A DNA stretch of 64,000 nt. Origin: Emticicia aquatilis. Its GTDB lineage: Bacteria > Bacteroidota > Bacteroidia > Cytophagales > Spirosomataceae. The notes below the pieces were generated by a model. It saw nothing but the letters and a program-made list of their open reading frames with translations. It did not search any database and was not told where the DNA came from. Within the stretch, counting starts at the first letter, position 1. Every line of letters begins with the position of its first letter. Location: assembly GCF_014644295.1 (NCBI RefSeq), contig NZ_BMKK01000014.1, positions 62,001 to 126,000 of the forward strand, read 5' to 3'. A program made the position numbers and the translations under genes. Below, piece after piece: positions 1 to 64,000 of this stretch.

Positions 1-273
1 TGCCGATACTCCATGTAAGAATGGAACTGCTTCAAAAACCCTTTCAGGAATTGGCCACCAAGTATTAGAGAACTCAAAGTTTTTACGTAAACCTTCAAAT
101 GTAGGGAAACTATAACGAACTAAACCGTATGAAATCAATAAAGCCGAGAACGTAAATGTATCGGATAATAAGAATATCCACATCATTAATTTTCCATAGC
201 CAACTTTCATTGGTTGCACGCCACCTTTCCAAATTAAGTGTTCTGCGGTCGTAGAGGTATTTGCACTTGCCAT
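1..273 (-). CDS. ctaE: Cytochrome c oxidase subunit III (N-terminal part, cut by window edge)
   Basis: Reading back from an ATG at 271-273 gives 91 codons open to the window edge, so the C-terminal part is missing. The product starts MASANTST and then has a COX3-like first helix (GYGKLMMWIFLLSDTF) followed by a conserved ISYGLVRYSFP stretch. Subunit III is a membrane subunit of heme-copper oxidases and carries no redox centre. It lies at the end of the ctaC-ctaD-ctaA-ctaB cluster, so it probably belongs to the same oxidase. Another frame on this strand (110-343) is open too but has no family resemblance. The family call is firm; which of the two subunit III genes here is the canonical one is not settled. 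Confidence 0.85.
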   Translation of the reverse strand, partial: MASANTSTTAEHLIWKGGVQPMKVGYGKLMMWIFLLSDTFTFSALLISYGLVRYSFPTFEGLRKNFEFSNTWWPIPERVFEAVPFLHGVSA

Positions 274-353
274 AACTTACAATTATTAGCGGTTTGCCGC
301 TTTGGTTAACAGTTTCAATTAATTTCGACCCAAAAATAGTCAAAAAGTAAATA

Positions 354-962
354 TTATCTAAAATACAATAAAAATACGAACAAATATAGCCAAAGTATGT
401 CTAAGAAGTGCCAAGAAGTTGCACAAACTTCAACTAAAATAGTATTGCTTGAATCTAACTTTAATCTGAATGCCATTATAAATGTGGCTATCAAAATGCC
501 TAATCCAAGCCCTAAGTGAGCCATGTGTAAGCCCGTAAAAATATAAAAGAACGAACCTGATGGATTACCTTTGAGGTAAATTCCCTGTTGTTGTAAATCT
601 TGCCAACCTAAATACTGCATTCCTAAAAATACAAGACCTAAAACTGTTGTAATGGCTACTAATGTCTTGAGTTTTGTATTTTCATTCTTTTTGGCAGCTT
701 GCAATGATAGGTGCATTGTAATACTACTAACTATCAAAACCAATGTACTAATCCAAAAAATGCTTGGGATTTCAAATTCTGCCCAGTTTCCTTCTGCTCT
801 TCGTACTAAATATGCACTCGTCTGAGAAGCAAATAGCATCACAATCGTGATAATAAAGAGCCAAACTATAAACTTCCACTTGTTAACTGATAGTACTTGA
901 GCTGGCTCTTGTACACCCACAGTGGTAGTTGCTGTGTTACTTTTATTTAATTTATTACTCAT
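354..962 (-). CDS. Short cytochrome c oxidase subunit III-like membrane protein
   Basis: A 202-residue protein with about five hydrophobic helices and a COX3-type ending: a YIFTGLHMAHLGLG segment near residues 140-153 and a WHFLDILWLYLF segment near 184-195. After a polar N-terminus of about 28 residues the first helix (WKFIVWLFIITIVMLFASQ) begins. It follows ctaB in the same direction and precedes a second subunit III gene, so two subunit III-type proteins are made from one cluster. Paired COX3 genes are common in Bacteroidota oxidase operons. Its role is probably structural in the aa3-type oxidase. The individual role of each copy is unknown. Confidence 0.85.
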   Translation of the reverse strand: MSNKLNKSNTATTTVGVQEPAQVLSVNKWKFIVWLFIITIVMLFASQTSAYLVRRAEGNWAEFEIPSIFWISTLVLIVSSITMHLSLQAAKKNENTKLKTLVAITTVLGLVFLGMQYLGWQDLQQQGIYLKGNPSGSFFYIFTGLHMAHLGLGLGILIATFIMAFRLKLDSSNTILVEVCATSWHFLDILWLYLFVFLLYFR

Positions 963-1017
963 AAAGTTTGTCGTTGAATCGTTTACTCAAGCAAAGCTCA
1001 AGTAAATAAAAGTGGTA

Positions 1018-1899
1018 TTATAATTTATCCAATAAATAGGCAATCTGCACTACTGGTAAATATATAAATGAACCGAACATTAATTGAAGAGCTGCTTTTC
1101 GGTCAACTCTACGCATTAAATGAAATGTCTGTGCTAAAAACAATACACCAAACACCATTGCTACTACTGCCGAGTTAATACCTGTCATACCCAAATAAAA
1201 TGGAGCCCAACAGAGTGGCAATAAAAATAGCGTATAAATCATTATCTGAATAGCTGAGTTTAGATTTTGTCCACCACTTGATGGTAATAACTTAAATCCA
1301 GCTTTGTTATAATCTTCATCCAACACCCAAGCAATTGCCCAAAAATGAGGAAACTGCCAAAAGAACTGTATCGCAAACAATATACCTGGTTCTAATCCAA
1401 AGTGGTTAACAGCTGCTACCCAACCAATCATCGGAGGAAAAGCCCCTGGCAACGCCCCTACTGCTACAGCAATCGGTCCAACTCTTTTTAGTGGTGTATA
1501 TACAAATCCGTATAAAACCATTGATAAAAGAGCTAATAAACCCGCTTTGTAATTGAATTCATAGAACAAAATATACATCGCAATCGCAGCCATTATCCAG
1601 CCAAACATTGCTGCTTCTTTCACTGATAATCTACCACTTGGAAGTGGACGATTTTCAGTACGTGACATCAATTTATCAAGGTCTTTTTCGATAATTTGAT
1701 TGATAATGTTAGCTGCCGCTGTTGTTGCAAAAGCCGCTATCGCAAACATTATTAGTCTTGCCCATTCAATTTTATCAGCAGCCAAAGTAAAGCCAATAGC
1801 CGATGAAAAAACAACAGTTGACGATAACCTAAACTTAGTTAAATCGTAATATGCTTTTAGCTTTTGAGCAAAAATATTTTCTGTTACTGTCAAACTCAT
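1018..1899 (-). CDS. ctaB: Protoheme IX farnesyltransferase (heme O synthase)
   Basis: This UbiA-family membrane prenyltransferase converts protoheme IX to heme O, the first step to the heme A used by the oxidase encoded upstream. The 293-residue product has the family's first Asp-rich motif in the NIINQIIEKDLDKLMSRTENR region near residues 64-84 (N...D..D..M.RT), then VYTPLKR near 132-138, and a second Asp-rich loop (WVLDEDYNKAGFKLLP) near 191-206. Eight to nine hydrophobic helices are visible and the length is normal. The start is 3 bases after the ctaA stop, indicating translational coupling. Confidence 0.95.
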   Translation of the reverse strand: MSLTVTENIFAQKLKAYYDLTKFRLSSTVVFSSAIGFTLAADKIEWARLIMFAIAAFATTAAANIINQIIEKDLDKLMSRTENRPLPSGRLSVKEAAMFGWIMAAIAMYILFYEFNYKAGLLALLSMVLYGFVYTPLKRVGPIAVAVGALPGAFPPMIGWVAAVNHFGLEPGILFAIQFFWQFPHFWAIAWVLDEDYNKAGFKLLPSSGGQNLNSAIQIMIYTLFLLPLCWAPFYLGMTGINSAVVAMVFGVLFLAQTFHLMRRVDRKAALQLMFGSFIYLPVVQIAYLLDKL

Positions 1900-1902
1900 C
1901 TA

Positions 1903-2931
1903 TCATTTTGAAGCAATGCTTCTGAAAACTCTTTCTTTATTAAGAAATAAAAAAATAACAAACTGTACGCCTATCGCCAATGTACCCAATGTTAGGTGAA
2001 TCGGTTGCATTAATCTTGGAAAGCCTAAATAAGCTAATGAAAGCCCAGACAAGAGTTCGATACCAATTATTATTACTAACCAATTAGCAAAGGTTGTCAG
2101 CAAACCTTTATTTTCAACAGACTTTTTAATTCGATAATAAATAAACAAATTGATTATCACTATTACTATCGAAAAGAAAGCGTGCATTTGAAACTTACCA
2201 CCCAAATTTGCAACCCATTCGGTGCGAAGAGCTTCGCCCATACTATTGGCAACTTGGTCAACAATTTCTCTAACTTGAGTACCTAACAAAACTTGTCCGA
2301 TAGTTAGAAAAATGGCAGCTGAAACTAAAAAACTCAAAGAACTTTTATCTGCAATATCTTCGATTTCAATCACATAATTGTAAGAACGAGCCACCGCATA
2401 TAATAACACAAACACAATAATTACTGAGAGAATCATGTGTAGCGTAATCATTACTGGGTGAAGTTCACTCGAAACTACTTTCGAGCCTAACCATCCTTCA
2501 AAAGCTACTAAAATCGTTGCGAGCAGGCTTAGTAAGACAATTGTCTTATCTTGCTTTCTGAAACTAACAAATGCACTTACGAAAGTTCCGAAAACTAAAA
2601 AACCAATTGCGACCCCAACTAAACGATTAATATATTCAATCCATGTCTTAACGGCATTGAACTCTATTTCTCCTTTAAGCTTTTCACCGTAAATTTCTTT
2701 ATAATTGCTTGGTAGTTGCGATATATCTGTTGGAGGAACCCAAGAACCAAAGCACTTAGGCCAATCTGGACAACCCATACCTGAACCCGTTGCCCTTACT
2801 ATTCCACCGACTAAAATAAGAAAGTAAATCGCACCAATCGTCCAAAAACCAAGCTTTCTAAATACTTTACCGTGAGTCATAATTGGTTGGAGAAAACGAT
2901 TCACAACTTTTAGAGTTGTGAATCGTTTCAA
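1903..2931 (-). CDS. ctaA: Heme A synthase (COX15/CtaA family)
   Basis: Heme A synthase oxidises the C8 methyl of heme O to a formyl group in the membrane. The 342-residue protein shows the family's first-helix loop with TGSGMGCPDWPKCFGSW, including the paired cysteines, and the heme-ligating histidine motifs (EYINRLVG near residue 78, LHMILS, QMHAFFS, PIHLTLG). Eight helices are expected and can be picked out. The start at 2931 is only 6 bases after the ctaD stop; a second ATG 17 codons later (2880) is equally possible and would remove a basic leader. Placement between ctaD and ctaB links cofactor synthesis to oxidase production. Confidence 0.95.
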   Translation of the reverse strand: MKRFTTLKVVNRFLQPIMTHGKVFRKLGFWTIGAIYFLILVGGIVRATGSGMGCPDWPKCFGSWVPPTDISQLPSNYKEIYGEKLKGEIEFNAVKTWIEYINRLVGVAIGFLVFGTFVSAFVSFRKQDKTIVLLSLLATILVAFEGWLGSKVVSSELHPVMITLHMILSVIIVFVLLYAVARSYNYVIEIEDIADKSSLSFLVSAAIFLTIGQVLLGTQVREIVDQVANSMGEALRTEWVANLGGKFQMHAFFSIVIVIINLFIYYRIKKSVENKGLLTTFANWLVIIIGIELLSGLSLAYLGFPRLMQPIHLTLGTLAIGVQFVIFLFLNKERVFRSIASK

Positions 2932-2937
2932 ATTTTA

Positions 2938-4818
2938 TCAATCTGGAATACTGTAATCAAATTGGATTCCTTCGATTTCTTTTTCTTCCTTAATCAACTC
3001 ATTCTCATACGGGAAGTTAGATTCTGGCGTAGCAGAGAATGGAATGTTTTGAGGAATAAAGTCTTCAGCAGCACCAGGCTTGCTATAATCATAAGGCCAA
3101 CGATAAACTGTTGGAATTTCTCCTTCCCAGTTTCCGTGTCCAACATTTATTGGTGTTGTCCACTCTAAAGTGTTTGACTTCCAAGGGTTTTGAGTTGCTT
3201 TCTTACCCCAGAAAATTGAATAGAAGAAGTTACACAAGAAAACAAGGTTTGCAGCAAATACTACAATCGCAGCTATCGTACTAACTTGTGCTAAGTCTTG
3301 GTATTTATTGGTGAAATCAAAACCTGTATAAGCGTAGTATCTTCTTGGAAAACCAGCAATACCTAAATAGTGTTGTGGGAAGAATACCATGTATGCACCG
3401 ATGAAAGTTGTCCAGAAGTGGATGTAGCCCAATGTGCTATTCATCATTCTACCAAACATTTTAGGGAACCAGTGATACACACCCGCAACCATTCCAAAGA
3501 ATGCCGCAGAACCCATTACAAGGTGGAAGTGAGCAACTACAAAGTATGTATCGTGTAATTGAATATCCAATGCACTGTTTCCTAAGATAATACCAGTAAC
3601 ACCACCTGACACGAAGAACGAAACTAAACCAATCGAGAATAACATTGCAGGAGTGAAGATAATATTACCTCTCCACAATGTAGTGATATAGTTAAACGCT
3701 TTAACCGCAGAAGGAACTGCAATAATCAAAGTAAGGAGCGTAAATACCGAACCTAAGAATGGATTCATACCTGTCATAAACATGTGGTGAGCCCAAACGA
3801 TAAATGCAAGGAACATGATACCGAGCATCGAGAAAATCATCGCTTTGTAACCAAAGATTGGTTTTCTTGAGTTTGTAGCGATAATTTCAGATGTCATACC
3901 GAGTGCTGGCAAAATAACGATATATACCTCTGGGTGACCCAAGAACCAGAATAAGTGCTGGAATAAAATTGGGCTACCACCTTGATTTGGAAGAGCTTGT
4001 CCGTTGATATAAATATCAGATAAATAGAAGCTTGTACCAAAACTACGGTCAAAAATCAATAATAAGGCTGCTGATAACAATACAGGGAATGATAAAATAC
4101 CCAAAATAGCAGTAAATGTAAATGCCCAAATTGTCAATGGCATTTTATCGAAAGTCATACCTTTTGTACGTAAGTTAATTACAGTAGTTACATAGTTGAT
4201 ACTACCTAATAAACTTGATACAATAAAGATTGCCATACTTACTAACCACATTGTCATACCAGTACCTGAACCAGGTGCAGCGTCAGGCAATGCACTCAAT
4301 GGCGGATATACTACCCAACCACCACCCGCAGGGCCATCTTGCACGAACAATGAGCAGAACATAATTACGCTCGACAAGAAGAAGAACCAATATGACAACA
4401 TATTAATAAATCCAGATGCCATATCTCTTGCTCCAACTTGTAATGGAATCAAGAAGTTTGAGAAAGTACCGCTCAAACCCGCAGTCAATACAAAGAATAC
4501 CATGATAGTACCGTGCATCGTTACGAGAGCGATATAGTAATTCGGGTCTAATTTACCAGCCTCGTCGAACCATCTTTCTCCTAAAATTGGCTTTAACCAA
4601 CCCAAATCAATCCCTGGATAACCTAATTGTAAACGGAAAACCAAGGACAAAAAACCGCCAATCAAAGCCCATACAATACCTGAAATCAAGTACTGCTTGG
4701 CAATCACTTTATGGTCCTCAGAGAATATATATTTCTTTATAAAACTCTGTGGCTCGTGATGCTCATGTGCTTCTTCATGTCCGTGAACATGAGTATCTGC
4801 GTGTGCTACTGCTGCCAT
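2938..4818 (-). CDS. ctaD: Cytochrome c oxidase subunit I
   Basis: The catalytic subunit of an aa3-type heme-copper oxidase, reducing oxygen to water and pumping protons. The 626-residue protein has twelve or more helices. GHPEVYIVILPALG near residue 291 holds a CuB histidine and the cross-linked tyrosine of A-type oxidases; the CuB pair is in WAHHMFMTG near 342; and VVAHFHLVMG near 428 supplies heme ligands. The N-terminus is a His- and Glu-rich cytoplasmic leader (HADTHVHGHEEAHEHHEPQ). The C-terminal 60 residues after the last helix are polar. It sits 36 bases downstream of ctaC in the same operon. Confidence 0.97.
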   Translation of the reverse strand: MAAVAHADTHVHGHEEAHEHHEPQSFIKKYIFSEDHKVIAKQYLISGIVWALIGGFLSLVFRLQLGYPGIDLGWLKPILGERWFDEAGKLDPNYYIALVTMHGTIMVFFVLTAGLSGTFSNFLIPLQVGARDMASGFINMLSYWFFFLSSVIMFCSLFVQDGPAGGGWVVYPPLSALPDAAPGSGTGMTMWLVSMAIFIVSSLLGSINYVTTVINLRTKGMTFDKMPLTIWAFTFTAILGILSFPVLLSAALLLIFDRSFGTSFYLSDIYINGQALPNQGGSPILFQHLFWFLGHPEVYIVILPALGMTSEIIATNSRKPIFGYKAMIFSMLGIMFLAFIVWAHHMFMTGMNPFLGSVFTLLTLIIAVPSAVKAFNYITTLWRGNIIFTPAMLFSIGLVSFFVSGGVTGIILGNSALDIQLHDTYFVVAHFHLVMGSAAFFGMVAGVYHWFPKMFGRMMNSTLGYIHFWTTFIGAYMVFFPQHYLGIAGFPRRYYAYTGFDFTNKYQDLAQVSTIAAIVVFAANLVFLCNFFYSIFWGKKATQNPWKSNTLEWTTPINVGHGNWEGEIPTVYRWPYDYSKPGAAEDFIPQNIPFSATPESNFPYENELIKEEKEIEGIQFDYSIPD

Positions 4819-4854
4819 GTATATATTATTAGTTTAAATAATTTAGATTGAATT

Positions 4855-5988
4855 TTATCTTAAAGACGTAACTGTTGGTAAGCTTGTACCTGCTGAAGCA
4901 GTAGTGCTATCAGATGGAGCCTCCGAAGGAAGATATTTCATTGCTTTAGCTTTCAAACTTGCAGGAACTTTCTCCAAAAATTCAGGTTTAGAAGCCAATA
5001 ATGATTTCTGCTCTTTCTTCCATTTTTCGTAATCTGCTGGCTCATCAACAACCAAGATTAACTTCATTGCAAAGTGGCTTCTTCCACAAACCTCAGTACA
5101 AGCAATCTCATATTTGAAATCTGGATTTCCAAGCTCAGCTTTCATATCGGCTGTACTTTTATCAGCAATGAACCAAAATTTAGTAGGCATACCAGGTACT
5201 GCATCCATTTTAACTCTCATGTGAGGGATAAATACGCTATGTAATACATCTCTCGCTCTGATTTTAAGTAATACTGGTTTACCTTTAGGGATGTGTAATT
5301 CTGAACTATTTGTGAAGTCATCAAATGAATTTTCATCTGTGAAATCTACACCAAATTCATTTCCAGAAGCATCATCAATTAGCTTGTAATTATAGTTTCC
5401 TAATTTACCATTATCTACACCACCGTATCTAACTTGCCATCCGAATTGTTTACCCATAATCTCAATTACTTCAGCATCTTTCGGAGCTTCTGACATTACT
5501 TTGTTCCATACTCTCAAGCCAGTAAATACTAAACCAGCCATAACTACTGCAGGAATTAAAGTCCAAACAATTTCAAGAGTATTGTTATGAGGGTAGAAAT
5601 GAGCTGTTCTTTTCTTATTGTAACGATATTTCAACGGGAAATAAAAAAGAACTGTATTTACTACTAAAAACGATGCCGTCACTACAGCCATACCGAACCA
5701 GAACCAATAATCTGTTTCTTTTCCGTGTACAGAAGAAGCAGATGGAAGGTCGCCATAAGCTATTAAAAAGTCTTTTTTAGCATAGAAGAAAGACCAAAAG
5801 ATACCAACGACACTCAAAATCCAAAAAACAAAGAGACCAATTGCATTGATGTTATTGGCACTATCTACCACCTCTTCGCTTTGTTCCGAATCACCTTTCA
5901 CTCCCTTCAGGAGGGTCTGTGTTTTTGAAATTACCAAGATGGTAAGAACAATAAACACAATTGCTAAAGCTACAATCAATAATGTCAT
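4855..5988 (-). CDS. ctaC: Cytochrome c oxidase subunit II (CuA subunit)
   Basis: This subunit accepts electrons from cytochrome c or a cytochrome domain through its binuclear CuA centre. The CuA loop ACTEVCGRSHFAMK is complete near residues 295-308 (two Cys, Glu, His, Met), with the partner histidine in RDVLHSVFIPHMR near 247. The 377-residue protein is longer than the usual 250-300. Extra hydrophobic segments precede the normal helix pair, giving about four helices, and a Ser/Thr/Ala-rich tail follows the cupredoxin domain. It lies between actF and ctaD on the same strand. No heme motif is present, so it is not a caa3 fusion; the cytochrome partners are probably ActA and ActE. Confidence 0.95.
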   Translation of the reverse strand: MTLLIVALAIVFIVLTILVISKTQTLLKGVKGDSEQSEEVVDSANNINAIGLFVFWILSVVGIFWSFFYAKKDFLIAYGDLPSASSVHGKETDYWFWFGMAVVTASFLVVNTVLFYFPLKYRYNKKRTAHFYPHNNTLEIVWTLIPAVVMAGLVFTGLRVWNKVMSEAPKDAEVIEIMGKQFGWQVRYGGVDNGKLGNYNYKLIDDASGNEFGVDFTDENSFDDFTNSSELHIPKGKPVLLKIRARDVLHSVFIPHMRVKMDAVPGMPTKFWFIADKSTADMKAELGNPDFKYEIACTEVCGRSHFAMKLILVVDEPADYEKWKKEQKSLLASKPEFLEKVPASLKAKAMKYLPSEAPSDSTTASAGTSLPTVTSLR

Positions 5989-6068
5989 GTTACTAAATAA
6001 TTTACAAGTTTGAATACTTAAACCCTTGTATCTAAAAAAGAATGTTCAACGAAATTGTTTTGAAAAAA

Positions 6069-7409
6069 TTAAATATCGTGGTGAATACTTTCTTCTAAGA
6101 ATGGGTGGTTTTTAGGATATAGGTTTGCTTTAGATAATTGGTTTGCAACGAAGTAAATAAACAATGATGCAAATGTTAAGGTTGTTCCCCACTCAATGAT
6201 ACCGATACCGCCTTGGTCTTTAGCAATACCTGGCATGTGCATTTGGTAGAAATCAAACCAGTGACCAATAATAACTGAAACACTACCTAATTTCAAGAAT
6301 GTAGCTCTTCTCTTCGAATTTCTTGCAAGTAAAATCAAGAATGGGAAGAAAAAATTTAACAATAAGCTAATATGGAATGGCCACCAATATCTTCCTTGGA
6401 AACCTGTAAATCTCTCACGGAAATAAATAGTTTCTTCTGGTAAGTTCGCATAGAAAATCAATAAGTATTGAGAGAACCATACGTATGTCCAGAAAATAGA
6501 GAAACCAAAGATAAATTTACCTAAGTCATGTAAGTGACTTTCGTTAACGATTTTCAAATACCCTTGGTCTTTCAATAATAAGATTGTAAGCATGATAGTT
6601 GCCAATCCAGCTACGTGCCAGCTTGCTAAGTGATACCAACCGAACATTGTAGAGAACCAGTGTGTATCAACAACCATTGATAAATCCCAAGCAGAAGTAG
6701 ATGCTGTAACAGCAAAGAAAATCAAGAATAATTTAGCAATACTACGGCTCTTGTAATAGTTTTCTAAACCACCTTCTGCATCTTCAAGGAGTGAGTATTT
6801 TCTTAATTGTGTCCATCCAAAGTACCATACTGCTACATAAGCAATCAAACGTACAAAATAGAATGGAAGGTTAAGATACCATGCTTTACCAGCGATGATT
6901 TTATCATAGTGTTCGCTTGCTGGGTCCATGATACCATCATGTGTCCAGTGCATAACAATGTGGCGAGTCGAAGGAATTGCCATCAAAATGATAAGGATTG
7001 TTCCTGGAACGATGATAAATGAAGGAAGAGCTTCAGCAACACGTTTGATTGAAGAAGACCAACCAGCTTTTGCCACATAGTTATAAGCGATAAAAAACGC
7101 TCCAACTACTGATATTCCTATGAAGTACACACTATTCATCCAAATATTGGCAATAATACGGCTAAACAAGGTTGCACCGTGTTCGCCTCCGTGTTCTGCA
7201 TGGCCGCCTGCTGCTTCGTGTCCAGCACCAGCATGTTCGGCACCATGTGATTCCCAAACACCTATTGACCAGCCTTTTGATAATAAGAATGAACCAATCG
7301 CTACCATTGCAACACCAATTAATGCTGCAATAATTAGATTTCTTTTGGTTTCAGATTTAAACTCAAATCTTTCTTCTGTAGAAGGAATTTCGTGAGTACT
7401 ATGAGCCAT
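6069..7409 (-). CDS. actF: Alternative complex III subunit ActF (NrfD-like membrane protein)
   Basis: ActF is the second quinone-side integral membrane subunit of alternative complex III, which oxidises quinol and passes electrons to cytochrome c or directly to the oxidase. The product has about ten hydrophobic helices, and its N-terminal loop is rich in His, Gly and Ala (SHGAEHAGAGHEAAGGHAEH). The frame is open back to 7511, but the ATG at 7409 gives the expected start MAHSTHEIP and a 446-residue protein, while the 34 upstream residues look like untranslated leader. Its place after actE and before ctaC matches the canonical act-cta order. Confidence 0.92.
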   Translation of the reverse strand: MAHSTHEIPSTEERFEFKSETKRNLIIAALIGVAMVAIGSFLLSKGWSIGVWESHGAEHAGAGHEAAGGHAEHGGEHGATLFSRIIANIWMNSVYFIGISVVGAFFIAYNYVAKAGWSSSIKRVAEALPSFIIVPGTILIILMAIPSTRHIVMHWTHDGIMDPASEHYDKIIAGKAWYLNLPFYFVRLIAYVAVWYFGWTQLRKYSLLEDAEGGLENYYKSRSIAKLFLIFFAVTASTSAWDLSMVVDTHWFSTMFGWYHLASWHVAGLATIMLTILLLKDQGYLKIVNESHLHDLGKFIFGFSIFWTYVWFSQYLLIFYANLPEETIYFRERFTGFQGRYWWPFHISLLLNFFFPFLILLARNSKRRATFLKLGSVSVIIGHWFDFYQMHMPGIAKDQGGIGIIEWGTTLTFASLFIYFVANQLSKANLYPKNHPFLEESIHHDI

Positions 7410-7519
7410 TTTCTTTAAATTTGAACCCTTACACTTAAAGGGTGTTAATAAATGATATATCTTTATACTTAGCCCAGTTAAGGGTTTTCCGCATTTTACG
7501 GCGGATAGCATTTAAAATA

Positions 7520-8134
7520 TTAGTTACCTAATTGTAATCTATGTACGTAGTGTACGATTTTCCAACGCTCTTCTGGATTTACTTGTGAAGCATGTGACCA
7601 CATACGTCCTTTTCCAAAAGTAATTACATGATAAATATGTCCATCGTTCATATTTTTGTAAGCATCAGATGCGTAGTTTGGAACCCCTTTGTAAACTTTT
7701 CCAACTGGGCCATCACCTGCACCTTTCTCTCCATGACAGTGTTGACAGTTTCTTTCATATAACACTTTGCCTTCTTCTTCTGCCTTTTCTGACCACGGAA
7801 TTGGGTTTTTCAATGTTACTTCTGCTACTGCAATACTATCTTTTGGTAAGTTATAAACCATTAAATCATTTACAACCGTACTATCATCTTGCACAAATGA
7901 TGTATTATAGTTTGCACGAGCAACAGTTCCTGCCACTGGCGAACGCATATTTTTACCATCTGGATTGATGTTATTTTCACGCCATTGTGTCAACGGTTCG
8001 TATGCACGAGAGTTGTACATATTAGGAGCAAATTCCCAACCAGTACTATTATTATCTTTGCAAGAAGTCAAGGCAACCGTAGAAAAAGTTGCGATTGATA
8101 ATGCAAGCGAAATATTTTTTAATGAAACCTTCAT
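7520..8134 (-). CDS. actE: Alternative complex III subunit ActE (monoheme cytochrome c lipoprotein)
   Basis: A 204-residue lipoprotein cytochrome. The signal peptide ends in a lipobox (VALTSC, Cys at residue 25), so it should be anchored on the outer face of the inner membrane. The single heme motif CQHCH is near residue 130, followed by GEKGAGDGPVGK; the distal Met ligand is probably in GRMWSHASQ near 176. In the Rhodothermus-type complex, ActE carries one c-type heme in the electron transfer chain towards the acceptor. It is 34 bases downstream of actD and 110 bases upstream of the ActF start chosen here. Confidence 0.93.
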   Translation of the reverse strand: MKVSLKNISLALSIATFSTVALTSCKDNNSTGWEFAPNMYNSRAYEPLTQWRENNINPDGKNMRSPVAGTVARANYNTSFVQDDSTVVNDLMVYNLPKDSIAVAEVTLKNPIPWSEKAEEEGKVLYERNCQHCHGEKGAGDGPVGKVYKGVPNYASDAYKNMNDGHIYHVITFGKGRMWSHASQVNPEERWKIVHYVHRLQLGN

Positions 8135-8168
8135 TTTTGAATTCTTTGAATTGATAAACAGATAAATG

Positions 8169-8690
8169 TTATACTTCTTTCACATTTACTTCTGAAGCAC
8201 CTGATTCTTTCAATAATTTTGAAATTTCAGCTTCTGATAATTTATTTTTAGCAAGGTCAATAGCTACTACAAATTTATCATCTGTACTTCTAACATCAAA
8301 TATGATTGGTTTAGCGGTTGGACCCATATCTTCCATGAAAAAGAATGTAAATGACATACCAAATGCCGCTAAAAGGACAGTAAGCTCAAACATAATCGGC
8401 ACGTTAGTTGGGAAAGGGAAAAAGTTCTTTCCACCAATGTTAATCGGCCAATCAACGCCCATTGTCCAGAATGTAAGTAATAATGCACAACATGTACCTG
8501 TCAAACCGAACAAGAAAGCGGCAACCCCCATTCTCGGGAAGCTATAACCTAAAGCTCTATCAAGTCCGTGTACAGCGAAAGGCGTATATGCTTCATGAAT
8601 TTTAACACCTTGGTGTCTTATGTCTTCAACTGCGTGTAATAACTCATCGCCATCGTCAAAAACTCCTACTAAATATTTGCTATCTGCCAT
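8169..8690 (-). CDS. actD: Alternative complex III subunit ActD (DUF3341)
   Basis: A 173-residue membrane protein of the ActD/DUF3341 family. Residues 1-55 form a soluble segment (LVGVFDDGDELLHAVEDIR, then KIHEAYTPFAVHGLDRALG). Two transmembrane helices follow (near 58-80 and 98-122), and then a second soluble region. ActD is a structural membrane subunit without cofactors. The length is normal for the family, and the gene lies 27 bases after actC and before actE, as in other Bacteroidota clusters. Confidence 0.92.
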   Translation of the reverse strand: MADSKYLVGVFDDGDELLHAVEDIRHQGVKIHEAYTPFAVHGLDRALGYSFPRMGVAAFLFGLTGTCCALLLTFWTMGVDWPINIGGKNFFPFPTNVPIMFELTVLLAAFGMSFTFFFMEDMGPTAKPIIFDVRSTDDKFVVAIDLAKNKLSEAEISKLLKESGASEVNVKEV

Positions 8691-8717
8691 TTTATATGAA
8701 TGGTTAAAAAATCTTTA

Positions 8718-10097
8718 TTAAACTGTTGTTTTCTTCTTTTCTGGGTACTTCTCAGATGATGATTTCAATACAGATTTTACCTCTGCCATGTTGATAACTG
8801 GTAAGAACTTAGCAAATAAGAAGAAAGCTGTAAAGAAGAAACCGAAAGAGAAAATATAGTCAGAAATATCACCCATACGTGGAGTAAAGTACGTCCAGCT
8901 TGATGGTAAGTAATCACGGTGTAATGAAGTTACGATGATTACAAAACGCTCAAACCACATACCGATATTTACAACAACAGCCATTACGAAAGAAACAAGG
9001 ATGTTTTCACGAATTTTCTTGAACCAGAATAACTGAGGAGAAATTACGTTACAAGTCATCATCGCCCAGTATGACCACCAAAGTGGACCAGTAGCACGGT
9101 TAATGAAAGCATATTGTTCGTATTCAACGCCAGAGTAAGCAGCGATAAAGAACTCAGTGATATAAGCGATACCAACAACAGAACCTGTAAGAGTAATGAT
9201 TTTATTCATCAAAGAGATGTGTTCCATCGTTACGTAATCTTCCATTTTATACACAACTCTTGTCACCAACATCAAGTTTTGAACCATTGCAAAACCAGAG
9301 AAGATAGCACCCGCAACGAAGTATGGAGGGAAGATTGTTGTGTGCCATCCCGGAATTACCGAAGTAGCAAAGTCAAAAGATACGATTGTGTGTACTGAAA
9401 GTACGAGTGGTGTTGACAAACCTGCCAAAATCAAAGAAACGTCTTCGTATCTTGCCCAAGCTCTTGCTCCACCAGTCCAGCCGATAGCTAAAGCACCGTA
9501 AACTTTCTTACGAACACCTGTTGCACGGTCACGGATAGTTGCTAAATCTGGAATTAAACCAATGTACCAGAATAGACATGATACTGAGAAATATGTCGAG
9601 ATAGCAAATACGTCCCAAACCAATGGAGAGTTGAAGTTTACCCACAATGAACCAAAAGTATTTGGTAATGGAAGAGCAAAATATGCTAACCAAGGACGCC
9701 CCATGTGCATTACGATAAATGACGCCGCACAAATAACGGCAAAGATTGTCATCGCTTCAGCAGCACGGTTGATAGATGTTCTCCATTTTTGACGGAATAA
9801 TAACAATACCGCAGAGATAAGTGTACCAGCGTGACCGATACCTACCCACCATACGAAGTTGGTGATATCCCACGCCCAACCTACTGTTTTATTGAGACCC
9901 CAAACACCAAGACCTTCCCACCATGTCCAGAATACCCAAGCAGCACCATAAAGGAGTACTAATACTGAAATTCCGAAAACGATTTTCCACTCTTTGGTTG
10001 GTTTTCCCTCAACCTGCTTACAAATATCTTCAGTTACATCGTGGTAAGACTTACCATTAAGTACTAAAGTTTCTCTTATTGGTGAAACTACGTGCAT
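8718..10097 (-). CDS. actC: Alternative complex III subunit ActC (NrfD/PsrC-like membrane protein)
   Basis: ActC is the main quinol-binding membrane subunit, of the NrfD/PsrC superfamily. The 459-residue product begins with a cytosolic segment (VVSPIRETLVLNGKSYHDVTEDI) that is well conserved in ActC proteins. About ten helices follow, with landmarks such as NFVWWVGIGHAGTLISAVLLL near residues 80-100 and MWFERFVIIVTSLHRDYLPSSW near 384-405. It directly follows the Fe-S subunit gene actB, the usual order, and pairs with ActF as the second NrfD-like protein of the complex. Confidence 0.94.
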   Translation of the reverse strand: MHVVSPIRETLVLNGKSYHDVTEDICKQVEGKPTKEWKIVFGISVLVLLYGAAWVFWTWWEGLGVWGLNKTVGWAWDITNFVWWVGIGHAGTLISAVLLLFRQKWRTSINRAAEAMTIFAVICAASFIVMHMGRPWLAYFALPLPNTFGSLWVNFNSPLVWDVFAISTYFSVSCLFWYIGLIPDLATIRDRATGVRKKVYGALAIGWTGGARAWARYEDVSLILAGLSTPLVLSVHTIVSFDFATSVIPGWHTTIFPPYFVAGAIFSGFAMVQNLMLVTRVVYKMEDYVTMEHISLMNKIITLTGSVVGIAYITEFFIAAYSGVEYEQYAFINRATGPLWWSYWAMMTCNVISPQLFWFKKIRENILVSFVMAVVVNIGMWFERFVIIVTSLHRDYLPSSWTYFTPRMGDISDYIFSFGFFFTAFFLFAKFLPVINMAEVKSVLKSSSEKYPEKKKTTV

Positions 10098-10161
10098 AGT
10101 TTTATTCTTTTGAGATATTTATTTTAATTTTCTTATTTTAACCTTTATCTACCCCTCAATC

Positions 10162-13100
10162 TTACGAGTGGTGTGCTTCTTTTTTCTCAGCATGAGCCGC
10201 TTTTGCAACGCCATCCTTGTTACGGATTTTTGTCAAGTAGCTCATCTGTGGCTGAACGTTGATTTCTTCCAATACGTTGAAAGCACGTCCTTCTTTCTCA
10301 ACCGCTAAAGTTTTTGAGATTTCAGAATTTTCATCAAGCATATCTCCAAATGTAATTGCATTTGTTGGACATGATTGCGAACAAGCTGTTTGGATTTCTC
10401 CATCTATCGGACGACGACGCTCTTTCTTCGCTGTTAATTTACCAGCTTGGATACGTTGAACGCACATCGAACACTTCTCAATTACCCCACGAGAACGAAC
10501 AGTTACGTCTGGATTCAATACCATACGACCTAAGTCGCTATTCATGTGATAATCGAAATTATCGTTTTCGAAGTATTTGAACCAGTTGAAACGACGTACT
10601 TTATATGGACAGTTGTTGGCACAATAACGAGTACCGATACAACGGTTATAAGTCATTTGGTTTAGACCTTCAGAACTGTGAGTAGTAGCCAATACAGGAC
10701 AAACAGTCTCACAAGGAGCATTAGAACAGTGTTGGCACATCATTGGTTGGAATACAACCTCTGGATTTTCAGCAGCAATTTCTAACTCTCTGTACCCACC
10801 GATGATACCTTTTTCTGCTAAAGCCTCATCATGACCCATTTCTGAGCTATAATAACGGTCGATACGAATCCAGTGCATCTCTCTCGCACGTGCAACCTCA
10901 GCTTTACCAACTACAGCCACGTTATTTTCAGCTTGGCAACTTACCAAACATGAACCACAACCTGTACAGCTGTTTAGGTCAATAACCATTCCCCAGCTGT
11001 GGTTTTTCTTTTCGTGACCATTCCAGAGTGTGATTTGATAAGGTGTCTTTTCACCCTCTGAAGTTTCGATTTTTGGTTCGAAACGTCCAGCTTTCACATC
11101 TTTTACGTATTCACCCAAAACTGACTCTTGTACAACAGCCGTACGGCCCATGATTGTATTTTGAGTTTGAGTTTGAGCTAATGTATATCCGTCTTTTGTT
11201 TTTTCGATTTTCGCATCGTTTGCAAAATACTGACCGTTAGTAATCCAAGGGAAAACATTTTCGCCAGTATTACCTGCTTTACCAGCAGCTGTGCGGCCAT
11301 AGCCTAAAGCAACTGAAATCGTTCCGTTTGCTTGGCCTGGTTGAATCAATACTGGAAGCTCGATTGATTTTCCACCAACAGTAACTTTTGCCCAATCACC
11401 TTGAGCGATGCCTAATTCAGTTGCTGTTTTTTGTGAAACTGCAATTGTGTTCTCCCAAGTAACTTTTGAAATTGGGTCTGGCATTTCTTGCAACCAAGGG
11501 TTATTTGCTTGCAAACCTGTACCGATTGCTACTGATTCGAAGATAGATACCTCGATACCTGCACCTTTTACTTTAGCAATTGAAGCAGCGGCTGCATCAA
11601 CATTTCCTGCGAAGCTTGCTCCTGAAGCCGTAGCACCAGCAGCTGGCTCATATACGCCATCGTGCAATGCTTGTACCCAAGATTTTCCACTAAGGATATT
11701 TTTACTCCAGTTTGATTTCAAGTAAGCATGATAATCGCTATTCAAACCAGCCCATGTTAATAAGCTTGATTGTGGTTGACGAGTATCGAAAATCAAAGAG
11801 ATTGTTGGCTGTGTAAGTGAGAAGAAACCTTTTTTAGGTTCTGCATCATTCCAAGACTCTAAATAATGAGGAGCTGGAGCGATATATTTACATTTTGAAG
11901 CTGTTTCGTCGGCACGGTCAGCGAATGAAACCGAAGTTGCCACTTTTGATAATGCTTCACCTAACTCTGCACCTCTCGGGTGGTCATATACTGGGTTAGA
12001 TAAGAAGATTACTGTGCTAACTTGTCCACCTTTCACTTCATTGATGAATGCTGTCATTTCAGCATCATTACCTTGACGATAATTTACTGGTGTACCTAAG
12101 TCGATAGTTGTACCGTAGCTACCCAATAAGCTATTCAAAGCATTAACGATAGTTTGTACAGCAGGGTCATTTGAACCCGAAACAACTAAAGCAGCACCTT
12201 TTGCAGCGATAAGGTCTTTTGCACACTTATCTAAGTTTTGCGTTTCAACCGCTCCACCAGTAGTAGTTTTACCACCTAAAGCTGCTGCTACTTTATTGTA
12301 TAATGCTAAAGCAACTGCACCTTCTTGTGAAGGCTTAATCATTCCTCTATAATCGGCAGATGCACCAGTGATTGTCAAACCAGTTTCGAATTGGTAATGA
12401 CGAGACATTGTGCGTTTGCCATTTTTGCCACTGCTCAATTTACGAGTTGCGGCCCATTGACCAGCAAATGTATTTGGGGCAATCCAAGTTCCTAAGAAAT
12501 CGGCGTTGATACCAACGATTACATTTGCTTTGCTGAAATCATAAGAAGGGATAACTGCTTGGCCAAAAGACTCAGCATTTGCTTGAACAATTGCGTAAGA
12601 TGAGTTTGCATCATACGTAATGTGCTTTGCAGTTGGGTATTTTGCAGCGAAATCTGCGATTACTTTCTTTGTAGTTGGAGAAAGAATTGTGTTTGATACG
12701 ATACGGATATTACCGCCTTTTGCTAAAGCAGCAACGATTTCCTTATCTAATTCTTCCCACTTTATATCAGAAGAGCCTTTTTTCGGTCCTTTCAATTTTT
12801 CGTTATCATACAAGCTCAATACTGAAGCGTGTACTCTTGCATTTACTGCACCTTTTGTAATAGATGAAAGTTTATTACCTTCTATTTTAATCGGACGACC
12901 TTCACGTGTTTTTACTAAGATACTGCAATATTCACCACCTTCTGAGTAAGTCGATGCGTACCAGTTTGGAATACCTGGCTCTACGCTTTCTGGCTTATTC
13001 AAGTAAGGGATTGCCTTACGAACAGGTGCATCGCAAGCAGCCAATGATACTGCTGCTACACTAAAGCCTAACACTTTCAAGAAGTCACGGCGGTGAGTAG

Positions 13101-13215
13101 GCTCGACAGTTTCGATGTCATCTAAATTAAATTCACGATTGGCATTTTTTACAAACCCAATGTCGTTTTTCAACTCCTCAACCCCTTTCCAATACTTTTT
13201 ATTAGTATTCTCCAT
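10162..13215 (-). CDS. actB: Alternative complex III subunit ActB (molybdopterin-like and Fe-S fusion)
   Basis: A 1017-residue periplasm-facing subunit. The N-terminus carries a twin-arginine motif (THRRDFLKVLGFS near residue 41) with a following LAAC, suggesting Tat export and possibly lipidation. Residues of roughly 60-700 resemble a molybdopterin oxidoreductase domain, which in this complex is reported to hold no Mo cofactor. The C-terminal third has four cysteine clusters typical of three 4Fe-4S centres and one 3Fe-4S centre: CTGCGSCLVSC near 750, CQHCSNAPCETVC, CIGTRYCANNCPYK and CSMCVQ...CSQSCPTNA. It forms the electron wire between the quinol site and the heme subunits, and lies directly after actA. 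Confidence 0.95.
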   Translation of the reverse strand: MENTNKKYWKGVEELKNDIGFVKNANREFNLDDIETVEPTHRRDFLKVLGFSVAAVSLAACDAPVRKAIPYLNKPESVEPGIPNWYASTYSEGGEYCSILVKTREGRPIKIEGNKLSSITKGAVNARVHASVLSLYDNEKLKGPKKGSSDIKWEELDKEIVAALAKGGNIRIVSNTILSPTTKKVIADFAAKYPTAKHITYDANSSYAIVQANAESFGQAVIPSYDFSKANVIVGINADFLGTWIAPNTFAGQWAATRKLSSGKNGKRTMSRHYQFETGLTITGASADYRGMIKPSQEGAVALALYNKVAAALGGKTTTGGAVETQNLDKCAKDLIAAKGAALVVSGSNDPAVQTIVNALNSLLGSYGTTIDLGTPVNYRQGNDAEMTAFINEVKGGQVSTVIFLSNPVYDHPRGAELGEALSKVATSVSFADRADETASKCKYIAPAPHYLESWNDAEPKKGFFSLTQPTISLIFDTRQPQSSLLTWAGLNSDYHAYLKSNWSKNILSGKSWVQALHDGVYEPAAGATASGASFAGNVDAAAASIAKVKGAGIEVSIFESVAIGTGLQANNPWLQEMPDPISKVTWENTIAVSQKTATELGIAQGDWAKVTVGGKSIELPVLIQPGQANGTISVALGYGRTAAGKAGNTGENVFPWITNGQYFANDAKIEKTKDGYTLAQTQTQNTIMGRTAVVQESVLGEYVKDVKAGRFEPKIETSEGEKTPYQITLWNGHEKKNHSWGMVIDLNSCTGCGSCLVSCQAENNVAVVGKAEVARAREMHWIRIDRYYSSEMGHDEALAEKGIIGGYRELEIAAENPEVVFQPMMCQHCSNAPCETVCPVLATTHSSEGLNQMTYNRCIGTRYCANNCPYKVRRFNWFKYFENDNFDYHMNSDLGRMVLNPDVTVRSRGVIEKCSMCVQRIQAGKLTAKKERRRPIDGEIQTACSQSCPTNAITFGDMLDENSEISKTLAVEKEGRAFNVLEEINVQPQMSYLTKIRNKDGVAKAAHAEKKEAHHS

Positions 13216-13297
13216 AGTATCCTAATTCCTGATAGGAACTTTTATTTAATGTTATGAACTTTCTTCAGAATAAAAATATAATTGATATTGATTGGTA

Positions 13298-14542
13298 TTA
13301 GTAGTGACATTTAGCACACTCTAAACCACCGTTATCTTGAACCTTCATGGCTCCTTTGCTAACTGCTTTGTGAGCTTCCATTAACTTGGTATAGTAGCCA
13401 TTGTCTTTGCCATTAACTTCTGTCTTACGGTGACAGTCGATACACCAGCCCATTGTAAGTGTAGAGCGTTGTTGAACAACTTCCATCTTCTCAATTTCTC
13501 CGTGACAGTTTTTACACTCTAAACCACCAACGTTTGTGTGTTGTGCGTGGTTGAAATAAGCTAAGTCTGGCAAGTTGTGCACACGTACCCACTCAATTGG
13601 CTTATTAGTTTCGATTGCAGTGTAAATCTTTTGGATTTCTGGTGATTCACGTTTGATAGCATTGTGACAGTTCATACAGATATTGGCAGAAGGAATACCT
13701 GATTGTTTTCCTTTATATACACCCGTGTGACAATATGCACAGTTGATTTTCATTTCACCAGCGTGCAATTTGTGAGAGAAAGCGATTGGTTGTTTTGGAG
13801 CGTATCCTTGGTGAACACCGATTCCGTACATACCATCGAAAGTAGCTTTAGTTGCGAGCAAGATAAATGCCCAAACGATTGCCGAACGAACAGTTTTGTT
13901 AGCTGCAACATTCTTTAATCCTGCTTGGAGTTTCTCTCCGAAAGAAAGAGACGCATCTGCCGAACCTGCATCAGCACCTGACAATTTATTTAATAATTGT
14001 AGGATACCAAGTAATGCTACCAAAACAAGACCCATGATAACTAACAATGCTACTAAGATAACATTGATAAATTTACCACCACCTGTTTCTGCTGGAGCTG
14101 TCGTTGTTGAAGAACCTCCTGTTGGAGCAGCTACTGCTGGAGCACCTGCACTTTTAACATAAGCTAAGATTGCTTTTACTTCTGCATCACCAAATGCACC
14201 AAAAGCGGTCATTTGGGTTTTGTTAAACTTATTGTAAAGTTCGTTAGCGTATTTATCGCCACTGGCAACCACTCCCATTGGATTGTTAATCCACTTCTTA
14301 ATCCAAGCATAGTCTCGACGCTCTTCGATACCCGCCAAACCAGGCCCAACTACAACCTCAGCTGTAGCAGCATGACACTGTGCACAGTTATTCTTAAATA
14401 ACTCTTCTCCCTTTGCTACATCGCCACCACCAGCTGGTGCTGCGGCTGCAGTAGAAGTACTATCTTGTGCTGCTACATAACCAACGGAAATGCTTACAGC
14501 AACAGCAAGAGCTAAAATTGACTTATAAAATTTACGAATCAT
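13298..14542 (-). CDS. actA: Alternative complex III subunit ActA (multiheme cytochrome c)
   Basis: First gene of the respiratory operon. The start at 14542 gives a clean signal peptide (MIRKFYKSILALAVAVSISV); the frame is open 23 codons further upstream, but that extension overlaps the predicted promoter. The 414-residue protein has six CxxCH motifs: one in an N-terminal monoheme cytochrome domain (CAQCH near residue 54), then CAYCH, CMNCH, CKNCH, CIDCH and CAKCH between about 267 and the C-terminus. Two hydrophobic helices near 155-180 and 215-232 separate the two parts. ActA takes electrons from ActB. The monoheme domain fused in front could serve as an internal electron carrier to the oxidase, which is inference. 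Confidence 0.93.
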   Translation of the reverse strand: MIRKFYKSILALAVAVSISVGYVAAQDSTSTAAAAPAGGGDVAKGEELFKNNCAQCHAATAEVVVGPGLAGIEERRDYAWIKKWINNPMGVVASGDKYANELYNKFNKTQMTAFGAFGDAEVKAILAYVKSAGAPAVAAPTGGSSTTTAPAETGGGKFINVILVALLVIMGLVLVALLGILQLLNKLSGADAGSADASLSFGEKLQAGLKNVAANKTVRSAIVWAFILLATKATFDGMYGIGVHQGYAPKQPIAFSHKLHAGEMKINCAYCHTGVYKGKQSGIPSANICMNCHNAIKRESPEIQKIYTAIETNKPIEWVRVHNLPDLAYFNHAQHTNVGGLECKNCHGEIEKMEVVQQRSTLTMGWCIDCHRKTEVNGKDNGYYTKLMEAHKAVSKGAMKVQDNGGLECAKCHY

Positions 14543-14581
14543 ATTTATATATAAATGTAGTATTCCTACTTTTTCAGACTG

Positions 14582-14612
14582 CAAAACTACGCTACTATTG
14601 TTTTCTATCAAA
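14582..14612 (-). promoter_or_regulatory. Bacteroidota-type promoter for the act-cta operon
   Basis: Read on the minus strand there is TTTG (14612-14609), a spacer of exactly 19 bases, and TAGTTTTG (14589-14582), which matches the Bacteroidota -33/-7 consensus. Transcription would start near 14575, giving a leader of about 30 bases before the actA ATG at 14542. Confidence 0.7.
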
Positions 14613-14705
14613 TAGGTTTTGTTATTTTTTTTATAGCTTACAGTAATTTAGAATTATTTTAAATAAACGCATAATAACCTGATAATCAAGTAATTAAAAC
14701 AAAAA

Positions 14706-14746
14706 ACCATTCAATAATCAACATACATAGTTGACTATGGAATGGT
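14706..14746 (-). terminator. Intrinsic terminator reading leftwards
   Basis: On the minus strand ACCATTC (14746-14740) and an inner CATAG/CTATG stem with loop TCAA pair back to GAATGGT (14712-14706), with a 13-base bulge on the distal arm. TTTTTTGTTTT follows directly. It begins 4 bases after the stop of the small minus-strand gene at 14750. Confidence 0.55.
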
Positions 14747-14749
14747 ATT

Positions 14750-14968
14750 TTAGCAAGAATATTTGTTTATGTGGAACGTATAAAGTCTTTGCTGTGTTGG
14801 AAAAAACTTATCGAATACGTATGCCACAAAGGTAAAGTATAAGCCCTTTCTTTGCAAACATAAAGGAATAAACTTCTTTTTTAGCCCTTCTGACAGCGAT
14901 TTTGACCAATTAGCAAAATACGGATTATTTTTTAAAATTATTTCGGTTAGATTGCAACTTGACTCCAT
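14750..14968 (-). CDS. Small hypothetical protein divergent from the alkA-like gene
   Basis: No family recognised. The 72-residue product starting MESSCNLTEIIL from the ATG at 14968 has no signal peptide and no clear motif; it is basic and aromatic-rich towards its C-terminus (LYFTFVAYVFDKFF). The frame is also open to 15022, but that start would overlap the divergent glycosylase gene. In favour of a real gene: an intrinsic terminator in the correct orientation starts 4 bases after the stop. Against it: only 12 bases separate its start from the glycosylase start, so its promoter would have to lie inside that gene. Treat it as a tentative gene. Confidence 0.35.
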   Translation of the reverse strand: MESSCNLTEIILKNNPYFANWSKSLSEGLKKKFIPLCLQRKGLYFTFVAYVFDKFFPTQQRLYTFHINKYSC

Positions 14969-14980
14969 TTTCAACACCAA

Positions 14981-15859
14981 ATGATTGAGCTTTTTACCCC
15001 AAAAGAATTTAATTTTGACCAAATAATAAAGTTTCTTTCTCGTAACGAAAAAGAATGTTTACATACGCTTCGTGGTAGAGAAATATTCAAGGTTATCTCC
15101 AACGAGAATGCTTTGATTCTATTCTCTATTTCCTTCGATTCTTGCTTGCAAATATCAATCCACTCTGAAGATAAAAGTCAGAAAAATGTGGATTTAATAA
15201 AAAATTACGTCAATGATTGGTTCGATTTGGAGGCAAACTTAGACCTCTTCTATAAAACAGTACAAACCGATGAAGTGTTGGCAAATCTCTGTGAAAAGTT
15301 TCATGGGCTTCGTATGATTGGGATGCCCGATTTGTTTGAATCGTTGATTTGGTCAATTATTGGTCAGCAGATTAACCTCAATTTCGCTTATTCGTTGAAA
15401 GAACGCTTGGTGCATAATTTTGGTCAAAAAATTCTCTTTGAGAATGAAAGTTTTTATGCTTTGCCTACTCCCGAAAGACTCGCTAATTTGACTATCGAAG
15501 ATTTTCAACCACTTCAATTTAGTAGAAGCAAAGCTCAATATATATTAAATGTATCACGAGAGTTTGCCGAAGGGAATTTGTCGCAAGAAGCTTTGAGAAA
15601 ATTATCATTCGAAGAAGTGAAAGAAAAATTGGTAAAGATAAAAGGTATTGGTAACTGGACGGCGAATTATTCTATGATGAAAAGTCTAAAAAACTATGAT
15701 GCTTTTCCGGTAGAAGATGTAGGACTGCACAATGCCGTGAAAACACAATATGGTTTAACGGCAAAGCCAACTATTAAAGAATTGAACCAAATGGCCGAAA
15801 AATGGAAAGGTTGGCGAGGGTATGCTACATTCTATTTTTGGCATTCGTTGTTGGGTTGA
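14981..15859 (+). CDS. DNA-3-methyladenine glycosylase II-like protein (AlkA family)
   Basis: A base-excision repair glycosylase that removes alkylated purines. The C-terminal part holds the HhH-GPD fold: the hairpin KIKGIGNWTANYSMM near residues 218-232 and the catalytic aspartate in FPVEDVGLHNAVK near 241-253. The 292-residue length and the N-terminal region fit AlkA. No Ada domain is attached. It may be co-transcribed with the CoA-binding protein gene 47 bases downstream. Confidence 0.88.
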   Translation: MIELFTPKEFNFDQIIKFLSRNEKECLHTLRGREIFKVISNENALILFSISFDSCLQISIHSEDKSQKNVDLIKNYVNDWFDLEANLDLFYKTVQTDEVLANLCEKFHGLRMIGMPDLFESLIWSIIGQQINLNFAYSLKERLVHNFGQKILFENESFYALPTPERLANLTIEDFQPLQFSRSKAQYILNVSREFAEGNLSQEALRKLSFEEVKEKLVKIKGIGNWTANYSMMKSLKNYDAFPVEDVGLHNAVKTQYGLTAKPTIKELNQMAEKWKGWRGYATFYFWHSLLG

Positions 15860-15906
15860 ACTAATTTTCAGAAAATAGGATTTTTAGAGCAGAAACATTC
15901 TGAAAA

Positions 15907-16269
15907 ATGGCAAAGAAAACATTAGTTATAGGAGCATCAACCGACCCAAGTAGATATTCGTATTTAGCAGCCAACCGATTGGTGAGCCACAAACACGAAA
16001 TTGAGCTTTTAGGTGTAAAAGAAGGAGTTGTTGCTGGAAAAGAAATAAATACCGAAAAAGAGAAATTTGAAGATATAGATACGGTTACGCTTTATGTGAA
16101 TCCACAAAGGCAAAGTGAATATTTTGATTATGTGGCCGACCTAAAGCCTCGAAGAGTGATTTTCAATCCCGGTACAGAAAATCCTACATTTGAGGATTTT
16201 CTGACCGAAAAAGGTATCGAACCGATTGAAGCATGTACGCTCGTAATGCTTGCTACGGGGCAATATTAA
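15907..16269 (+). CDS. CoA-binding domain protein (YccU-like)
   Basis: A 120-residue single-domain Rossmann protein of the CoA_binding_2 family. The N-terminal KKTLVIGASTDPSRYSYLA is the typical glycine-rich strand-turn-helix, followed by the family's VTLYVNPQRQ and FNPGTENPTFEDF segments, and the conserved C-terminal EACTLVML. Members bind CoA or nucleotides and their cellular role is poorly known. Its last four bases overlap the convergent gene at 16266. Confidence 0.88.
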   Translation: MAKKTLVIGASTDPSRYSYLAANRLVSHKHEIELLGVKEGVVAGKEINTEKEKFEDIDTVTLYVNPQRQSEYFDYVADLKPRRVIFNPGTENPTFEDFLTEKGIEPIEACTLVMLATGQY

Positions 16270-16928
16270 GGCATATTTGATGTCAAAACTCGATTTTCTG
16301 GTGCCAAGTAAGCTTTAATTGTTTTTGTTTGAACTGGGCTTTCGCAACCATTTTTACTTTTACTAAAAACTTTTAATTCGTAAATACCTGGTCTTCTAAA
16401 ATCAAGCATAATTGACGATTTGTTTGGATAAGAATACATCACGGCATCTTCAAAGTTTTTTGCAGTAACACCCAAATTTCCATGTAAAAGGTCGGTACTG
16501 CCTTGTGAAAGATAAACCGACCAAGTAAATACATCACCATCTGAACTTGGACTTGCTTTAAAAACGTTATCAGATTTTGAATAAACTCTGTCTAATCCTG
16601 CAATGCTAATTTTTGGTTGTTCTTTCACCGCTACATTAAACGTTTGGCTACTAAGGGCATTGTCTTCCGAAATAAAAATGGCTTTGAGCTCGTAACTTCC
16701 ATCTTTGGCAAACTGTACAGTAACTTTATTTTTATTTTCAGATACTTTTTCGGCCCCTTCTGGTAAAACCCAATCTTTAAATTTTATACTCTTATCGGCA
16801 ATTGTGTAGCTGTAGGTTGCTTTTGCCCCTGCACAAACGTCATTATCTCCTTTAATTGAAGGTTTTTCGTTTTGACCAAGAACTGTAAATACTATTAGTT
16901 GAAATAACAAGAATGTGTAGGTTTTCAT
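16266..16928 (-). CDS. Secreted PKD-like domain protein
   Basis: A 220-residue exported protein, starting MKTYTFLLFQLIVFTVLGQ, a clear type I signal peptide with cleavage after residue 19. The frame is open 24 codons further upstream, but the ATG at 16928 places the signal peptide at the N-terminus. The mature part reads as two Ig/PKD-like beta-sandwich repeats (GDNDVCAGAKATYSYTI, then GLDRVYSKSDNVFKASPSSDGDVFTW), of the kind used in Bacteroidota surface proteins. No C-terminal sorting domain is seen. Function unknown. Confidence 0.7.
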   Translation of the reverse strand: MKTYTFLLFQLIVFTVLGQNEKPSIKGDNDVCAGAKATYSYTIADKSIKFKDWVLPEGAEKVSENKNKVTVQFAKDGSYELKAIFISEDNALSSQTFNVAVKEQPKISIAGLDRVYSKSDNVFKASPSSDGDVFTWSVYLSQGSTDLLHGNLGVTAKNFEDAVMYSYPNKSSIMLDFRRPGIYELKVFSKSKNGCESPVQTKTIKAYLAPENRVLTSNMP

Positions 16929-17026
16929 AAGTTGAAAGATTTTTGGATGAATTAATTGTGTTTTTTTCATTAAAACTATCACTAAAACATTAAAAATCAA
17001 ATTATTATGAAAAAACTTCTCTTTAA

Positions 17027-17695
17027 CTAATTAGCCATTCGTCCTTCAAAACCCATGAAGATGAGTTTTTCGTAAGCATCCCATACATTTTCTGGAATTT
17101 CCATCGCTGCCAAGAATCCTTTTTCTGGATAAATTTTTAGGCGTTGTAAATCGCCCGTCATGTTACTGATTACCCGTTCTTTACTAATATTGTTTTCGAT
17201 ACATCGAGCAATGTACTGGGCATAAGAATCGGGTTTGGCAGTTGAAATGAATTTAAACTCCGAAAATTGAACCAAAGCCGTTGCATAGGTTCGACGCACC
17301 ATATAAGGCTTCTGAACCAAAATAAAGTTCTGAAAATCGAAGCCTTTTTCTTTCAAAACCTTTCTCGTACACGAAAAATTCTCGCCTGTGTTTGTGGCTT
17401 CGTTGTCGAGTATAATGACGTCGGCAGGTACACCCGCTTTTACGGCAATATCAAAAAAAGCATCTGCTTCTGATTTTGGAGTTTGGTTTCGGAGTTCTCC
17501 GACGGGCCGAACCACTCCACCCGAAAATATAATGTAATTAGCCCAGCCTTCTTTATATAATTCTACTGCATAGTCAGCTACACTGGGGTCATGGCTACCC
17601 AAAACAAAAATGGCATCGGCTTTTTGTAAGGGTTGTTTCAAGAAATGATAATCGTAGAGAAGCTCTGCGTAATAGTCAACAAGGTTTTCGTCCAT
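17027..17695 (-). CDS. YdcF-like protein (DUF218)
   Basis: A 222-residue soluble protein of the YdcF/DUF218 family. Near residues 28-40 it has DAIFVLGSHDPSV, then YIIFSGGVVRPV near 62-73, KSEADAFFDIAVKAGVP near 80-96, and NTGENFSCTRKVLKEKG near 109-125, all landmarks of the family's nucleotide-binding-like fold. Members are proposed to bind S-adenosylmethionine or act on cell envelope precursors; substrate unknown here. The start at 17695 (MDENLVDYYAELL) is preferred over the open extension to 17731. It is transcribed divergently from the YtxH-like gene. Confidence 0.82.
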   Translation of the reverse strand: MDENLVDYYAELLYDYHFLKQPLQKADAIFVLGSHDPSVADYAVELYKEGWANYIIFSGGVVRPVGELRNQTPKSEADAFFDIAVKAGVPADVIILDNEATNTGENFSCTRKVLKEKGFDFQNFILVQKPYMVRRTYATALVQFSEFKFISTAKPDSYAQYIARCIENNISKERVISNMTGDLQRLKIYPEKGFLAAMEIPENVWDAYEKLIFMGFEGRMAN

Positions 17696-17815
17696 TTGCG
17701 TATAAAATTTACCAATCGGCAAAATTATCAATTATTAGTCAATAAAGTTTGATACTTTCGGGCATGAATTTCGTCAGAGATTCAGCATTAAACACATAAA
17801 ACAACATTTACTAAA

Positions 17816-18121
17816 ATGGTCAACGCAAAACATTTAGCAACATTCGTACTCGGAGCAGCGGCGGGCGTAGCACTTAATAAATATTTACAAACCGAAGAAG
17901 GAGAAAAAGCTTTAGCAGATTTAAAAATCAAAGCTGGGCAGTTTAAAGATGAAGCCGAACAAGCCATTGATAAAGCTCCAGAATATTTTGAAAAACTAAA
18001 AACCGAAGCTACAACTGCCTTGAAAGACAGTTTCCCAGATGCAGAAGCATTTTTGCAGGAATTATTCGGAAAAGCAAAGGTGGCAACCGAAACACCAGCT
18101 ACCGAAGAGCCAAAAGTATAA
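17816..18121 (+). CDS. YtxH-like small membrane-associated protein
   Basis: A 101-residue protein with a Gly/Ala-rich N-terminal helix (LATFVLGAAAGVALNKYL) followed by a charged amphipathic helical region rich in Lys, Glu and Ala, as in YtxH/apolipoprotein-like stress proteins. Members are often general stress proteins of unknown mechanism. The last codons are followed within 10 bases by an intrinsic terminator. Confidence 0.7.
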   Translation: MVNAKHLATFVLGAAAGVALNKYLQTEEGEKALADLKIKAGQFKDEAEQAIDKAPEYFEKLKTEATTALKDSFPDAEAFLQELFGKAKVATETPATEEPKV

Positions 18122-18127
18122 ATTTGT

Positions 18128-18155
18128 AGGGCGAAGTTCTGACTTCGCCCTTTTT
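18128..18155 (+). terminator. Intrinsic terminator after the YtxH-like gene
   Basis: AGGGCGAAGT, loop TCTG, ACTTCGCCCT, then TTTT. A second perfect hairpin, GACAGATT/AATCTGTC with a 3-base loop, lies at 18182-18200 just before the convergent gene's stop. Confidence 0.85.
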
Positions 18156-18200
18156 ATTTCTACGTATTCTACGCAGACAATGACAGATTACAAATCTGTC

Positions 18201-18608
18201 CTACAGTTTTTTCACAGTTACACTCACTTTATAGTCTTTCTGATTGATTTCGGTAGCACCTTTAGGATAGGGCAACACATCCGAAACTTCTACTTCGTAT
18301 TTTACTCCACCCAAATCAACTGTTGTTTTGATAGGTTTTGATTCAAAATCAACCGAAGAATTTTTCGAGATACCCTTATCTGTAATCGTAAAGAAAACCT
18401 TTGCCATTCCTGCCCAAATGCAAGTGGTACCTTGCGGACAGCGGCTATCTTCTACTTTTGTAACTTTGATTTTTACACCTTCTTGGTAGGCTAATTCGGT
18501 ATCGAAACTAAGTTCGACTTTTGAGGCAAGTGGCGTTTGTGCAACTTCGACTTCTTCTTTTGTACAGGCCGAAAAAACTAAAAGGAAAGCGGCTATTATA
18601 TTTTTCAT
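18201..18608 (-). CDS. Hypothetical lipoprotein
   Basis: A 135-residue protein from the ATG at 18608 with a lipoprotein signal peptide MKNIIAAFLLVFSAC (lipobox VFSAC, Cys at 15) followed by TKEEVEVAQ. The frame is open 20 codons further upstream, but this start places the signal correctly. The mature part holds a SRCPQGTTCIWAGMAKVFF segment with two cysteines, a pattern common in small Bacteroidota lipoproteins of unknown function, and ends in a basic beta-rich region. No enzymatic motif is seen. Confidence 0.72.
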   Translation of the reverse strand: MKNIIAAFLLVFSACTKEEVEVAQTPLASKVELSFDTELAYQEGVKIKVTKVEDSRCPQGTTCIWAGMAKVFFTITDKGISKNSSVDFESKPIKTTVDLGGVKYEVEVSDVLPYPKGATEINQKDYKVSVTVKKL

Positions 18609-18784
18609 CGTATTTTTGATTTTTATACTTAGATACATTTCTATACCAAAAGGTTGGAGCAAAATCATTTTTTTTCAAAAATAACCTTTCTTCATTGGCT
18701 TGCCCTCATTTGTGTAGATTTTTTTGATAGATTTCGGTATAACTTCTATCTTCGTTTCATCAAATCTAAAACTCAATTAATTCC

Positions 18785-19564
18785 ATGCGTTCTCACGAAA
18801 TTGACTACCAAATCTTTGGCGAAGATATTCAAATCGTCGAAATAGAACTTGACCCAAACGAAACCGTTATTGCAGAAGCAGGCTCAATGCTCTTCATGGA
18901 AGACGGAATCATGTTTGAAACCAAAATGGGCGATGGCTCGCAGCCACAACAAAGCCTTTTTGGTAAATTGATGCAAGCTGGTAGTAGAGTATTGATGGGC
19001 GAGTCAATTTTTATGACTCACTTCACTAACCGCTCAAATATCAAGCGTAAAGTGGCTTTTGCCGCTCCGTATCCTGGTACAATCAAAGCCGTTGATTTAG
19101 CCAAAATTATGGGTAATACACTCATCGTACAAAAAGATGCGTTTTTGTGTGCGGCAATGGGTACGAGCATCTCGATTCACTTCAACCAACGTCTCGGTGC
19201 TGGTTTCTTCGGTGGCGAAGGATTCATTCTCGAAAAAATACAAGGCGATGGTATGGCATTTATTCACTCGGGGGGCGTTGTTATTGAGCGTCAACTTAAC
19301 AACGAAACACTAAGAATTGACACTGGGTGCGTAGTTGGTTTCGAGCCGCAACTTCAATTTGATATTGAGCGTTCGGGAAGTTTAAAATCAATGGTTTTTG
19401 GTGGTGAAGGTATCTTCTTGGCGACACTTCGTGGCACAGGAAAAGTTTGGATTCAGTCATTACCAATTTCTAAACTCATTCAACGTCTTTCTCCTTATGG
19501 TGGAAATGCTACCAAAGAAAGCGGCTCAGTTTTGGGCGGTTTGGGCAGCTTGTTTGAGGGGTAA
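18785..19564 (+). CDS. AIM24/TIGR00266 family protein
   Basis: A 259-residue protein with the family start [20 protein letters not shown] and the [13 protein letters not shown] segment near residues 32-44. Later landmarks are FAAPYPGTI near 90, [21 protein letters not shown] near 142-162 and [19 protein letters not shown] near 204-222. The fold is a repetitive beta-barrel. Function is unknown in bacteria; the yeast relative AIM24 is mitochondrial. The tail is Gly/Ser-rich. A pair of strong hairpins follows the stop. Confidence 0.88.
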
Positions 19565-19579
19565 AAAACAAATATTCTC

Positions 19580-19662
19580 CTTTTCTCCATAGCGATGAGT
19601 TTGCAAACCCATTGCTATGGAGAAAAGTTAATAGCAGCTTAGTAATAGGCTGCTATTTTTAT
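19580..19662 (+). terminator. Double hairpin: long inverted repeat followed by an intrinsic terminator
   Basis: First, an 18-base arm pair (19580-19597 with 19610-19627, one G-T wobble) encloses a palindromic GTTTGCAAAC loop. Second, ATAGCAGC (19631-19638) pairs with GCTGCTAT (19649-19656) and is followed by TTTTATTTT, a standard terminator for the upstream gene. Confidence 0.75.
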
Positions 19663-19737
19663 TTTCAGAACTAACAATTATCTATAATAAATCTACTAAA
19701 TTGCTTCCTCTTTTTAACTCAACCTTAAATTACGACA

Positions 19738-20586
19738 ATGATTATCAATCGCAGAAAATTCTTGCAACAATCGGCTTCATTGGCCGCTTTAGCATTTATA
19801 ACCAATGATTTGCAAGCTAAAGGAACACTTCGTGGAACTCTAAAACAGTTTGGTTGTCAACTTTACAGCATCCGTGATGTACTTCCGAAAAACCCTAAAA
19901 ACTACATGAAGCAATTGGCTGATATGGGTTATAAATATTTTGAAAGCTACTCGAAAGACCCATTCTGGGGTATGGCACCAAAAGATGCAAAAGCATATTT
20001 AGGTGATATTGGTGTAAAAATGGTAAGTACACACTTGGGTTTACCTGATACTAATGAAGAAATGATAGCCAAATGTGCAGAAGGGGGCTTGAAATACGTG
20101 ATTTGTCCAGCTATCGGAATGCAGCCATCGGCTGATGCTTGGAAACAAAAAGCCGAAGCATTTACCAAAAATGGTGAAATCTGTAAAAAATATGGTTTGC
20201 GTTATGGTTATCATAATCATGCCTACTCTTTTCAAAATGCCAACGGTATCAAAGGACAAAGAATTTTGCTCGAAAATACCGACCCATCAATCGTATGTTT
20301 TGAGTTAGATATGTGCTGGAGCGAAGCAGCAGGCGAAAATAGTATTGAGCATTTGAAACAATACGGCAATCGCTACGAGCTTTGTCATATCAAACAGCTT
20401 GCGACGAAAGACCCAAAACCTCAGCAAACTGACCTTGCTTCTGGAATAATCGACTATAAAGGCTTACTTCGTGCGGCAAAAGATAGCGGAATCAAGTATT
20501 TCTTGGTTGAACAAGAGCAATATCCTGTTGGGCCAATCGAAAGTATGAAAAGCGATGCTATTTACTTGAAGGACTTGAAGTTTTAG
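19738..20586 (+). CDS. Exported sugar phosphate isomerase/epimerase-like TIM-barrel protein
   Basis: A 282-residue protein with a twin-arginine-like signal ([17 protein letters not shown], residues 4-20) and a xylose isomerase-like (AP endonuclease 2) TIM barrel. Motifs include [13 protein letters not shown] near 39-51, [13 protein letters not shown] near 152-164 and [14 protein letters not shown] near 184-197, and [10 protein letters not shown] near 257-266, giving the His and acidic metal ligands typical of the fold. Such exported proteins are abundant in Cytophagales and often linked to sugar metabolism; the substrate is unknown. Its 3' end overlaps the convergent rnhB by 29 bases. Confidence 0.85.
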
Positions 20587-21166
20587 GATTAATTTCACTA
20601 CGAAATGTAAGGCGATGAAAGGGCGTGAAACCATGCTCTTTTATCGCTTTTTTGTGAAATGGCGTTGGATAACCCGCATTTTGTTCCCAACGATAATGTG
20701 GGAATTCGGAAGCGAGTTTTACCATTAAATCATCTCGATAGGTTTTTGCCAAAATTGAGGCCGCTGCAATAGATAAAAACTTCGCATCTCCTTTTACGAT
20801 ACAAGTATGCGGAATCAGTGGATAAGGAGTAAAACGATTCCCGTCAATCAATAAATGCTCGGGGCGAAGATTTAAGTCATCAACCGCTCGGTGCATGGCC
20901 AAGAAACTGGCTTTTAAGATGTTTATTTGGTCGATTTCTTCGTTTGAAGCCTCGGCAACTGCAAAAGCAATGGCATCCCGCTCAATTTCAAGTCTTAGTT
21001 TTTCTCGTTGCTGGTGATTCAGTTGTTTAGAATCATTGAGCCACTCGTGCGTATAATCTTTAGGTAAAATTACGGCAGCAGCCACTACTGGCCCAGCCAA
21101 ACAACCTCGGCCAGCTTCATCAAGCCCTGCCTCTATGGCATCAATATTATAGTACGAACGGAGCAT
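20558..21166 (-). CDS. rnhB: Ribonuclease HII
   Basis: Type 2 RNase H that cleaves RNA in RNA:DNA hybrids and at single ribonucleotides embedded in DNA. The N-terminal [20 protein letters not shown] motif holds the Asp-Glu pair and the GRG loop that define RNase HII. The further active-site acid is in HLLIDGNRF near residue 110, and [21 protein letters not shown] follows near 124-144. The 202-residue length is normal. Confidence 0.95.
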
Positions 21167-21201
21167 AAATCTAATGAGTGAATGAATGAGTAATTTTTAT
21201 A

Positions 21202-22554
21202 CTACTCCAATCTCATTTTCTTAATCAAATAATAAAAACGAACGGTAAGTAAAACTGCCGATGCCGTGAGTCCAGCCAAAAGCCCGAACCAAATACCGAT
21301 GGCATCCATATCGAAATTGAAAGCCAGCAGATAACCCAAAGGCAACGATATAACCCAGTAAGCAAACATCGTAATCCAAGTCGGAATATTTACATCGGCA
21401 ATACCACGCAAAATACCGAGCGAAACCACTTGAATACCATCAGACAATTGAAAAATAGCCGCTACTATCATTAATCGCATAGCAATTACAATCACCTCAT
21501 TATCAGCAATATACAATTCAACAAGAATGCGATTAAAGACTAAAATTATCAACATCATAGCTGTCATGAAAATCACTACCAAAAGCAAAGCCACATTCCC
21601 TGAAAATCTGATTTTACGTACATTTTTTAGACCTCGTCCCTCGCCTACTCTGATTCCGCCAGCAATGCCCAGACCCGATGCCATCATGTAGGTTGTCGAG
21701 GCCACATTGATAGCAATTTGGTGAGCAGCTAACTGGTTTTCGCCGAGCCAACCCATCATGATTACCGCCAACGAAAACGCTGCGATTTCGAAGAAAAATT
21801 GAAGTCCACTTGGTACACCAATTTTAAAAATCATCAACACTAAATCGTTGGTTTGCAGTGATTTATATTTTGCATGAAGGTATTTTTTGAAGGTTTTTGT
21901 ATTGAATAAATATGCCAAAAGAGCCAACATCATCAAGATTCTGGTAATAAGCGTTGAAGCGGCCGAACCAAGCAAACCCATTTTCGGAAAACCTAAATAG
22001 CCGTTTATTAGCACAATATTAAAAATCAGATTGAGGATTAACCCAAAAACCGTGATCATCATGGCCACATAGGTGCGTGAAAGGCCATCTGAAAGCTGTT
22101 TGGCTGCCGCAAAAACAAACATAAAGGCATTTGAAACGATGATAATCGCCATAAAAGCGGGGGCTTGCTCATTGATTTCGGGCGATTGTTGGAAAATTCT
22201 AAAGTAATAAATACAAACAAAGCCCACAATACCCAATATCACACTAAACCAAAGCGAAACTTTAATTCCAGCTCTAAAAAGTCGATTAATTTCGGGAACA
22301 TTACGCTCGGCTTTTGCCTTAGAAATCAGCGGAGCAACCACCGAAAGTCCACCCATGCCAATAGAAGCAATCAGAAACGACATAGAATTGGCAATTCCAG
22401 CCGACCCAAGTCCGATTTTCCCGATGTATCGCCCTACCATGATATTATCCGTAACCCCCATCAAGACCACGCCCAACTGAGCAATGACAATCGGCAAAGC
22501 CAACAGAAAGGTTTTCTTTATTTCATCTTGGTAATGTTGTGAAAAAATCGGCAT
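21202..22554 (-). CDS. MATE family multidrug/Na+ antiporter
   Basis: A twelve-helix exporter of the NorM type. The N-terminal region shows FLLALPIVIAQLGVVLMGVTDNIMVGRYIG, the characteristic first-helix pair with the D-IMVGR motif, and the second half repeats the pattern. The start at 22554 (MPIFSQHYQDEIKK) gives 450 residues; the open extension to 22608 adds 18 residues without resemblance. The substrate cannot be read from the sequence. Confidence 0.9.
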   Translation of the reverse strand: MPIFSQHYQDEIKKTFLLALPIVIAQLGVVLMGVTDNIMVGRYIGKIGLGSAGIANSMSFLIASIGMGGLSVVAPLISKAKAERNVPEINRLFRAGIKVSLWFSVILGIVGFVCIYYFRIFQQSPEINEQAPAFMAIIIVSNAFMFVFAAAKQLSDGLSRTYVAMMITVFGLILNLIFNIVLINGYLGFPKMGLLGSAASTLITRILMMLALLAYLFNTKTFKKYLHAKYKSLQTNDLVLMIFKIGVPSGLQFFFEIAAFSLAVIMMGWLGENQLAAHQIAINVASTTYMMASGLGIAGGIRVGEGRGLKNVRKIRFSGNVALLLVVIFMTAMMLIILVFNRILVELYIADNEVIVIAMRLMIVAAIFQLSDGIQVVSLGILRGIADVNIPTWITMFAYWVISLPLGYLLAFNFDMDAIGIWFGLLAGLTASAVLLTVRFYYLIKKMRLE

Positions 22555-22729
22555 AGAATTTTCTATAAAGTGTAATGTTGGCCACAAAGGTCGCAAAATT
22601 TTATTCAAGAATTAGCACAGACGGAAATATTGACTAATTATTCGATTTACGAATTACGAATAAACAACTGACTATCAGTATTTTACAAATACACAAATTG
22701 CGAAATAATTGTTTCTATTCACTTATCAT

Positions 22730-22737
22730 TAACTTTG
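22730..22737 (+). promoter_or_regulatory. Probable -7 promoter element (TAACTTTG)
   Basis: A TAnnTTTG match 23 bases before the lipoprotein start; a weak ATTG lies at the right distance upstream. Confidence 0.45.
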
Positions 22738-22759
22738 TCCTACATTTTATCCTTTTTCA

Positions 22760-23536
22760 ATGAAAAAACTACTCCTACCTACGTTTGTCGCTTGTGTGCT
22801 GCTAAACGCTTGCAATACTCCAAAACAAGAAACATCGGCCCCCACAAACCTTGACGGACATTGGCTCAACCAAGAATACCTCGAAGCTCTCGAAGCATCT
22901 CATTCACCCAAAAATGTGGCCGAAAACTATACTTTTTATGCCACCGAACTCATCTATGACCATACAAAAGGCGATTCTATTATGGTCTTTAACGGTCAAG
23001 CTGAATTTGCGACTTTACCCATGAAACGCCATGGCGATACCCTCAGTCTAAAACTCAATCAAGATGATAGAACTGACATTCTATATTCGGTAAGCACCAA
23101 AACTTTGACATTTACGGATAAAGAATTGAATCGTGTTTTCCGATTCGTACGTGCTGATAGTAGCTTGATTGATAAGAGCTTTACACCCAAAGTTGCCTTT
23201 CCTTCGGCCGTAAATAAAGCTACTTTTGAAGGAAAATGGGATATTTATGAACACCTTTCGACCCAAAAATCGGGCGAGTTTAGTAGGTTCGGCACAATCA
23301 AAGGCTGGGATAAATACGATAATTACACAGTTTGTGTGAACGGAGATTGCGTAGCAAACGAAGACGGGGATGTGATTTTCTTAGGTAAAAAAGACAAATC
23401 AGATATGTATGGCTTCCGCTCAAAAGGAGATTCGATAACGATTTTTGAATTAAAACAAATCAATGATGAAGACGAAAAACCTGTTTATAAACAAGGTATG
23501 CCGCTGATGTTGTTGAAAAAGGCCCCCCGCCCCTAA
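22760..23536 (+). CDS. Hypothetical lipoprotein
   Basis: A 258-residue exported protein. The signal peptide MKKLLLPTFVACVLLNAC ends in a lipobox (LLNAC, Cys at 18). The mature part has two similar beta-rich halves: NLDGHWLNQEYLEAL near residue 30 and FEGKWDIYEHL near 155, each followed by a RFGTIKG/ATLPMKRHGDTLSLKL-type strand pattern. No catalytic motif is recognised. The last residues (KKAPRP) are encoded inside an extragenic palindrome that begins before the stop codon. Confidence 0.72.
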   Translation: MKKLLLPTFVACVLLNACNTPKQETSAPTNLDGHWLNQEYLEALEASHSPKNVAENYTFYATELIYDHTKGDSIMVFNGQAEFATLPMKRHGDTLSLKLNQDDRTDILYSVSTKTLTFTDKELNRVFRFVRADSSLIDKSFTPKVAFPSAVNKATFEGKWDIYEHLSTQKSGEFSRFGTIKGWDKYDNYTVCVNGDCVANEDGDVIFLGKKDKSDMYGFRSKGDSITIFELKQINDEDEKPVYKQGMPLMLLKKAPRP

Positions 23537-23624
23537 AGGGGAGTTTCTATTTCTCATATTTCATAAAAAAAGCCTTTTTCTCATGCGAAAAAGGCTTTTT
23601 TAGTTTTAGCTCCCCTTTAGGGGC
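23529..23624. repeat. Nested palindrome between convergent genes, with inner intrinsic terminator
   Basis: Outer 15-base arms GCCCCTAAAGGGGAG (23529-23543) and CTCCCCTTTAGGGGC (23610-23624) pair, and each arm is also nearly self-palindromic. Inside, a 15-base stem (23566-23580 with 23587-23601, loop TCATGC) flanked by A-runs and T-runs works as a terminator in both directions. The outer left arm overlaps the end of the upstream coding sequence. Confidence 0.8.
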
Positions 23625-23631
23625 TGGGGGC

Positions 23632-25083
23632 TTACTCAACCTTACTCAACTTCACAGTATTCGTACGGTTATTATCTTGTAATGGTAAACTCAAAGTATT
23701 GATAAACAAATCTCCTTTTTGTAATTCACCTTCTGCAATCAAGAAATCTTTGATAGTATCAACCACTTGTTCAACGTTTTTGCCTTTCATTGTATCTACT
23801 ACAAAAACCTTCACGCCTGAATAAAGACTCAATTGTGTTGATAGTTTTTCGTTGTTGGTAAAGATAAACAAACTCGCTTTCGGGCGGTGGTGTGATAAAC
23901 GAACAGCCGTATAACCCGAGTTAGTAATACCAATAATAGCTTTTACTTTCAAGTCACGAGCCAAACGACAAGCCGTCATTACCACGTTATCGTTTTCTTT
24001 CTCTTTCGACTCATAAGTATCTTCGGTTACACGTGTATGGTGACGGAAATAGAGTTTTTTCTCATCAGCCAATTCTTCCACTTTCACAATCGTGTTTACC
24101 ATTGTCTCAACTGCCAAAATCGGATATTTTCCCGATGCACTTTCGGCACTAAGCATAACTGCATCAGCTCCATCTAATACGGCATTGGCAACATCACCTA
24201 CTTCCGCACGAGTTGGGCGTGGGCTATCAATCATGCTTTCGAGCATCTGAGTTGCCACGATAACTGGCTTAGCGGCCAAATTCGACATCTCAACCAAACG
24301 CTTCTGAATCATCGGCACATCTTCTGATGGAAGTTCAACACCCAAATCGCCACGAGCAACCATAATTGCATCACTGGCGTTTACGATAGCCTCCATGTTC
24401 ACAATTGCTTCTGGTTTTTCAACCTTTGCAATTACTTTCGCAGTTTTGCCTTGTTCTTTGATATATTTCTGAATCTCTTGGATTTCTTCGGCAGTACGCA
24501 CAAACGAAAGAGCAACCCAGTCAACATCATTTGCCAAACCAAATTTCAAATCTTCCCAATCTTTATCAGTTACTGATGGCTGAGAGATATTAGTATTTGG
24601 AAGGTTTACACCTTTCTTTTGTTTCAAAAGACCACCATAAACCACTTCTGTGATTACATCGGTGCCATCTTTACCTATTACTTTTACTTCTAACTTTCCA
24701 TCATCCATCAAGATTCTCTCGCCTACCTTCACGTCGTTGTACATACCTTTGTAAGGTGTACTCACTCTTTCGGCATTACCAACGATATCGTCGCTGGCGA
24801 ATCTTAGTTGATTTCCTGCAAAAATTTCAACGCCATCATTACCGCTTTCCATCAGACCAATTCTGATTTTAGGGCCTTGCAAATCTTGCAAGATGGCACA
24901 TTTGAAGCCATGTTCTTTATTGATTTTACGAATACGGTCGATACGAGTTTGGTGGTCGGCGTGAGTTCCGTGAGAGAAGTTCAAGCGGAAAACATTTACA
25001 CCAGCTTTTGCCAATGCCAATAACATTTCTTCGCTTTCGGAAGCAGGTCCGACAGTTGCTACTATTTTGGTTTTTCTTTGCAT
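23632..25083 (-). CDS. pyk: Pyruvate kinase
   Basis: Converts phosphoenolpyruvate and ADP to pyruvate and ATP. The 483-residue protein begins MQRKTKIVATVGPASESEEML, the standard start, with NVFRLNFSHGTH near residues 30-41. The signature around the catalytic lysine is VIAKVEKPEAIVNM near 216-229, followed by MVARGDLGVELP near 241-252 and the MLESMIDSPRPTRAEV segment near 284-299. The C-terminal domain is complete. No phosphotransferase extension is present. Confidence 0.97.
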   Translation of the reverse strand: MQRKTKIVATVGPASESEEMLLALAKAGVNVFRLNFSHGTHADHQTRIDRIRKINKEHGFKCAILQDLQGPKIRIGLMESGNDGVEIFAGNQLRFASDDIVGNAERVSTPYKGMYNDVKVGERILMDDGKLEVKVIGKDGTDVITEVVYGGLLKQKKGVNLPNTNISQPSVTDKDWEDLKFGLANDVDWVALSFVRTAEEIQEIQKYIKEQGKTAKVIAKVEKPEAIVNMEAIVNASDAIMVARGDLGVELPSEDVPMIQKRLVEMSNLAAKPVIVATQMLESMIDSPRPTRAEVGDVANAVLDGADAVMLSAESASGKYPILAVETMVNTIVKVEELADEKKLYFRHHTRVTEDTYESKEKENDNVVMTACRLARDLKVKAIIGITNSGYTAVRLSHHRPKASLFIFTNNEKLSTQLSLYSGVKVFVVDTMKGKNVEQVVDTIKDFLIAEGELQKGDLFINTLSLPLQDNNRTNTVKLSKVE

Positions 25084-25372
25084 AGGTGAAATAAAATTTT
25101 TCTTCGGCTTAGGAATTGTGCAAAAATACTAACTATTGACGAGATTTACAGAATATTTAAAACAGAAAGCAGGAAGGTTTTTTGAAAAAACAATTAACAA
25201 ATTGATTATCAATAACTTAAATCTGATTATTGTTTATGTTAAATCTTTATAATAAATCAAAAAAGTACCATAAAAATCAATAGAATAGCTTTTTTGGTAG
25301 TAAATCGCTTAAAGTCAAACTTAGAAAAGCCATATTCTGAGATTGACTTTTTTTGAAAAAAAAACGTTTTTT

Positions 25373-25403
25373 TTTGTGTGAAAAAAATATTTGACTAAAT
25401 TTG
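25373..25403 (+). promoter_or_regulatory. Bacteroidota-type promoter for the leuA leader
   Basis: TTTG (25373-25376), a 19-base spacer and TAAATTTG (25396-25403) match the consensus. Transcription should begin near 25410, just ahead of the leader peptide. Confidence 0.75.
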
Positions 25404-25425
25404 TATCAATAAAAAAACAAAACCA

Positions 25426-25482
25426 TTGAAACATTCGTCAATCGCAATTTCACTTCTCCTGCTACTCAGCCCGTCGGTGTGA
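25426..25482 (+). CDS. Leucine-rich leader peptide of leuA (attenuator)
   Basis: An 18-residue reading frame, MKHSSIAISLLLLLSPSV if its TTG start is used, ending at a TGA. Five consecutive leucine codons CTT CTC CTG CTA CTC occupy 25453-25467. The frame lies about 16 bases after the predicted transcription start and 23 bases before an intrinsic terminator, and leuA follows. This is the classical layout of a ribosome-mediated leucine attenuator: a ribosome stalling at the leucine run would be expected to change folding of the downstream RNA. The TTG start and the antiterminator fold are inferred; an AGCCC at 25468-25472 could compete for the GGGCT of the terminator arm. Confidence 0.75.
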   Translation: MKHSSIAISLLLLLSPSV

Positions 25483-25505
25483 GAAATGGAGATTTTGTAT
25501 ATACG

Positions 25506-25542
25506 AAAGCCCTTTCTTATCAACGTAAGAAAGGGCTTTTTT
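25506..25542 (+). terminator. Intrinsic terminator acting as leuA attenuator
   Basis: A perfect 14-base stem (AAAGCCCTTTCTTA with TAAGAAAGGGCTTT), a 6-base loop TCAACG and a T6 run, placed between the leader peptide and leuA with no gene ending upstream on this strand. Its position makes sense only as a regulated terminator. Confidence 0.85.
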
Positions 25543-25594
25543 GTGAAAACAGATTGACAAGATTCTTACTTAACCAATATAAATCTCATCAGAA

Positions 25595-26737
25595 ATGAGC
25601 GATAAAATTTATGTTTTTGACACTACTTTGCGAGATGGCGAGCAAGTACCGGGTTGTCAGTTAACGACTGACGAAAAAGTAATGATTGCTAAAGAACTCG
25701 AAAAGCTGGGTGTTGATATCATCGAAGCAGGATTTCCAGTATCGAGTCCTGGCGATTTTCGTTCGGTTGTGGAGGTTTCTAAAGCCGTTACCGAGCCAAC
25801 AGTTTGTGCGTTGTCACGTGCCGTAAAAGGCGATATTGATTCCGCTGGCGAAGCTCTGAAATTTGCGAAACGTCCTCGTATTCATACAGGAATCGGTGCA
25901 TCTGATATTCATATCAAACATAAATTTAATAGTAGCCGTGAAGCAATTATTGAGCAAGCGATTGATGCCGTAAAACACGCCAGAAACTTGGTTGATGATG
26001 TTGAGTTTTATGCCGAAGATGCTGGCCGTGCCGATTTAGAGTTTTTGGCTCGTCTGACCGAAAGTGTTATCAAAGCAGGTGCTACGGTTGTGAATTTACC
26101 TGATACAACAGGTTATGTTTTGCCGAACGATATGTATGACCGCATCAATTATTTGATGAATAACGTACCAAATGTTGATAAAGCCATTCTTTCGATGCAC
26201 AATCATAATGATTTGGGTATGGCAACTGCCAATACAATTGCAGGAATCAGAGCGGGAGCAAGACAAGTGGAGGTGACAATCAATGGTATTGGAGAAAGAG
26301 CTGGAAATACTTCTTTGGAAGAAGTAGCAATGATTTTGAAAGTACACAAATCGCTTGGCTACCACACCGACATCGACAGCACGAAGCTATTCCCGATGAG
26401 TAATTTGGTTTCTCAGACCATGAGAATGCAAGTTCAAGCCAATAAGGCAATCGTTGGTCGTAATGCTTTTGCACACTCGTCGGGTATCCACCAAGATGGT
26501 TTCTTGAAACACACCGATACTTACGAAATCATTAATCCACAGGAAGTTGGTGTACCAAAATCTTCAATTGTTTTGACGGCTCGTAGTGGTCGCCACGCAT
26601 TGAAACACCGCCTCGAAATGTTGGGCTATAAACTCGAAAAACCTTTGTTAGATGATACATACAAGCGTTTCCTTGACTTAGCCGACCAAATCAAAGAAGT
26701 AAATGATAAGGATTTGGTGAAGTTAATGAGAGCGTAG
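25595..26737 (+). CDS. leuA: 2-isopropylmalate synthase, short form without regulatory domain
   Basis: Condenses acetyl-CoA with 2-oxoisovalerate in the first committed step of leucine synthesis. [12 protein letters not shown] at residues 9-20 is the HMGL-like active-site start, and [16 protein letters not shown] near 199-214 holds the metal-binding Hx[14 protein letters not shown] near 231-243 is the second signature. At 380 residues it ends soon after the catalytic barrel and subdomain, and the C-terminal LeuA dimer domain that binds leucine in 500-residue forms is missing. The leader peptide and terminator in front give another way to sense leucine. A close relative such as homocitrate or citramalate synthase is less likely because of the leucine leader. 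Confidence 0.88.
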
Positions 26738-26752
26738 TTTTTTTTAATTGAC

Positions 26753-26805
26753 AATGGAGAATTGATAATGCGGGTTTTACTCAACATTATCAATTCTCCA
26801 TTTTT
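26753..26805. terminator. Bidirectional hairpin between leuA and the FAD oxidoreductase
   Basis: A perfect 18-base inverted repeat (26753-26770 with 26785-26802, 14-base loop) followed by TTT on the plus strand and preceded by an A/T-run. The core AATGGAGAAT recurs in the hairpin at 63446-63488. Confidence 0.75.
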
Positions 26806-26821
26806 CATTTTCAATTATCAA

Positions 26822-29707
26822 TTAAATCAACGCTTCATACAAAATCTCGGCTGGGTGTTGGGCTATTCGGCCCGTTCCGTCTTTTATTTGGTGACGACAG
26901 CTTGTGCCTGGAGCGGCAATTATTACATCTTCAGCTTGTTTTCTGACGGTCGGAAAAAGCACCAACTCTCCTACTTTCATTGATACTTCATAATGCTCGG
27001 CTTCATAACCAAATGAACCAGCCATTCCGCAGCAACCCGATGGAATGAGATGAACCTCATAATTTGCTGGTAAAGACAAACTTTTCTTGGTAGGCGTAAG
27101 CGAAGATAAAGCTTTTTGGTGGCAATGTCCGTGTAGTTTTATCAAACGTTTTTCGCTCGAAAATGCTTCTCTTTTGATATTTCCTCGGTCGATTTCTCGG
27201 GCAAACCATTCATCAAATTGAAAAGTGTTTTTAGCGATTTTTTCGGCAGAATCTCTTAAATCTTGCGGAACAAGTTCAAGATATTCATCTCTCAAAGTCA
27301 AAATTGCCGATGGCTCGAGTCCGATGATTGGTGTATTATCCGATACAATATCTTTTAGCAATTCAACATTTTTTATAGCGATTTTCTGAGCTTCACGCAC
27401 CATTCCTTTTGATAAATACGTGCGTCCACTTTCTACATGGTTTGGCATAATGACCTCATAACGAAGCCTTTGTAGTAATAAAATCGCTTTTTTACCTACT
27501 TCTACATCATTATAATTCGTAAATTCATCGCAGAATAGATAAACCTTTTTATCGTTTTTGGGGGAAGGTTGCTTGCCAAACCATTCTTTCAATGTCGTGC
27601 TATGCAATAACGGCATTGTACGGTCAGGATGAAAACCTACGATTCGATTAGCGATTCGGCGAGTGGCTTCGGTTTTGAAAATGAAATTATATGCCCACGG
27701 AGCAATCGAGGCCAGCTTCATTTGTTTGGTAAAAGTCCCTATTAACTTCGAGCGGAACGGAATTCCTTTTGTATCATAAGTTTTCTGCAAAAACTCTGCT
27801 TTCATCTTGCCCACATCCACACTCGACGGACATTCTGACTTACAGCCTTTACACGACAAACACAAATCAAGCACTTCTTTTACACTTTCTTGTGTAATTG
27901 CTTGCTCGTTGGTATAATATTGCCTTAAAACATTTGCTCTGGCACGAGTCGTGTCTTTTTCGCTGCGAGTAGCCATGTAGCTCGGACACATTGTACCGCC
28001 TGTGATTTCGGTTTTGCGGCAATCGCCTGAACCGCTACATTTTTCGGTTAAGCGTAAAATGCTTTCTTGCTTCGAGAAATCAAAAATTGTTTGGTGTTTG
28101 GGCGTTGGTTGGTCGGCTTCGTAACGCAAAAACTCATTCATTGGCGGCGAATCAATGATTTTCCCTTGGTTGAAAATGCCTTTTGCGTCAAATATTTGCT
28201 TTACTTCTCTGAAAAGTGCGTAGTTTTTTTCACCCATCATATACGGAATGAATTCGCCACGCAGACGTCCATCTCCGTGTTCACCCGAGAGTGAGCCGCC
28301 GTATTTTTTCACCAAAACTGCCGTTTCGGCCAAAATTGTTCGGAAAAGTTGTCGGCCTTCGGTGGTTTTCAGATTAACCATCGGCTCTACGTGCAGCTCG
28401 CCCGCCCCTGCATGGGCATACATTGAATATTGTACATTGAGTTTTTTTAGTAAAACCTCTAAATCTTCGATGTATGCAGGCAAATCTTGTGGGTCAACGG
28501 CACAGTCTTCAATTAAGTTTACGCACTGAGTATCTCCTTCAAGGTTGCGAAGTAAACCTAAACCCCCTTTTCGCACTTCCCATGCCTTTTTAGAGTCATC
28601 ACCGAGCAAGATTGGGTGAGCATAACCCAGATTTTTTTCTTTGAGAGCTTTTATTAAATTTTCGGCTTTTTGCAGTAGTCCTTCTTTGGTTTCATCGAAA
28701 AATTCAACCATCAAAATAGCTTTAGGCTCACCTTCGATGAAAAATCTATTTTTCGACTGCTCAATATTGGTTTTTGTAAATTCCAGAATAAAATCATCGA
28801 CCAACTCGGAAGCTGAGCAATTATGTTCAAGAGCCACAAGATTGGCCAAAAGCGACTCATTGAGCGTATGAGTATGCACGGCCACCATTCCTACTTCTTT
28901 CGGAGGTATGTCGAAAAGTTTCAGTTTTGCTTCAGTAACAAAGCAAAGCGTACCTTCCGAACCTGCAATTAGTTTAGATAAATTCAGTAGCTCAACATTC
29001 AGTAAGGCATCTAAAGCATAACCTGTATTTCGGCGTTTTACGTTGGCTTTCGGAAAACCCTCTTTTATGGCCGTTTGATTTTCAGGATTGTTGATGAGTT
29101 TATCAAGACTTTGATAAATTTTGCCTTCAAGGGTTTCCAATTTACATTTTTCTTGAAAAGATTTTTGGTCTAAATCGCTGAAAACAACCTCGCTACCATC
29201 TGATAATAAAGCTTTTACCTCCAAAAGATTATCACGGGTTGCTCCCCAAATAATTGAGTGAAGTCCGCACGAATTATTGCCAATCATGCCTCCAATCATG
29301 GCTCGGCTCGATGTCGAGGTTTCGGGACCAAACATTAGGCCGTAGGGTTTCAGATAAGCGTTGAGGTCGTCACGAATGACACCTGGCTGCACTCTTACCC
29401 ATTTTTCGGCTTGACTTACTTCGAGGATATTGATGAAGTTTTTTGAAATATCAACCACCAATCCTTTTCCAACAACCTGCCCAGCCAGTGATGTACCCGC
29501 AGCACGAGGAATAAGTGTAATTTGCTCATTATCAGCAAACTTAATGAGTTTTTTTATATCATTTACAGTCTTGGGAATGGCCACCGCCAACGGTTCTTCC
29601 TGATAAACCGAGGCATCGGTCGAATAGACTTTCTTTAGGGCTTTGTCGGTAGTGGTATTTTTGAAGTAAAGTTCGCCTTCAAATTCGCTCTGCAACGCAT
29701 CAAACAT
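26822..29707 (-). CDS. FAD-binding and Fe-S oxidoreductase fusion (D-lactate/glycolate dehydrogenase type)
   Basis: A 961-residue fusion. Residues of about 40-240 form an FAD_binding_4 domain (PRAAGTSLAGQVVGKGLVVD near 63-82, then IGGMIGNNSCGLHSI near 138-152), followed by the FAD-oxidase C-terminal domain up to about 520 (HAGAGELHVEP). A ferredoxin-like part follows with CSGSGDCRKTEITGGTMC and CLSCKGCKSECP, then two cysteine-rich CCG-type halves, the second with LHGHCHQKAL and IPSGCCGMAGSFG. Such proteins oxidise 2-hydroxy acids such as D-lactate or D-2-hydroxyglutarate and pass electrons to the quinone pool. The exact substrate is not resolved. It has no signal peptide. The 14-bp palindrome at 29805 lies upstream and could be its operator. 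Confidence 0.88.
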   Translation of the reverse strand: MFDALQSEFEGELYFKNTTTDKALKKVYSTDASVYQEEPLAVAIPKTVNDIKKLIKFADNEQITLIPRAAGTSLAGQVVGKGLVVDISKNFINILEVSQAEKWVRVQPGVIRDDLNAYLKPYGLMFGPETSTSSRAMIGGMIGNNSCGLHSIIWGATRDNLLEVKALLSDGSEVVFSDLDQKSFQEKCKLETLEGKIYQSLDKLINNPENQTAIKEGFPKANVKRRNTGYALDALLNVELLNLSKLIAGSEGTLCFVTEAKLKLFDIPPKEVGMVAVHTHTLNESLLANLVALEHNCSASELVDDFILEFTKTNIEQSKNRFFIEGEPKAILMVEFFDETKEGLLQKAENLIKALKEKNLGYAHPILLGDDSKKAWEVRKGGLGLLRNLEGDTQCVNLIEDCAVDPQDLPAYIEDLEVLLKKLNVQYSMYAHAGAGELHVEPMVNLKTTEGRQLFRTILAETAVLVKKYGGSLSGEHGDGRLRGEFIPYMMGEKNYALFREVKQIFDAKGIFNQGKIIDSPPMNEFLRYEADQPTPKHQTIFDFSKQESILRLTEKCSGSGDCRKTEITGGTMCPSYMATRSEKDTTRARANVLRQYYTNEQAITQESVKEVLDLCLSCKGCKSECPSSVDVGKMKAEFLQKTYDTKGIPFRSKLIGTFTKQMKLASIAPWAYNFIFKTEATRRIANRIVGFHPDRTMPLLHSTTLKEWFGKQPSPKNDKKVYLFCDEFTNYNDVEVGKKAILLLQRLRYEVIMPNHVESGRTYLSKGMVREAQKIAIKNVELLKDIVSDNTPIIGLEPSAILTLRDEYLELVPQDLRDSAEKIAKNTFQFDEWFAREIDRGNIKREAFSSEKRLIKLHGHCHQKALSSLTPTKKSLSLPANYEVHLIPSGCCGMAGSFGYEAEHYEVSMKVGELVLFPTVRKQAEDVIIAAPGTSCRHQIKDGTGRIAQHPAEILYEALI

Positions 29708-29804
29708 ATAATCGGTATTTTTTACCCCAAAATTGGGGAAGAAAAAGTAGATTTGCTATGAATTTGGGGAGAAAAAGAAAGTGAGAATTTGGCTGGTTAC
29801 AAAA

Positions 29805-29818
29805 TGACTAATTAGTCA
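29805..29818. promoter_or_regulatory. Perfect 14-bp palindrome, possible operator
   Basis: TGACTAATTAGTCA is fully self-complementary and lies about 100 bases upstream of the FAD oxidoreductase start and 150 bases upstream of the first island gene. Its size fits a dimeric helix-turn-helix repressor site. A second near-palindrome CCCCAAAATTGGGG lies at 29725-29738. Confidence 0.35.
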
Positions 29819-29971
29819 CGTATTTTACTCATATTTACATTTTCAAAATATTGAGCAAGTGCTAAACATCAAACTAATAAGAGATAAACGTAAAACACCT
29901 GCACAAAAACAAGTTTTGGGAGGTTTGAGTGTGTGATTTAGCAAAGTATTGTTAAGAAAACATTTGTAAGC

Positions 29972-30937
29972 ATGGCAAACATAAAAATAAGTAAAAATGA
30001 AGAGAAATTCATAAAGGCGATGGATAGCATCGCCCTAAAAACGACTAAAAATCAAGAAGAAATCAGCAAAGCAATAAATAGCAACTTCATAAAAATAACA
30101 GAAAATGAAGGAAAATTTATAAATGCGATGAATAACCACGCAAGTTCAGTTAGTCGTTTATCCGCTAAATATTCTGATTTATTTAAAACAGTTGATGCTG
30201 TTTACAAAATTATTAATGCAGAAGCTGGAAAAATACATACTTTTAATAGGACTATTAAGACATTGTTAGAGGAATGGAGTAAAATTGATTGGGTTGCAAT
30301 AACTAATAATTGGAATAAGATTTTACAGCAATTCATAGATGATTATAATCAGTTTGTTGAATCAGTTGAGGAAGATAAGTGGCATGATTATTATCATTTA
30401 ACGAAGGAACATTCTACTCATGTAGAAAAACATTTACCTTATGTTACCGATGATTTAAAATATTTCTTAAAATTTTATGTTCCATACAATATTCGATTTT
30501 TAGGTTTAAATAAACATAATCATAGAGAAAAAAAGTACAAACTGCATTTGTTTGACTTAAACCTTTTTCATCAATACATGAATGTACTCACTAATGAGGG
30601 AGGAAGTGAAGAGGAAGCCTTAGAAATTGTTTGGAATAATTTTGACAAAAGAAATACAGAAAATGTAAACATAGTACAGTTTCAAATCCGAAATGATGTT
30701 TTTGAAAATAAGAAAGAAAACACAGTGTTTGGTAAAATACCAAACGGTAAGCAAAAGAAAGTTTTAAAATTGATAGTTGATGAGATGAGAAAGGGTACTC
30801 AAAAAACAGATGCCATTAACGATTCTTATCGAAGAGCAGGCTATAAAACGGATAGACAAGTGTGGACAATTGTTAAAAAAGTTGAAAAAGGAGAATTAGT
30901 TTATAATGAATTTACTGAACTTTTGAAAAACAAATAA
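29972..30937 (+). CDS. Hypothetical protein with N-terminal 18-residue repeats
   Basis: No family recognised. The 321-residue product has three N-terminal repeats with an 18-residue period (NEEKFIKAMDS at 9, NQEEISKAINS at 27, NEGKFINAMNN at 45), which look like a helical or coiled-coil stalk. A helical middle follows, with NNWNKILQQFIDDYNQFVESV near 110-130, and the C-terminal 60 residues (KKVLKLIVDEMRKG, then DRQVWTIVKKVEKGEL) resemble a helix-turn-helix of the kind seen in recombinase C-termini. There is no signal peptide or membrane segment. Lys/Asn-rich codon use marks it as part of the island. It is a single gene followed by about 135 bases of non-coding sequence. Confidence 0.7.
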   Translation: MANIKISKNEEKFIKAMDSIALKTTKNQEEISKAINSNFIKITENEGKFINAMNNHASSVSRLSAKYSDLFKTVDAVYKIINAEAGKIHTFNRTIKTLLEEWSKIDWVAITNNWNKILQQFIDDYNQFVESVEEDKWHDYYHLTKEHSTHVEKHLPYVTDDLKYFLKFYVPYNIRFLGLNKHNHREKKYKLHLFDLNLFHQYMNVLTNEGGSEEEALEIVWNNFDKRNTENVNIVQFQIRNDVFENKKENTVFGKIPNGKQKKVLKLIVDEMRKGTQKTDAINDSYRRAGYKTDRQVWTIVKKVEKGELVYNEFTELLKNK

Positions 30938-31073
30938 AATAATGCTAATACGCTTATAATAAGCACAGTATGTTGTAATATTTCAGTGAAATATTACAGT
31001 TTATTTCAGTAAACTCTTTAAAATTTAATGAATTTTGGTGTTTTTATTTGTGCTTCACTAAAACAAAAAAGAG

Positions 31074-31223
31074 ATGAAGCGAACAAATTCAACACAAGAA
31101 GAAACACTAAAAACTCAAGTTAAAGAATTACAAACCCAAATTGAAAGAATAAAAAAAGAAAACAGAATCAGAATTATTATCTCTTTTCTGATAAATATTG
31201 CAGATAGATTACTTGAATCATAG
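31074..31223 (+). CDS. Small coiled-coil ORF (49 residues)
   Basis: Starts MKRTNSTQEETLKTQVKEL, continues with a predicted coiled coil (LQTQIERIKKENR) and ends in a hydrophobic helix IRIIISFLINIADRLLES. A start codon lies after an A-rich stretch (ACAAAAAAGAG). The heptad pattern and a clean stop suggest a real small gene or the tail of a decayed transposition or regulatory gene. No family recognised. Confidence 0.4.
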   Translation: MKRTNSTQEETLKTQVKELQTQIERIKKENRIRIIISFLINIADRLLES

Positions 31224-31240
31224 AAGTACGAGCATAAAAA

Positions 31241-31265
31241 AAGGAAGACTTCATAAGTCTTCCTT
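31241..31265 (-). terminator. Hairpin with T-run on the minus strand
   Basis: AAGGAAGACTT and AAGTCTTCCTT pair over a 3-base loop; on the minus strand the stem is followed by TTTTTTT. It lies downstream of the resolvase 3' remnant on that strand and could be the terminator of the lost gene. Confidence 0.65.
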
Positions 31266-31314
31266 AGTAGAGTGTGTGATACAATTATCTAACAATTTTT
31301 TAGAAGATTTAAGT

Positions 31315-31421
31315 TCATTTTATGAAACAGTTATAGCATTGGAGTAAATTAAATCCTTGTTTAATTGCCAATTTTTTAGCCTTAATAACTGTTTCATTCG
31401 AGCAATCAGAGGTTTTTTTGA
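31315..31421 (-). pseudogene. 3' remnant of a serine resolvase gene
   Basis: The minus strand reads SDCSNETVIKAKKLAIKQGF, closely matching the C-terminal helix-turn-helix of the intact resolvase at 37547 (DCSNKTVIKAKKIAIKHG). DNA identity is high from 31358 to 31409, with mostly synonymous differences, so this is a diverged second copy and not a recent duplication. Upstream of the match the frame is broken by a stop; downstream it runs on to a TGA at 31315-31317. Only the last 25 codons or so of homology remain. Confidence 0.8.
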
Positions 31422-31558
31422 TTAATTATTAACTTTTTAATTGGAATAGTATTTTTGGAATACCATACTCTATGTTTTTTATAAGAAAAATATTCAGTTA
31501 AGGCTAATACCCGAATTTACAGATATTAGGCAAGTATCTATATCTGAATCAATAGTAA

Positions 31559-31699
31559 AAAAAAGAAGCTGACAGGGCGTTTTTAGAACAAAAAGAATGT
31601 GGCATAAATAGACCATACGAAACTATTTACTCAGATTGGTTTATTTCTTTAAGATTTCAATGGGACATTAATAAAGAGCAATTAAAACGTTGCTTAAAG
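31559..31699 (+). pseudogene. Decayed coding remnant in front of the methyltransferase gene
   Basis: After a TAA at 31556-31558 the plus strand reads about 45 codons of protein-like sequence (ADRAFLEQKECGINRPYETI, then YSDWFISLRFQWDINKEQL) that runs in frame into low-complexity sequence and then the methyltransferase. Its composition is unlike random AT-rich DNA, and no start codon precedes it. It looks like the end of a gene cut by rearrangement. Family unknown. Confidence 0.35.
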
Positions 31700-31765
31700 T
31701 TGTATTTTTTTAATGTTATATCTATTTCATATATTTGTCTAAAAGCAATAAAAGTTAAAATAATA

Positions 31766-33028
31766 ATGGAGATTAGAGAACAAATATCAATTGATGAATT
31801 TGATGGAAAAAAATTCAAGATTCGATTTGTAGAGGCAGAAGATAATAGAAAAGCAATTATAACACACTATCTACGAAATATACATAATGGCGTAAAAAAG
31901 CATTACGAACAAGAGGCAAAGGCTTATTTAAAAGATATTATAACATATAAAAACCAAGAAGAAAATATCAATATTGCCTCTGAGGAAGCATTACAACAAC
32001 TTCTTTTTGAAGTCGAAAACGTACCATTTCCAACGCCTCAAAATTACACTTTTAAATTTATTGATTTATTTGCTGGAATTGGAGGTTTTAGATTAGCTCT
32101 CCAAAACTTGGGAGGAAAATGTGTATTCACTTCTGAATGGGATAAGTATGCACAAATCACATATAAAGCCAATTTTGGAGAAGTTCCTTTTGGAGATATA
32201 ACTAAGGAAAGTACGAAAAAATATATTCCTGATAACTTTGATGTTTTATGTGGCGGGTTTCCATGCCAGCCATTCTCTCATGCAGGCCTAAAGAAAGGAT
32301 TTGAAGATACCCGAGGAACATTATTCTTTGATGTGGCAGATATTCTTAATAGAAGAAAAGAAAAGGGTAATCCTGTTAAAATTGTGTTTTTAGAAAACGT
32401 CAAAGGATTAAAAAACCACGACAAAGGCAATACTTTGAAAACAATTTTATCAACCTTAAATGAATTAGGGTATGAAGTAGCAACTGAAGTATTGAACTCA
32501 AAAAACTTTGGAGTACCTCAAAATAGAGAAAGAATTTTCATAGTAGGTTGGTTAAAAGAAATCAATCGAAATTTTAAGTTTCCTTTAGGTAAAGATACGA
32601 ATGGCGGCACTATTTTCGAGGTTGAACATCTAAACCAAGTAAAAGCGACTAAAGTAAAAGACATCTTAATAGAAGACCCTGAGCCTAAATATACGATTTC
32701 CGACAAATTATATGCTGGACATTTAAGAAGACGGAAAGAACATAAGGAAAAAGGTAATGGGTTCGGTTTTTCATTATTCAATGAAAATTCCGCTTATACC
32801 AGTACAATATCAGCAAGATATTACAAAGATGGTAGTGAAATTTTAATAGAACAGCCTAATGCTAATCCACGAAAATTAACGACAAGAGAGGCGGCAAATT
32901 TACAGGGATACGACCCCAAATTTATTATTCCTGTATCTGACGTTCAAGCATATAAACAATTTGGTAACAGTGTATCTGTCCCTGTAATCCAAGCAATTTT
33001 TCACGAAATTCAAAAACAACTTTTGTAA
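31766..33028 (+). CDS. DNA (cytosine-5)-methyltransferase of a restriction-modification system
   Basis: A 420-residue C5-cytosine methyltransferase. Motif I FIDLFAGIGGFRLAL lies near residues 99-113, motif IV with the catalytic cysteine GGFPCQPFSHAG near 164-175, motif VI ENVKGL near 209, motif VIII QNRERIFIVG near 251 and motif X GNSVSVPVIQA near 399. The target-recognition region is short. About 95 residues precede motif I; they are charged and helical (NRKAIITHYLRNIHNGVKKH) and unlike the short N-termini of Dcm enzymes. The ATG at 31766 is chosen over an upstream TTG at 31700 because the intervening codons are low-complexity. It is 4 bases ahead of the McrB-like gene, so modification and restriction genes form one operon. 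Confidence 0.93.
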   Translation: MEIREQISIDEFDGKKFKIRFVEAEDNRKAIITHYLRNIHNGVKKHYEQEAKAYLKDIITYKNQEENINIASEEALQQLLFEVENVPFPTPQNYTFKFIDLFAGIGGFRLALQNLGGKCVFTSEWDKYAQITYKANFGEVPFGDITKESTKKYIPDNFDVLCGGFPCQPFSHAGLKKGFEDTRGTLFFDVADILNRRKEKGNPVKIVFLENVKGLKNHDKGNTLKTILSTLNELGYEVATEVLNSKNFGVPQNRERIFIVGWLKEINRNFKFPLGKDTNGGTIFEVEHLNQVKATKVKDILIEDPEPKYTISDKLYAGHLRRRKEHKEKGNGFGFSLFNENSAYTSTISARYYKDGSEILIEQPNANPRKLTTREAANLQGYDPKFIIPVSDVQAYKQFGNSVSVPVIQAIFHEIQKQLL

Positions 33029-33032
33029 ACGT

Positions 33033-35069
33033 ATGTTAGAAGATTTAGGACTTTTAGCTCTTGAGGCACAAAAAAAATGTAAAGAATATGATAAAAGAGA
33101 TATTGTTTTATCGGATGCCTTTAAAAAGGCATTTAAGGATAGTATGACTTCTTATGAAATCACATTCGGCCAATATACAACCATATTTACAAGCAAAAAC
33201 GAATTAGTGATAATTGCACCTAATCAGTGGTTTATAATTGCTTCTTATTTTTCAAAATTCCTCTCTCAATTATTAGTCTATAAAAAATGGGTTACTGATT
33301 TAAGCCTAAACAGTGAGATTAAAACTATTCGAGAAACTCGTCAAATAGATGCAAGTACTCATGCAATCATCAGTAAAAAGTTTGACGTTGATGATATTGA
33401 AAAATTCAAACGGTTTTTAACCGATTATGACTGGTGGGCTGGTAGCAAAACTATTGATAGAGGAGATTTTTTTGTATCAGCAGTCCTTAGTTCAGCAGGT
33501 GTGATTAATGATAGTCAATCATATATCGCACAACTTGCTTTGCATTTATGCAATCACCAAAATCTAATCGAAATCTTACAACAAGATTTAAATATCCATT
33601 CAAAAGCCCCACTAAAAACAGATGAGGTAATTATAAGCTCTCCTATACTCAAACAAATCATTTTCGATACATTCAAGTATATCTTAATTGAGTTTGGAGA
33701 AAACGTCATTTTAGAAAATCAAACAATCAAAGACAACAAAATAGAAGACAGAGCATTTAAAGGTATATCATTGCCTAAATTCTTTGGGACTGATTATATA
33801 ATTGGGATGTTTAATAATGCACAAACCCCTGATTTACTAAAGTCAAGCGATACAATTAGATTCTTTAGCAATAATATTACAGTTCTTAATAATGAACATT
33901 CCTACTTTACAACACAGTGGAGTGCAGAGGGTGAAGGAAGAGGGCGTACACTTGTAAACTTCAATAATTATTTAGATAATATTTCAAACTCAACCTTAGA
34001 GATTGTTAAGGAAGAAGATATATTTAGATTAATAAGAAAAACCACTCAAATTTATAGTAATCCCTCATCAAAAAGACTCCCCCCTCAGAATACTATCTAT
34101 TATGGTGCTCCTGGTACTGGTAAGTCATACAAGGTAAATGAGATTTTGAAGAATCTTGACACAAAATTTTATGAAAGAATAACATTTCATCCCGAATATG
34201 ACCATGCTTTATTTGTAGGTGGATATAAACCTATTACAGTACCAGTTAAGTATAAAGATGATAATCAAGAAGTATATACAGAAGATGAGGTAAAATACAG
34301 ATTTGTCCCTCAAGCATTTACAAACATTTATGTTAGAGCTTGGAAAGACCTTGAGAACCAGTATTATTTAGCCATTGAGGAGATAAATAGAGGAAACTGT
34401 GCAGAAATATTTGGAGACATATTCCAGTTATTAGATAGACATAGTAATTACACGGTTTCTCCATCGGAAGAACTTAAAGAATATTTAATTAAAGCCCTTG
34501 GTTTAAGCCATGAAGGAATAACAAATGGACTAAAATTACCTCCAAATCTTAGTTTGCTGGCTACAATGAATACTTCTGACCAATCACTATTTCCTATGGA
34601 TAGTGCTTTTAGAAGAAGATGGGATTGGGATTATATACCTATTTGCTATGATGAAAATGAAGAAAATAAATCATCAACATACATTGTTAAAATAGACGAA
34701 AATCGTTCTTTTAAATGGTTAGATTTTATCAAAACTGTTAATTTAAAGATTAAGCAGAATGATAATTTAGGCATGGATAAATGTATTGGAAACTACTTTA
34801 TCAAACCGTCACAAGACGAAATTACATTGAAAGAATTCATTAATAAGGCTATATTTTATCTGTGGAATGATGTTTTCAAAGATGAGGAGGAAAGTGACTC
34901 TATTTTTCTAAAAGGTACATATTATGAAGATTTTTTTCCGATAGAAACCAACGGTTTAGATGAAATAATAAAGATTTTGACTAATTTATCAATAACTATA
35001 ACCTCAACTCTAAATTTAGATACTCTTCCACAAATAACTGAATCTAAAAAAGATGAGAGTTCTAATTGA
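33033..35069 (+). CDS. McrB/LlaJI R1-like AAA+ GTPase subunit of a restriction enzyme
   Basis: A 678-residue motor subunit. The C-terminal half is an McrB-type AAA+ domain: Walker A YYGAPGTGKSYKVN near residues 355-368, Walker B AIEEINRGNCAEIFGDIFQL near 446-465, and LLATMNTSDQSLFPMDSAFR near 510-529, whose MNTSD resembles the NTxD guanine-specificity element of McrB. The first 345 residues are of unknown fold and may bind DNA. Like McrB and LlaJI R1 it probably uses GTP hydrolysis to drive translocation. It overlaps the nuclease gene by 17 bases, which suggests translational coupling. Confidence 0.9.
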   Translation: MLEDLGLLALEAQKKCKEYDKRDIVLSDAFKKAFKDSMTSYEITFGQYTTIFTSKNELVIIAPNQWFIIASYFSKFLSQLLVYKKWVTDLSLNSEIKTIRETRQIDASTHAIISKKFDVDDIEKFKRFLTDYDWWAGSKTIDRGDFFVSAVLSSAGVINDSQSYIAQLALHLCNHQNLIEILQQDLNIHSKAPLKTDEVIISSPILKQIIFDTFKYILIEFGENVILENQTIKDNKIEDRAFKGISLPKFFGTDYIIGMFNNAQTPDLLKSSDTIRFFSNNITVLNNEHSYFTTQWSAEGEGRGRTLVNFNNYLDNISNSTLEIVKEEDIFRLIRKTTQIYSNPSSKRLPPQNTIYYGAPGTGKSYKVNEILKNLDTKFYERITFHPEYDHALFVGGYKPITVPVKYKDDNQEVYTEDEVKYRFVPQAFTNIYVRAWKDLENQYYLAIEEINRGNCAEIFGDIFQLLDRHSNYTVSPSEELKEYLIKALGLSHEGITNGLKLPPNLSLLATMNTSDQSLFPMDSAFRRRWDWDYIPICYDENEENKSSTYIVKIDENRSFKWLDFIKTVNLKIKQNDNLGMDKCIGNYFIKPSQDEITLKEFINKAIFYLWNDVFKDEEESDSIFLKGTYYEDFFPIETNGLDEIIKILTNLSITITSTLNLDTLPQITESKKDESSN

Positions 35070-36720
35070 AGGTGAAAAATATAATATTGAAGACTTAGAA
35101 GCTCTATTTGATAGCCCTAAGTTTTATATTCAAAAAGGACTTGAAGGTACTATAAATGCAGTAGGTTACTACCATTCTTTTGATAGAAACCAATTAGTTT
35201 ATATGTTGCCTAAAGTTTTCATGAAAAATGAAAAAGAAACTGTTTTTGGTGTTTCCAAAGATGTTCTTTTTGATTTGGAGCTACATTTTTCTTTCAAACA
35301 TAAAGAAGAATACCAGTGGATAAGACAACTTATTGTTTTTTTTTATAATAGTCTGAAAGAATATAAACGAAGAAATTCAGACAATATAATTATTGAAACA
35401 AATCAAAGTTTAGAACTCAATACCAATATAGGTCGAAATGAATATACTTATTTAGACTTACTGTTAACATTCGTAAACTTCTACAAAAAGAATAAAAATA
35501 CAATTTTATTTAAGCATATAGAGTTCAAGTCGAACCAAGCGAAAAAACCTAAATGGGAGAAGACTATCCGAAAATCCTTACCGTTTTTAGATTCATCTAA
35601 TACACCTATTTACTCCCAAATTACCAATAAGAAGAAAATTGTCAATAATGAGGAAGAATTAATTGTTTACTTTTTTTCAATTTTACATCACTTTAATAAA
35701 AATCACCAGTTACAGCTAAAGATAGACTCAAGTTATAATATCGTTGAGGGTACAGTATTTGCAAAACTACAAAAGACTGGACTATCAAAGCTTCGCAAAA
35801 TCAAACATCGTTATTTTTCGGATACTTTAAAGAAAATGTTTCGTCTCTGTGAGATATACTTTCAACAAACAGATACAAGTAGTATAAAAAAGAAAAAAGA
35901 AGAGTTTATATCCGTAAAGAATTATAACATTGTATTTGAAGATATGGTGGATAAATTATTTTCTGATAAATTAGACTCGCCAAAGGATGGTATTTCTTTA
36001 AATGATTTAAAAAACAATAATGATGGGAAAATTATCGACCATATTTATGAAGACCAATCTTTAATAGATACTTCAAATATCTTCTTCATTGGTGACTCTA
36101 AGTATTATAAATCCAACTCCGAGGCGGGTAAACTATCAAAATATAAGCAGTTTACTTATGCTAAAAATGTCATTCAGTTCAACATTGATTTATTAAATAA
36201 AGGAGAAGTATATAAAGAAAACATTCGGTATAGAGACGAAATAACTGAGGGTTATAACCTGACACCTAATTTTTTTATCTACGGCTATATAGAGGATGTT
36301 AATGACTTTGATAATCCAAATTTAACTCAACATACAGAACTACCTATTAAATCTTTTCATTTTGAAGATAGATTATTTGATAGAGATACTCTATTTGTAC
36401 ACCAATACAAAATGAATTTTTTATTTATTTTAAAAGCGTATTCAACTTTTAATCAATATACTATTACCGAATTTAGAGATAAAGCCCAAAGAGATTTTAG
36501 GAGACAATTTATTAATTTCTTTAATGACGCAACCAAATCAAGATTTACAATTTATGAAAAAGAATTAATCAAGGAAGAGGCTGAAAAATTTGTAAATGCT
36601 AACTTTAAAGTTCTAAATGGTAAATGCTTTTATACAAATGATGGTAAATTGTTAATTGCTAAGTATTTTAATGATACAATTCCTTTACAAACAGGTTTTG
36701 AAATTAAAGAATTGATGTAA
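35053..36720 (+). CDS. McrC/LlaJI R2-like nuclease subunit
   Basis: A 555-residue protein that resembles the LlaJI restriction endonuclease/McrC group. The N-terminal part (ISxE-like VGYYHSFDRNQLVYMLPKVF near residues 36-55) and a long helical middle precede a PD-(D/E)XK core: GKIIDHIYEDQSL near 325-337 and FFIGDSKYYKS near 343-353 (Asp, then Asp-Ser-Lys), followed by a helix with QFTYAKN near 363-369. It would cut DNA when bound by the GTPase subunit. It lies last in the operon. The specificity is unknown, and subfamily placement rests on motif and gene-order likeness only. Confidence 0.85.
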   Translation: MRVLIEGEKYNIEDLEALFDSPKFYIQKGLEGTINAVGYYHSFDRNQLVYMLPKVFMKNEKETVFGVSKDVLFDLELHFSFKHKEEYQWIRQLIVFFYNSLKEYKRRNSDNIIIETNQSLELNTNIGRNEYTYLDLLLTFVNFYKKNKNTILFKHIEFKSNQAKKPKWEKTIRKSLPFLDSSNTPIYSQITNKKKIVNNEEELIVYFFSILHHFNKNHQLQLKIDSSYNIVEGTVFAKLQKTGLSKLRKIKHRYFSDTLKKMFRLCEIYFQQTDTSSIKKKKEEFISVKNYNIVFEDMVDKLFSDKLDSPKDGISLNDLKNNNDGKIIDHIYEDQSLIDTSNIFFIGDSKYYKSNSEAGKLSKYKQFTYAKNVIQFNIDLLNKGEVYKENIRYRDEITEGYNLTPNFFIYGYIEDVNDFDNPNLTQHTELPIKSFHFEDRLFDRDTLFVHQYKMNFLFILKAYSTFNQYTITEFRDKAQRDFRRQFINFFNDATKSRFTIYEKELIKEEAEKFVNANFKVLNGKCFYTNDGKLLIAKYFNDTIPLQTGFEIKELM

Positions 36721-36788
36721 TAATAACTTAAAAACTTTCCACTTAGTAACCCAAAAGGCAAACAAAAACATATAACTTGTTGATAATC

Positions 36789-36884
36789 ATGTATTTACAG
36801 TTTTATTTTATATTGAAAACAGAACAAATTAGTAAAAACAAAAAAGGCGAGATAGAAGTAACTACTTATGAAACCAAAGTTTAG
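36789..36884 (+). CDS. Very small ORF (31 residues), doubtful
   Basis: ATG at 36789 to TAG at 36884 reads MYLQFYFILKTEQISKNKKG and then EIEVTTYETKV. The residue mix is protein-like (alternating polar and charged), so it could be a gene fragment or a small protein. Nothing else supports it. Confidence 0.2.
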   Translation: MYLQFYFILKTEQISKNKKGEIEVTTYETKV

Positions 36885-36900
36885 TTTATCATACATTAAA

Positions 36901-37155
36901 TTACAAATAGACGACTTCAAATTTTATATTTTTATTATTTAATTGTCTTTGAGCCGTAGCTGTCCAAATCTTAGTTTTGAATTCTTCATTATCGAATCCT
37001 ACAGAATATTTTATGGCTTTGTTTATATCTTCAGTGATATTACAGCCTGTTAAAGCTTGTTCTTCAGCTATAAATAAATCAAGTCCATCCATTTTTAAAA
37101 CGTATTTAGGTGCTTTATTTGCCTCTTTGCGTAGTTGCGAAATTGTCCTTGTCAT
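36901..37155 (-). CDS. Small hypothetical protein
   Basis: An 84-residue acidic to neutral protein, MTRTISQLRKEANKAPKYVL followed by KMDGLDLFIAEEQALTGCN and ending KFEVVYL. No signal peptide, no membrane helix, no family recognised. The reading frame has a normal ATG preceded by an A/G-rich stretch. It is convergent with the nuclease gene. A toxin or antitoxin role cannot be claimed, since no partner gene lies next to it. Confidence 0.55.
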   Translation of the reverse strand: MTRTISQLRKEANKAPKYVLKMDGLDLFIAEEQALTGCNITEDINKAIKYSVGFDNEEFKTKIWTATAQRQLNNKNIKFEVVYL

Positions 37156-37546
37156 TTTTTTCTTTTGTTATATTAACATAGTTTGATTGTTGAAATTGAT
37201 TTTTTTACAGTTTAGTATCAATCAATAACTTAAATCAATTTGTCTTTGAATTGAATAATTTATTTCTGTTTAAACTAAAAACCGTAAAAGTAAAAACGAA
37301 CGTTTAAACAATTACGAAAATTAGAAGAAAATCACTAAAAAAAGGTAATACACCTTAAAAAATAATAGATTTTAATTGGTTTTCATTAAATCTGTATTTC
37401 TATATCTTCTAAAATAAATTGTTTGCGGGTATTTGTAAAATGATTTGACGTAACTTACTATAAATCAGATATTTACAAGGATTTCATGGTGCAATCGACC
37501 GAAGTGTGCAGCAAATCCCAGTATTACCCAATAATCTTGGAGAAGA
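37156..37546. other. AT-rich intergenic stretch next to the resolvase
   Basis: No convincing gene. It has GTTTAAAC-type short palindromes near 37295-37312 and a small GC-richer patch at 37484-37572 with a 28-codon frame (37486-37572) that overlaps the resolvase stop. The res site of the adjacent resolvase could lie here or at 38168-38280, but no repeat array was resolved. Confidence 0.3.
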
Positions 37547-38167
37547 TTAAAGTAACAAGATGCCGTGCTTAATTGCTATTTTTTTAGCCTTAATAACTGT
37601 TTTATTTGAGCAATCAACAATTTTACATATTTCTCGAATCGTAAACCCTTTTTTTAGATTCTTAATAATTTGTTGAATACTATCTTTTTTCAAAAAATCT
37701 ATTTCCGTTTCTACTGAAAGGGTCGGTCTTCCAAGAATACCACCCTTTTGAACATAAACTTGCCTTCCCACAGTTGTACGCTCTTTGATATTCTCCAACT
37801 CCATTTCATAAAGTGAGGACATTACAGAGCTAATCATTTTCCAAATAGGATTCTTTATTCCATTTGGTCGTGATTGAAGACCAATATTTCTGATATTGAC
37901 GTTTACCCCTTTTTCATCTAACCATTCTAAGGTTTTTATAACATCCCCTGTATTCCTTCCCAAACGACTGAATTCCTCTACATATAGGCTGATATTCACA
38001 TTGCTCTCTTCAATTAATTTAACTAATTCTTTGCCTTTTGGTCGCTCTTTAAATGGAACAGTTCCAGAAACCTTGTCAAACAGTGTAAGGTCGTATTTTT
38101 CTGTATCAATTGAAAATCTATCGCCTGTTTGTTGTGTTGTTGATACTCTATTGTATTTTACTTTCAT
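37547..38167 (-). CDS. Small serine recombinase (resolvase/invertase family)
   Basis: A 206-residue serine recombinase. The N-terminal KYNRVSTTQQTGDRFS gives Tyr5, Arg7 and catalytic Ser9. The second active-site Arg cluster is EEFSRLGRNTGDV near 64-76, then the long E helix (MELENIKERTTVGRQ near 123-137), GRPTLS near 147 and a C-terminal helix-turn-helix (IREICKIVDCSNKTVIKAKK). The length is normal for Tn3-type resolvases. It could resolve co-integrates or dimers of the element. A 3' fragment of a related gene lies at 31315-31421 in the same orientation. Confidence 0.9.
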   Translation of the reverse strand: MKVKYNRVSTTQQTGDRFSIDTEKYDLTLFDKVSGTVPFKERPKGKELVKLIEESNVNISLYVEEFSRLGRNTGDVIKTLEWLDEKGVNVNIRNIGLQSRPNGIKNPIWKMISSVMSSLYEMELENIKERTTVGRQVYVQKGGILGRPTLSVETEIDFLKKDSIQQIIKNLKKGFTIREICKIVDCSNKTVIKAKKIAIKHGILLL

Positions 38168-38287
38168 CTTATTGGTGTATTTTAATTCACAGAATAAAAT
38201 TACAACATTTTGATTGAAATACCTAATTTTTGGGCAACTAAAGACAATTATTTTGTTTCCCTTTTATTCTTGATTTAAAATACATCA

Positions 38288-38605
38288 TTAAAATTGTACC
38301 TTACTCCGAAGAAAGTTGACTTCATCTTTCAGTTCTTCAATTAATCTTTCATAAAGCTCTTTTTCACTACTTGAGTCAGAATTAATAACCATTTGTGTTG
38401 CCACTTTACCACCTGTTTGATTATAATTTTGCTGAATATAAGGTGTTTATGGTTTTCTTGGTACAGCCACATTATTTTGGACTTCAACATCTTCTGATGG
38501 CTCGAATGCAATTATAAGAAATCTATATTTTGAAAATAGCGAAGTAGCAAGATATAGTGACTTTAAAACAGGGGAACGTGCAATTAGATGCGTAAAGTAA
38601 TCACG
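38288..38605 (-). pseudogene. Remnant of a helix-turn-helix (XRE-like) regulator with an in-frame stop
   Basis: One frame stays open from 38605 to a TAA at 38447-38449 and continues for 52 more codons to a TAA at 38288-38290. The distal part ends SSEKELYERLIEELKDEVNF and then LRSKVQF, a short coiled coil like those closing phage-type XRE regulators in Bacteroidota. The proximal part reads FLIIAFEPSEDVEVQNNVAV. No start codon and no DNA-binding domain remain, so the gene is probably truncated and nonsense-mutated. The family guess rests on the C-terminal pattern only. Confidence 0.4.
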
Positions 38606-38650
38606 CTACAACAAATAGTTAAGCATTTATTTTTTTACACAGATGCTTAA

Positions 38651-39274
38651 CTATTTGCCATATAAATCTCCTAAGAAGTAAGGTTTTTGAGTCTTATTGT
38701 TTAATATTTGCTTCATATTAATTTCACCAAGTTTATTGAGTGTTTCAGAGTTAGAATAAATGCTATTTAAGGCATTTGTATAATCGGTGATTAATAATTT
38801 ATCATAATTACCTAAATAATCGAATGAGACGCTTAATAATGGGTCTATTTTTCTAATCCTTGATGTTAAACCAGCTTTAATTAGGACATCCAAATTATCG
38901 TAATTACTATATAATAAAAATTTTAATTTAAAAGTTGGATAACTTTGTTCATTCTCTTGAATAATTGAAACTACTTTCACACCACCAATAAAATATTTGT
39001 TCCAAAAATATCTATTTGCTACCCTACCAATTGAAGCAACTCCGTTTGTTATTTTACGTGAAATTGCTTTGAAGTCTTCAAAGGAAAAAATATGATAATT
39101 AGTACGTAATGGTGTTTTTGCGATAGTTAATTTATAAAAATACTTATCATTAGACCAAGGACTTTGGGTATCTAATTTGCAATAGATTTGGTTAATCAGA
39201 TTAACATTAGAAGATTGAGTTTCATCTAAAATGTTTTTTTTCGATTTACAAGGGGTTTTATTTAACATTTCCAT
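38651..39274 (-). CDS. Hypothetical protein of the integrated element
   Basis: A 207-residue protein with no family recognised. It begins MEMLNKTPCKSKKNILDETQ and has a central mixed segment (KYFYKLTIAKTPLRTNYHIF near 44-63, FKAISRKITNGVASIGRVANRYFW near 68-91). It contains neither a signal peptide nor membrane helices. Its position downstream of the Rep-like gene on the same strand, across a GC-rich hairpin, suggests a replication-linked or maintenance role in the element, which is inference. Codon use (AAA, AAT, TTA) fits the island. Confidence 0.6.
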   Translation of the reverse strand: MEMLNKTPCKSKKNILDETQSSNVNLINQIYCKLDTQSPWSNDKYFYKLTIAKTPLRTNYHIFSFEDFKAISRKITNGVASIGRVANRYFWNKYFIGGVKVVSIIQENEQSYPTFKLKFLLYSNYDNLDVLIKAGLTSRIRKIDPLLSVSFDYLGNYDKLLITDYTNALNSIYSNSETLNKLGEINMKQILNNKTQKPYFLGDLYGK

Positions 39275-39505
39275 TCTTATAAATATTCACAAAAAGCCAA
39301 AAGTTGTGAGTGAGTATATATTTTTTTTGACCTATGGCTAATTTACTTAGGGGAATAATATTTTAATATAATAAAAGGTCTTAAAAGCCTTGAAATACCC
39401 TAAAACACCAAAAAATCCAAAATAGTAACAACCTGATTTTGTTTTAAAAAAAGTGAGTTTTCTTTAAAATTTTGGTAAAATTTTAAAGAAGGAATTGATG
39501 GGTTA

Positions 39506-39546
39506 TATCCCCCCCCTTCCCCTCCTCAGCGGAAGTAGGGGGGATA
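39506..39546. repeat. GC-rich hairpin in AT-rich DNA, possible nick site or single-strand origin
   Basis: TATCCCCCC (39506-39514) pairs with GGGGGGATA (39538-39546). Inside, CTTCC (39516-39520) pairs with GGAAG (39531-39535), leaving the loop CCTCCTCAGC. The structure stands out because both sides are about three-quarters A+T. It lies just past the 3' end of the HUH Rep-like gene; there is no T-run on either strand, so an ordinary terminator is unlikely. Confidence 0.5.
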
Positions 39547-39582
39547 CGTGAAAATAAGGGAGCGAGCGGATAGATACATTAT

Positions 39583-40338
39583 CTATTGTTTATCAAAATT
39601 CCCTTCAAAAAGCCAATAATCAACATTAATTAAATCTTTTTTATTGCTTGAAAATGGTTTTAAATCTTTTACACAATAGCTAATCATTCTATTTTCTTCT
39701 TTTTGCTTTATGGCTTTGGTATGTGAATTACCCAACACCCATTTTTTTTTCAACAAGCCTCTAAAATTTTTAACATTATCTCCTTTCTTGAATAATATAT
39801 GAATGTGGATATTGTTATTTTTTCCTAATTCAAAAACGCCAAAACACCTTTTAAATAATCCATTTTTTAATAAATCATTAATGTACCTATCCGAACTTTT
39901 GATAAAAGCGTTTATCCCTAATCTTTGCGAAGGGTTTATATCAAATACTCTTTCATGGCGTTGTGTTTGATAATTAACATCGTTTTCTACCTTTTTTTCT
40001 TTATTTTTTTCTCTCTTATTTGGGTTTAACGTTCCTGTGAATAAAGTATCATATTCAAATTTGCCAAAAAAAGAGGCTAATGATTCTCTGTACTCAATAT
40101 TACCCTTTTTAGATTTTACTTGATGAATGTTTTTATTGCACTTTAATGATTCTTTATTGCTAATAACAATTCTTTCAATCTCTTTTTCAAGTTCTTTTAT
40201 CCTTTTTCTTCTTCTACACTCTCGCTGATTAATTTTATCGTGAATTCTTTTTGCTTCTTTTCTCTCCTCTTCTGTGTTATATTTTTGAGGTCTCCCTACT
40301 TTATTAGGAGTAGCTACTATTTTATTCTTTTCTCTCAC
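39583..40338 (-). CDS. HUH-type replication initiator-like protein
   Basis: A 251-residue protein with the three motifs of rolling-circle Rep proteins in order: TLFTGTLNP near residues 98-106 (motif 1), the HUH motif IHIHILF at 177-183 (motif 2) and a catalytic-tyrosine motif SYCVKDL near 220-226 (motif 3). The N-terminus has an AT-hook-like GRPQKYNTEEERKEAKR (15-31) and a very basic helix CRRRKRIKELEKEIERI (41-57), likely DNA binding. Such proteins nick the origin and link to the 5' end. No helicase domain is attached. It is divergent from the recombinase operon, and an iteron array lies in front of it. A relaxase role is possible but the protein is short for one. Confidence 0.75.
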   Translation of the reverse strand: MREKNKIVATPNKVGRPQKYNTEEERKEAKRIHDKINQRECRRRKRIKELEKEIERIVISNKESLKCNKNIHQVKSKKGNIEYRESLASFFGKFEYDTLFTGTLNPNKREKNKEKKVENDVNYQTQRHERVFDINPSQRLGINAFIKSSDRYINDLLKNGLFKRCFGVFELGKNNNIHIHILFKKGDNVKNFRGLLKKKWVLGNSHTKAIKQKEENRMISYCVKDLKPFSSNKKDLINVDYWLFEGNFDKQ

Positions 40339-40461
40339 TTTATTAGTATAATTTTTAATGACACTTTTTATGCGTATTGCGTTGAGTCAAGAGCCATTTG
40401 AGAAATTATATTATTTCTATTTTAGATTGTCAAGTGAGAATGCGAAATTATTTGAGAAAAG

Positions 40462-40527
40462 TTTTTAAAATACACTTTTTAAAATACACTTTTTAAAATA
40501 CACTTTTTAAAATACACTTTTTAAAAT
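40462..40527. repeat. Tandem 14-bp iterons, probable replication origin
   Basis: Four exact copies of TTTTTAAAATACAC (40462-40517) and a fifth partial copy (40518-40527). Direct repeats in phase without spacers, next to a Rep-like gene and followed by very AT-rich DNA, fit iterons of a plasmid-type origin. A single related ACACTTTTT lies at 40363-40371 just in front of the Rep start. Confidence 0.8.
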
Positions 40528-40940
40528 CAATTCTCTATCAATAAGTATCATATTTTAGCAAAAACCATCAAAAAAGTAGTAATTTTTATTTTATTGTAGA
40601 TTTTCATTTCAAAAAAATAACACGATTTTCAATGTTAAGAAATTGTTAAATTTTTTATAAATAAGGGTATATAATTGGGCTTAAAATCTCATTTTCAGTT
40701 GGTATTAAATCTATTTTAATTTAATTTATTTTTAAATAACTTATAATCAAATACTTAACATCAAACAACTGTATTTTTCCTCTTAAAACAACGTTTTTTA
40801 AATTATAAATTTATAATTTTTATAATATTTTGTTGTATTTTACCTATTGACTTTAGCCATTTATTCAGCTTACCTTTGCACTACAATCACAGATATTCTG
40901 AAATGATTTGTATAAAAAGTAGTGAAAAAATAAAAATAGA
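40528..40940. other. Very AT-rich intergenic segment beside the iterons
   Basis: No gene seen. The segment is made of long A and T runs, including alternating AAATTATAAATTTATAATTT near 40800-40820, and could be a DNA-unwinding element or promoter region for the recombinase operon. It ends at the ATG of the 66-residue gene. Confidence 0.5.
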
Positions 40941-41141
40941 ATGATTAAAAAAGGCATTGATTTAAAAAAATCAATTCACAAAAAAAATTTAGTAACAGAC
41001 TTTTCAGAAATGGAAAGATTTAAATTAACAGATGCAGAAATAAGAAATATCTACCCCAAAATAAATGATGAAGAGATAGGGTTTCTCAAAGAAATTTTAG
41101 TAGATTTTGCTAAAATGCTCTATAATAACAACAACAATTAA
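40941..41141 (+). CDS. Small protein encoded upstream of the large serine recombinase
   Basis: A 66-residue basic-then-acidic protein: MIKKGIDLKKSIHKKN, then a helical segment MERFKLTDAEIRNIYPKI and LKEILVDFAKMLYNNNNN. No family recognised. It is 11 bases ahead of the large recombinase gene, so the two are very likely co-transcribed. Its size and position fit a recombination directionality factor or regulator, but nothing in the sequence proves this. Confidence 0.6.
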   Translation: MIKKGIDLKKSIHKKNLVTDFSEMERFKLTDAEIRNIYPKINDEEIGFLKEILVDFAKMLYNNNNN

Positions 41142-41152
41142 ATAAATTTAGA

Positions 41153-42814
41153 ATGAATAAAAATAGTAATTTATCAGCTTTTAATAGCTTAATAAAAAGT
41201 AAGGAAAAATCTGTAAAAAAATCTAATAAGGTAGTTATTTATACACGAATTTCAAGTGTTGGTCAAGCGGACAATTTTAGTTTATCAAACCAAGATAAAA
41301 CAATCCGAGACTTTTGCAAAGAGAAAGGTTTTGTAATTATACGAGAGTTTGGAAATATACATGAAAGTGCTAAAAATGATGAAAGTAGAAAAGAATTTAA
41401 CAATATGCTTAAATTTGTTAAAAAGCAAAATGGTGATATTTTTGGTATTGTGGTGTTTGCAATAGATAGATTTTCTCGTAGTGGAGGAAAGGCTATTGAA
41501 ATTTTAGAAGACTTAGTAACAAAAAAAATGATTCATTTAATAGAAGCAAAATCGGGTATTGACTCAACATCCGATAGAGGTTATCTTACAATTTTAGAGG
41601 CTTTGCTTCAAAGTAAAAAAGAAAATGTAACAAAACAGGAGAGGGTTATTCCAGGGATGAGAACTTTTGTATCTCAAGGCAAATGGTTAGGCAAAGTTCC
41701 ACGTGGTTATACTCTTTTTGGACCAAGGGCAACAGAAGAACATCGTTATGCAAAAGTACAAAGAATTGAGGTTAATTCCGATGGAAGACTATTACAAGAA
41801 GCCTTCAAATGGAAGCTATCAGGTAATTATTCAGATACTATGATTCTAAAAGAATTACGAATTAAAGGACTAATTATTCCGAAACAAACAATTAGTAGTA
41901 TATGGAGAAATCCTTTTTATTGTGGGGTTTCAACAAATTCATTACTTGAAAACGAAGAGGCTATTAAAGGAAATTGGGAAGCAATAATATCAATAAGCGA
42001 TTTCTTTAAATTAGAAAAAATTCTTAAAAAAAATAAGAGTGGTTATAAACATAACAAAGTAGATGAATGTAAACCCTTAAATGCCTTTCTAAAATGTCAT
42101 CAATGTGAAAATAAACTAACCAGCTATGAAAATAAGAAGAAAAAGCTTTTTTATTATAAATGTAATTATTGCAAAGGAGTTAGTCTTAATGCTATTACAA
42201 AACCAAAATCAAATAATATTGGTGCAAATGAACTTTTTATAGAATTATTAGATAAATACAAAATCAATCAATCCTTTTCTTTTCTAATTGAGAAACAAAT
42301 GAAAAAAATCTATACAGCTATTAATACAATGGAAGCAAATAAAGAAAAGGATATTAAAAATAAAATAAAGAATCTTGAAAGCGAATTGAACAGTGTACAC
42401 ATTAGATTTGGAAAAAGCCAACTTACAAAAAAAGTGTATGACTTAACAGTACAGTCAATAGAAGAGGAATTATCAGAATTGAATAAGAATTTAAAAAACA
42501 CTAACCCAAAATTATCTAACCAAGAAGATTTAATAAAAAAATCTCTCGAAAGCCTTCAAAATATAGGAAATATATGGGTTTCGAGTACATTTGAAGTGAA
42601 AAAAGCATTACAAAATACACTATTTCCTTCGGGTGTATTCTTTGATAAGAAAAATCACACATATCTAACCAAAGATGTTAACTCTTTTTTACTTGTAAGT
42701 AACTACCTATCAAGCAATTATGAATGCAAAAAAAATGAGACTTTCAATCAAATTGATGAAAAGTCTCATTTAGTAGCGGGAACAGGACTCGAACCTGTGA
42801 CCTTTGGGTTATGA
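41153..42814 (+). CDS. Large serine recombinase (integrase) of the island
   Basis: A 553-residue large serine recombinase. The catalytic domain runs from about residue 26: VVIYTRISSVGQADNFSLSN has the catalytic serine at position 34, and VVFAIDRFSRSGGKAIEILED near 100-120 holds the active-site arginines. A recombinase domain follows (about 185-300, with GKVPRGYTLFGP and IISIWRN-type ending), then a zinc ribbon (CHQCENKLTSY...CNYCKG) near 315-345 and a long coiled coil near 390-470. The last 27 codons are antisense to the tRNA-fMet terminator and gene, giving SHLVAGTGLEPVTFGL, which is not a protein domain. Integration has probably fixed this 3' end. Confidence 0.92.
   Translation: MNKNSNLSAFNSLIKSKEKSVKKSNKVVIYTRISSVGQADNFSLSNQDKTIRDFCKEKGFVIIREFGNIHESAKNDESRKEFNNMLKFVKKQNGDIFGIVVFAIDRFSRSGGKAIEILEDLVTKKMIHLIEAKSGIDSTSDRGYLTILEALLQSKKENVTKQERVIPGMRTFVSQGKWLGKVPRGYTLFGPRATEEHRYAKVQRIEVNSDGRLLQEAFKWKLSGNYSDTMILKELRIKGLIIPKQTISSIWRNPFYCGVSTNSLLENEEAIKGNWEAIISISDFFKLEKILKKNKSGYKHNKVDECKPLNAFLKCHQCENKLTSYENKKKKLFYYKCNYCKGVSLNAITKPKSNNIGANELFIELLDKYKINQSFSFLIEKQMKKIYTAINTMEANKEKDIKNKIKNLESELNSVHIRFGKSQLTKKVYDLTVQSIEEELSELNKNLKNTNPKLSNQEDLIKKSLESLQNIGNIWVSSTFEVKKALQNTLFPSGVFFDKKNHTYLTKDVNSFLLVSNYLSSNYECKKNETFNQIDEKSHLVAGTGLEPVTFGL
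42727..42771 (-). terminator. Intrinsic terminator of tRNA-fMet
   Basis: On the minus strand AAATGAGACTTT (42771-42760) and AAAGTCTCATTT (42744-42733) form a 12-base stem followed by a T run (42735-42727). It lies directly 3' of the tRNA and inside the last codons of the recombinase frame. Confidence 0.85.
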
Positions 42815-42846
42815 GCCCAACGAGCTGCCAACTGCTCCATCCCGCG
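42774..42846 (-). tRNA. Initiator tRNA-fMet (CAT anticodon)
   Basis: A 73-base cloverleaf read on the minus strand, without encoded CCA. Acceptor CGCGGGA/TCCCGCT leaves position 1-72 unpaired (C-U), and the anticodon stem TTGGG/CCCAA carries three consecutive G-C pairs next to the CTCATAA loop. Both are hallmarks of initiator tRNA. The D stem GAGC/GCTC has A11-U24, another initiator trait, and the T-arm ACAGG-TTCGAGT-CCTGT is normal. It has its own promoter and terminator. The island ends at its 3' side. Confidence 0.96.
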
Positions 42847-42869
42847 ATGTTGTTCCATATATCGGACTG

Positions 42870-42877
42870 CAAAGGTA
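42870..42877 (-). promoter_or_regulatory. -7 element of the tRNA-fMet promoter
   Basis: TACCTTTG on the minus strand, 24 bases before the tRNA 5' end, an exact TAnnTTTG match. A good -33 element is not evident. Confidence 0.6.
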
Positions 42878-42901
42878 CGAGAAAATTTCACAATAAAAAA
42901 C

Positions 42902-42909
42902 TATCTTTG
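42902..42909 (+). promoter_or_regulatory. -7 element of the era promoter
   Basis: TATCTTTG, a TAnnTTTG match 48 bases before the era start; divergent from the tRNA promoter. Confidence 0.5.
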
Positions 42910-42956
42910 CAAAAAAATAAAAAAAACACGATTATTTTTTGTCGTGACCAATTCAA

Positions 42957-43865
42957 ATGCAAGAAGAAATCATTTCTCCCGACCACAAGGCGGGCTTTAT
43001 TAGTATCGTTGGAAAACCAAACGTCGGTAAATCGACGTTGATGAATATTCTCGTAGGTGAGCGACTTTCAATCATTACCTCGAAAGCCCAAACCACTCGC
43101 CACCGTATCATGGGTATTGTGAATGGTGTGCATGAAGGCACCGACTTCCAGTTGGTGTACTCCGACACGCCCGGTATCATCAAACCGATATATGAATTGC
43201 ATAAATCAATGATGCACTTTGTGCATGGCTCGCTCGAAGACGCCGACGTAATTTTGTTTGTAACGGATATTTTCGAAAAGCACGATGAAGATGATGTTAT
43301 CACCAAACTTCAGCATACAGAAACGCCTATTCTGTTAATTATCAACAAAATAGACTTGGCAACGCCTGAGCAAATCGAAGAAAAAGTAAGTTACTGGAAA
43401 GAAAACTTCAAGGCCGTTGAGGTGATTCCGATTTCGGCATTGCACCAACAAAATGTTGATGGTTTGTTTTCAAAAATTATTGGATTTTTGCCAGTTCATC
43501 ACCCATATTTCCCGAAAGATGAATTGACCGATAAGCCCGAACGCTTCTTTGCGGCCGAAATTATCCGTGAAAAAATCTTTACGAATTATACGAAAGAAGT
43601 ACCGTATAGCTGCGAAGTGGTGATTACGAGTTTCAAAGAAAAAGAGGATATGATTGTGGTAAGTGCCGAAATTTATGTGGAACGAACTACTCAGCGTGCG
43701 ATTCTGTTGGGGCATAAAGGCGAACGTATCAAGAAAGTGGGTATTGAGGCTCGTCAAGAAATGGAAAACTTCTTCGGTAAGAAAATTTTCTTGGAGCAGT
43801 ACATCAGAGTTGAGCCAGATTGGCGAAATAAACGCCAAAAATTGGAGCGATTTGGGTATGAGTGA
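42957..43865 (+). CDS. era: GTPase Era
   Basis: Ribosome assembly GTPase that binds the 3' end of 16S rRNA. The 302-residue protein has the G1 loop GKPNVGKSTLMN near residues 20-31, a switch segment ITSKAQTTRHRI near 39-50, DTPGI near 66, and NKID near 121. The C-terminal KH domain has the GHKGERIKKVGIEARQEMEN signature near 244-263 and ends VEPDWRNKRQKLERFGY. The chosen ATG is the only start that keeps the family N-terminus. Confidence 0.97.
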   Translation: MQEEIISPDHKAGFISIVGKPNVGKSTLMNILVGERLSIITSKAQTTRHRIMGIVNGVHEGTDFQLVYSDTPGIIKPIYELHKSMMHFVHGSLEDADVILFVTDIFEKHDEDDVITKLQHTETPILLIINKIDLATPEQIEEKVSYWKENFKAVEVIPISALHQQNVDGLFSKIIGFLPVHHPYFPKDELTDKPERFFAAEIIREKIFTNYTKEVPYSCEVVITSFKEKEDMIVVSAEIYVERTTQRAILLGHKGERIKKVGIEARQEMENFFGKKIFLEQYIRVEPDWRNKRQKLERFGYE

Positions 43866-43872
43866 TATTTCT

Positions 43873-43966
43873 TTACCACGGAGACACGGACGGTTCGCCG
43901 CTGCGATTACACAGAGTTTCACGGAAAAATTCGTGTTAATCTATGCAATCCGTGTCTCCGTGGTAA
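43873..43966. repeat. Extragenic palindrome after era
   Basis: TTACCACGGAGACACGGA (43873-43890) and its perfect complement (43949-43966), 18 bases each, flank a 58-base loop that itself includes CACG/CGTG. It has no T-run and sits in the 142-base gap between era and the transporter gene, so it looks like a dispersed repeat and not a terminator. Confidence 0.75.
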
Positions 43967-44007
43967 CAAAAAGTTAAGTATGAAAATTATCAATATTTGA
44001 AAAAGCC

Positions 44008-44907
44008 ATGTTCTATCTTCTTCTAAGCATTATTTTTTCGGTTTTGTTGTTGACAAACTTTCGTTTGTACCCAAAATTTGGCATTAGCACTTTTCAGGCA
44101 ATTGCATTTAACTACCCTATTTGTTTTTTGACTGGGCTGGCTCTAATGCCTGAAGGACAAAGTTTTGAACTCAATTTTTCGGAAAATTGGACATTCTACG
44201 CCCTTATTTTGGGTGTTGGTTTTATCATAACTTTCTTATTATCAGGATTTTCTACCCAACGAATGGGAATGACGGCAACTTCACTGGCCAATAATATTTC
44301 GTTGGTGATTCCTGTACTTTGTAGTTTATTGATTTTCAAAACACAGGGACGCCCATTTGATGGATTAAATTATTTAGGCTTGGCTCTTGCCTTGGGAGCA
44401 GTTGCACTTAGTACGTTCAAGAAAAGCAATGAGAAAGTATCGGGCAAAGGCTTAGATTTTCTTTTGCCTGTGGCGGTTTTTTTGATGTACGGCGTTACGA
44501 ATACTTCGATTAACTACTTGAATATCAACTTTATAAAATCGGCAGACCGCACCGTACCTGTTACGCTTGTGATGGTTTTTGGGGCGATTTTGGCGGGAAT
44601 GATTGTGCTGGTGATTCGAGTAATTCGTGGACAAGAAAAGATTGAATTGAAGAATATTTTGGCCAGTATTACGCTTGGTGTTCCTAATTTCTTATCGTTC
44701 TATTTCTTAATTTTGGCACTAACTGCCTACGGAAATAGCGGTGCGTTTGTTTATCCGCTTTATAATATCGGCGTTATTTTGGTTTCGGCCTTAGTAGCTT
44801 TTGTTTTCTTCAAAGAAAAACTCACTACACTCAATAAAATCGGACTTTTGTTGGCAGTTGCGGCCATAGGTCTGATTTCATGGCAAGATATTCAAGGTTT
44901 GTTTTAA
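44008..44907 (+). CDS. DMT superfamily (EamA-like) transporter
   Basis: A 299-residue membrane protein with ten hydrophobic helices in two homologous halves. Landmarks are GMTATSLANNISLVIPVLCSLL near residues 89-110 and NSGAFVYPLYNIGVILVSALVA near 243-264, corresponding positions of the two EamA repeats. The C-terminal helix ends GLISWQDIQGLF. Substrate unknown. Confidence 0.83.
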   Translation: MFYLLLSIIFSVLLLTNFRLYPKFGISTFQAIAFNYPICFLTGLALMPEGQSFELNFSENWTFYALILGVGFIITFLLSGFSTQRMGMTATSLANNISLVIPVLCSLLIFKTQGRPFDGLNYLGLALALGAVALSTFKKSNEKVSGKGLDFLLPVAVFLMYGVTNTSINYLNINFIKSADRTVPVTLVMVFGAILAGMIVLVIRVIRGQEKIELKNILASITLGVPNFLSFYFLILALTAYGNSGAFVYPLYNIGVILVSALVAFVFFKEKLTTLNKIGLLLAVAAIGLISWQDIQGLF

Positions 44908-44959
44908 GTTGTAATAATCTATCTTCCTGATAATCAATAGTTTTCTGCATATTTTTTTG

Positions 44960-45096
44960 TACCTTTGCACCCCCGTTGTGGGATACAATCTTTTATTTAC
45001 GTCGATTGTAGACAAAAACATCGACAATTTTTCACAGTTCTCGCAAGAGAATCACTGTTTATTGTTTCAAAAACGATAACCGTTTACTGATTTTTT
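44960..45096 (+). promoter_or_regulatory. der promoter and structured 5' leader
   Basis: TACCTTTG (44960-44967) is a strong -7 element. The roughly 120-base leader holds several hairpins: GTCGAT/ATCGAC (45001-45006 and 45020-45025) and ACAG plus TTCTC-GCAA-GAGAA closing with CTGT (45034-45058), the latter with a GNRA-type tetraloop. No known riboswitch was recognised. Confidence 0.5.
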
Positions 45097-46407
45097 ATGG
45101 CAAATATTGTTGCAATCGTAGGCCGACCGAATGTCGGCAAATCTACTCTTTTTAATCGCCTTATCGAGAGCCGTGTGGCCATCACCGATAATATGCCTGG
45201 CGTAACCCGTGACCGTCATTACGGACAAGCGGTTTGGACTGAAAAATTTTTCACAGTTATTGATACTGGTGGCTATGTAGTTGGTTCGGAAGATACTTTC
45301 GAGGCTGCCATTCGTGAGCAAGTCGAGATAGCTATCGAAGAATCGACTGTTATTTTGTTTGTGGTTGATACCATGACTGGTTTGACCGATTTAGATAATG
45401 ACTTTGCTAATGTTTTGCGTCGTTCTAAAAAACCCGTTTATGTAGTGGCCAATAAAGCCGAAACCTTCGAGCGTCATCAGACTGCCGCTGAGTTTTATGC
45501 AATGGGTTTGGGCGAAGAGATTTTTCCGATTTCGGCTGCTGATGGTAGCGGAACTGGAGAATTACTCGATGCTGTTGTAAAGAATTTTGATGATGAGGGC
45601 GTAGAAAACCCAGATGCGGGTATTCCGAGAATTGCGATTTTGGGTCGTCCGAATGTTGGAAAATCATCTTTCTTGAATGCTTTGACAGGCAAAGATAGAA
45701 GTATCGTAAACAGCATGGCTGGCACAACCCGTGATGCGATTGATACACACTATAAGCTTTTTGGAAAAGATTTTATTTTGACTGATACGGCGGGTATTCG
45801 TAAGAAAGCCAAAGTACAGGAAAATATTGAGTTTTATTCGACACTCCGCTCAGTAAAAGCACTCGAAAACTCAGATGTTTGTTTGGTTTTGATTGATGCT
45901 TCGGTGGGCTTAGAAATGCAGGATATTAGCATCATTGGTCACGCTCACAACGCTAAAAAAGCCATTGTTTTGATGGTAAATAAGTGGGATTTGGTGGAGA
46001 AAGACTCAAAAACGGCCGATACAATGAAGAAAGCAATCTTAGACAGATTGGCTCCGATGAATTATATGCCCGTTATTTTTGCTTCGGTAATTGAAAAACA
46101 GCGTATTTTCCAAGTGATTGAGAAAGTTATGGAAGTGTATGAGAATAAGACTCAGAAAATTACGACTTCAAGACTCAACGAAGTGATGTTGCCGATTATC
46201 GAGCGTACGCCACCACCGATGTTGAAAGGTAAACAAATTAAAATAAAATACTGTGTGCAAGTGCCTACGCCTTCACCAACTTTTATTTTCTTCTGTAATT
46301 TACCGCAATACGTGCAGGAATCTTATTCTCGTTTCTTGCAAAACAAACTCCGTGAAAACTTCGGTTTTGAGGGCGTGGCTATTACAGTATTCTTTAGAGC
46401 GAAGTAA
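45097..46407 (+). CDS. der: GTPase Der (EngA)
   Basis: Double-GTPase ribosome assembly factor for the large subunit. The first G domain starts with VAIVGRPNVGKSTLFNRL and DTGGY; the second begins IAILGRPNVGKSSFLNALTG near residues 178-196 with DTAGI near 232 and NKWD near 298. A C-terminal KH-like domain follows and the 436-residue length is normal. The gene is monocistronic: its own leader, and a terminator at 46479-46506. Confidence 0.97.
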   Translation: MANIVAIVGRPNVGKSTLFNRLIESRVAITDNMPGVTRDRHYGQAVWTEKFFTVIDTGGYVVGSEDTFEAAIREQVEIAIEESTVILFVVDTMTGLTDLDNDFANVLRRSKKPVYVVANKAETFERHQTAAEFYAMGLGEEIFPISAADGSGTGELLDAVVKNFDDEGVENPDAGIPRIAILGRPNVGKSSFLNALTGKDRSIVNSMAGTTRDAIDTHYKLFGKDFILTDTAGIRKKAKVQENIEFYSTLRSVKALENSDVCLVLIDASVGLEMQDISIIGHAHNAKKAIVLMVNKWDLVEKDSKTADTMKKAILDRLAPMNYMPVIFASVIEKQRIFQVIEKVMEVYENKTQKITTSRLNEVMLPIIERTPPPMLKGKQIKIKYCVQVPTPSPTFIFFCNLPQYVQESYSRFLQNKLRENFGFEGVAITVFFRAK

Positions 46408-46478
46408 GTCGAATGACGAATGATTGCGAATGACGATTTACGAATAGTCTATTGACAATCAAAAACCTATAATAAAAA

Positions 46479-46506
46479 AATCCTCGCCGAAACGAGGATT
46501 TTTTTT
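46479..46506 (+). terminator. Terminator of der
   Basis: AATCCTCG, loop CCGAAA, CGAGGATT, followed by TTTTTT; the upstream A-run means it can also serve the convergent gene. Confidence 0.85.
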
Positions 46507-46539
46507 ATGCGTTTAAAACCAATAACCAGTTTACCAATA

Positions 46540-47001
46540 TCAAATTGTCTTAACATCAAACTTGAATTTATCTTTGTTTGGTACGCACTTGCCATCTTTG
46601 GTGGTACAAGTTTGGCACTCGATTTTTCCTTCGATGATTGGATTGGCCTTCGTTATTTTCACTTTCTGAATAAACTTAGCTTCATGCTCGAAATACTGCA
46701 CTTTTCCGCCCCAAATTTCATCGTATTTCTCTTTTGGTTTCACTGGCGTGAGTTTCCCGACAACTTGATAGCCTTCGGTTTTTGTGAAATTTACTGATGT
46801 CGGCAATGGCCCTTCCACTTTTAGTTGAGAAGAATACATATACCAATTATCATCAATTTTGGCTGTGAAAACTAAATCTATTGTTTCGCCAACTTTGGCT
46901 AATGTTTTTGAAGGCGTAAATGTCCATTTAGCAGGTTTTAAAATCTGAGCCGATGCCGCAAATGATGAAGCAACAAATAATAAAAAGAGTATTTTTTTCA
47001 T
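46540..47001 (-). CDS. Secreted protein with DsbD N-terminal-like domain
   Basis: A 153-residue exported protein: signal peptide MKKILFLLFVASSFAASAQ, then a single Ig-like domain of the DsbD-alpha/thiol:disulfide interchange N-terminal type (AKWTFTPSKTLAKVGETIDL near 24-43, WGGKVQYFEHEAKF near 97-110). The motif CQTCTTKDGKC near 130-140 has three cysteines that could be redox-active. In full DsbD the domain is followed by a membrane part that is missing here, so it may act as a periplasmic partner of another reductase. Confidence 0.8.
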   Translation of the reverse strand: MKKILFLLFVASSFAASAQILKPAKWTFTPSKTLAKVGETIDLVFTAKIDDNWYMYSSQLKVEGPLPTSVNFTKTEGYQVVGKLTPVKPKEKYDEIWGGKVQYFEHEAKFIQKVKITKANPIIEGKIECQTCTTKDGKCVPNKDKFKFDVKTI

Positions 47002-47031
47002 TTTTTGAATATAAAATTAATTGATATTTAT

Positions 47032-47063
47032 AAGGTCGGCGAGGTTCGAACCTCGCCGACCTT
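47032..47063. repeat. Perfect 32-bp extragenic palindrome
   Basis: AAGGTCGGCGAGGTTC at 47032-47047 is followed directly by its exact complement GAACCTCGCCGACCTT. No loop separates the arms. It lies between two minus-strand genes and lacks a T-run. GGTTCGAACC in the centre resembles a tRNA T-arm, but there is no tRNA. Confidence 0.85.
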
Positions 47064-47070
47064 GCTGAAA

Positions 47071-47814
47071 CTACAAAAGTACTTCAATATTTTCTTCTTC
47101 TATTAACGCACAATTATTCATTTTCATATATAGCTGCGTTAAAACTACAACATCAGCCGCACAATATCGTTCGATTTTTGCTCTATCTTTTTCAACATGA
47201 TACACATGATTCACTTGGTCGCCACTGATTTCACTCTTACTACTCGGAATATCAAAAATCGCTGCCAGCAAATCTAAGCCCGTAAAGTGCTTATAATCAC
47301 CAAATTTCCAAAGGTCGAGCGTATCCAAATGATTTATTTCCCACGGTTTTTTACCCGATATTTGCAAAACCCTCGGCAAACCGATTCCATTGACCAACAT
47401 TCGGCGACACAAATATGCAAAATCAAATTCTTTGCCGTTGTGAGCACAAAGCATCAAATTACTACCTGCTTTATGTTTTTCGACAATCTTCTTGAAGGCT
47501 TGCAAAACCTCTCGCTCGTCGTCTCCACCAATCATTTTTACTCGAAGCGATGGTTTATTTTCTTCATCAAACATTATTCCCCCAACACCTATGCAAAGCA
47601 CCTTGCCAAATTCGGCATAGATTCCTGCTTTTTTCAAATAAAACTCTCCGTCTGACAGGTTTTCTTCGTTATTTAGATAGACTGCTTTTTTAAGCCAAAG
47701 TTTTTGCAGTCGCTCGTCAAGTAGCTCAAAATCAGGCACTTGCGAAACCGTTTCGATGTCAATGAATAAGACATTTTTTAGGTGTTTGACAAAAGCATCA
47801 TCTATCATAATCAT
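47071..47814 (-). CDS. 3'-5' exonuclease related to the PolB exonuclease domain
   Basis: A 247-residue DEDD-type nuclease of the PolB-like exonuclease 2 family. Exo I is NVLFIDIETVSQ near residues 14-25 (Asp, Glu), exo II is LMLCAHNGKEFDFAYLCRR near 118-136, and exo III is ERYCAADVVVLTQLYMKM near 216-233. No polymerase domain follows. Stand-alone members are frequent in Bacteroidota and are presumed to act in DNA repair or proofreading. The ATG at 47814 and one two codons later are both possible. Confidence 0.85.
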   Translation of the reverse strand: MIMIDDAFVKHLKNVLFIDIETVSQVPDFELLDERLQKLWLKKAVYLNNEENLSDGEFYLKKAGIYAEFGKVLCIGVGGIMFDEENKPSLRVKMIGGDDEREVLQAFKKIVEKHKAGSNLMLCAHNGKEFDFAYLCRRMLVNGIGLPRVLQISGKKPWEINHLDTLDLWKFGDYKHFTGLDLLAAIFDIPSSKSEISGDQVNHVYHVEKDRAKIERYCAADVVVLTQLYMKMNNCALIEEENIEVLL

Positions 47815-47866
47815 AGGTGTTTAAGTGTTGGATTTCAGACTTCATTTTTGAGCAAAAGTTACATAA

Positions 47867-47956
47867 TGTGGTGCGAACCGAGCGACGGCCGCATCCTGTT
47901 CGCTGTAATATTCAGTCAGAAAACGTCATAATAGCGAACAGAATGTTCGCACCACA
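47867..47956. repeat. Nested palindrome overlapping the acyltransferase 3' end
   Basis: TGTGGTGCGAAC (47867-47878) pairs with GTTCGCACCACA (47945-47956), and inside CTGTTCGCT (47896-47904) pairs with AGCGAACAG (47933-47941). The right arms fall inside the last codons of the minus-strand acyltransferase gene, so its final residues (VVRTFCSLL) are repeat-encoded. Confidence 0.75.
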
Positions 47957-48768
47957 AAGAACATAATCAACCAATATAAAGGCATTAGTACAATCATTAG
48001 GCCAATCGTGATGGAATCGAAAAAGACGATTCCTCTCGTGAGTTTTTTTGAAATAAAAGTGGCCAACCAAATTGCAGGAAAATGCGTGATGTATCCGAGC
48101 GTGAAAAGCGGTGCTTGTGCAGGCGACAGTTTAGGGAAATTCCAGCTTAAAATCTGGTTGAGTTTTTCGGTCAAAACTTCATTGAATCGGCGTAAAAAAA
48201 CACCATCTTCGGCAGGATTCGGCAAATCTGCCTTTTGGATTGCTTCACCAAAACTTAAGTTTATTACTTTTCCATAAGTTGTAAAAGTATTGTAAGTAAT
48301 AGCTACTGGAATTACTGTCAACGAAATTTCATCTCCCCATGCCTTCTGAGCCAAACGCCCAGTTCCTTTTTTGAGTGGTAAAAGTTTTGTCTGGTTGGTG
48401 CAGAGTCCTTCCGAGAAAATCAGTACCATTTCGCCTTGTTTGAAAAGTTCGATACACTTCTTGAAAGTCTCATCATTATCTCCCAAATGCTCTTTTCCTT
48501 CCGAAAGACGATGCACAGGCATCATAAAAAGGCTCGAGAGAGCTTTTTTTGCTAAACTTTTCTTGAAAACATCACCACGAGCCAACGACCAAATGCGTCG
48601 GTCGAGCGTACAACATAATAAAACCGCATCAAAAAACGAATTGGCGTGCGTAGAAGCCAACATAACTGCCCCCGATTTTGGTATATTTTCGAGGCCTGTA
48701 TTTTTAATTCGTTTGATAAAAAATTTCAGCAGAAACGTAACAAAAGGACGTAAGATATAATAAAGCAA
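47926..48768 (-). CDS. 1-acyl-glycerol-3-phosphate acyltransferase-like protein (PlsC family)
   Basis: A 280-residue membrane-bound acyltransferase. The catalytic H(X4)D motif is STHANSFFDAVLL near residues 38-50; a LIFSEGLCTN motif near 115-124 corresponds to the substrate-binding EG(T) block, and VIPVAITYN near 150-158 to the fourth block. C-terminal hydrophobic helices follow (about 200-275). It could acylate lysophosphatidic acid or a related lipid. Confidence 0.85.
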   Translation of the reverse strand: MLYYILRPFVTFLLKFFIKRIKNTGLENIPKSGAVMLASTHANSFFDAVLLCCTLDRRIWSLARGDVFKKSLAKKALSSLFMMPVHRLSEGKEHLGDNDETFKKCIELFKQGEMVLIFSEGLCTNQTKLLPLKKGTGRLAQKAWGDEISLTVIPVAITYNTFTTYGKVINLSFGEAIQKADLPNPAEDGVFLRRFNEVLTEKLNQILSWNFPKLSPAQAPLFTLGYITHFPAIWLATFISKKLTRGIVFFDSITIGLMIVLMPLYWLIMFFVVRTFCSLL

Positions 48769-48911
48769 TTGACAAGGATGTTTAGGTGAAAGTTTTTAGT
48801 AATTCAAAAATCTGAATAAAAATCTTTCCGACCAAATAGATTTTTGATTTTGGCACTTGTTTGACATTAAATTGTAGTTTTCTGCCGAATATTTCAAAAA
48901 AACCAAATTCT

Positions 48912-48942
48912 CTTTGGTTTTGCTATTGATGGCTGTAATTTC
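48912..48942 (+). promoter_or_regulatory. Promoter of the GapN-like gene
   Basis: TTTG (48912-48915), a 19-base spacer and TAATTTCG (48935-48942), one mismatch from TAnnTTTG. Confidence 0.6.
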
Positions 48943-48984
48943 GTTTGTGTTTTACAACAAAACAGCTTGATTCTAAACAAAAAC

Positions 48985-50610
48985 ATGACAAATCTACAAA
49001 ACAAAATCACGGCTATTTTCCCCGAAGCTGGTCAAATTCCCGAACAATTTCAGATTCAACCGCTTCACCAAAAAGAGTATTTAGTTGGTGGCGAAATGCG
49101 TCAGTGGACGGGTGCTACGCAAGATGTTTATTCTCCGATTTATGTAAAAAACGGCGATAAATTTGAAAGTTTGCTTATCGGAAGTTACCCGATTACCGAC
49201 GAAGCAGAAGCAATGGATGCTCTGAATGCAGCCTTGAAAGCCTACGACAATGGCCGTGGCGAATGGCCAACGATGAGTTTGAGCGAACGCATTGCTTGCA
49301 TGGAAAATTTTCTCAAAAAAATGCTTGAGAAAAAGACCGAAATCGTGAATTTATTGATGTATGAAATTGGCAAATCATTGGCCGATTCAATCAAAGAATT
49401 CGACCGAACGATTGAATATATTTATGATACGATTGATTGTTTGAAAGATATTGACCGTAATTCGTCTCGTTTCAAAATTGAGCAAGGTATTATTGGGCAA
49501 ATCAGACGCTCGCCTTTGGGTGTGGTGCTTTGTATGGGGCCATTCAATTATCCGTTGAATGAAACTTTCTGTACGCTGATTCCTGCCATTATCATGGGAA
49601 ATACGATTTTGTTTAAGCCACCAAAACACGGTACGCTTTTGCATTACCCGTTGTTGAAGGCTTTCCAAGAATGTTTCCCGAAAGGCGTTGTCAATACAAT
49701 TTACGGACGTGGAGCAAACGTAGTTCCGCCATTGATGCAAACTGGCAAAATCAATGTACTTACGCTCATTGGTTCGAGCAAAGTAGCCAATGATTTGAAA
49801 AAAATGCACCCAAAACTCAATCGTTTGAGAGCTGTTTTGGGTCTTGATGCCAAAAATGCAGGAATTATCTTGAAAAATGCCGATATAGAATTGGCAGTGA
49901 AAGAATGTATTTTGGGTTCGCTTTCATTCAATGGTCAACGTTGTACGGCCATCAAAATCATTTGGGTACACCGCTCGATTGCGAAGAAATTCTTGAATAG
50001 ATTTACAGAAGAACTCGAAAAGTTGAAGTTCGGAATGCCGTGGGAAGCTGGTGTAAACTTAACGCCATTGCCAGAACCAAACAAACCAACGTATTTGGCA
50101 GAGTGCATTGCTGATGCTCAAACCAACGGAGCGGAAGTTGTGAATGAAGGCGGCGGTACGACCGTAAACTCATTTGTATATCCTGCGGTGCTTTACCCTG
50201 TGAATAGCAAAATGAAAGTTTACAGTGAAGAGCAATTCGGGCCACTCGTGCCAGTTGTGCCTTTTGATGATGTCGAAGAGCCTATTCAATATATCATTGA
50301 TTCGTCGCACGGACAGCAGGTGAGTATTTTTGGTACAAATCCTGACCAAATTGCTCATTTGATTGACCCGCTCGTGAATCAAGTTAGCCGTGTAAATATC
50401 AACGCTCAGTGTCAACGTGGCCCAGATACTTTCCCATTTACAGGAAGAAAAGACTCGGCCGAAGGTACACTCTCGGTAGAAGATGCTCTTAGGGCTTTCT
50501 CGATTCGTACGGTAGTAGCTACGAAAGATACCGATGCCAATAAGAAAATTTTCAATGAGATTGTCGAAGAGCATAGCTCACACTTCCTTTCTACGAAATA
50601 CGTTTTCTAA
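48985..50610 (+). CDS. NADP-dependent glyceraldehyde-3-phosphate dehydrogenase-like aldehyde dehydrogenase
   Basis: An aldehyde dehydrogenase of the non-phosphorylating GapN/ALDH11 type, which would oxidise glyceraldehyde 3-phosphate to 3-phosphoglycerate with NADP. The catalytic Cys is in NGQRCTAIK near residue 317, in the GapN-like context. GPFNYPLNE near 180-188 and FKPPKHGTLLHYPLL near 206-220 fit the cofactor site. The general-base Glu of the usual ELGG motif is absent: the equivalent stretch reads AVLGLDAKNAGIIL near 282-295, with Val at the Glu position. The ATG at 48985 gives 541 residues; a TTG six codons earlier is open. Whether the enzyme is fully active cannot be told from the sequence. 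Confidence 0.82.
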   Translation: MTNLQNKITAIFPEAGQIPEQFQIQPLHQKEYLVGGEMRQWTGATQDVYSPIYVKNGDKFESLLIGSYPITDEAEAMDALNAALKAYDNGRGEWPTMSLSERIACMENFLKKMLEKKTEIVNLLMYEIGKSLADSIKEFDRTIEYIYDTIDCLKDIDRNSSRFKIEQGIIGQIRRSPLGVVLCMGPFNYPLNETFCTLIPAIIMGNTILFKPPKHGTLLHYPLLKAFQECFPKGVVNTIYGRGANVVPPLMQTGKINVLTLIGSSKVANDLKKMHPKLNRLRAVLGLDAKNAGIILKNADIELAVKECILGSLSFNGQRCTAIKIIWVHRSIAKKFLNRFTEELEKLKFGMPWEAGVNLTPLPEPNKPTYLAECIADAQTNGAEVVNEGGGTTVNSFVYPAVLYPVNSKMKVYSEEQFGPLVPVVPFDDVEEPIQYIIDSSHGQQVSIFGTNPDQIAHLIDPLVNQVSRVNINAQCQRGPDTFPFTGRKDSAEGTLSVEDALRAFSIRTVVATKDTDANKKIFNEIVEEHSSHFLSTKYVF

Positions 50611-50636
50611 AATGTTATTTAGCTATCAATATATTC

Positions 50637-50672
50637 AACCCCTCAAAAACAAAAACTTTTGAGGGGTTTTTC
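50637..50672 (+). terminator. Terminator after the GapN-like gene
   Basis: AACCCCTCAAAA pairs with TTTTGAGGGGTT (12-base stem, 9-base loop), followed by TTTC. Confidence 0.8.
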
Positions 50673-50693
50673 GTTTCTATGTAGCAATACCGT

Positions 50694-50701
50694 AACTTTG
50701 C
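50694..50701 (+). promoter_or_regulatory. -7 element of the metG promoter
   Basis: TAACTTTG, exact TAnnTTTG, 29 bases before the chosen metG start; a TTTC/TTCG near 50671-50674 may be the -33 element. Confidence 0.55.
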
Positions 50702-50729
50702 ACAATAATTTTTGAATACTAAAGAAGAT

Positions 50730-52835
50730 ATGACCGAAACTCCGCAAAAATATACCGTTACGGCCGCTTTGATTTATGCCAATGGCCCTATTCATATTGG
50801 GCATTTGGCGGGCTGCTACATACCTGCTGATATTTACGTGCGTTATCTCCGCTCGAAAGGAGCTGATGTGGCGTTTATCAGTGGTACTGACGAACACGGC
50901 GTGCCAATTACAGTAAAGGCCCGTAAAGAAGGAAAAACACCTCAGGAAGTTGTTGATTTCTATTACGAACAAATCAAAAAATCTTTCGCTGATTTTGGTA
51001 TTTCGTTCGATATTTATTCTCGCACGTCCAATCAATCTCACCATAAGGTTTCGCAAGAAATTTTTACGACGTTGTACGATAAAGGCTATTTCGATGAAGA
51101 AACCAGCGAACAATATTTTGATGAAGTAGCTCAACAGTTTTTGGCTGATAGATACATCGTGGGCGAATGTCCTGTTTGTGGAAACCCGAATGCGTACGGC
51201 GACCAATGCGAAAAATGTGGTTCTACGCTCTCGCCAACTGAGTTGAAAAACCCTCGTTCGACGCTCTCAGGCTCGAAACCTATCATGAAAAGTACCAAAA
51301 ACTGGTATTTGCCACTCGACCGTATGCAGCCCGACATTGAGAAATACGTAAACAGCCACAAAGAGTGGAAAACCAACGTATTTGGTCAGTGCCAATCGTG
51401 GTTAAAAGATGGACTAAGACCTCGTGCCATGACTCGTGATTTAGACTGGGGAATCAGCGTTCCTTTGCCTGACACCGAAGGAAAAGTTTTATACGTTTGG
51501 TTCGATGCACCAATTGGCTACATCACGTTTACGCAAGAATGGGCAGCCCAAAATGGCAAAAACTGGGAAGATTATTGGAAAAATGAAAGTACCAAACTCG
51601 TGCATTTCATCGGAAAAGACAATATTGTTTTCCACTGTATTATTTTCCCTGCGATGTTGATGGCCGAAGGAAGTTATATCTTACCTGATAACGTACCTGC
51701 ACAAGAGTTTATGAATTTGGAAGGTGATAAGATTTCAACTTCAAGAAACTGGGCGGTTTGGTTACACGAATATTTGGAGGAATTCCCGAATAAGCAAGAT
51801 GTATTGCGTTATGCCCTTTCGGCCAATATGCCCGAATCGAAAGATAATGACTTTACTTGGAAAGATTTCCAAACCAAAAATAATAGCGAATTGGTTGGTA
51901 TTTTTGGAAATTTTGTAAATCGAGTTTTGGTTTTAGTGAATAAATATTTTGAAGGAGAACTACCAAAACCTTCAGAATTTACAGACTATGACCATACTAT
52001 AATCGAGGCAATTAAAACATTCCCTGTAAGCATAGGAAATTCTATTGATACTTTTCGTTTTAGAGAAGCACTTGCCTCGATGATTGATTTAGCTCGTTTA
52101 GGAAATAAGTACTTGGCAGATACTGAACCTTGGAAGATTATAAAAACTGACCCTCAAAGAGTTGGTACGATTTTAAATCTTAGTTCACAAATTGTTGCTA
52201 ATTTAGCAATTCTTTGCGAACCATTTTTGCCTTTTACTAGCAAAAGAATTATTGATATTTTAGGATTTATTAAAATAGACAGTGAAGGCAAACCTAATGA
52301 TTATGAAGTTTCCGCTATATATTGGAAATACAATTGGTTAGATGCAGGGAGAATAGATTTAGTTCCAAACTCACAACCACTTGCGAATGAATTAGATAAT
52401 TATCTTTTCGAGAAAATCGAAGATGATGTGATTGAAAAACAAGTAAAAAAATTACAAGAATCGAAGCGAATGAATGAATTAGAAAATGCAAAAGTACCAG
52501 CTTTGAAAGAAACGATTCAGTACGATGATTTTGCTAAAATGGATATTCGTATCGGCACTATCTTGGAAGCTGAAAAATTACCAAAAAGCGATAAGTTACT
52601 CAAATTCTTGGTAGATGATGGTTTTGAGAAACGCACTATCTTGAGCGGAATTGCCAAACATTTCTCACCTGAAGAAATGATTGGTAAACAAGTAACTTTC
52701 TTGGCAAATCTTGCTCCAAGAAAAATGATGGGAATCGAATCGAACGGAATGATTTTGATGGCTGAAAACCGTGATGGAAGTTTGGCACTTCTCCAACCAC
52801 ACAAAGAAGTTTGGAATGGTGGGCCAGTTAGTTAA
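50730..52835 (+). CDS. metG: Methionyl-tRNA synthetase
   Basis: Charges tRNA-Met. The start at 50730 gives [14 protein letters not shown] and 701 residues; a TTG six codons earlier is open. The HIGH motif is PIHIGHLAG near residue 20. The zinc knuckle [19 protein letters not shown] lies near 148-166, the KMSKS-equivalent is DKISTSRNW near 333, and a C-terminal tRNA-binding domain ([17 protein letters not shown] near 598 to the end) is fused. Codon use changes in the middle: from about 51940 to 52440 ATA, AGA and TTA codons abound, while both sides prefer CGT and less AT-rich codons. It is a complete gene. Confidence 0.97.
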
Positions 52836-52863
52836 TATCAAAGCATTCCGACTATTTATCATA

Positions 52864-52901
52864 AAAAATGCCCCAGAACTAAATACGTTTGGGGCATTTT
52901 T
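52864..52901. terminator. Bidirectional terminator between metG and GH43
   Basis: AAAAATGCCCCA and TGGGGCATTTTT form a 12-base stem with A/T-runs on both sides, placed between the two converging genes. Confidence 0.85.
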
Positions 52902-52905
52902 GTTA

Positions 52906-53925
52906 TCAATCCAAATATGGGTCAATAGTTAGAATTTTACCTTCTGAGTCGTAGCTGATTTCGGTAACTTTTACACTTCTTAAATGTGTAACGCCTTCAG
53001 ATAAACTTGAATCGTGGTAGAACAAATACCATTTACCTTCAACCTCACAAATCGAGTGATGGGACGTCCACCCAACTACAGGATTAAGAATTTTGCCTTG
53101 GTATGTAAAAGGCCCATAGGGATTATCGCCCGTAGCGTAGCAAATAAAGTGCGTGTCGCCAGTTGAATACGAAAAATAATATTTGCCGTTATAGTGGTGC
53201 ATCCAAGAAGCTTCAAAAAAACGGCGGTCATTATCACCCGCTAAGAGCAATTCTCCATTTTCGTCCAAAATCTTCAATTCTCTTGGTTGTTCGGCAAATT
53301 GCAGCATATCATCACTCAACTTTGCAACAATCGGACAGAGTGCAGCTTCATTTGGCAGCGGTTCTTCGTTATTTGCATCGTATTGATTATTACGATATTT
53401 CTGTAATTGTCCGCCCCAAATTCCTCCAAAATACATATAAAAACTGCCATCGACATCTTCAAAAACCGCAGGGTCGATACTATAACTACCTTCGATTGGT
53501 TGAGGTTCGGCCACGAAAGGCCCGGTTGGTGAATCTGAAACAGCTACCCCAATCTGAAAAACATCATCCGCCTTTTTTGCTGGAAAATAGAGATAATATT
53601 TCCCATTTTTCCGAGCAGCATCTGGGGCCCACATTTGGCGAGCAGCCCATTGCACATCTTTTACGTGCAGAGCCACTCCGTTGTCAATTGTTTCGCTATC
53701 AATCGAATCCATCGAAAGTACATGATAGTCTTCCATCGCAAAGTGGCTTCCCAAATCATCAAACGGAATACCCGCTTCAATATCGTGCGATGGATATATG
53801 TAAATTTTCCCGTCGAAAACATGAGCCGAAGGGTCGGCTGTAAAAATATGTTTTACGAGCGGCTGCGAAATTGCTTTTTGATTTAAAACCTTAAAATCAA
53901 TGTGTTCGATACTATCTTCTGGCAT
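52906..53925 (-). CDS. Glycoside hydrolase family 43 protein (arabinosidase/xylosidase type)
   Basis: A 339-residue, apparently cytoplasmic five-bladed beta-propeller hydrolase without signal peptide. The general-base Asp is in FTADPSAHVFDGKIYIYPS near residues 28-46, the pKa-modulating Asp in SIDPAVFEDVDGSFYMYFGG near 149-168, and the general acid Glu in FFEASWMHHYNGKYYFSYS near 236-254. It would release arabinose or xylose from short oligosaccharides brought in by the neighbouring symporter. The two genes are 20 bases apart on one strand. The exact sugar specificity is unknown. Confidence 0.9.
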   Translation of the reverse strand: MPEDSIEHIDFKVLNQKAISQPLVKHIFTADPSAHVFDGKIYIYPSHDIEAGIPFDDLGSHFAMEDYHVLSMDSIDSETIDNGVALHVKDVQWAARQMWAPDAARKNGKYYLYFPAKKADDVFQIGVAVSDSPTGPFVAEPQPIEGSYSIDPAVFEDVDGSFYMYFGGIWGGQLQKYRNNQYDANNEEPLPNEAALCPIVAKLSDDMLQFAEQPRELKILDENGELLLAGDNDRRFFEASWMHHYNGKYYFSYSTGDTHFICYATGDNPYGPFTYQGKILNPVVGWTSHHSICEVEGKWYLFYHDSSLSEGVTHLRSVKVTEISYDSEGKILTIDPYLD

Positions 53926-53945
53926 TTTCTTAATTTTACTTTAAA

Positions 53946-55409
53946 TTATTTTCTTCTTTGTTTTAAGTCAGTTTCAATTTGATTTTCCATAGCCTTGTTG
54001 ATTTCATAGCCAAAAAGCAAAACACAGCCTATCAAAAAAACTATCCCCGGATAAATACTGACCGATAGTTTTATACCTGATACTGTATCTTCGGTTTGAA
54101 TCGCCTGCTCGGCCACGTAGCCATAATTTGAAAGCAAGGCTGCACCCACGGCACCACCTACACTTAAACCTATTTTCAGACCAAAAATCATGGCCGAAAA
54201 TATAATTGCAGTTGCTCTACGGTTATTTTTCCATTCTGAGTAGTCGGCAACATCAGCAATCATTGCCCAAAGCAGCGGAATCGTTACCCCATAAGTAAAC
54301 CCATGTAGGATTTGGGTTAAAAATACAATTCCGATGGCATCTTTATCATAAAAATTGAATGCAACCAAACACAAAGCTGAAAGAGCAAGGAAAATTCCGA
54401 AGATATTACGTTTTCCGAATCTGTCGGCAAGAGGTTTAGTAAACATAATACCGATAATCATAAAGATAATTCCACCAGCATTAAAAAGACTGTTGGCTGA
54501 TGTTGGAGCATCTTCTGGCCATTCAAATTTACCCAAACCCAAACCGGTTATGCTTTCGTTTAAGCCCTTAATAAAAGAATTGAAACCAATGCTTTCAAGG
54601 TAATTTGCTTGAGCAGTTGGGTCTAAGTAATATTTGAAATAATAGATATACATTCCGCCTTTAAGAGCCAAGGTTATGAAAACTAAAATCGTAACCAAAA
54701 GCATAATCACCCACGGCTTATTGCGAGATAAGTCGGTTAAGTCTTGTTTAATACTGCTTTTTTCTTCAGTAACAGGAACAATTCGCTCTCTTGTGGTCAA
54801 AAACGTAATAATTAGACAAATAACACCTACTATCGCAAAAACTAACATTACTTTCTCGAAACCTACGGCCTTATTGCCATGTCCCAACGATAAAGCCAAA
54901 GGTAAAAGAAGCGACTGGATAATAAATTGAGCAACCATTACTGCCACAAAACGGTACGAAGAAAGACTATTGCGTTCCTTCATATCACCCGTAATCACAC
55001 CACTCAATGCTGAGTATGGCAAATTGCTGGCCGAGTAAATAATAACCAATAAAAAATAAGTGATAAGGGCATAAGCGATTTTACCAGTTTCGCCAAAATT
55101 TGGGGTTGAAAAAGCCAATAATGAAATAATACCGAAAGGAATGGATGTCCACAAAACCCACGGGCGAAATTTTCCCCAACGAGTATTGGTGCGGTCGGCA
55201 ATGATGCCCATTAGAATATTGAAAAATGCCCCGATAAAGCCTCCTAAGAATATGATTATACTGGCAGCCCCCGCAGGTATTTTGTAAACATCAGTATAAA
55301 AATAGGCCAAAAATGTCATTAAAGTCTGAAAAATAAGGTTCGCCGCTAAGTCGCCGAGGCTGTATCCTATTTTTTCAATAACTGATAATTTATGTGATTC
55401 TGATGTCAT
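53946..55409 (-). CDS. GPH-family sugar:cation symporter (MFS)
   Basis: A 487-residue twelve-helix transporter of the glycoside-pentoside-hexuronide type. The N-terminus VIEKIGYSLGDLAANLIFQT near residues 10-29 and GIIADRTNTRWGKFRPWVLW near 63-82 are the family's first helix and loop 2-3 signatures. The central cytoplasmic loop and the second half are complete. Together with the GH43 gene it forms a two-gene operon for uptake and cleavage of pentose-containing oligosaccharides, divergent from the Nudix regulator. Confidence 0.9.
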   Translation of the reverse strand: MTSESHKLSVIEKIGYSLGDLAANLIFQTLMTFLAYFYTDVYKIPAGAASIIIFLGGFIGAFFNILMGIIADRTNTRWGKFRPWVLWTSIPFGIISLLAFSTPNFGETGKIAYALITYFLLVIIYSASNLPYSALSGVITGDMKERNSLSSYRFVAVMVAQFIIQSLLLPLALSLGHGNKAVGFEKVMLVFAIVGVICLIITFLTTRERIVPVTEEKSSIKQDLTDLSRNKPWVIMLLVTILVFITLALKGGMYIYYFKYYLDPTAQANYLESIGFNSFIKGLNESITGLGLGKFEWPEDAPTSANSLFNAGGIIFMIIGIMFTKPLADRFGKRNIFGIFLALSALCLVAFNFYDKDAIGIVFLTQILHGFTYGVTIPLLWAMIADVADYSEWKNNRRATAIIFSAMIFGLKIGLSVGGAVGAALLSNYGYVAEQAIQTEDTVSGIKLSVSIYPGIVFLIGCVLLFGYEINKAMENQIETDLKQRRK

Positions 55410-55753
55410 AGTGTTTTTCTGCTTAGTTTTTACAAAATATCAATTAATATGGTTTTGGGCTAAATTTTACTGCTCGCAGTATTCGTTTTAACAAAAAATT
55501 TAAAGTGCTAAAATTAACAAAAATATCCTTATAGTCAATTTTACCACAAGTATATGTTTGATTTTTCTTATTTACAAAATTTATTAAATAAATTATAAAA
55601 AAAATGCAAAATAATATAAACTTGACTAAAGGCAATTTATTTAGATTTTGAGATAGTAGCAATGCCCAAATAGATTAAAATGTGATGAGGAAGTGTAGGT
55701 TAAAGACAGTTTTTCTGTAAATTGCAAAAATATCTTAACTAAAATTAAAGGAA
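55410..55753. promoter_or_regulatory. Divergent promoter region of the pentose module
   Basis: An AT-rich 344-base region. For the transporter operon a minus-strand TATTTTTG (55525-55518) has the TAnnTTTG form, with a possible CAAG/CTTG -33 element about 21 bases away. TTGACT/AGTCAA copies near 55532-55538 and 55622-55628 in opposite orientation could be parts of an operator for the Nudix regulator. No other gene is seen. Confidence 0.4.
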
Positions 55754-56440
55754 TTGCAGTACTCCGATGACATCATTGACGCACTCTCAATCGACTGCGT
55801 TATTTTTGGATTTAAAGAAACCCAACTCTATGTTTTGCTCGTAAAACACGGTATCGGCCCCACCCTCGGACAATGGGCTTTACCCGGTAGCTGGATTAGG
55901 TATAATGAAAGTATTGACGAAGCTGCAAACAGGATTCTTTCCTCCCAAACGGCTGTGGGCAATATTTATCTTGAACAATTTAAGACTTTCGGTGATTTGG
56001 AGCGTTTTCCTGCACGAAGGGTAATCACGATAGCCTATTATGCACTCGTAAATATCGAAAATTTTGAGCTTCACGCAGGTCCAACCGAGGCCGATGTACA
56101 ATGGTTTAAAGTTTGGGATGTGCCAAAAATGGCCTTCGACCACAAGACTATCTTTGAAAGTTGCTTGAGTTTTCTGAAACACAAGGTGCAGCACGAGCCT
56201 ATTGGTTTCAATTTATTGCCACCTAAATTTACGCTTCTTCAGCTTTTAGAACTATATGAAGCGATTCTTAATCAAAAGCTTGATAAATCGAATTTCCGCA
56301 AGAAGTTTTTAAAAATGAATCTGTTGGTTGATACCAAAGAACGCCAACAAGATGTGTCGCACAGAGCAGCAACTCTCTATCGCTTTGATGAGAATATCTA
56401 CAATAAACTATTGGATAAAGGGTTTATTTTTGAGGTTTGA
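55754..56440 (+). CDS. Nudix-type transcriptional regulator (AraR/NrtR-like)
   Basis: A 228-residue regulator: an N-terminal Nudix domain (about 10-135) and a C-terminal winged helix (about 150-225, with LLQLLELYEAILNQKLDKSN and FRKKFLKMNLL). The Nudix box near residues 45-68 reads GSWIRYNESIDEAANRILSS and ends QTAVG, so the REUxEE catalytic glutamates are lost and the domain should sense a ligand without hydrolysis. Regulators of this kind control arabinose use in Bacteroides (AraR). It lies divergent from the GPH transporter and GH43 genes, a likely target operon. The start is a TTG. The ligand is inferred from the neighbours. Confidence 0.85.
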   Translation: MQYSDDIIDALSIDCVIFGFKETQLYVLLVKHGIGPTLGQWALPGSWIRYNESIDEAANRILSSQTAVGNIYLEQFKTFGDLERFPARRVITIAYYALVNIENFELHAGPTEADVQWFKVWDVPKMAFDHKTIFESCLSFLKHKVQHEPIGFNLLPPKFTLLQLLELYEAILNQKLDKSNFRKKFLKMNLLVDTKERQQDVSHRAATLYRFDENIYNKLLDKGFIFEV

Positions 56441-56514
56441 GTTTGTGAACAAGGCGAGTTTGTTCAATCAAAAAGTAGTAGATAGTTTACATTTTGATAC
56501 TTCTGTTTAAGATT

Positions 56515-56564
56515 TATAGCTCCACATCCACATACACTTTTCATAAATGTTATGTGGAGCTATA
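56515..56564. terminator. Bidirectional hairpin between the regulator and peptidase genes
   Basis: TATAGCTCCACAT (56515-56527) pairs with ATGTGGAGCTATA (56552-56564) over a 24-base loop; located between the convergent genes and followed by GTTTTT. Confidence 0.7.
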
Positions 56565-56569
56565 AGTTT

Positions 56570-58039
56570 TTACCTTTCTAATTTAAAATTCTTATCCGTG
56601 GCTGGTCTTTGCTTGGCGTTGGCTACTTTCCAACCAGTTCTGTACATCCAGTCGGCCATTTTCTTTAATTTAGGAAAATTAATATTCTCTACATTATCCT
56701 GCGGGGTATGATAATCTGGGTGCAAAAGAGTTGTGTACATGAGCGAAGGAATACCCAAACGTGCATAAGGCAGGTGGTCGCTTCTGAAATACCAGCCTTC
56801 AATATGCTTTACGTCGTCCCATGTGTAATCTAATTTAAAATTTGGGCCTTCTTTATTAGCCTCTAAAGTCATATTTATTAATTCTTCTGAGTTTCTATGA
56901 GGCGGAAGTGCTCCAAGCACAGTCGCACTATCAATATGGTTTCTTCCAATCATATCACCATTTAAAACAGCTACAATATTACCAATTGGTACGGTTGGAA
57001 GAGCAGAGTAATATCTTGAACCGAGAAGTCCTCTTTCTTCAGCTCCGTGAATAACAAATAATACAGAACGTTTGGCTGGATTTTTCACAAATGCTCTTGC
57101 GTTACTGAGCATGGCTACATTTACGCTGCCATTGTCATCAGCACCATAGCATATCGAATCACCTTTGATTTCATTACGCACTCCATGAGCATCGGTGTGG
57201 CCGCTATAAAGCAAGTATTCAGATTTCAAATTGGCGTCCGTTCCTTCTATTTTGCCAATAATATTCACCGAAGGGTAGGGGTATTTCGACACCACAATAT
57301 TGGCTTTCAGATTTGCTGAGTTTCCTTCCAAATCCTTCTTCGAGCCTTTGTGCAACCATAAAACAGGTACAGTTGTGGTTAAATTAACATTTGCCCCACC
57401 ATCAATGTCATAATTACCTCTTTTAAAATTTTCATTGGCATCTTTCCATCCGTTTTCGGCGGTATCGTCAGCAATAAAAATTATGGCAATCGCTCCTCTT
57501 TTTACCAAATCAGCTCCGTATTTTGTATAAATATATCGACTATAACGCCACGTTGGTAGCGAAACATTGAGATTAATACCTTTTGGGTTGGCTTCGATGG
57601 CCACAATTTTTCCTTTTACATTAAGTGAGTTGGTGTCAATCTCGGCAGCATTTCCCAAATAAGTAATTATTCCGTTTAAAGCTGTATTGGCCATTTGTGC
57701 AATAGAAACATCCTGCCAAAGAGTCAATTTTTTATTGTTCAGTTCGATACTCGTTTGCTCAGAAATTTGATTTCGCCACAGCGTAAAAAACTGAAAATAT
57801 GTACCATCATCGCCCGCAGGTTTTAGGCCAATGGCTCGGTATTTTTCGCCCAACCACATCGCAGCTTTCAGTTCATCAAGTGTGCCAGCCGAGCGACCTT
57901 TAAAATTCACTCCAGCCAATGCCTCTAAATCGCTTTTTAAATCTGATTCTTTAATTTGGTTGAGAGCAGGCGGAAGGCTCTGAGCAAAAAGTTGACTGCT
58001 TACAATGAGAAATGCCCAAAATAAAATTTTGTTTTGCAT
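56570..58039 (-). CDS. Exported M28 family metallopeptidase
   Basis: A 489-residue secreted aminopeptidase-like enzyme. The signal peptide is MQNKILFWAFLIVSSQLFAQ. The di-zinc site is complete: YSGHTDAHGV near residue 278 (His, Asp), CYGADDNGSVNVAML near 295 (bridging Asp), HGAEERGLLGSRYY near 328 (Glu-Glu), NGDMIGRN near 356 (Asp) and LHPDYHTPQDNVENI near 449 (His). A PA domain is inserted between about 130 and 260. It would release N-terminal amino acids from peptides in the periplasm or outside. Confidence 0.93.
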   Translation of the reverse strand: MQNKILFWAFLIVSSQLFAQSLPPALNQIKESDLKSDLEALAGVNFKGRSAGTLDELKAAMWLGEKYRAIGLKPAGDDGTYFQFFTLWRNQISEQTSIELNNKKLTLWQDVSIAQMANTALNGIITYLGNAAEIDTNSLNVKGKIVAIEANPKGINLNVSLPTWRYSRYIYTKYGADLVKRGAIAIIFIADDTAENGWKDANENFKRGNYDIDGGANVNLTTTVPVLWLHKGSKKDLEGNSANLKANIVVSKYPYPSVNIIGKIEGTDANLKSEYLLYSGHTDAHGVRNEIKGDSICYGADDNGSVNVAMLSNARAFVKNPAKRSVLFVIHGAEERGLLGSRYYSALPTVPIGNIVAVLNGDMIGRNHIDSATVLGALPPHRNSEELINMTLEANKEGPNFKLDYTWDDVKHIEGWYFRSDHLPYARLGIPSLMYTTLLHPDYHTPQDNVENINFPKLKKMADWMYRTGWKVANAKQRPATDKNFKLER

Positions 58040-58266
58040 AATAAATAGATGTTGAGTTTATCGATGAAAAATGATATTTGATTGAATTTCAAACCTATAA
58101 ATATACAAAACTGTTGCGGATTCGAGATAAAAAACAATATAAACTAATTCTGTAAGAATCTGTACTCGAAAATAGCAGCGGTGGCATTGGATGCATTCAG
58201 CGTGACAGAACGCTGAGTAAGAGAAAGTTTCAGTTTGTTTATTCTTTTTTCTAAAATTTTATTCAT

Positions 58267-58297
58267 AAAAAAGCCCTTCCTTGATTTTAGGAAGGGC
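58267..58297 (-). terminator. Terminator of the Uma2-type gene
   Basis: On the minus strand GCCCTTCC and GGAAGGGC form an 8-base stem with a 9-base loop followed by TTTTTT. The rest of 58040-58325 is without a gene; a small CAGCGT/ACGCTG hairpin lies at 58198-58215. Confidence 0.85.
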
Positions 58298-58325
58298 AGA
58301 TATAAGTAGTTTTTCACCCTTATTC

Positions 58326-58943
58326 CTATGCAAAAGGTGAGCCTTTTTTACGTAGATATTCACCGATATTAAAGATTACTCCATCGAAAACTTCAATATC
58401 TTTGTTCCAGTCTTTTACTTGCCAATCTTCGTTTCTGGTAGCTACTGTTACTTTTTTTGATTTGGTTGTAATCCAAATTACTTTTTCTACGCCAAAATTC
58501 AATAGTTTTTGCGTTTTATTGAAAATATAACTATCAATTTCTAAACCTGGTGCTTCGATGTTAATGTCCACTTCGATGGCAACTTTGGGCGGAACGATTG
58601 CATAATGTTCATCAATCGCTTCAATGGGTAAAACACTATTTTCAAAAATAAGAATATCTCCTGCTAAATTATTATATTTATTCAGATGAATTCCTGTTTC
58701 GCTTGATAGAAGGGTGTACTTTTCTTCGTCCACTTTTCTTCCAAGTAAAATAATTAAATGTGTAATAATAAGTGATTGAAATGTACTCGACCCCATAATT
58801 TCAGCAAAAGTTTTTGTTCCATTTAATACTTCTTTATACCCTCTATAATAGATAGGCTTTCCATCCATTACTTCGTGTATTAAGTAATTAGGCACTTTTG
58901 GGGCTGATTTTCTAACTATCTGTGGTGATTTTGTTACAACCAT
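58326..58943 (-). CDS. Uma2 family (DUF820) putative endonuclease
   Basis: A 205-residue protein of the PD-(D/E)XK superfamily. The start region has IHEVMDGKPIYYRGYKEVLNG near 23-43, then PPKVAIEVDINIEAPGLEID near 119-138 (catalytic Glu/Asp with the following acid), NKTQKLLNFGVEKVIWI near 144-160 and TTKSKKVTVATR. Proteins of this family are numerous in Cyanobacteria and Cytophagales; function is unknown although nuclease-like. It has its own terminator. Confidence 0.85.
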   Translation of the reverse strand: MVVTKSPQIVRKSAPKVPNYLIHEVMDGKPIYYRGYKEVLNGTKTFAEIMGSSTFQSLIITHLIILLGRKVDEEKYTLLSSETGIHLNKYNNLAGDILIFENSVLPIEAIDEHYAIVPPKVAIEVDINIEAPGLEIDSYIFNKTQKLLNFGVEKVIWITTKSKKVTVATRNEDWQVKDWNKDIEVFDGVIFNIGEYLRKKGSPFA

Positions 58944-59030
58944 TTTCTTCTAAATTTTATTAAATTTAAAAAGTTTTTCACAAATAACCGTCAAAAATAA
59001 GATTTCTTTAAGTCAATTTCTGCTGAATGC

Positions 59031-60131
59031 TTACACTCCTGCTTTCACAAAAGGCAATTTCGTAACTACGCCTTTAAGCAGTTTATCTCTTACTTTGATA
59101 TACACTTCCGTTCCGACTTTGGCGAATGCCGTTGGCACGTGGCCCATCGCAATTCCTTTTTGTAAAGTCGGTGATTGAGTTCCAGAAGTAACTTCCCCTA
59201 ACTTATTTCCTTCAGCATCACAAATTTCGTAATGACTACGAGGAATTCCACGGTCAATCATTTCAATACCTACTAATTTACGCTGTAAACCTGCTTCTTT
59301 TTGAGCCTTTAGGTTTTCAGAATTGATGAAGCTTTTCGTAAACTTCGTCACCCAACCCAAACCTGCTTCTAATGGAGAATCGGTATCATTTAGTTCGTGT
59401 CCGTACAAGCAATAACCCATTTCTAAACGTAAGGTATCTCTTGCACCCAGACCAATCGGTTTAATGTCAAACTCCGCTCCTGCTTCAAAGATGGCATTCC
59501 ACATTTTTTCGGCATCTTTATTCCAAACGTAAATTTCAAAACCTCCCGCACCTGTGTAACCCGTTGCCGAGATAATTACATCATCAATACCAGCTAAAGA
59601 GCCAGCCTTGAAAGTGTAATAATCCATTGATGATAAATCAAGCTCTGTTAGTTTTTGAAGCGTTGGTAGAGCTTTGGGCCCTTGTACGGCAAACAAACAA
59701 AGTTTATCAGAAATGTTTTCAAGTTCTACACCGAAGTTATTGTTTTGATTTACCCAATTCCAGTCCTTTTCGATGTTTGAGGCATTTACTACTAAATAAT
59801 ATTCGTTTTCGTTCCAACGATAAACCAATAAATCATCTACTACACCACCTTCATTATTCGGGAAATATGCGTATTGTACTTTTCCATCAAAAAGTGCCGA
59901 TACATCGTTTGAAACTATGTATTGCAAAAACTCAGTTGCACGCTCTCCTCTCACTACAAACTCGCCCATGTGCGACACATCAAAAACACCTACACCATTA
60001 CGCACGCAATTGTGTTCTTCATTATCGGACGAGTAACGAACGGGCATCATAAAGCCACCAAAAGGCACCATTTTTCCGCCCAGTTTTTCATGTAAATCAT
60101 TGAGAGGGATTCTCTTATTCTCTGCTTCCAT
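59031..60131 (-). CDS. gcvT: Aminomethyltransferase (glycine cleavage T protein)
   Basis: T protein of the glycine cleavage system, transferring the methylene group to tetrahydrofolate. The 366-residue protein has the family start IPLNDLHEKLGGKMVPFGGF, the GVFDVSHMGEF motif near residues 48-58, SATGYTGAGGFEIYV near 191-205, and LGARDTLRLEMGYCLYGHEL near 230-249. The C-terminal barrel is complete. Other gcv genes are not in the window, and no glycine riboswitch was seen in the upstream 260 bases. Confidence 0.96.
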   Translation of the reverse strand: MEAENKRIPLNDLHEKLGGKMVPFGGFMMPVRYSSDNEEHNCVRNGVGVFDVSHMGEFVVRGERATEFLQYIVSNDVSALFDGKVQYAYFPNNEGGVVDDLLVYRWNENEYYLVVNASNIEKDWNWVNQNNNFGVELENISDKLCLFAVQGPKALPTLQKLTELDLSSMDYYTFKAGSLAGIDDVIISATGYTGAGGFEIYVWNKDAEKMWNAIFEAGAEFDIKPIGLGARDTLRLEMGYCLYGHELNDTDSPLEAGLGWVTKFTKSFINSENLKAQKEAGLQRKLVGIEMIDRGIPRSHYEICDAEGNKLGEVTSGTQSPTLQKGIAMGHVPTAFAKVGTEVYIKVRDKLLKGVVTKLPFVKAGV

Positions 60132-60310
60132 TAAAATTTGATATTTATTGATGAAAAATTTATTGTTAAATGGTATTAGTGTTAGATTTTTTATTCTCTG
60201 TTATCCTATTGAAAATAGTTTTATTTGAAATTCATTTTGGTTATCCATAAACTCAATCAGACTATCGAAGTATCCTTGTACCAATTCATTTCTCCTGTTT
60301 TTTGAGGTAA

Positions 60311-60394
60311 TTTATTTCAATTGCCTCCTGCTTTAGCTGGAGGATAAAAGAAAACAAGTCCAAATCTGGCTTTAGCCAAAACTTTATTTCAATT
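60311..60394. repeat. REP-like palindromes downstream of the RAYT gene
   Basis: Two units each contain TTTATTTCAATT (60311-60322 and 60383-60394, 72 bases apart). After the first comes CCTCC-TGC-TTTA-GCT-GGAGG (60324-60343), and before the second a hairpin TGGC-TTTA-GCCA (60367-60378). Both palindromes share a CTTTAGC core. Confidence 0.7.
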
Positions 60395-60836
60395 AGCTTT
60401 TATCTTTCATTTTTACAAAGCCATGCCGTAAAATCAGTTCTTCATATTCATCATTCCATGTTTTTTTGGTATGATGTGTTTCCTGATTTTTAATATAATT
60501 CCTTACAGTTTCAATCTGCGACTCTGAAACCCCAACAGCAAAATATTCATCTTGCCATTCGAAGTACTGGTTTGTCAGTTTTTGTTTGTTTATCCAAAAA
60601 GCCGACTCCCCTTTTATCAACTGCATAACCTTACTAATAGTTTGGTCACTACCAAGCGACACCAAACAATGACAATGGTCGTTGAAACCATTTACAAAGT
60701 CAATAAATATATCTTTCTTCTCGCTATTTTCTTTGATATGATTCCAAACCTGCTGCCTGATTTCTGGATTGTGCAAATACGGAAATCTATTTTTTGTACT
60801 CCAGACAAAATGAATATAGACTTTGATGAACGGCAT
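60393..60836 (-). CDS. REP-associated tyrosine transposase (RAYT, Y1/IS200-like)
   Basis: A 147-residue HUH transposase of the TnpA-REP group. The HUH motif is DHCHCLVSL near residues 53-61 (His54, His56), and the catalytic tyrosine is likely Tyr114 in ETVRNYIKNQETHH. The beginning FIKVYIHFVWSTKNRFPYL is typical of the family. RAYTs are single-copy enzymes that act on palindromic REP elements, and REP-like palindromes flank this gene on both sides. It is not framed by IS200-type ends or accompanied by TnpB. Confidence 0.9.
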   Translation of the reverse strand: MPFIKVYIHFVWSTKNRFPYLHNPEIRQQVWNHIKENSEKKDIFIDFVNGFNDHCHCLVSLGSDQTISKVMQLIKGESAFWINKQKLTNQYFEWQDEYFAVGVSESQIETVRNYIKNQETHHTKKTWNDEYEELILRHGFVKMKDKS

Positions 60837-60904
60837 TGATTAATATGGATTATCATTATTAGAAATTCTCCAGCTAAATCAGTAGACTGTTTTTCTCTAC
60901 CTAT

Positions 60905-60925
60905 CCACAGGCTAAAGCCATGTGG
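60905..60925. repeat. REP-like palindrome upstream of the RAYT gene
   Basis: CCACA-GGC-TAAA-GCC-A-TGTGG (60905-60925) has a GGCTAAAGCC core, the complement of the downstream GGCTTTAGCC, and is followed by CAATTGAAAGAAAATAAA, an inverted relative of TTTATTTCAATT. Confidence 0.65.
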
Positions 60926-60951
60926 CAATTGAAAGAAAATAAAAACTATTT

Positions 60952-62403
60952 CTAATCTCCAAATGCCTCTTTCAGTACTTCTTTATCATCGAAATGATGC
61001 TTTATGCCTTTTATTTCTTGGTAGGTTTCGTGGCCTTTTCCTGCTACCAAAATAATATCTTCGGGCTTTGCCATTTTTACAGCCGCTAAAATTGCTTCGT
61101 GACGGTCTTCGATAGTTTGGGTTTTCTTGAAATGAATGGCAGGTACGCCTTTTTGCATTTCGGCCAGAATATCCAACGGCTCTTCGTTTCTTGGATTATC
61201 CGATGTCAGAATTACCTTATCGCTCATTTTACAAGCTATTTCGGCCATAATCGGGCGTTTGGTTGCATCACGATTTCCGCCACAACCCACAACTGTAATG
61301 ATTTGTTGATTTCCTTCTCGTAAATCAACGATGGTTTCCAATACATTTTTCAAGGCATCGGGTGTGTGGGCGTAATCAACGATTCCGACAATATTATTTT
61401 TAGAAACTACTTGCTCGAAACGCCCCGCAGGTGGCTGAATATCAGAGAGTTGCATCAAAACTTCATCTGAATCTTCGCCGAGTAAAACCGCCGCACCATA
61501 AACACCGAGTAAATTATAAGCATTGAATGAGCCGATGAGTTTGAACCAAACTTCTTTGTTATCAATCTCCATTTGTAGCCCAAACAAACTGCAAGCCAAC
61601 ACCTTTCCTTTGAAAGTACCAATGTTTTTGAGTGAATACGTTTCTTTTCTTGCCGCCGTATTTTGGAGCATTATTTTGCCATTCTTATCATCGGTATTTA
61701 CCAACGCAAAAGCCGACGCAGGAAGTTGGTCGAAGAAGCCTTTTTTTGCTTTTAGATAATTATCGAATGTTCCGTGAAAATCAAGGTGGTCGTGCGTAAT
61801 GTTGGTAAAGATACCGCCTACAAAGTGAAGTCCAGCGATACGCTCTTGCACTACCGAGTGCGAACTCACTTCCATGAAGCAATAGGTCACGCCTTTTTGG
61901 TACATATCGGCCAATAATTCATTGATTTTTACCGAATCAGGCGTTGTGTGCGTCGAAGGAATTATATCATCATCTATCTGATTTTGCACCGTAGAAAGCA
62001 AGCCACAACGATAACCCAATCGGCGGAAAAGTCTAAAAAGTAGCGTGGCTATCGAAGTTTTGCCGTTTGTGCCTGTAACACCTACTAATTTGAGTTTTTT
62101 AGATGGATGTTGGTAGAAATTTGCCGCTGCAAAACCCATCGCACGAGCCGAGTTTTCAACTTGAATGTAAGTAATTGCCTCATTTAGAGTTTCGGGTAAA
62201 TGTTCACACAAGATTGCCGAAGCTCCCAAATCAATGGCTTTGCCGATAAATTGATGCCCATCAACTTGCGTACCACCGATAGCCACAAAAAGGCTACCTT
62301 TTTCTACCTGACGAGAGTCGAAAACTATCTTATTTATTTCAATATCTGTTTTTCCAGAAACTGCTTGGAGAGAAATTTTATACAGAATTTCGCTTAATAT
62401 CAT
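60952..62403 (-). CDS. murE: UDP-N-acetylmuramoyl-tripeptide synthetase (meso-DAP type)
   Basis: Adds meso-diaminopimelate to UDP-MurNAc-L-Ala-D-Glu in peptidoglycan synthesis. The 483-residue protein has the ATP loop LVGVTGTNGKTSIATLLFRL near residues 107-126, the ITHDHLDFHGTFDNYLKAKK segment near 203-222 (with the carbamylated lysine nearby), and the diagnostic DNPRNEEPLDIL near 399-410 that marks the DAP-adding enzyme. The Rossmann C-terminal domain is complete. Ligases of the mur pathway usually cluster, but no other mur gene is within the window. Confidence 0.96.
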   Translation of the reverse strand: MILSEILYKISLQAVSGKTDIEINKIVFDSRQVEKGSLFVAIGGTQVDGHQFIGKAIDLGASAILCEHLPETLNEAITYIQVENSARAMGFAAANFYQHPSKKLKLVGVTGTNGKTSIATLLFRLFRRLGYRCGLLSTVQNQIDDDIIPSTHTTPDSVKINELLADMYQKGVTYCFMEVSSHSVVQERIAGLHFVGGIFTNITHDHLDFHGTFDNYLKAKKGFFDQLPASAFALVNTDDKNGKIMLQNTAARKETYSLKNIGTFKGKVLACSLFGLQMEIDNKEVWFKLIGSFNAYNLLGVYGAAVLLGEDSDEVLMQLSDIQPPAGRFEQVVSKNNIVGIVDYAHTPDALKNVLETIVDLREGNQQIITVVGCGGNRDATKRPIMAEIACKMSDKVILTSDNPRNEEPLDILAEMQKGVPAIHFKKTQTIEDRHEAILAAVKMAKPEDIILVAGKGHETYQEIKGIKHHFDDKEVLKEAFGD

Positions 62404-62594
62404 TGCTAATGTTTGTTTATATTAAGTAGTTTTTTGTTGATGTTGAATGTTTTTGCTGCTAAAATACCCTGTAAACGAACAAATTGTAAATTAGCTTTTT
62501 AATTGTCGGCAAGTTATTCAAAAAAACGTTTATCATCAAACGAACTATTCAGACTCGTAAATACACCACTTCTTTCATTCAAACAATTTTATCG

Positions 62595-62602
62595 TACTTT
62601 TG
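62595..62602 (+). promoter_or_regulatory. -7 promoter element of the methyltransferase gene
   Basis: TACTTTTG, exact TAnnTTTG, with TTTC at 62573-62576 as a possible -33 element (18-base spacer). Confidence 0.5.
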
Positions 62603-62633
62603 GCGAAGTTTCATTTAACTATTTTTCAAAATC

Positions 62634-63428
62634 ATGAGTCAACAGTATCAAACACGGGCAGAAATGCCACAAGGGGCTAATAAAGTCCTTGACCGCCGCA
62701 ACATCGAAAACTCTTATTCGAGCCTACTCGGACTGCTGAAAGATGGGCTGTCGGTGCTTGATATTGGTTGTGGCTCAGGAGCCATTACGGCCGATATAGC
62801 ACAACGTACCAGCGGGAAAGTTGTAGGCATTGATTTTAGTGAACACTTGATTGAGTTGGCTCAAAAAAATTACGCACACCTCCCAAATCTAAGCTTTGAG
62901 GTAGCCAATATCAACGATTATGTTTCGGTTGAAAAATTTGATTTGGTGATTGCTGCTCGAACTTTACAATGGGTAAATAATCCTGCGGAAGTTGTGCAAA
63001 AAATGGCGACTTTATTGAAAAAAGGTGGAAAAATCTCTATCAATGACTATAATCATACGAAGGTGGAATGGTCGCCCGCTCCGCCAAAATCAATGTTAGA
63101 TTTTTACGAAGCATTTCTTAATTGGCGAAAAGATGCTGGTTATGACAACAAAATTGCCGATAATCTAACAAAAATCTATGAAAGTATAGGTTTAACAGAA
63201 ATAAACGTCGTACCACAACACGAAGTAAGTAAAAAAGGTGAAGAAGAATTTGCAGCAGCCATCAGAATTTGGAGTATCGTAGCCGAAACTCGTGGAAAAC
63301 AAGTGGTAGCAGATGGCTACTGCTCAGAAGAACTACGCCTACAAGCAATTGAAGAATACGACGCTTGGATTGCCAACGAAGCCCAAAGCATGAGGCTTTA
63401 TTTATTGGCGGTGGAAGGAGAAATTTAA
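62634..63428 (+). CDS. SAM-dependent methyltransferase (class I)
   Basis: A 264-residue methyltransferase. Motif I is LSVLDIGCGSGAITADIAQR near residues 39-58, VVGIDFSEHLIELAQ near 64-78 holds the ribose-binding acid, and FDLVIAARTLQWVNNP near 103-118 is motif III. The middle resembles UbiE/COQ5-type enzymes without quinone-specific signatures. A metabolic role cannot be assigned. Confidence 0.85.
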   Translation: MSQQYQTRAEMPQGANKVLDRRNIENSYSSLLGLLKDGLSVLDIGCGSGAITADIAQRTSGKVVGIDFSEHLIELAQKNYAHLPNLSFEVANINDYVSVEKFDLVIAARTLQWVNNPAEVVQKMATLLKKGGKISINDYNHTKVEWSPAPPKSMLDFYEAFLNWRKDAGYDNKIADNLTKIYESIGLTEINVVPQHEVSKKGEEEFAAAIRIWSIVAETRGKQVVADGYCSEELRLQAIEEYDAWIANEAQSMRLYLLAVEGEI

Positions 63429-63445
63429 TTAAGAATTGAGAATTA

Positions 63446-63488
63446 AAAATGGAGAATGATTGCACGTTTACACAACATTCTCCATTTT
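63446..63488. terminator. Hairpin between converging genes
   Basis: AAAATGGAGAATG (63446-63458) pairs with CATTCTCCATTTT (63476-63488), 13-base stem over a 17-base loop. Same AATGGAGAAT core as the hairpin at 26753-26802. Confidence 0.7.
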
Positions 63489-63498
63489 CAATTATACA

Positions 63499-64000
63499 TT
63501 ATCCATTCACCAGTACTTTCTTCAAAGCATCTAAGAAAATATCTGCTTCTTTGGTTGTAACGGCTAAACTTGGCAATAGACGCATCGTGTGATTACCCGC
63601 CACGCCCGTGAAGATTTTATGGTCGAATAATAACGAATTTCTAATTGGCCCAACTGGTTTCTCAAATTCAATACCAATCATTAGACCTTGCCCACGCAAT
63701 TCTTTTATTCCTGGAATTCCTTTGAGGTTTTCCATGAAATAATCACCAATATTGGCAGCGTTTTGAATCAACTTTTCTTTCTTGATAATATCCAGAACTG
63801 CATTGGCGGCCGTACAAGCCAAATGATTTCCGCCGAAAGTTGTACCCAACATTCCGTGTTTTGCTTGAAATTTCGGAGAAATCAAAACCCCACCAATCGG
63901 GAAGCCATTGCCCATGCCTTTGGCAGTGGTGATAATATCGGGTTTTACTCCGCTGTGCTGAAACGTGAAGAATTTTCCCGAACGACCATAACCACATTGT
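63499..64000 (-). CDS. Class III aminotransferase (acetylornithine type), C-terminal part, cut by window edge
   Basis: The minus strand is open from the window edge and reads QCGYGRSGKFFTFQHSGVKP, then DIITTAKGMGNGFPIGGVLI, where the Lys in TTAKGMGNG is the PLP Schiff-base residue, and TFGGNHLACTAANAVLDII follows. The C-terminus ends ALKKVLVNG. The pattern fits ArgD-like acetylornithine or succinylornithine transaminases; the N-terminal half is outside the window. Alternatives among class III transaminases (ornithine, GABA) are less likely but cannot be excluded. Confidence 0.82.
   Translation of the reverse strand, partial: QCGYGRSGKFFTFQHSGVKPDIITTAKGMGNGFPIGGVLISPKFQAKHGMLGTTFGGNHLACTAANAVLDIIKKEKLIQNAANIGDYFMENLKGIPGIKELRGQGLMIGIEFEKPVGPIRNSLLFDHKIFTGVAGNHTMRLLPSLAVTTKEADIFLDALKKVLVNG

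Follow-up and report, generated by a model that had tools for sequence, protein, structure and literature searches.

A predicted leader-peptide attenuator upstream of leuA in Emticicia aquatilis and related Cytophagales

The window considered here, i.e., the whole stretch of DNA analysed (64,000 nucleotides; positions 62,001 to 126,000 of contig NZ_BMKK01000014.1), belongs to the 6.75 Mb genome of Emticicia aquatilis (Spirosomataceae, Cytophagales). On its forward strand, at 25595..26737, it carries leuA, the gene of 2-isopropylmalate synthase (380 aa), recognized with NCBIfam and Pfam profiles and the list of open reading frames (ORFs) and starting with ATG at 25595. The five nearest LeuA proteins display 95–97% identity to that of the window; in the named collection, the nearest ones come from two metagenome-assembled genomes (MAGs) of Cytophagaceae (97%), Emticicia aquatica (97%), and a MAG labelled E. 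agri (95%). Direct reading of the forward strand gives the order TTTG, TAAATTTG, leader ORF, terminator, and leuA. It confirms the succession described in the earlier note, which was made from the letters alone and listed a promoter, an 18-codon leader with five leucine codons, a terminator, and leuA. The leader stop codon and leuA are 112 nt apart, with the terminator in between. The further claim that no other gene reads into the region holds for ORFs of at least 80 aa, since the nearest such ORF upstream (23632–25083, from its sequence presumably the gene of pyruvate kinase) is situated on the opposite strand and points away. The long ORF next after leuA (26822–29707) is on the opposite strand as well, so leuA is probably transcribed alone, as a single-gene transcript. 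Elsewhere in the window, at 31700–36720, a DNA cytosine methyltransferase-like ORF is followed by two ORFs resembling, by eye, a McrBC-type restriction pair.

The predicted promoter is of the Bacteroidota type: the −33 element TTTG (25373..25376, forward strand) and, 19 nt from it, the −7 element TAAATTTG (25396..25403, forward strand) correspond to the consensus TTTG/TAnnTTTG quoted for this phylum in PMC7366714. Judging from these elements, the predicted transcription start is located a few bases 3′ of TAAATTTG. A generic promoter and terminator scan listed neither this promoter nor the terminator. A sigma-70 promoter scan is unsuited to this phylum, the promoter not being of the E. coli sigma-70 type; the terminator was probably missed because its stem runs into the T run. 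Of the 66 leuA leaders collected for comparison, 52 have the motif TAnnTTTG in the 75 nt preceding them, as against approximately 3.75% of shuffled 75-nt pieces.

The leader ORF MKHSSIAISLLLLLSPSV (25426..25482, forward strand) comprises 18 codons, starts with TTG (the assignment of the start draws on its conservation), and ends with the stop codon TGA at 25480–25482. No Shine–Dalgarno sequence is evident by eye before the TTG, and the stretch upstream of it is A-rich; translation initiation in Bacteroidota proceeds mostly without Shine–Dalgarno sites. Codons 10–14 (25453..25467, forward strand) are five consecutive leucine codons, CTT CTC CTG CTA CTC, considered regulatory in view of the sequence and the pattern of synonymous changes. 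The run consists of CTN codons only; CTC, CTA, and CTG are the rarest leucine codons in the 32 long ORFs of the window (7.5, 6.9, and 4.4 per thousand, respectively; CTT, 15.9), where TTA (29) and TTG (28) are the commonest. In the nine Emticicia-type leaders of equal length, codons 11–14 encode leucine throughout, codons 12 and 13 vary synonymously, codon 10 is once an isoleucine codon, and residues 2–7 and 15–17 are variable. The locus thus possesses a short leader ORF with a conserved run of five codons for the end product, leucine.

Such an arrangement is rarely produced by chance. Among 20,000 dinucleotide shuffles of 25405–25594, a small ORF with at least five consecutive leucines appeared twice, and leader and terminator together never did; the combination of a five-leucine ORF and a terminator is unique in the whole window with both strands scanned. 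The z-score of the folding energy of the region is −4.87. At the gathering level, Rfam gave no match in the leader region, the sole match in the window being a tRNA. With E up to 5, 36 matches were obtained over 25370–25600, all far under the gathering scores: the top one was RsaJ, lying over the terminator (30.5 bits at a gathering score of 100; E 9.1e-6), and those at the chance level included Phe_leader (17.6 of 55 bits) and Thr_leader (14.9 of 55). No credible Rfam family identity of the region emerged at either the gathering or the relaxed threshold.

The conservation of this arrangement was assessed in 190 upstream regions of leuA (30 + 80 + 80), of which 167 were distinct, by searching for a terminator at most 220 nt from leuA and a leader ORF of 8–26 codons ending 10–45 nt before it. 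A terminator was detected in 68 and a leader together with a terminator in 66 of the 167 distinct regions. An earlier, stricter search (terminator at most 200 nt from leuA) had yielded 58 of 167 and missed the terminator of the window itself, the mismatch extension having run past the T run; the criteria were then loosened. Without collapsing, leader and terminator were found in 64 of the 110 regions from the genome set, representing 17 of the 31 sampled genera of the family; in the other 14 genera, no leader with a terminator was found directly before leuA. In Emticicia, nine of ten regions have both; in the tenth, the contig breaks off after 88 nt of upstream sequence. The 66 leaders start with ATG (56) or TTG (10), the latter all belonging to the Emticicia group (nine from Emticicia itself and one, L008, from a MAG of a sister genus). 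All ten TTG leaders keep the start codon, at least four consecutive leucines, and the terminator. The check in relatives proposed in the earlier note, on frame, leucine codons, terminator, and antiterminator (the last described below), hence speaks for its reading, both within the Emticicia group and across the 66 regions.

The 66 peptides listed represent the most leucine-rich candidate per locus, which is a favourable choice; for an unbiased estimate, the longest ATG ORF was taken regardless of leucine, which gave 56 ORFs from the 68 loci with a terminator. These ORFs contain 26.4% leucine, followed by asparagine (10.1%), against leucine backgrounds of 10.4% in 302 ORFs of the other strand and 13.7% in 199 ORFs from loci without a terminator. 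Some leaders of genus g5 hold few leucines, e.g., MTIYSTCRLQILNVF. Several of them (L111–L116 and others) keep a different core, approximately RLQ(K/Q)L, with few leucine codons; RNA pairing may constrain part of the sequence in g5 leaders.

The intrinsic terminator (3:4 hairpin and T6 run; 25508..25542, forward strand), supported by sequence, fold, and covariation, lies between the leader ORF and the structural gene. Its stem is formed by 12 perfect Watson–Crick pairs (25508–25519 with 25526–25537) followed by the T6 run at 25537–25542; it grows to 13 pairs with a U–G wobble and to 16 with an A–U extension into the T run. The perfect stem and the T6 of the earlier note were found again, but its stem length of 14 bases was not. 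In the alignment of 66 sequences (A1), 89.3% of the terminator cells are paired, and 7 of the 12 pairs show double-sided changes. This number of changes was reached by 4 of 500 shuffles, and the share of paired cells or the covariation score by none of them.

A structure competing with the terminator, to which the earlier note had not pointed, was found in the folds and the alignment at 25479..25520 (forward strand). In the core of this 2:3 antiterminator hairpin, UGAGAAAUGG (25480–25489), which begins with the stop codon, forms 9 of 10 possible pairs with CCCUUUCUUA (25510–25519) from the 5′ terminator arm, and an apical stem links 25493–25498 with 25503–25508. Folding was modelled for the RNA made up to 25524, the ribosome being taken to shield the transcript as far as 12 nt 3′ of the first A-site base. 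In silico, a ribosome whose A site holds leucine codon 12, 13, or 14 leaves the antiterminator at −11.3 kcal/mol; at leucine codons 10 and 11, the values are −12.6 and −12.8 kcal/mol, including a small extra hairpin. With the ribosome at the stop codon, −1.7 kcal/mol is left and segment 3 is free. In the ribosome-free state, the leader folds into a 1:2 hairpin, and its 5′ part pairs weakly with a few segment-3 bases. On the complete leader, the terminator is thermodynamically favoured in all three states folded, so the decision must be kinetic. This is usual in textbook attenuators.

In A1, 83.8% of the antiterminator cells are paired and 4 of the 10 pairs have double changes; the latter number is reached by 110 of 500 shuffles, and two slid versions have 5, while the share of paired cells and the covariation score exceed those of all shuffles and all slid versions. 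Compared with mononucleotide-shuffled segment 2, the energy of the 2:3 duplex has a negative z in 63 of 66 loci (mean −1.97). When partners were swapped among loci, the own partner was better in 39 of 66, and the covariation is weak; swapping costs little because both segments are conserved in themselves. For the RNA left free in the stalled state, the energy z against dinucleotide shuffles averages −3.14 and is below −1 in 59 of 66. On average, 9.7 segment-3 bases are then sequestered vs. 6.2 in the shuffles, so the sequestration of at least 5 nt, seen in 66 of 66, is non-discriminating, and the energy z alone discriminates. In the at-stop state, the mean drops to 2.5 bases, yet 16 of 66 loci still have at least 5. 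Collectively, the modelling indicates that a competing antiterminator exists and is conserved: in silico, its formation precludes that of the terminator and is possible only with a ribosome paused at the regulatory codons, the covariation being modest. The 1:2 hairpin predicted from the fold (25465..25483, forward strand) joins CUCA, i.e., the last leucine codon and an A, with UGAG in the stop codon region. Over A1, 67.0% of the cells of this helix are paired vs. 30–47% in slid controls and a mean of 61.6% in shuffles; its three double-change pairs are matched by 469 of 500 shuffles.

Another leader of this kind was found by eye in the same genome before ilvD (identified by TIGR00110), where the Ile/Val/Leu-rich peptide MKNNTVLVIPIILLLV is followed by a terminator (L207; G000:C6:480992-481084, reverse strand). 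A covariance model built from A1 (R1), whose training set does not include this leader, matches it at E 4.0e-7. An ilvD leader is present in five of six genomes, i.e., the own one, three other Emticicia (MSQHRVIIVLIIHLLA, MSQNKVIIVPIILLLNK, and MIYTSLVVLIIIILLV), and one g50 (MKIILIVPVLFLVTR); in the sixth, G012, ilvD (L205) features the site GCGAAATTTCGC discussed below and no leader. Thus, the gene shared by all three pathways is preceded by an Ile/Val/Leu leader, and the leucine-specific gene by a leucine-only run.

The model R1 was run on 292 Cytophagales genomes and 11 chosen genomes, and matches at E up to 0.001 were obtained in 117 of the 292. This is no count of attenuators, since 9 of 20 further matches fetched (L242–L245 and L257–L261) possess no such leader, some of them looking like ordinary gene terminators. 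The 11 leader-bearing matches are spread over five family labels (f1, f5, f14, f16, and f19). They include leaders before ilvD (L246, L249, L252, and L255) and Ile/Val/Leu-rich leaders before ilvE (L250, L251, L253, L254, and L256; e.g., MIHCVCISLLILVIIIILYFK and MKQLNSIITVVIITGPSG), which stand, with their terminators, in other Cytophagales families. The leader MQSKSLNIALLLQLLLGVV (L248) precedes leuA of another family. The leucine-containing leader MIAIQLNIWSLLLRSKS with its terminator (L247; G015:C22:65031-65123, reverse strand) lies directly before an EamA-type permease, which suggests a tie of this permease to leucine supply and its possible membership in a leucine regulon. The gene identities were confirmed with HMMs for L250, L253, L256, and L247 and by eye from sequence likeness for the others.

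The anatomy of the locus, its conservation, the mutually exclusive structures seen in silico, and the amino-acid-appropriate leaders before other branched-chain genes point to a ribosome-mediated transcription attenuator predicted to couple leuA to the supply of charged leucyl-tRNA; we assign to this reading a probability of roughly 0.93. The leucine attenuator proposed in the earlier note gains support from relatives, from the antiterminator, and from the separate ilvD leader of the same genome. Transcription would start a few bases after TAAATTTG, and the ribosome would initiate at the TTG. When leucine is short, the ribosome would stall at leucine codons 10–14, i.e., 13–27 nt before segment 2; the latter, starting from the stop codon, would then capture the 5′ terminator arm in the antiterminator, and RNA polymerase would continue into leuA. 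When leucine is ample, the ribosome at the stop codon would cover segment 2, allowing the terminator to form and transcription to end. In the absence of a ribosome, the 1:2 hairpin would compete with the antiterminator, and the terminator would form. The TTG initiation, stalling, coupling, and leucine-dependent output are what we infer from the features listed. Attenuation with Bacteroidota promoters and initiation mostly lacking Shine–Dalgarno sites would imply, for this phylum, a ribosome trailing RNA polymerase at a short distance for the first ~100 nt.

Other explanations are conceivable for parts of this picture. According to one proposal, leader genes increase the expression of downstream genes via reinitiation (PMC4833913), and the leader ORF could act by reinitiation or translational coupling to leuA, with the hairpin serving as a constitutive partial terminator lowering expression. 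This is very improbable: a strong terminator lies within the 112 nt between the stop codon and leuA, the leucine bias and the synonymous-only changes would be unneeded, the antiterminator is conserved, and the ilvD leader has matching Ile/Val/Leu codons. The chance is similarly slight that the region, up to the terminator, gives rise to a small RNA in its own right or encodes a small peptide with a function, and that leuA is served by its own promoter further down, e.g., between 25543 and 25594. The peptide is indeed hydrophobic and the terminator does precede leuA, but outside the leucine run the peptide varies, mainly its leucine content is kept across genera, and TAnnTTTG precedes the leader in the 52 of 66 loci mentioned above. 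A T-box or a leucine riboswitch sensing uncharged tRNA-Leu or leucine directly, with the ORF being incidental, would yield the same leucine-responsive antitermination in the same place before leuA, but it has almost no probability, as no covariance model of such a family matches at the gathering level in the window, no T-box is among the 36 sub-threshold matches (E up to 5) over 25370–25600, and the conserved parts are the leucine codons, the stop codon, and short pairing segments.

Along with the attenuator, many loci harbor the near-palindromic site GCGAAWWTTCGC. In 45 of the 66 leuA leaders (including L017, L021–L025, L027, L111–L116, and L124–L143), it sits just 3′ of the promoter, and the leader starts no more than 40 nt beyond it. 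Within 40 nt of the leader start, it is absent before all 10 leuA leaders of the Emticicia group; before ilvD, it is present in four of four Emticicia (L207 included), in one of them as GCGAATTTTCGC, which is not palindromic. Eight genomes contain one or two copies each of the exact palindrome GCGAAATTTCGC; seven of these genomes were picked because their leuA has the palindrome, and its mirror control does not occur in any of the eight. The 12 places of the exact palindrome are distributed as seven before leuA, two before ilvD, and three elsewhere. In the own genome, GCGAAWWTTCGC was found in four places, one before ilvD and three without an evident branched-chain gene (by eye), so the idea that the site marks branched-chain genes only was not borne out. 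GCGAAWWTTCGC may be a candidate operator for a branched-chain regulator. Among the literature matches listed for the palindrome, there was only unrelated work, judging by title, and the site is the least explained feature of the system.

The presumed role of the attenuator can be viewed against the makeup of the enzyme. The LeuA of the window scores 590 bits against NCBIfam NF002086 (cut-off 532), over the catalytic part only, and 550.9 against TIGR00973, under the cut-off of 598.7. Pfam recognizes the HMGL-like and HCS_D2 domains only; the allosteric LeuA_dimer domain was not found by Pfam in the 380-aa protein. The latter domain is present in a cimA-like paralogue, which belongs to a leuC-leuD-(cimA-like)-leuB cluster in the same genome and is named after its best NCBIfam match, scoring below the cut-off (677.9 of 950 bits). 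The enzymes of this cluster would also serve isoleucine via citramalate. Since leuCDB, adjacent to the cimA-like gene, would be shared with isoleucine synthesis, only leuA is leucine-specific, and a control point on leuA fits the pathway. Control at the level of transcription may account for more of the leucine feedback. In the own genome, no ATG ORF with at least six Ile, Leu, or Val residues was found within 350 nt upstream of leuC, leuD, and the cimA-like gene, and the same scan of leuB gave only a 28-aa ORF, with no T run close to it. No convincing leader was seen by eye in the leuC upstream regions of six genomes.

A broader scheme can be put forward tentatively, at somewhat less than even odds. 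Spirosomataceae and, in part, other Cytophagales would possess a two-layer branched-chain regulon, in which codon-graded attenuators are combined, in many genera, with GCGAAWWTTCGC as a presumed operator; ilvD and ilvE would have Ile/Val/Leu leaders, and the stand-alone leuA, whose product lacks the leucine-allosteric domain, a leucine-only one. No description of such a regulon was found among the literature matches listed. If it exists, attenuation would stand in for enzyme feedback, with initiation lacking Shine–Dalgarno sites and, in Emticicia, a conserved TTG. Apart from this scheme, leader-peptide attenuation finds a well-supported extension to the Cytophagales.

Ribosome-mediated attenuation is a textbook mechanism. 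The enterobacterial leuL/leuABCD system shares with the present locus the leader with a leucine run, a putative pause hairpin, the predicted antiterminator, and the terminator before leuA. In Emticicia, however, leuA alone is seemingly governed, the start codon is TTG, no Shine–Dalgarno sequence is evident, the promoter is of another type, and LeuA is devoid of the allosteric domain. The branched-chain attenuators of the ilvL/ivbL type are resembled by the own-genome ilvD leader MKNNTVLVIPIILLLV with its terminator, whereas the leuA leader contains a pure leucine run and only two isoleucines. Some attenuators in Bacteroidetes/Chlorobi were reportedly described by Vitreschak et al. in 2004 (FEMS Microbiol Lett). 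Among the literature matches listed, with subscription journals mostly outside coverage, no leucine attenuator was described in the Cytophagales.

For Flavobacterium psychrophilum of the same phylum, leader-peptide attenuators, i.e., the same mechanism, have been suggested upstream of amino-acid biosynthesis operons (PMC9723704). The structured 5′ elements named there include pheA and hisG, but the section on 5′ cis-regulatory RNAs has no leuA leader. The remark of the earlier note that such leaders are seldom annotated in this phylum seems fair, but the mechanism as such had already been proposed in Bacteroidota (PMC9723704). Small ORFs reminiscent of leader peptides are also mentioned for Bacteroides in PMC7366714. 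A leucine-rich attenuator peptide is described for the branched-chain genes of Staphylococcus aureus (PMC5794164); the likeness is one of description, and the system differs in belonging to a Firmicute and in also using CodY. The LEU element of Actinobacteria, as presented in PMC1262725, likewise has a leader with a run of leucine codons before leuA, but it operates with a pseudoknot or alternative hairpin in which the leucine run base pairs with the Shine–Dalgarno sequence of leuA, in contrast to the terminator/antiterminator pair of Emticicia. Overall, the Emticicia leuA leader is a new and unusually well-supported instance of a known mechanism, with the TTG start, the stand-alone leuA, and the missing allosteric domain as its local twists.
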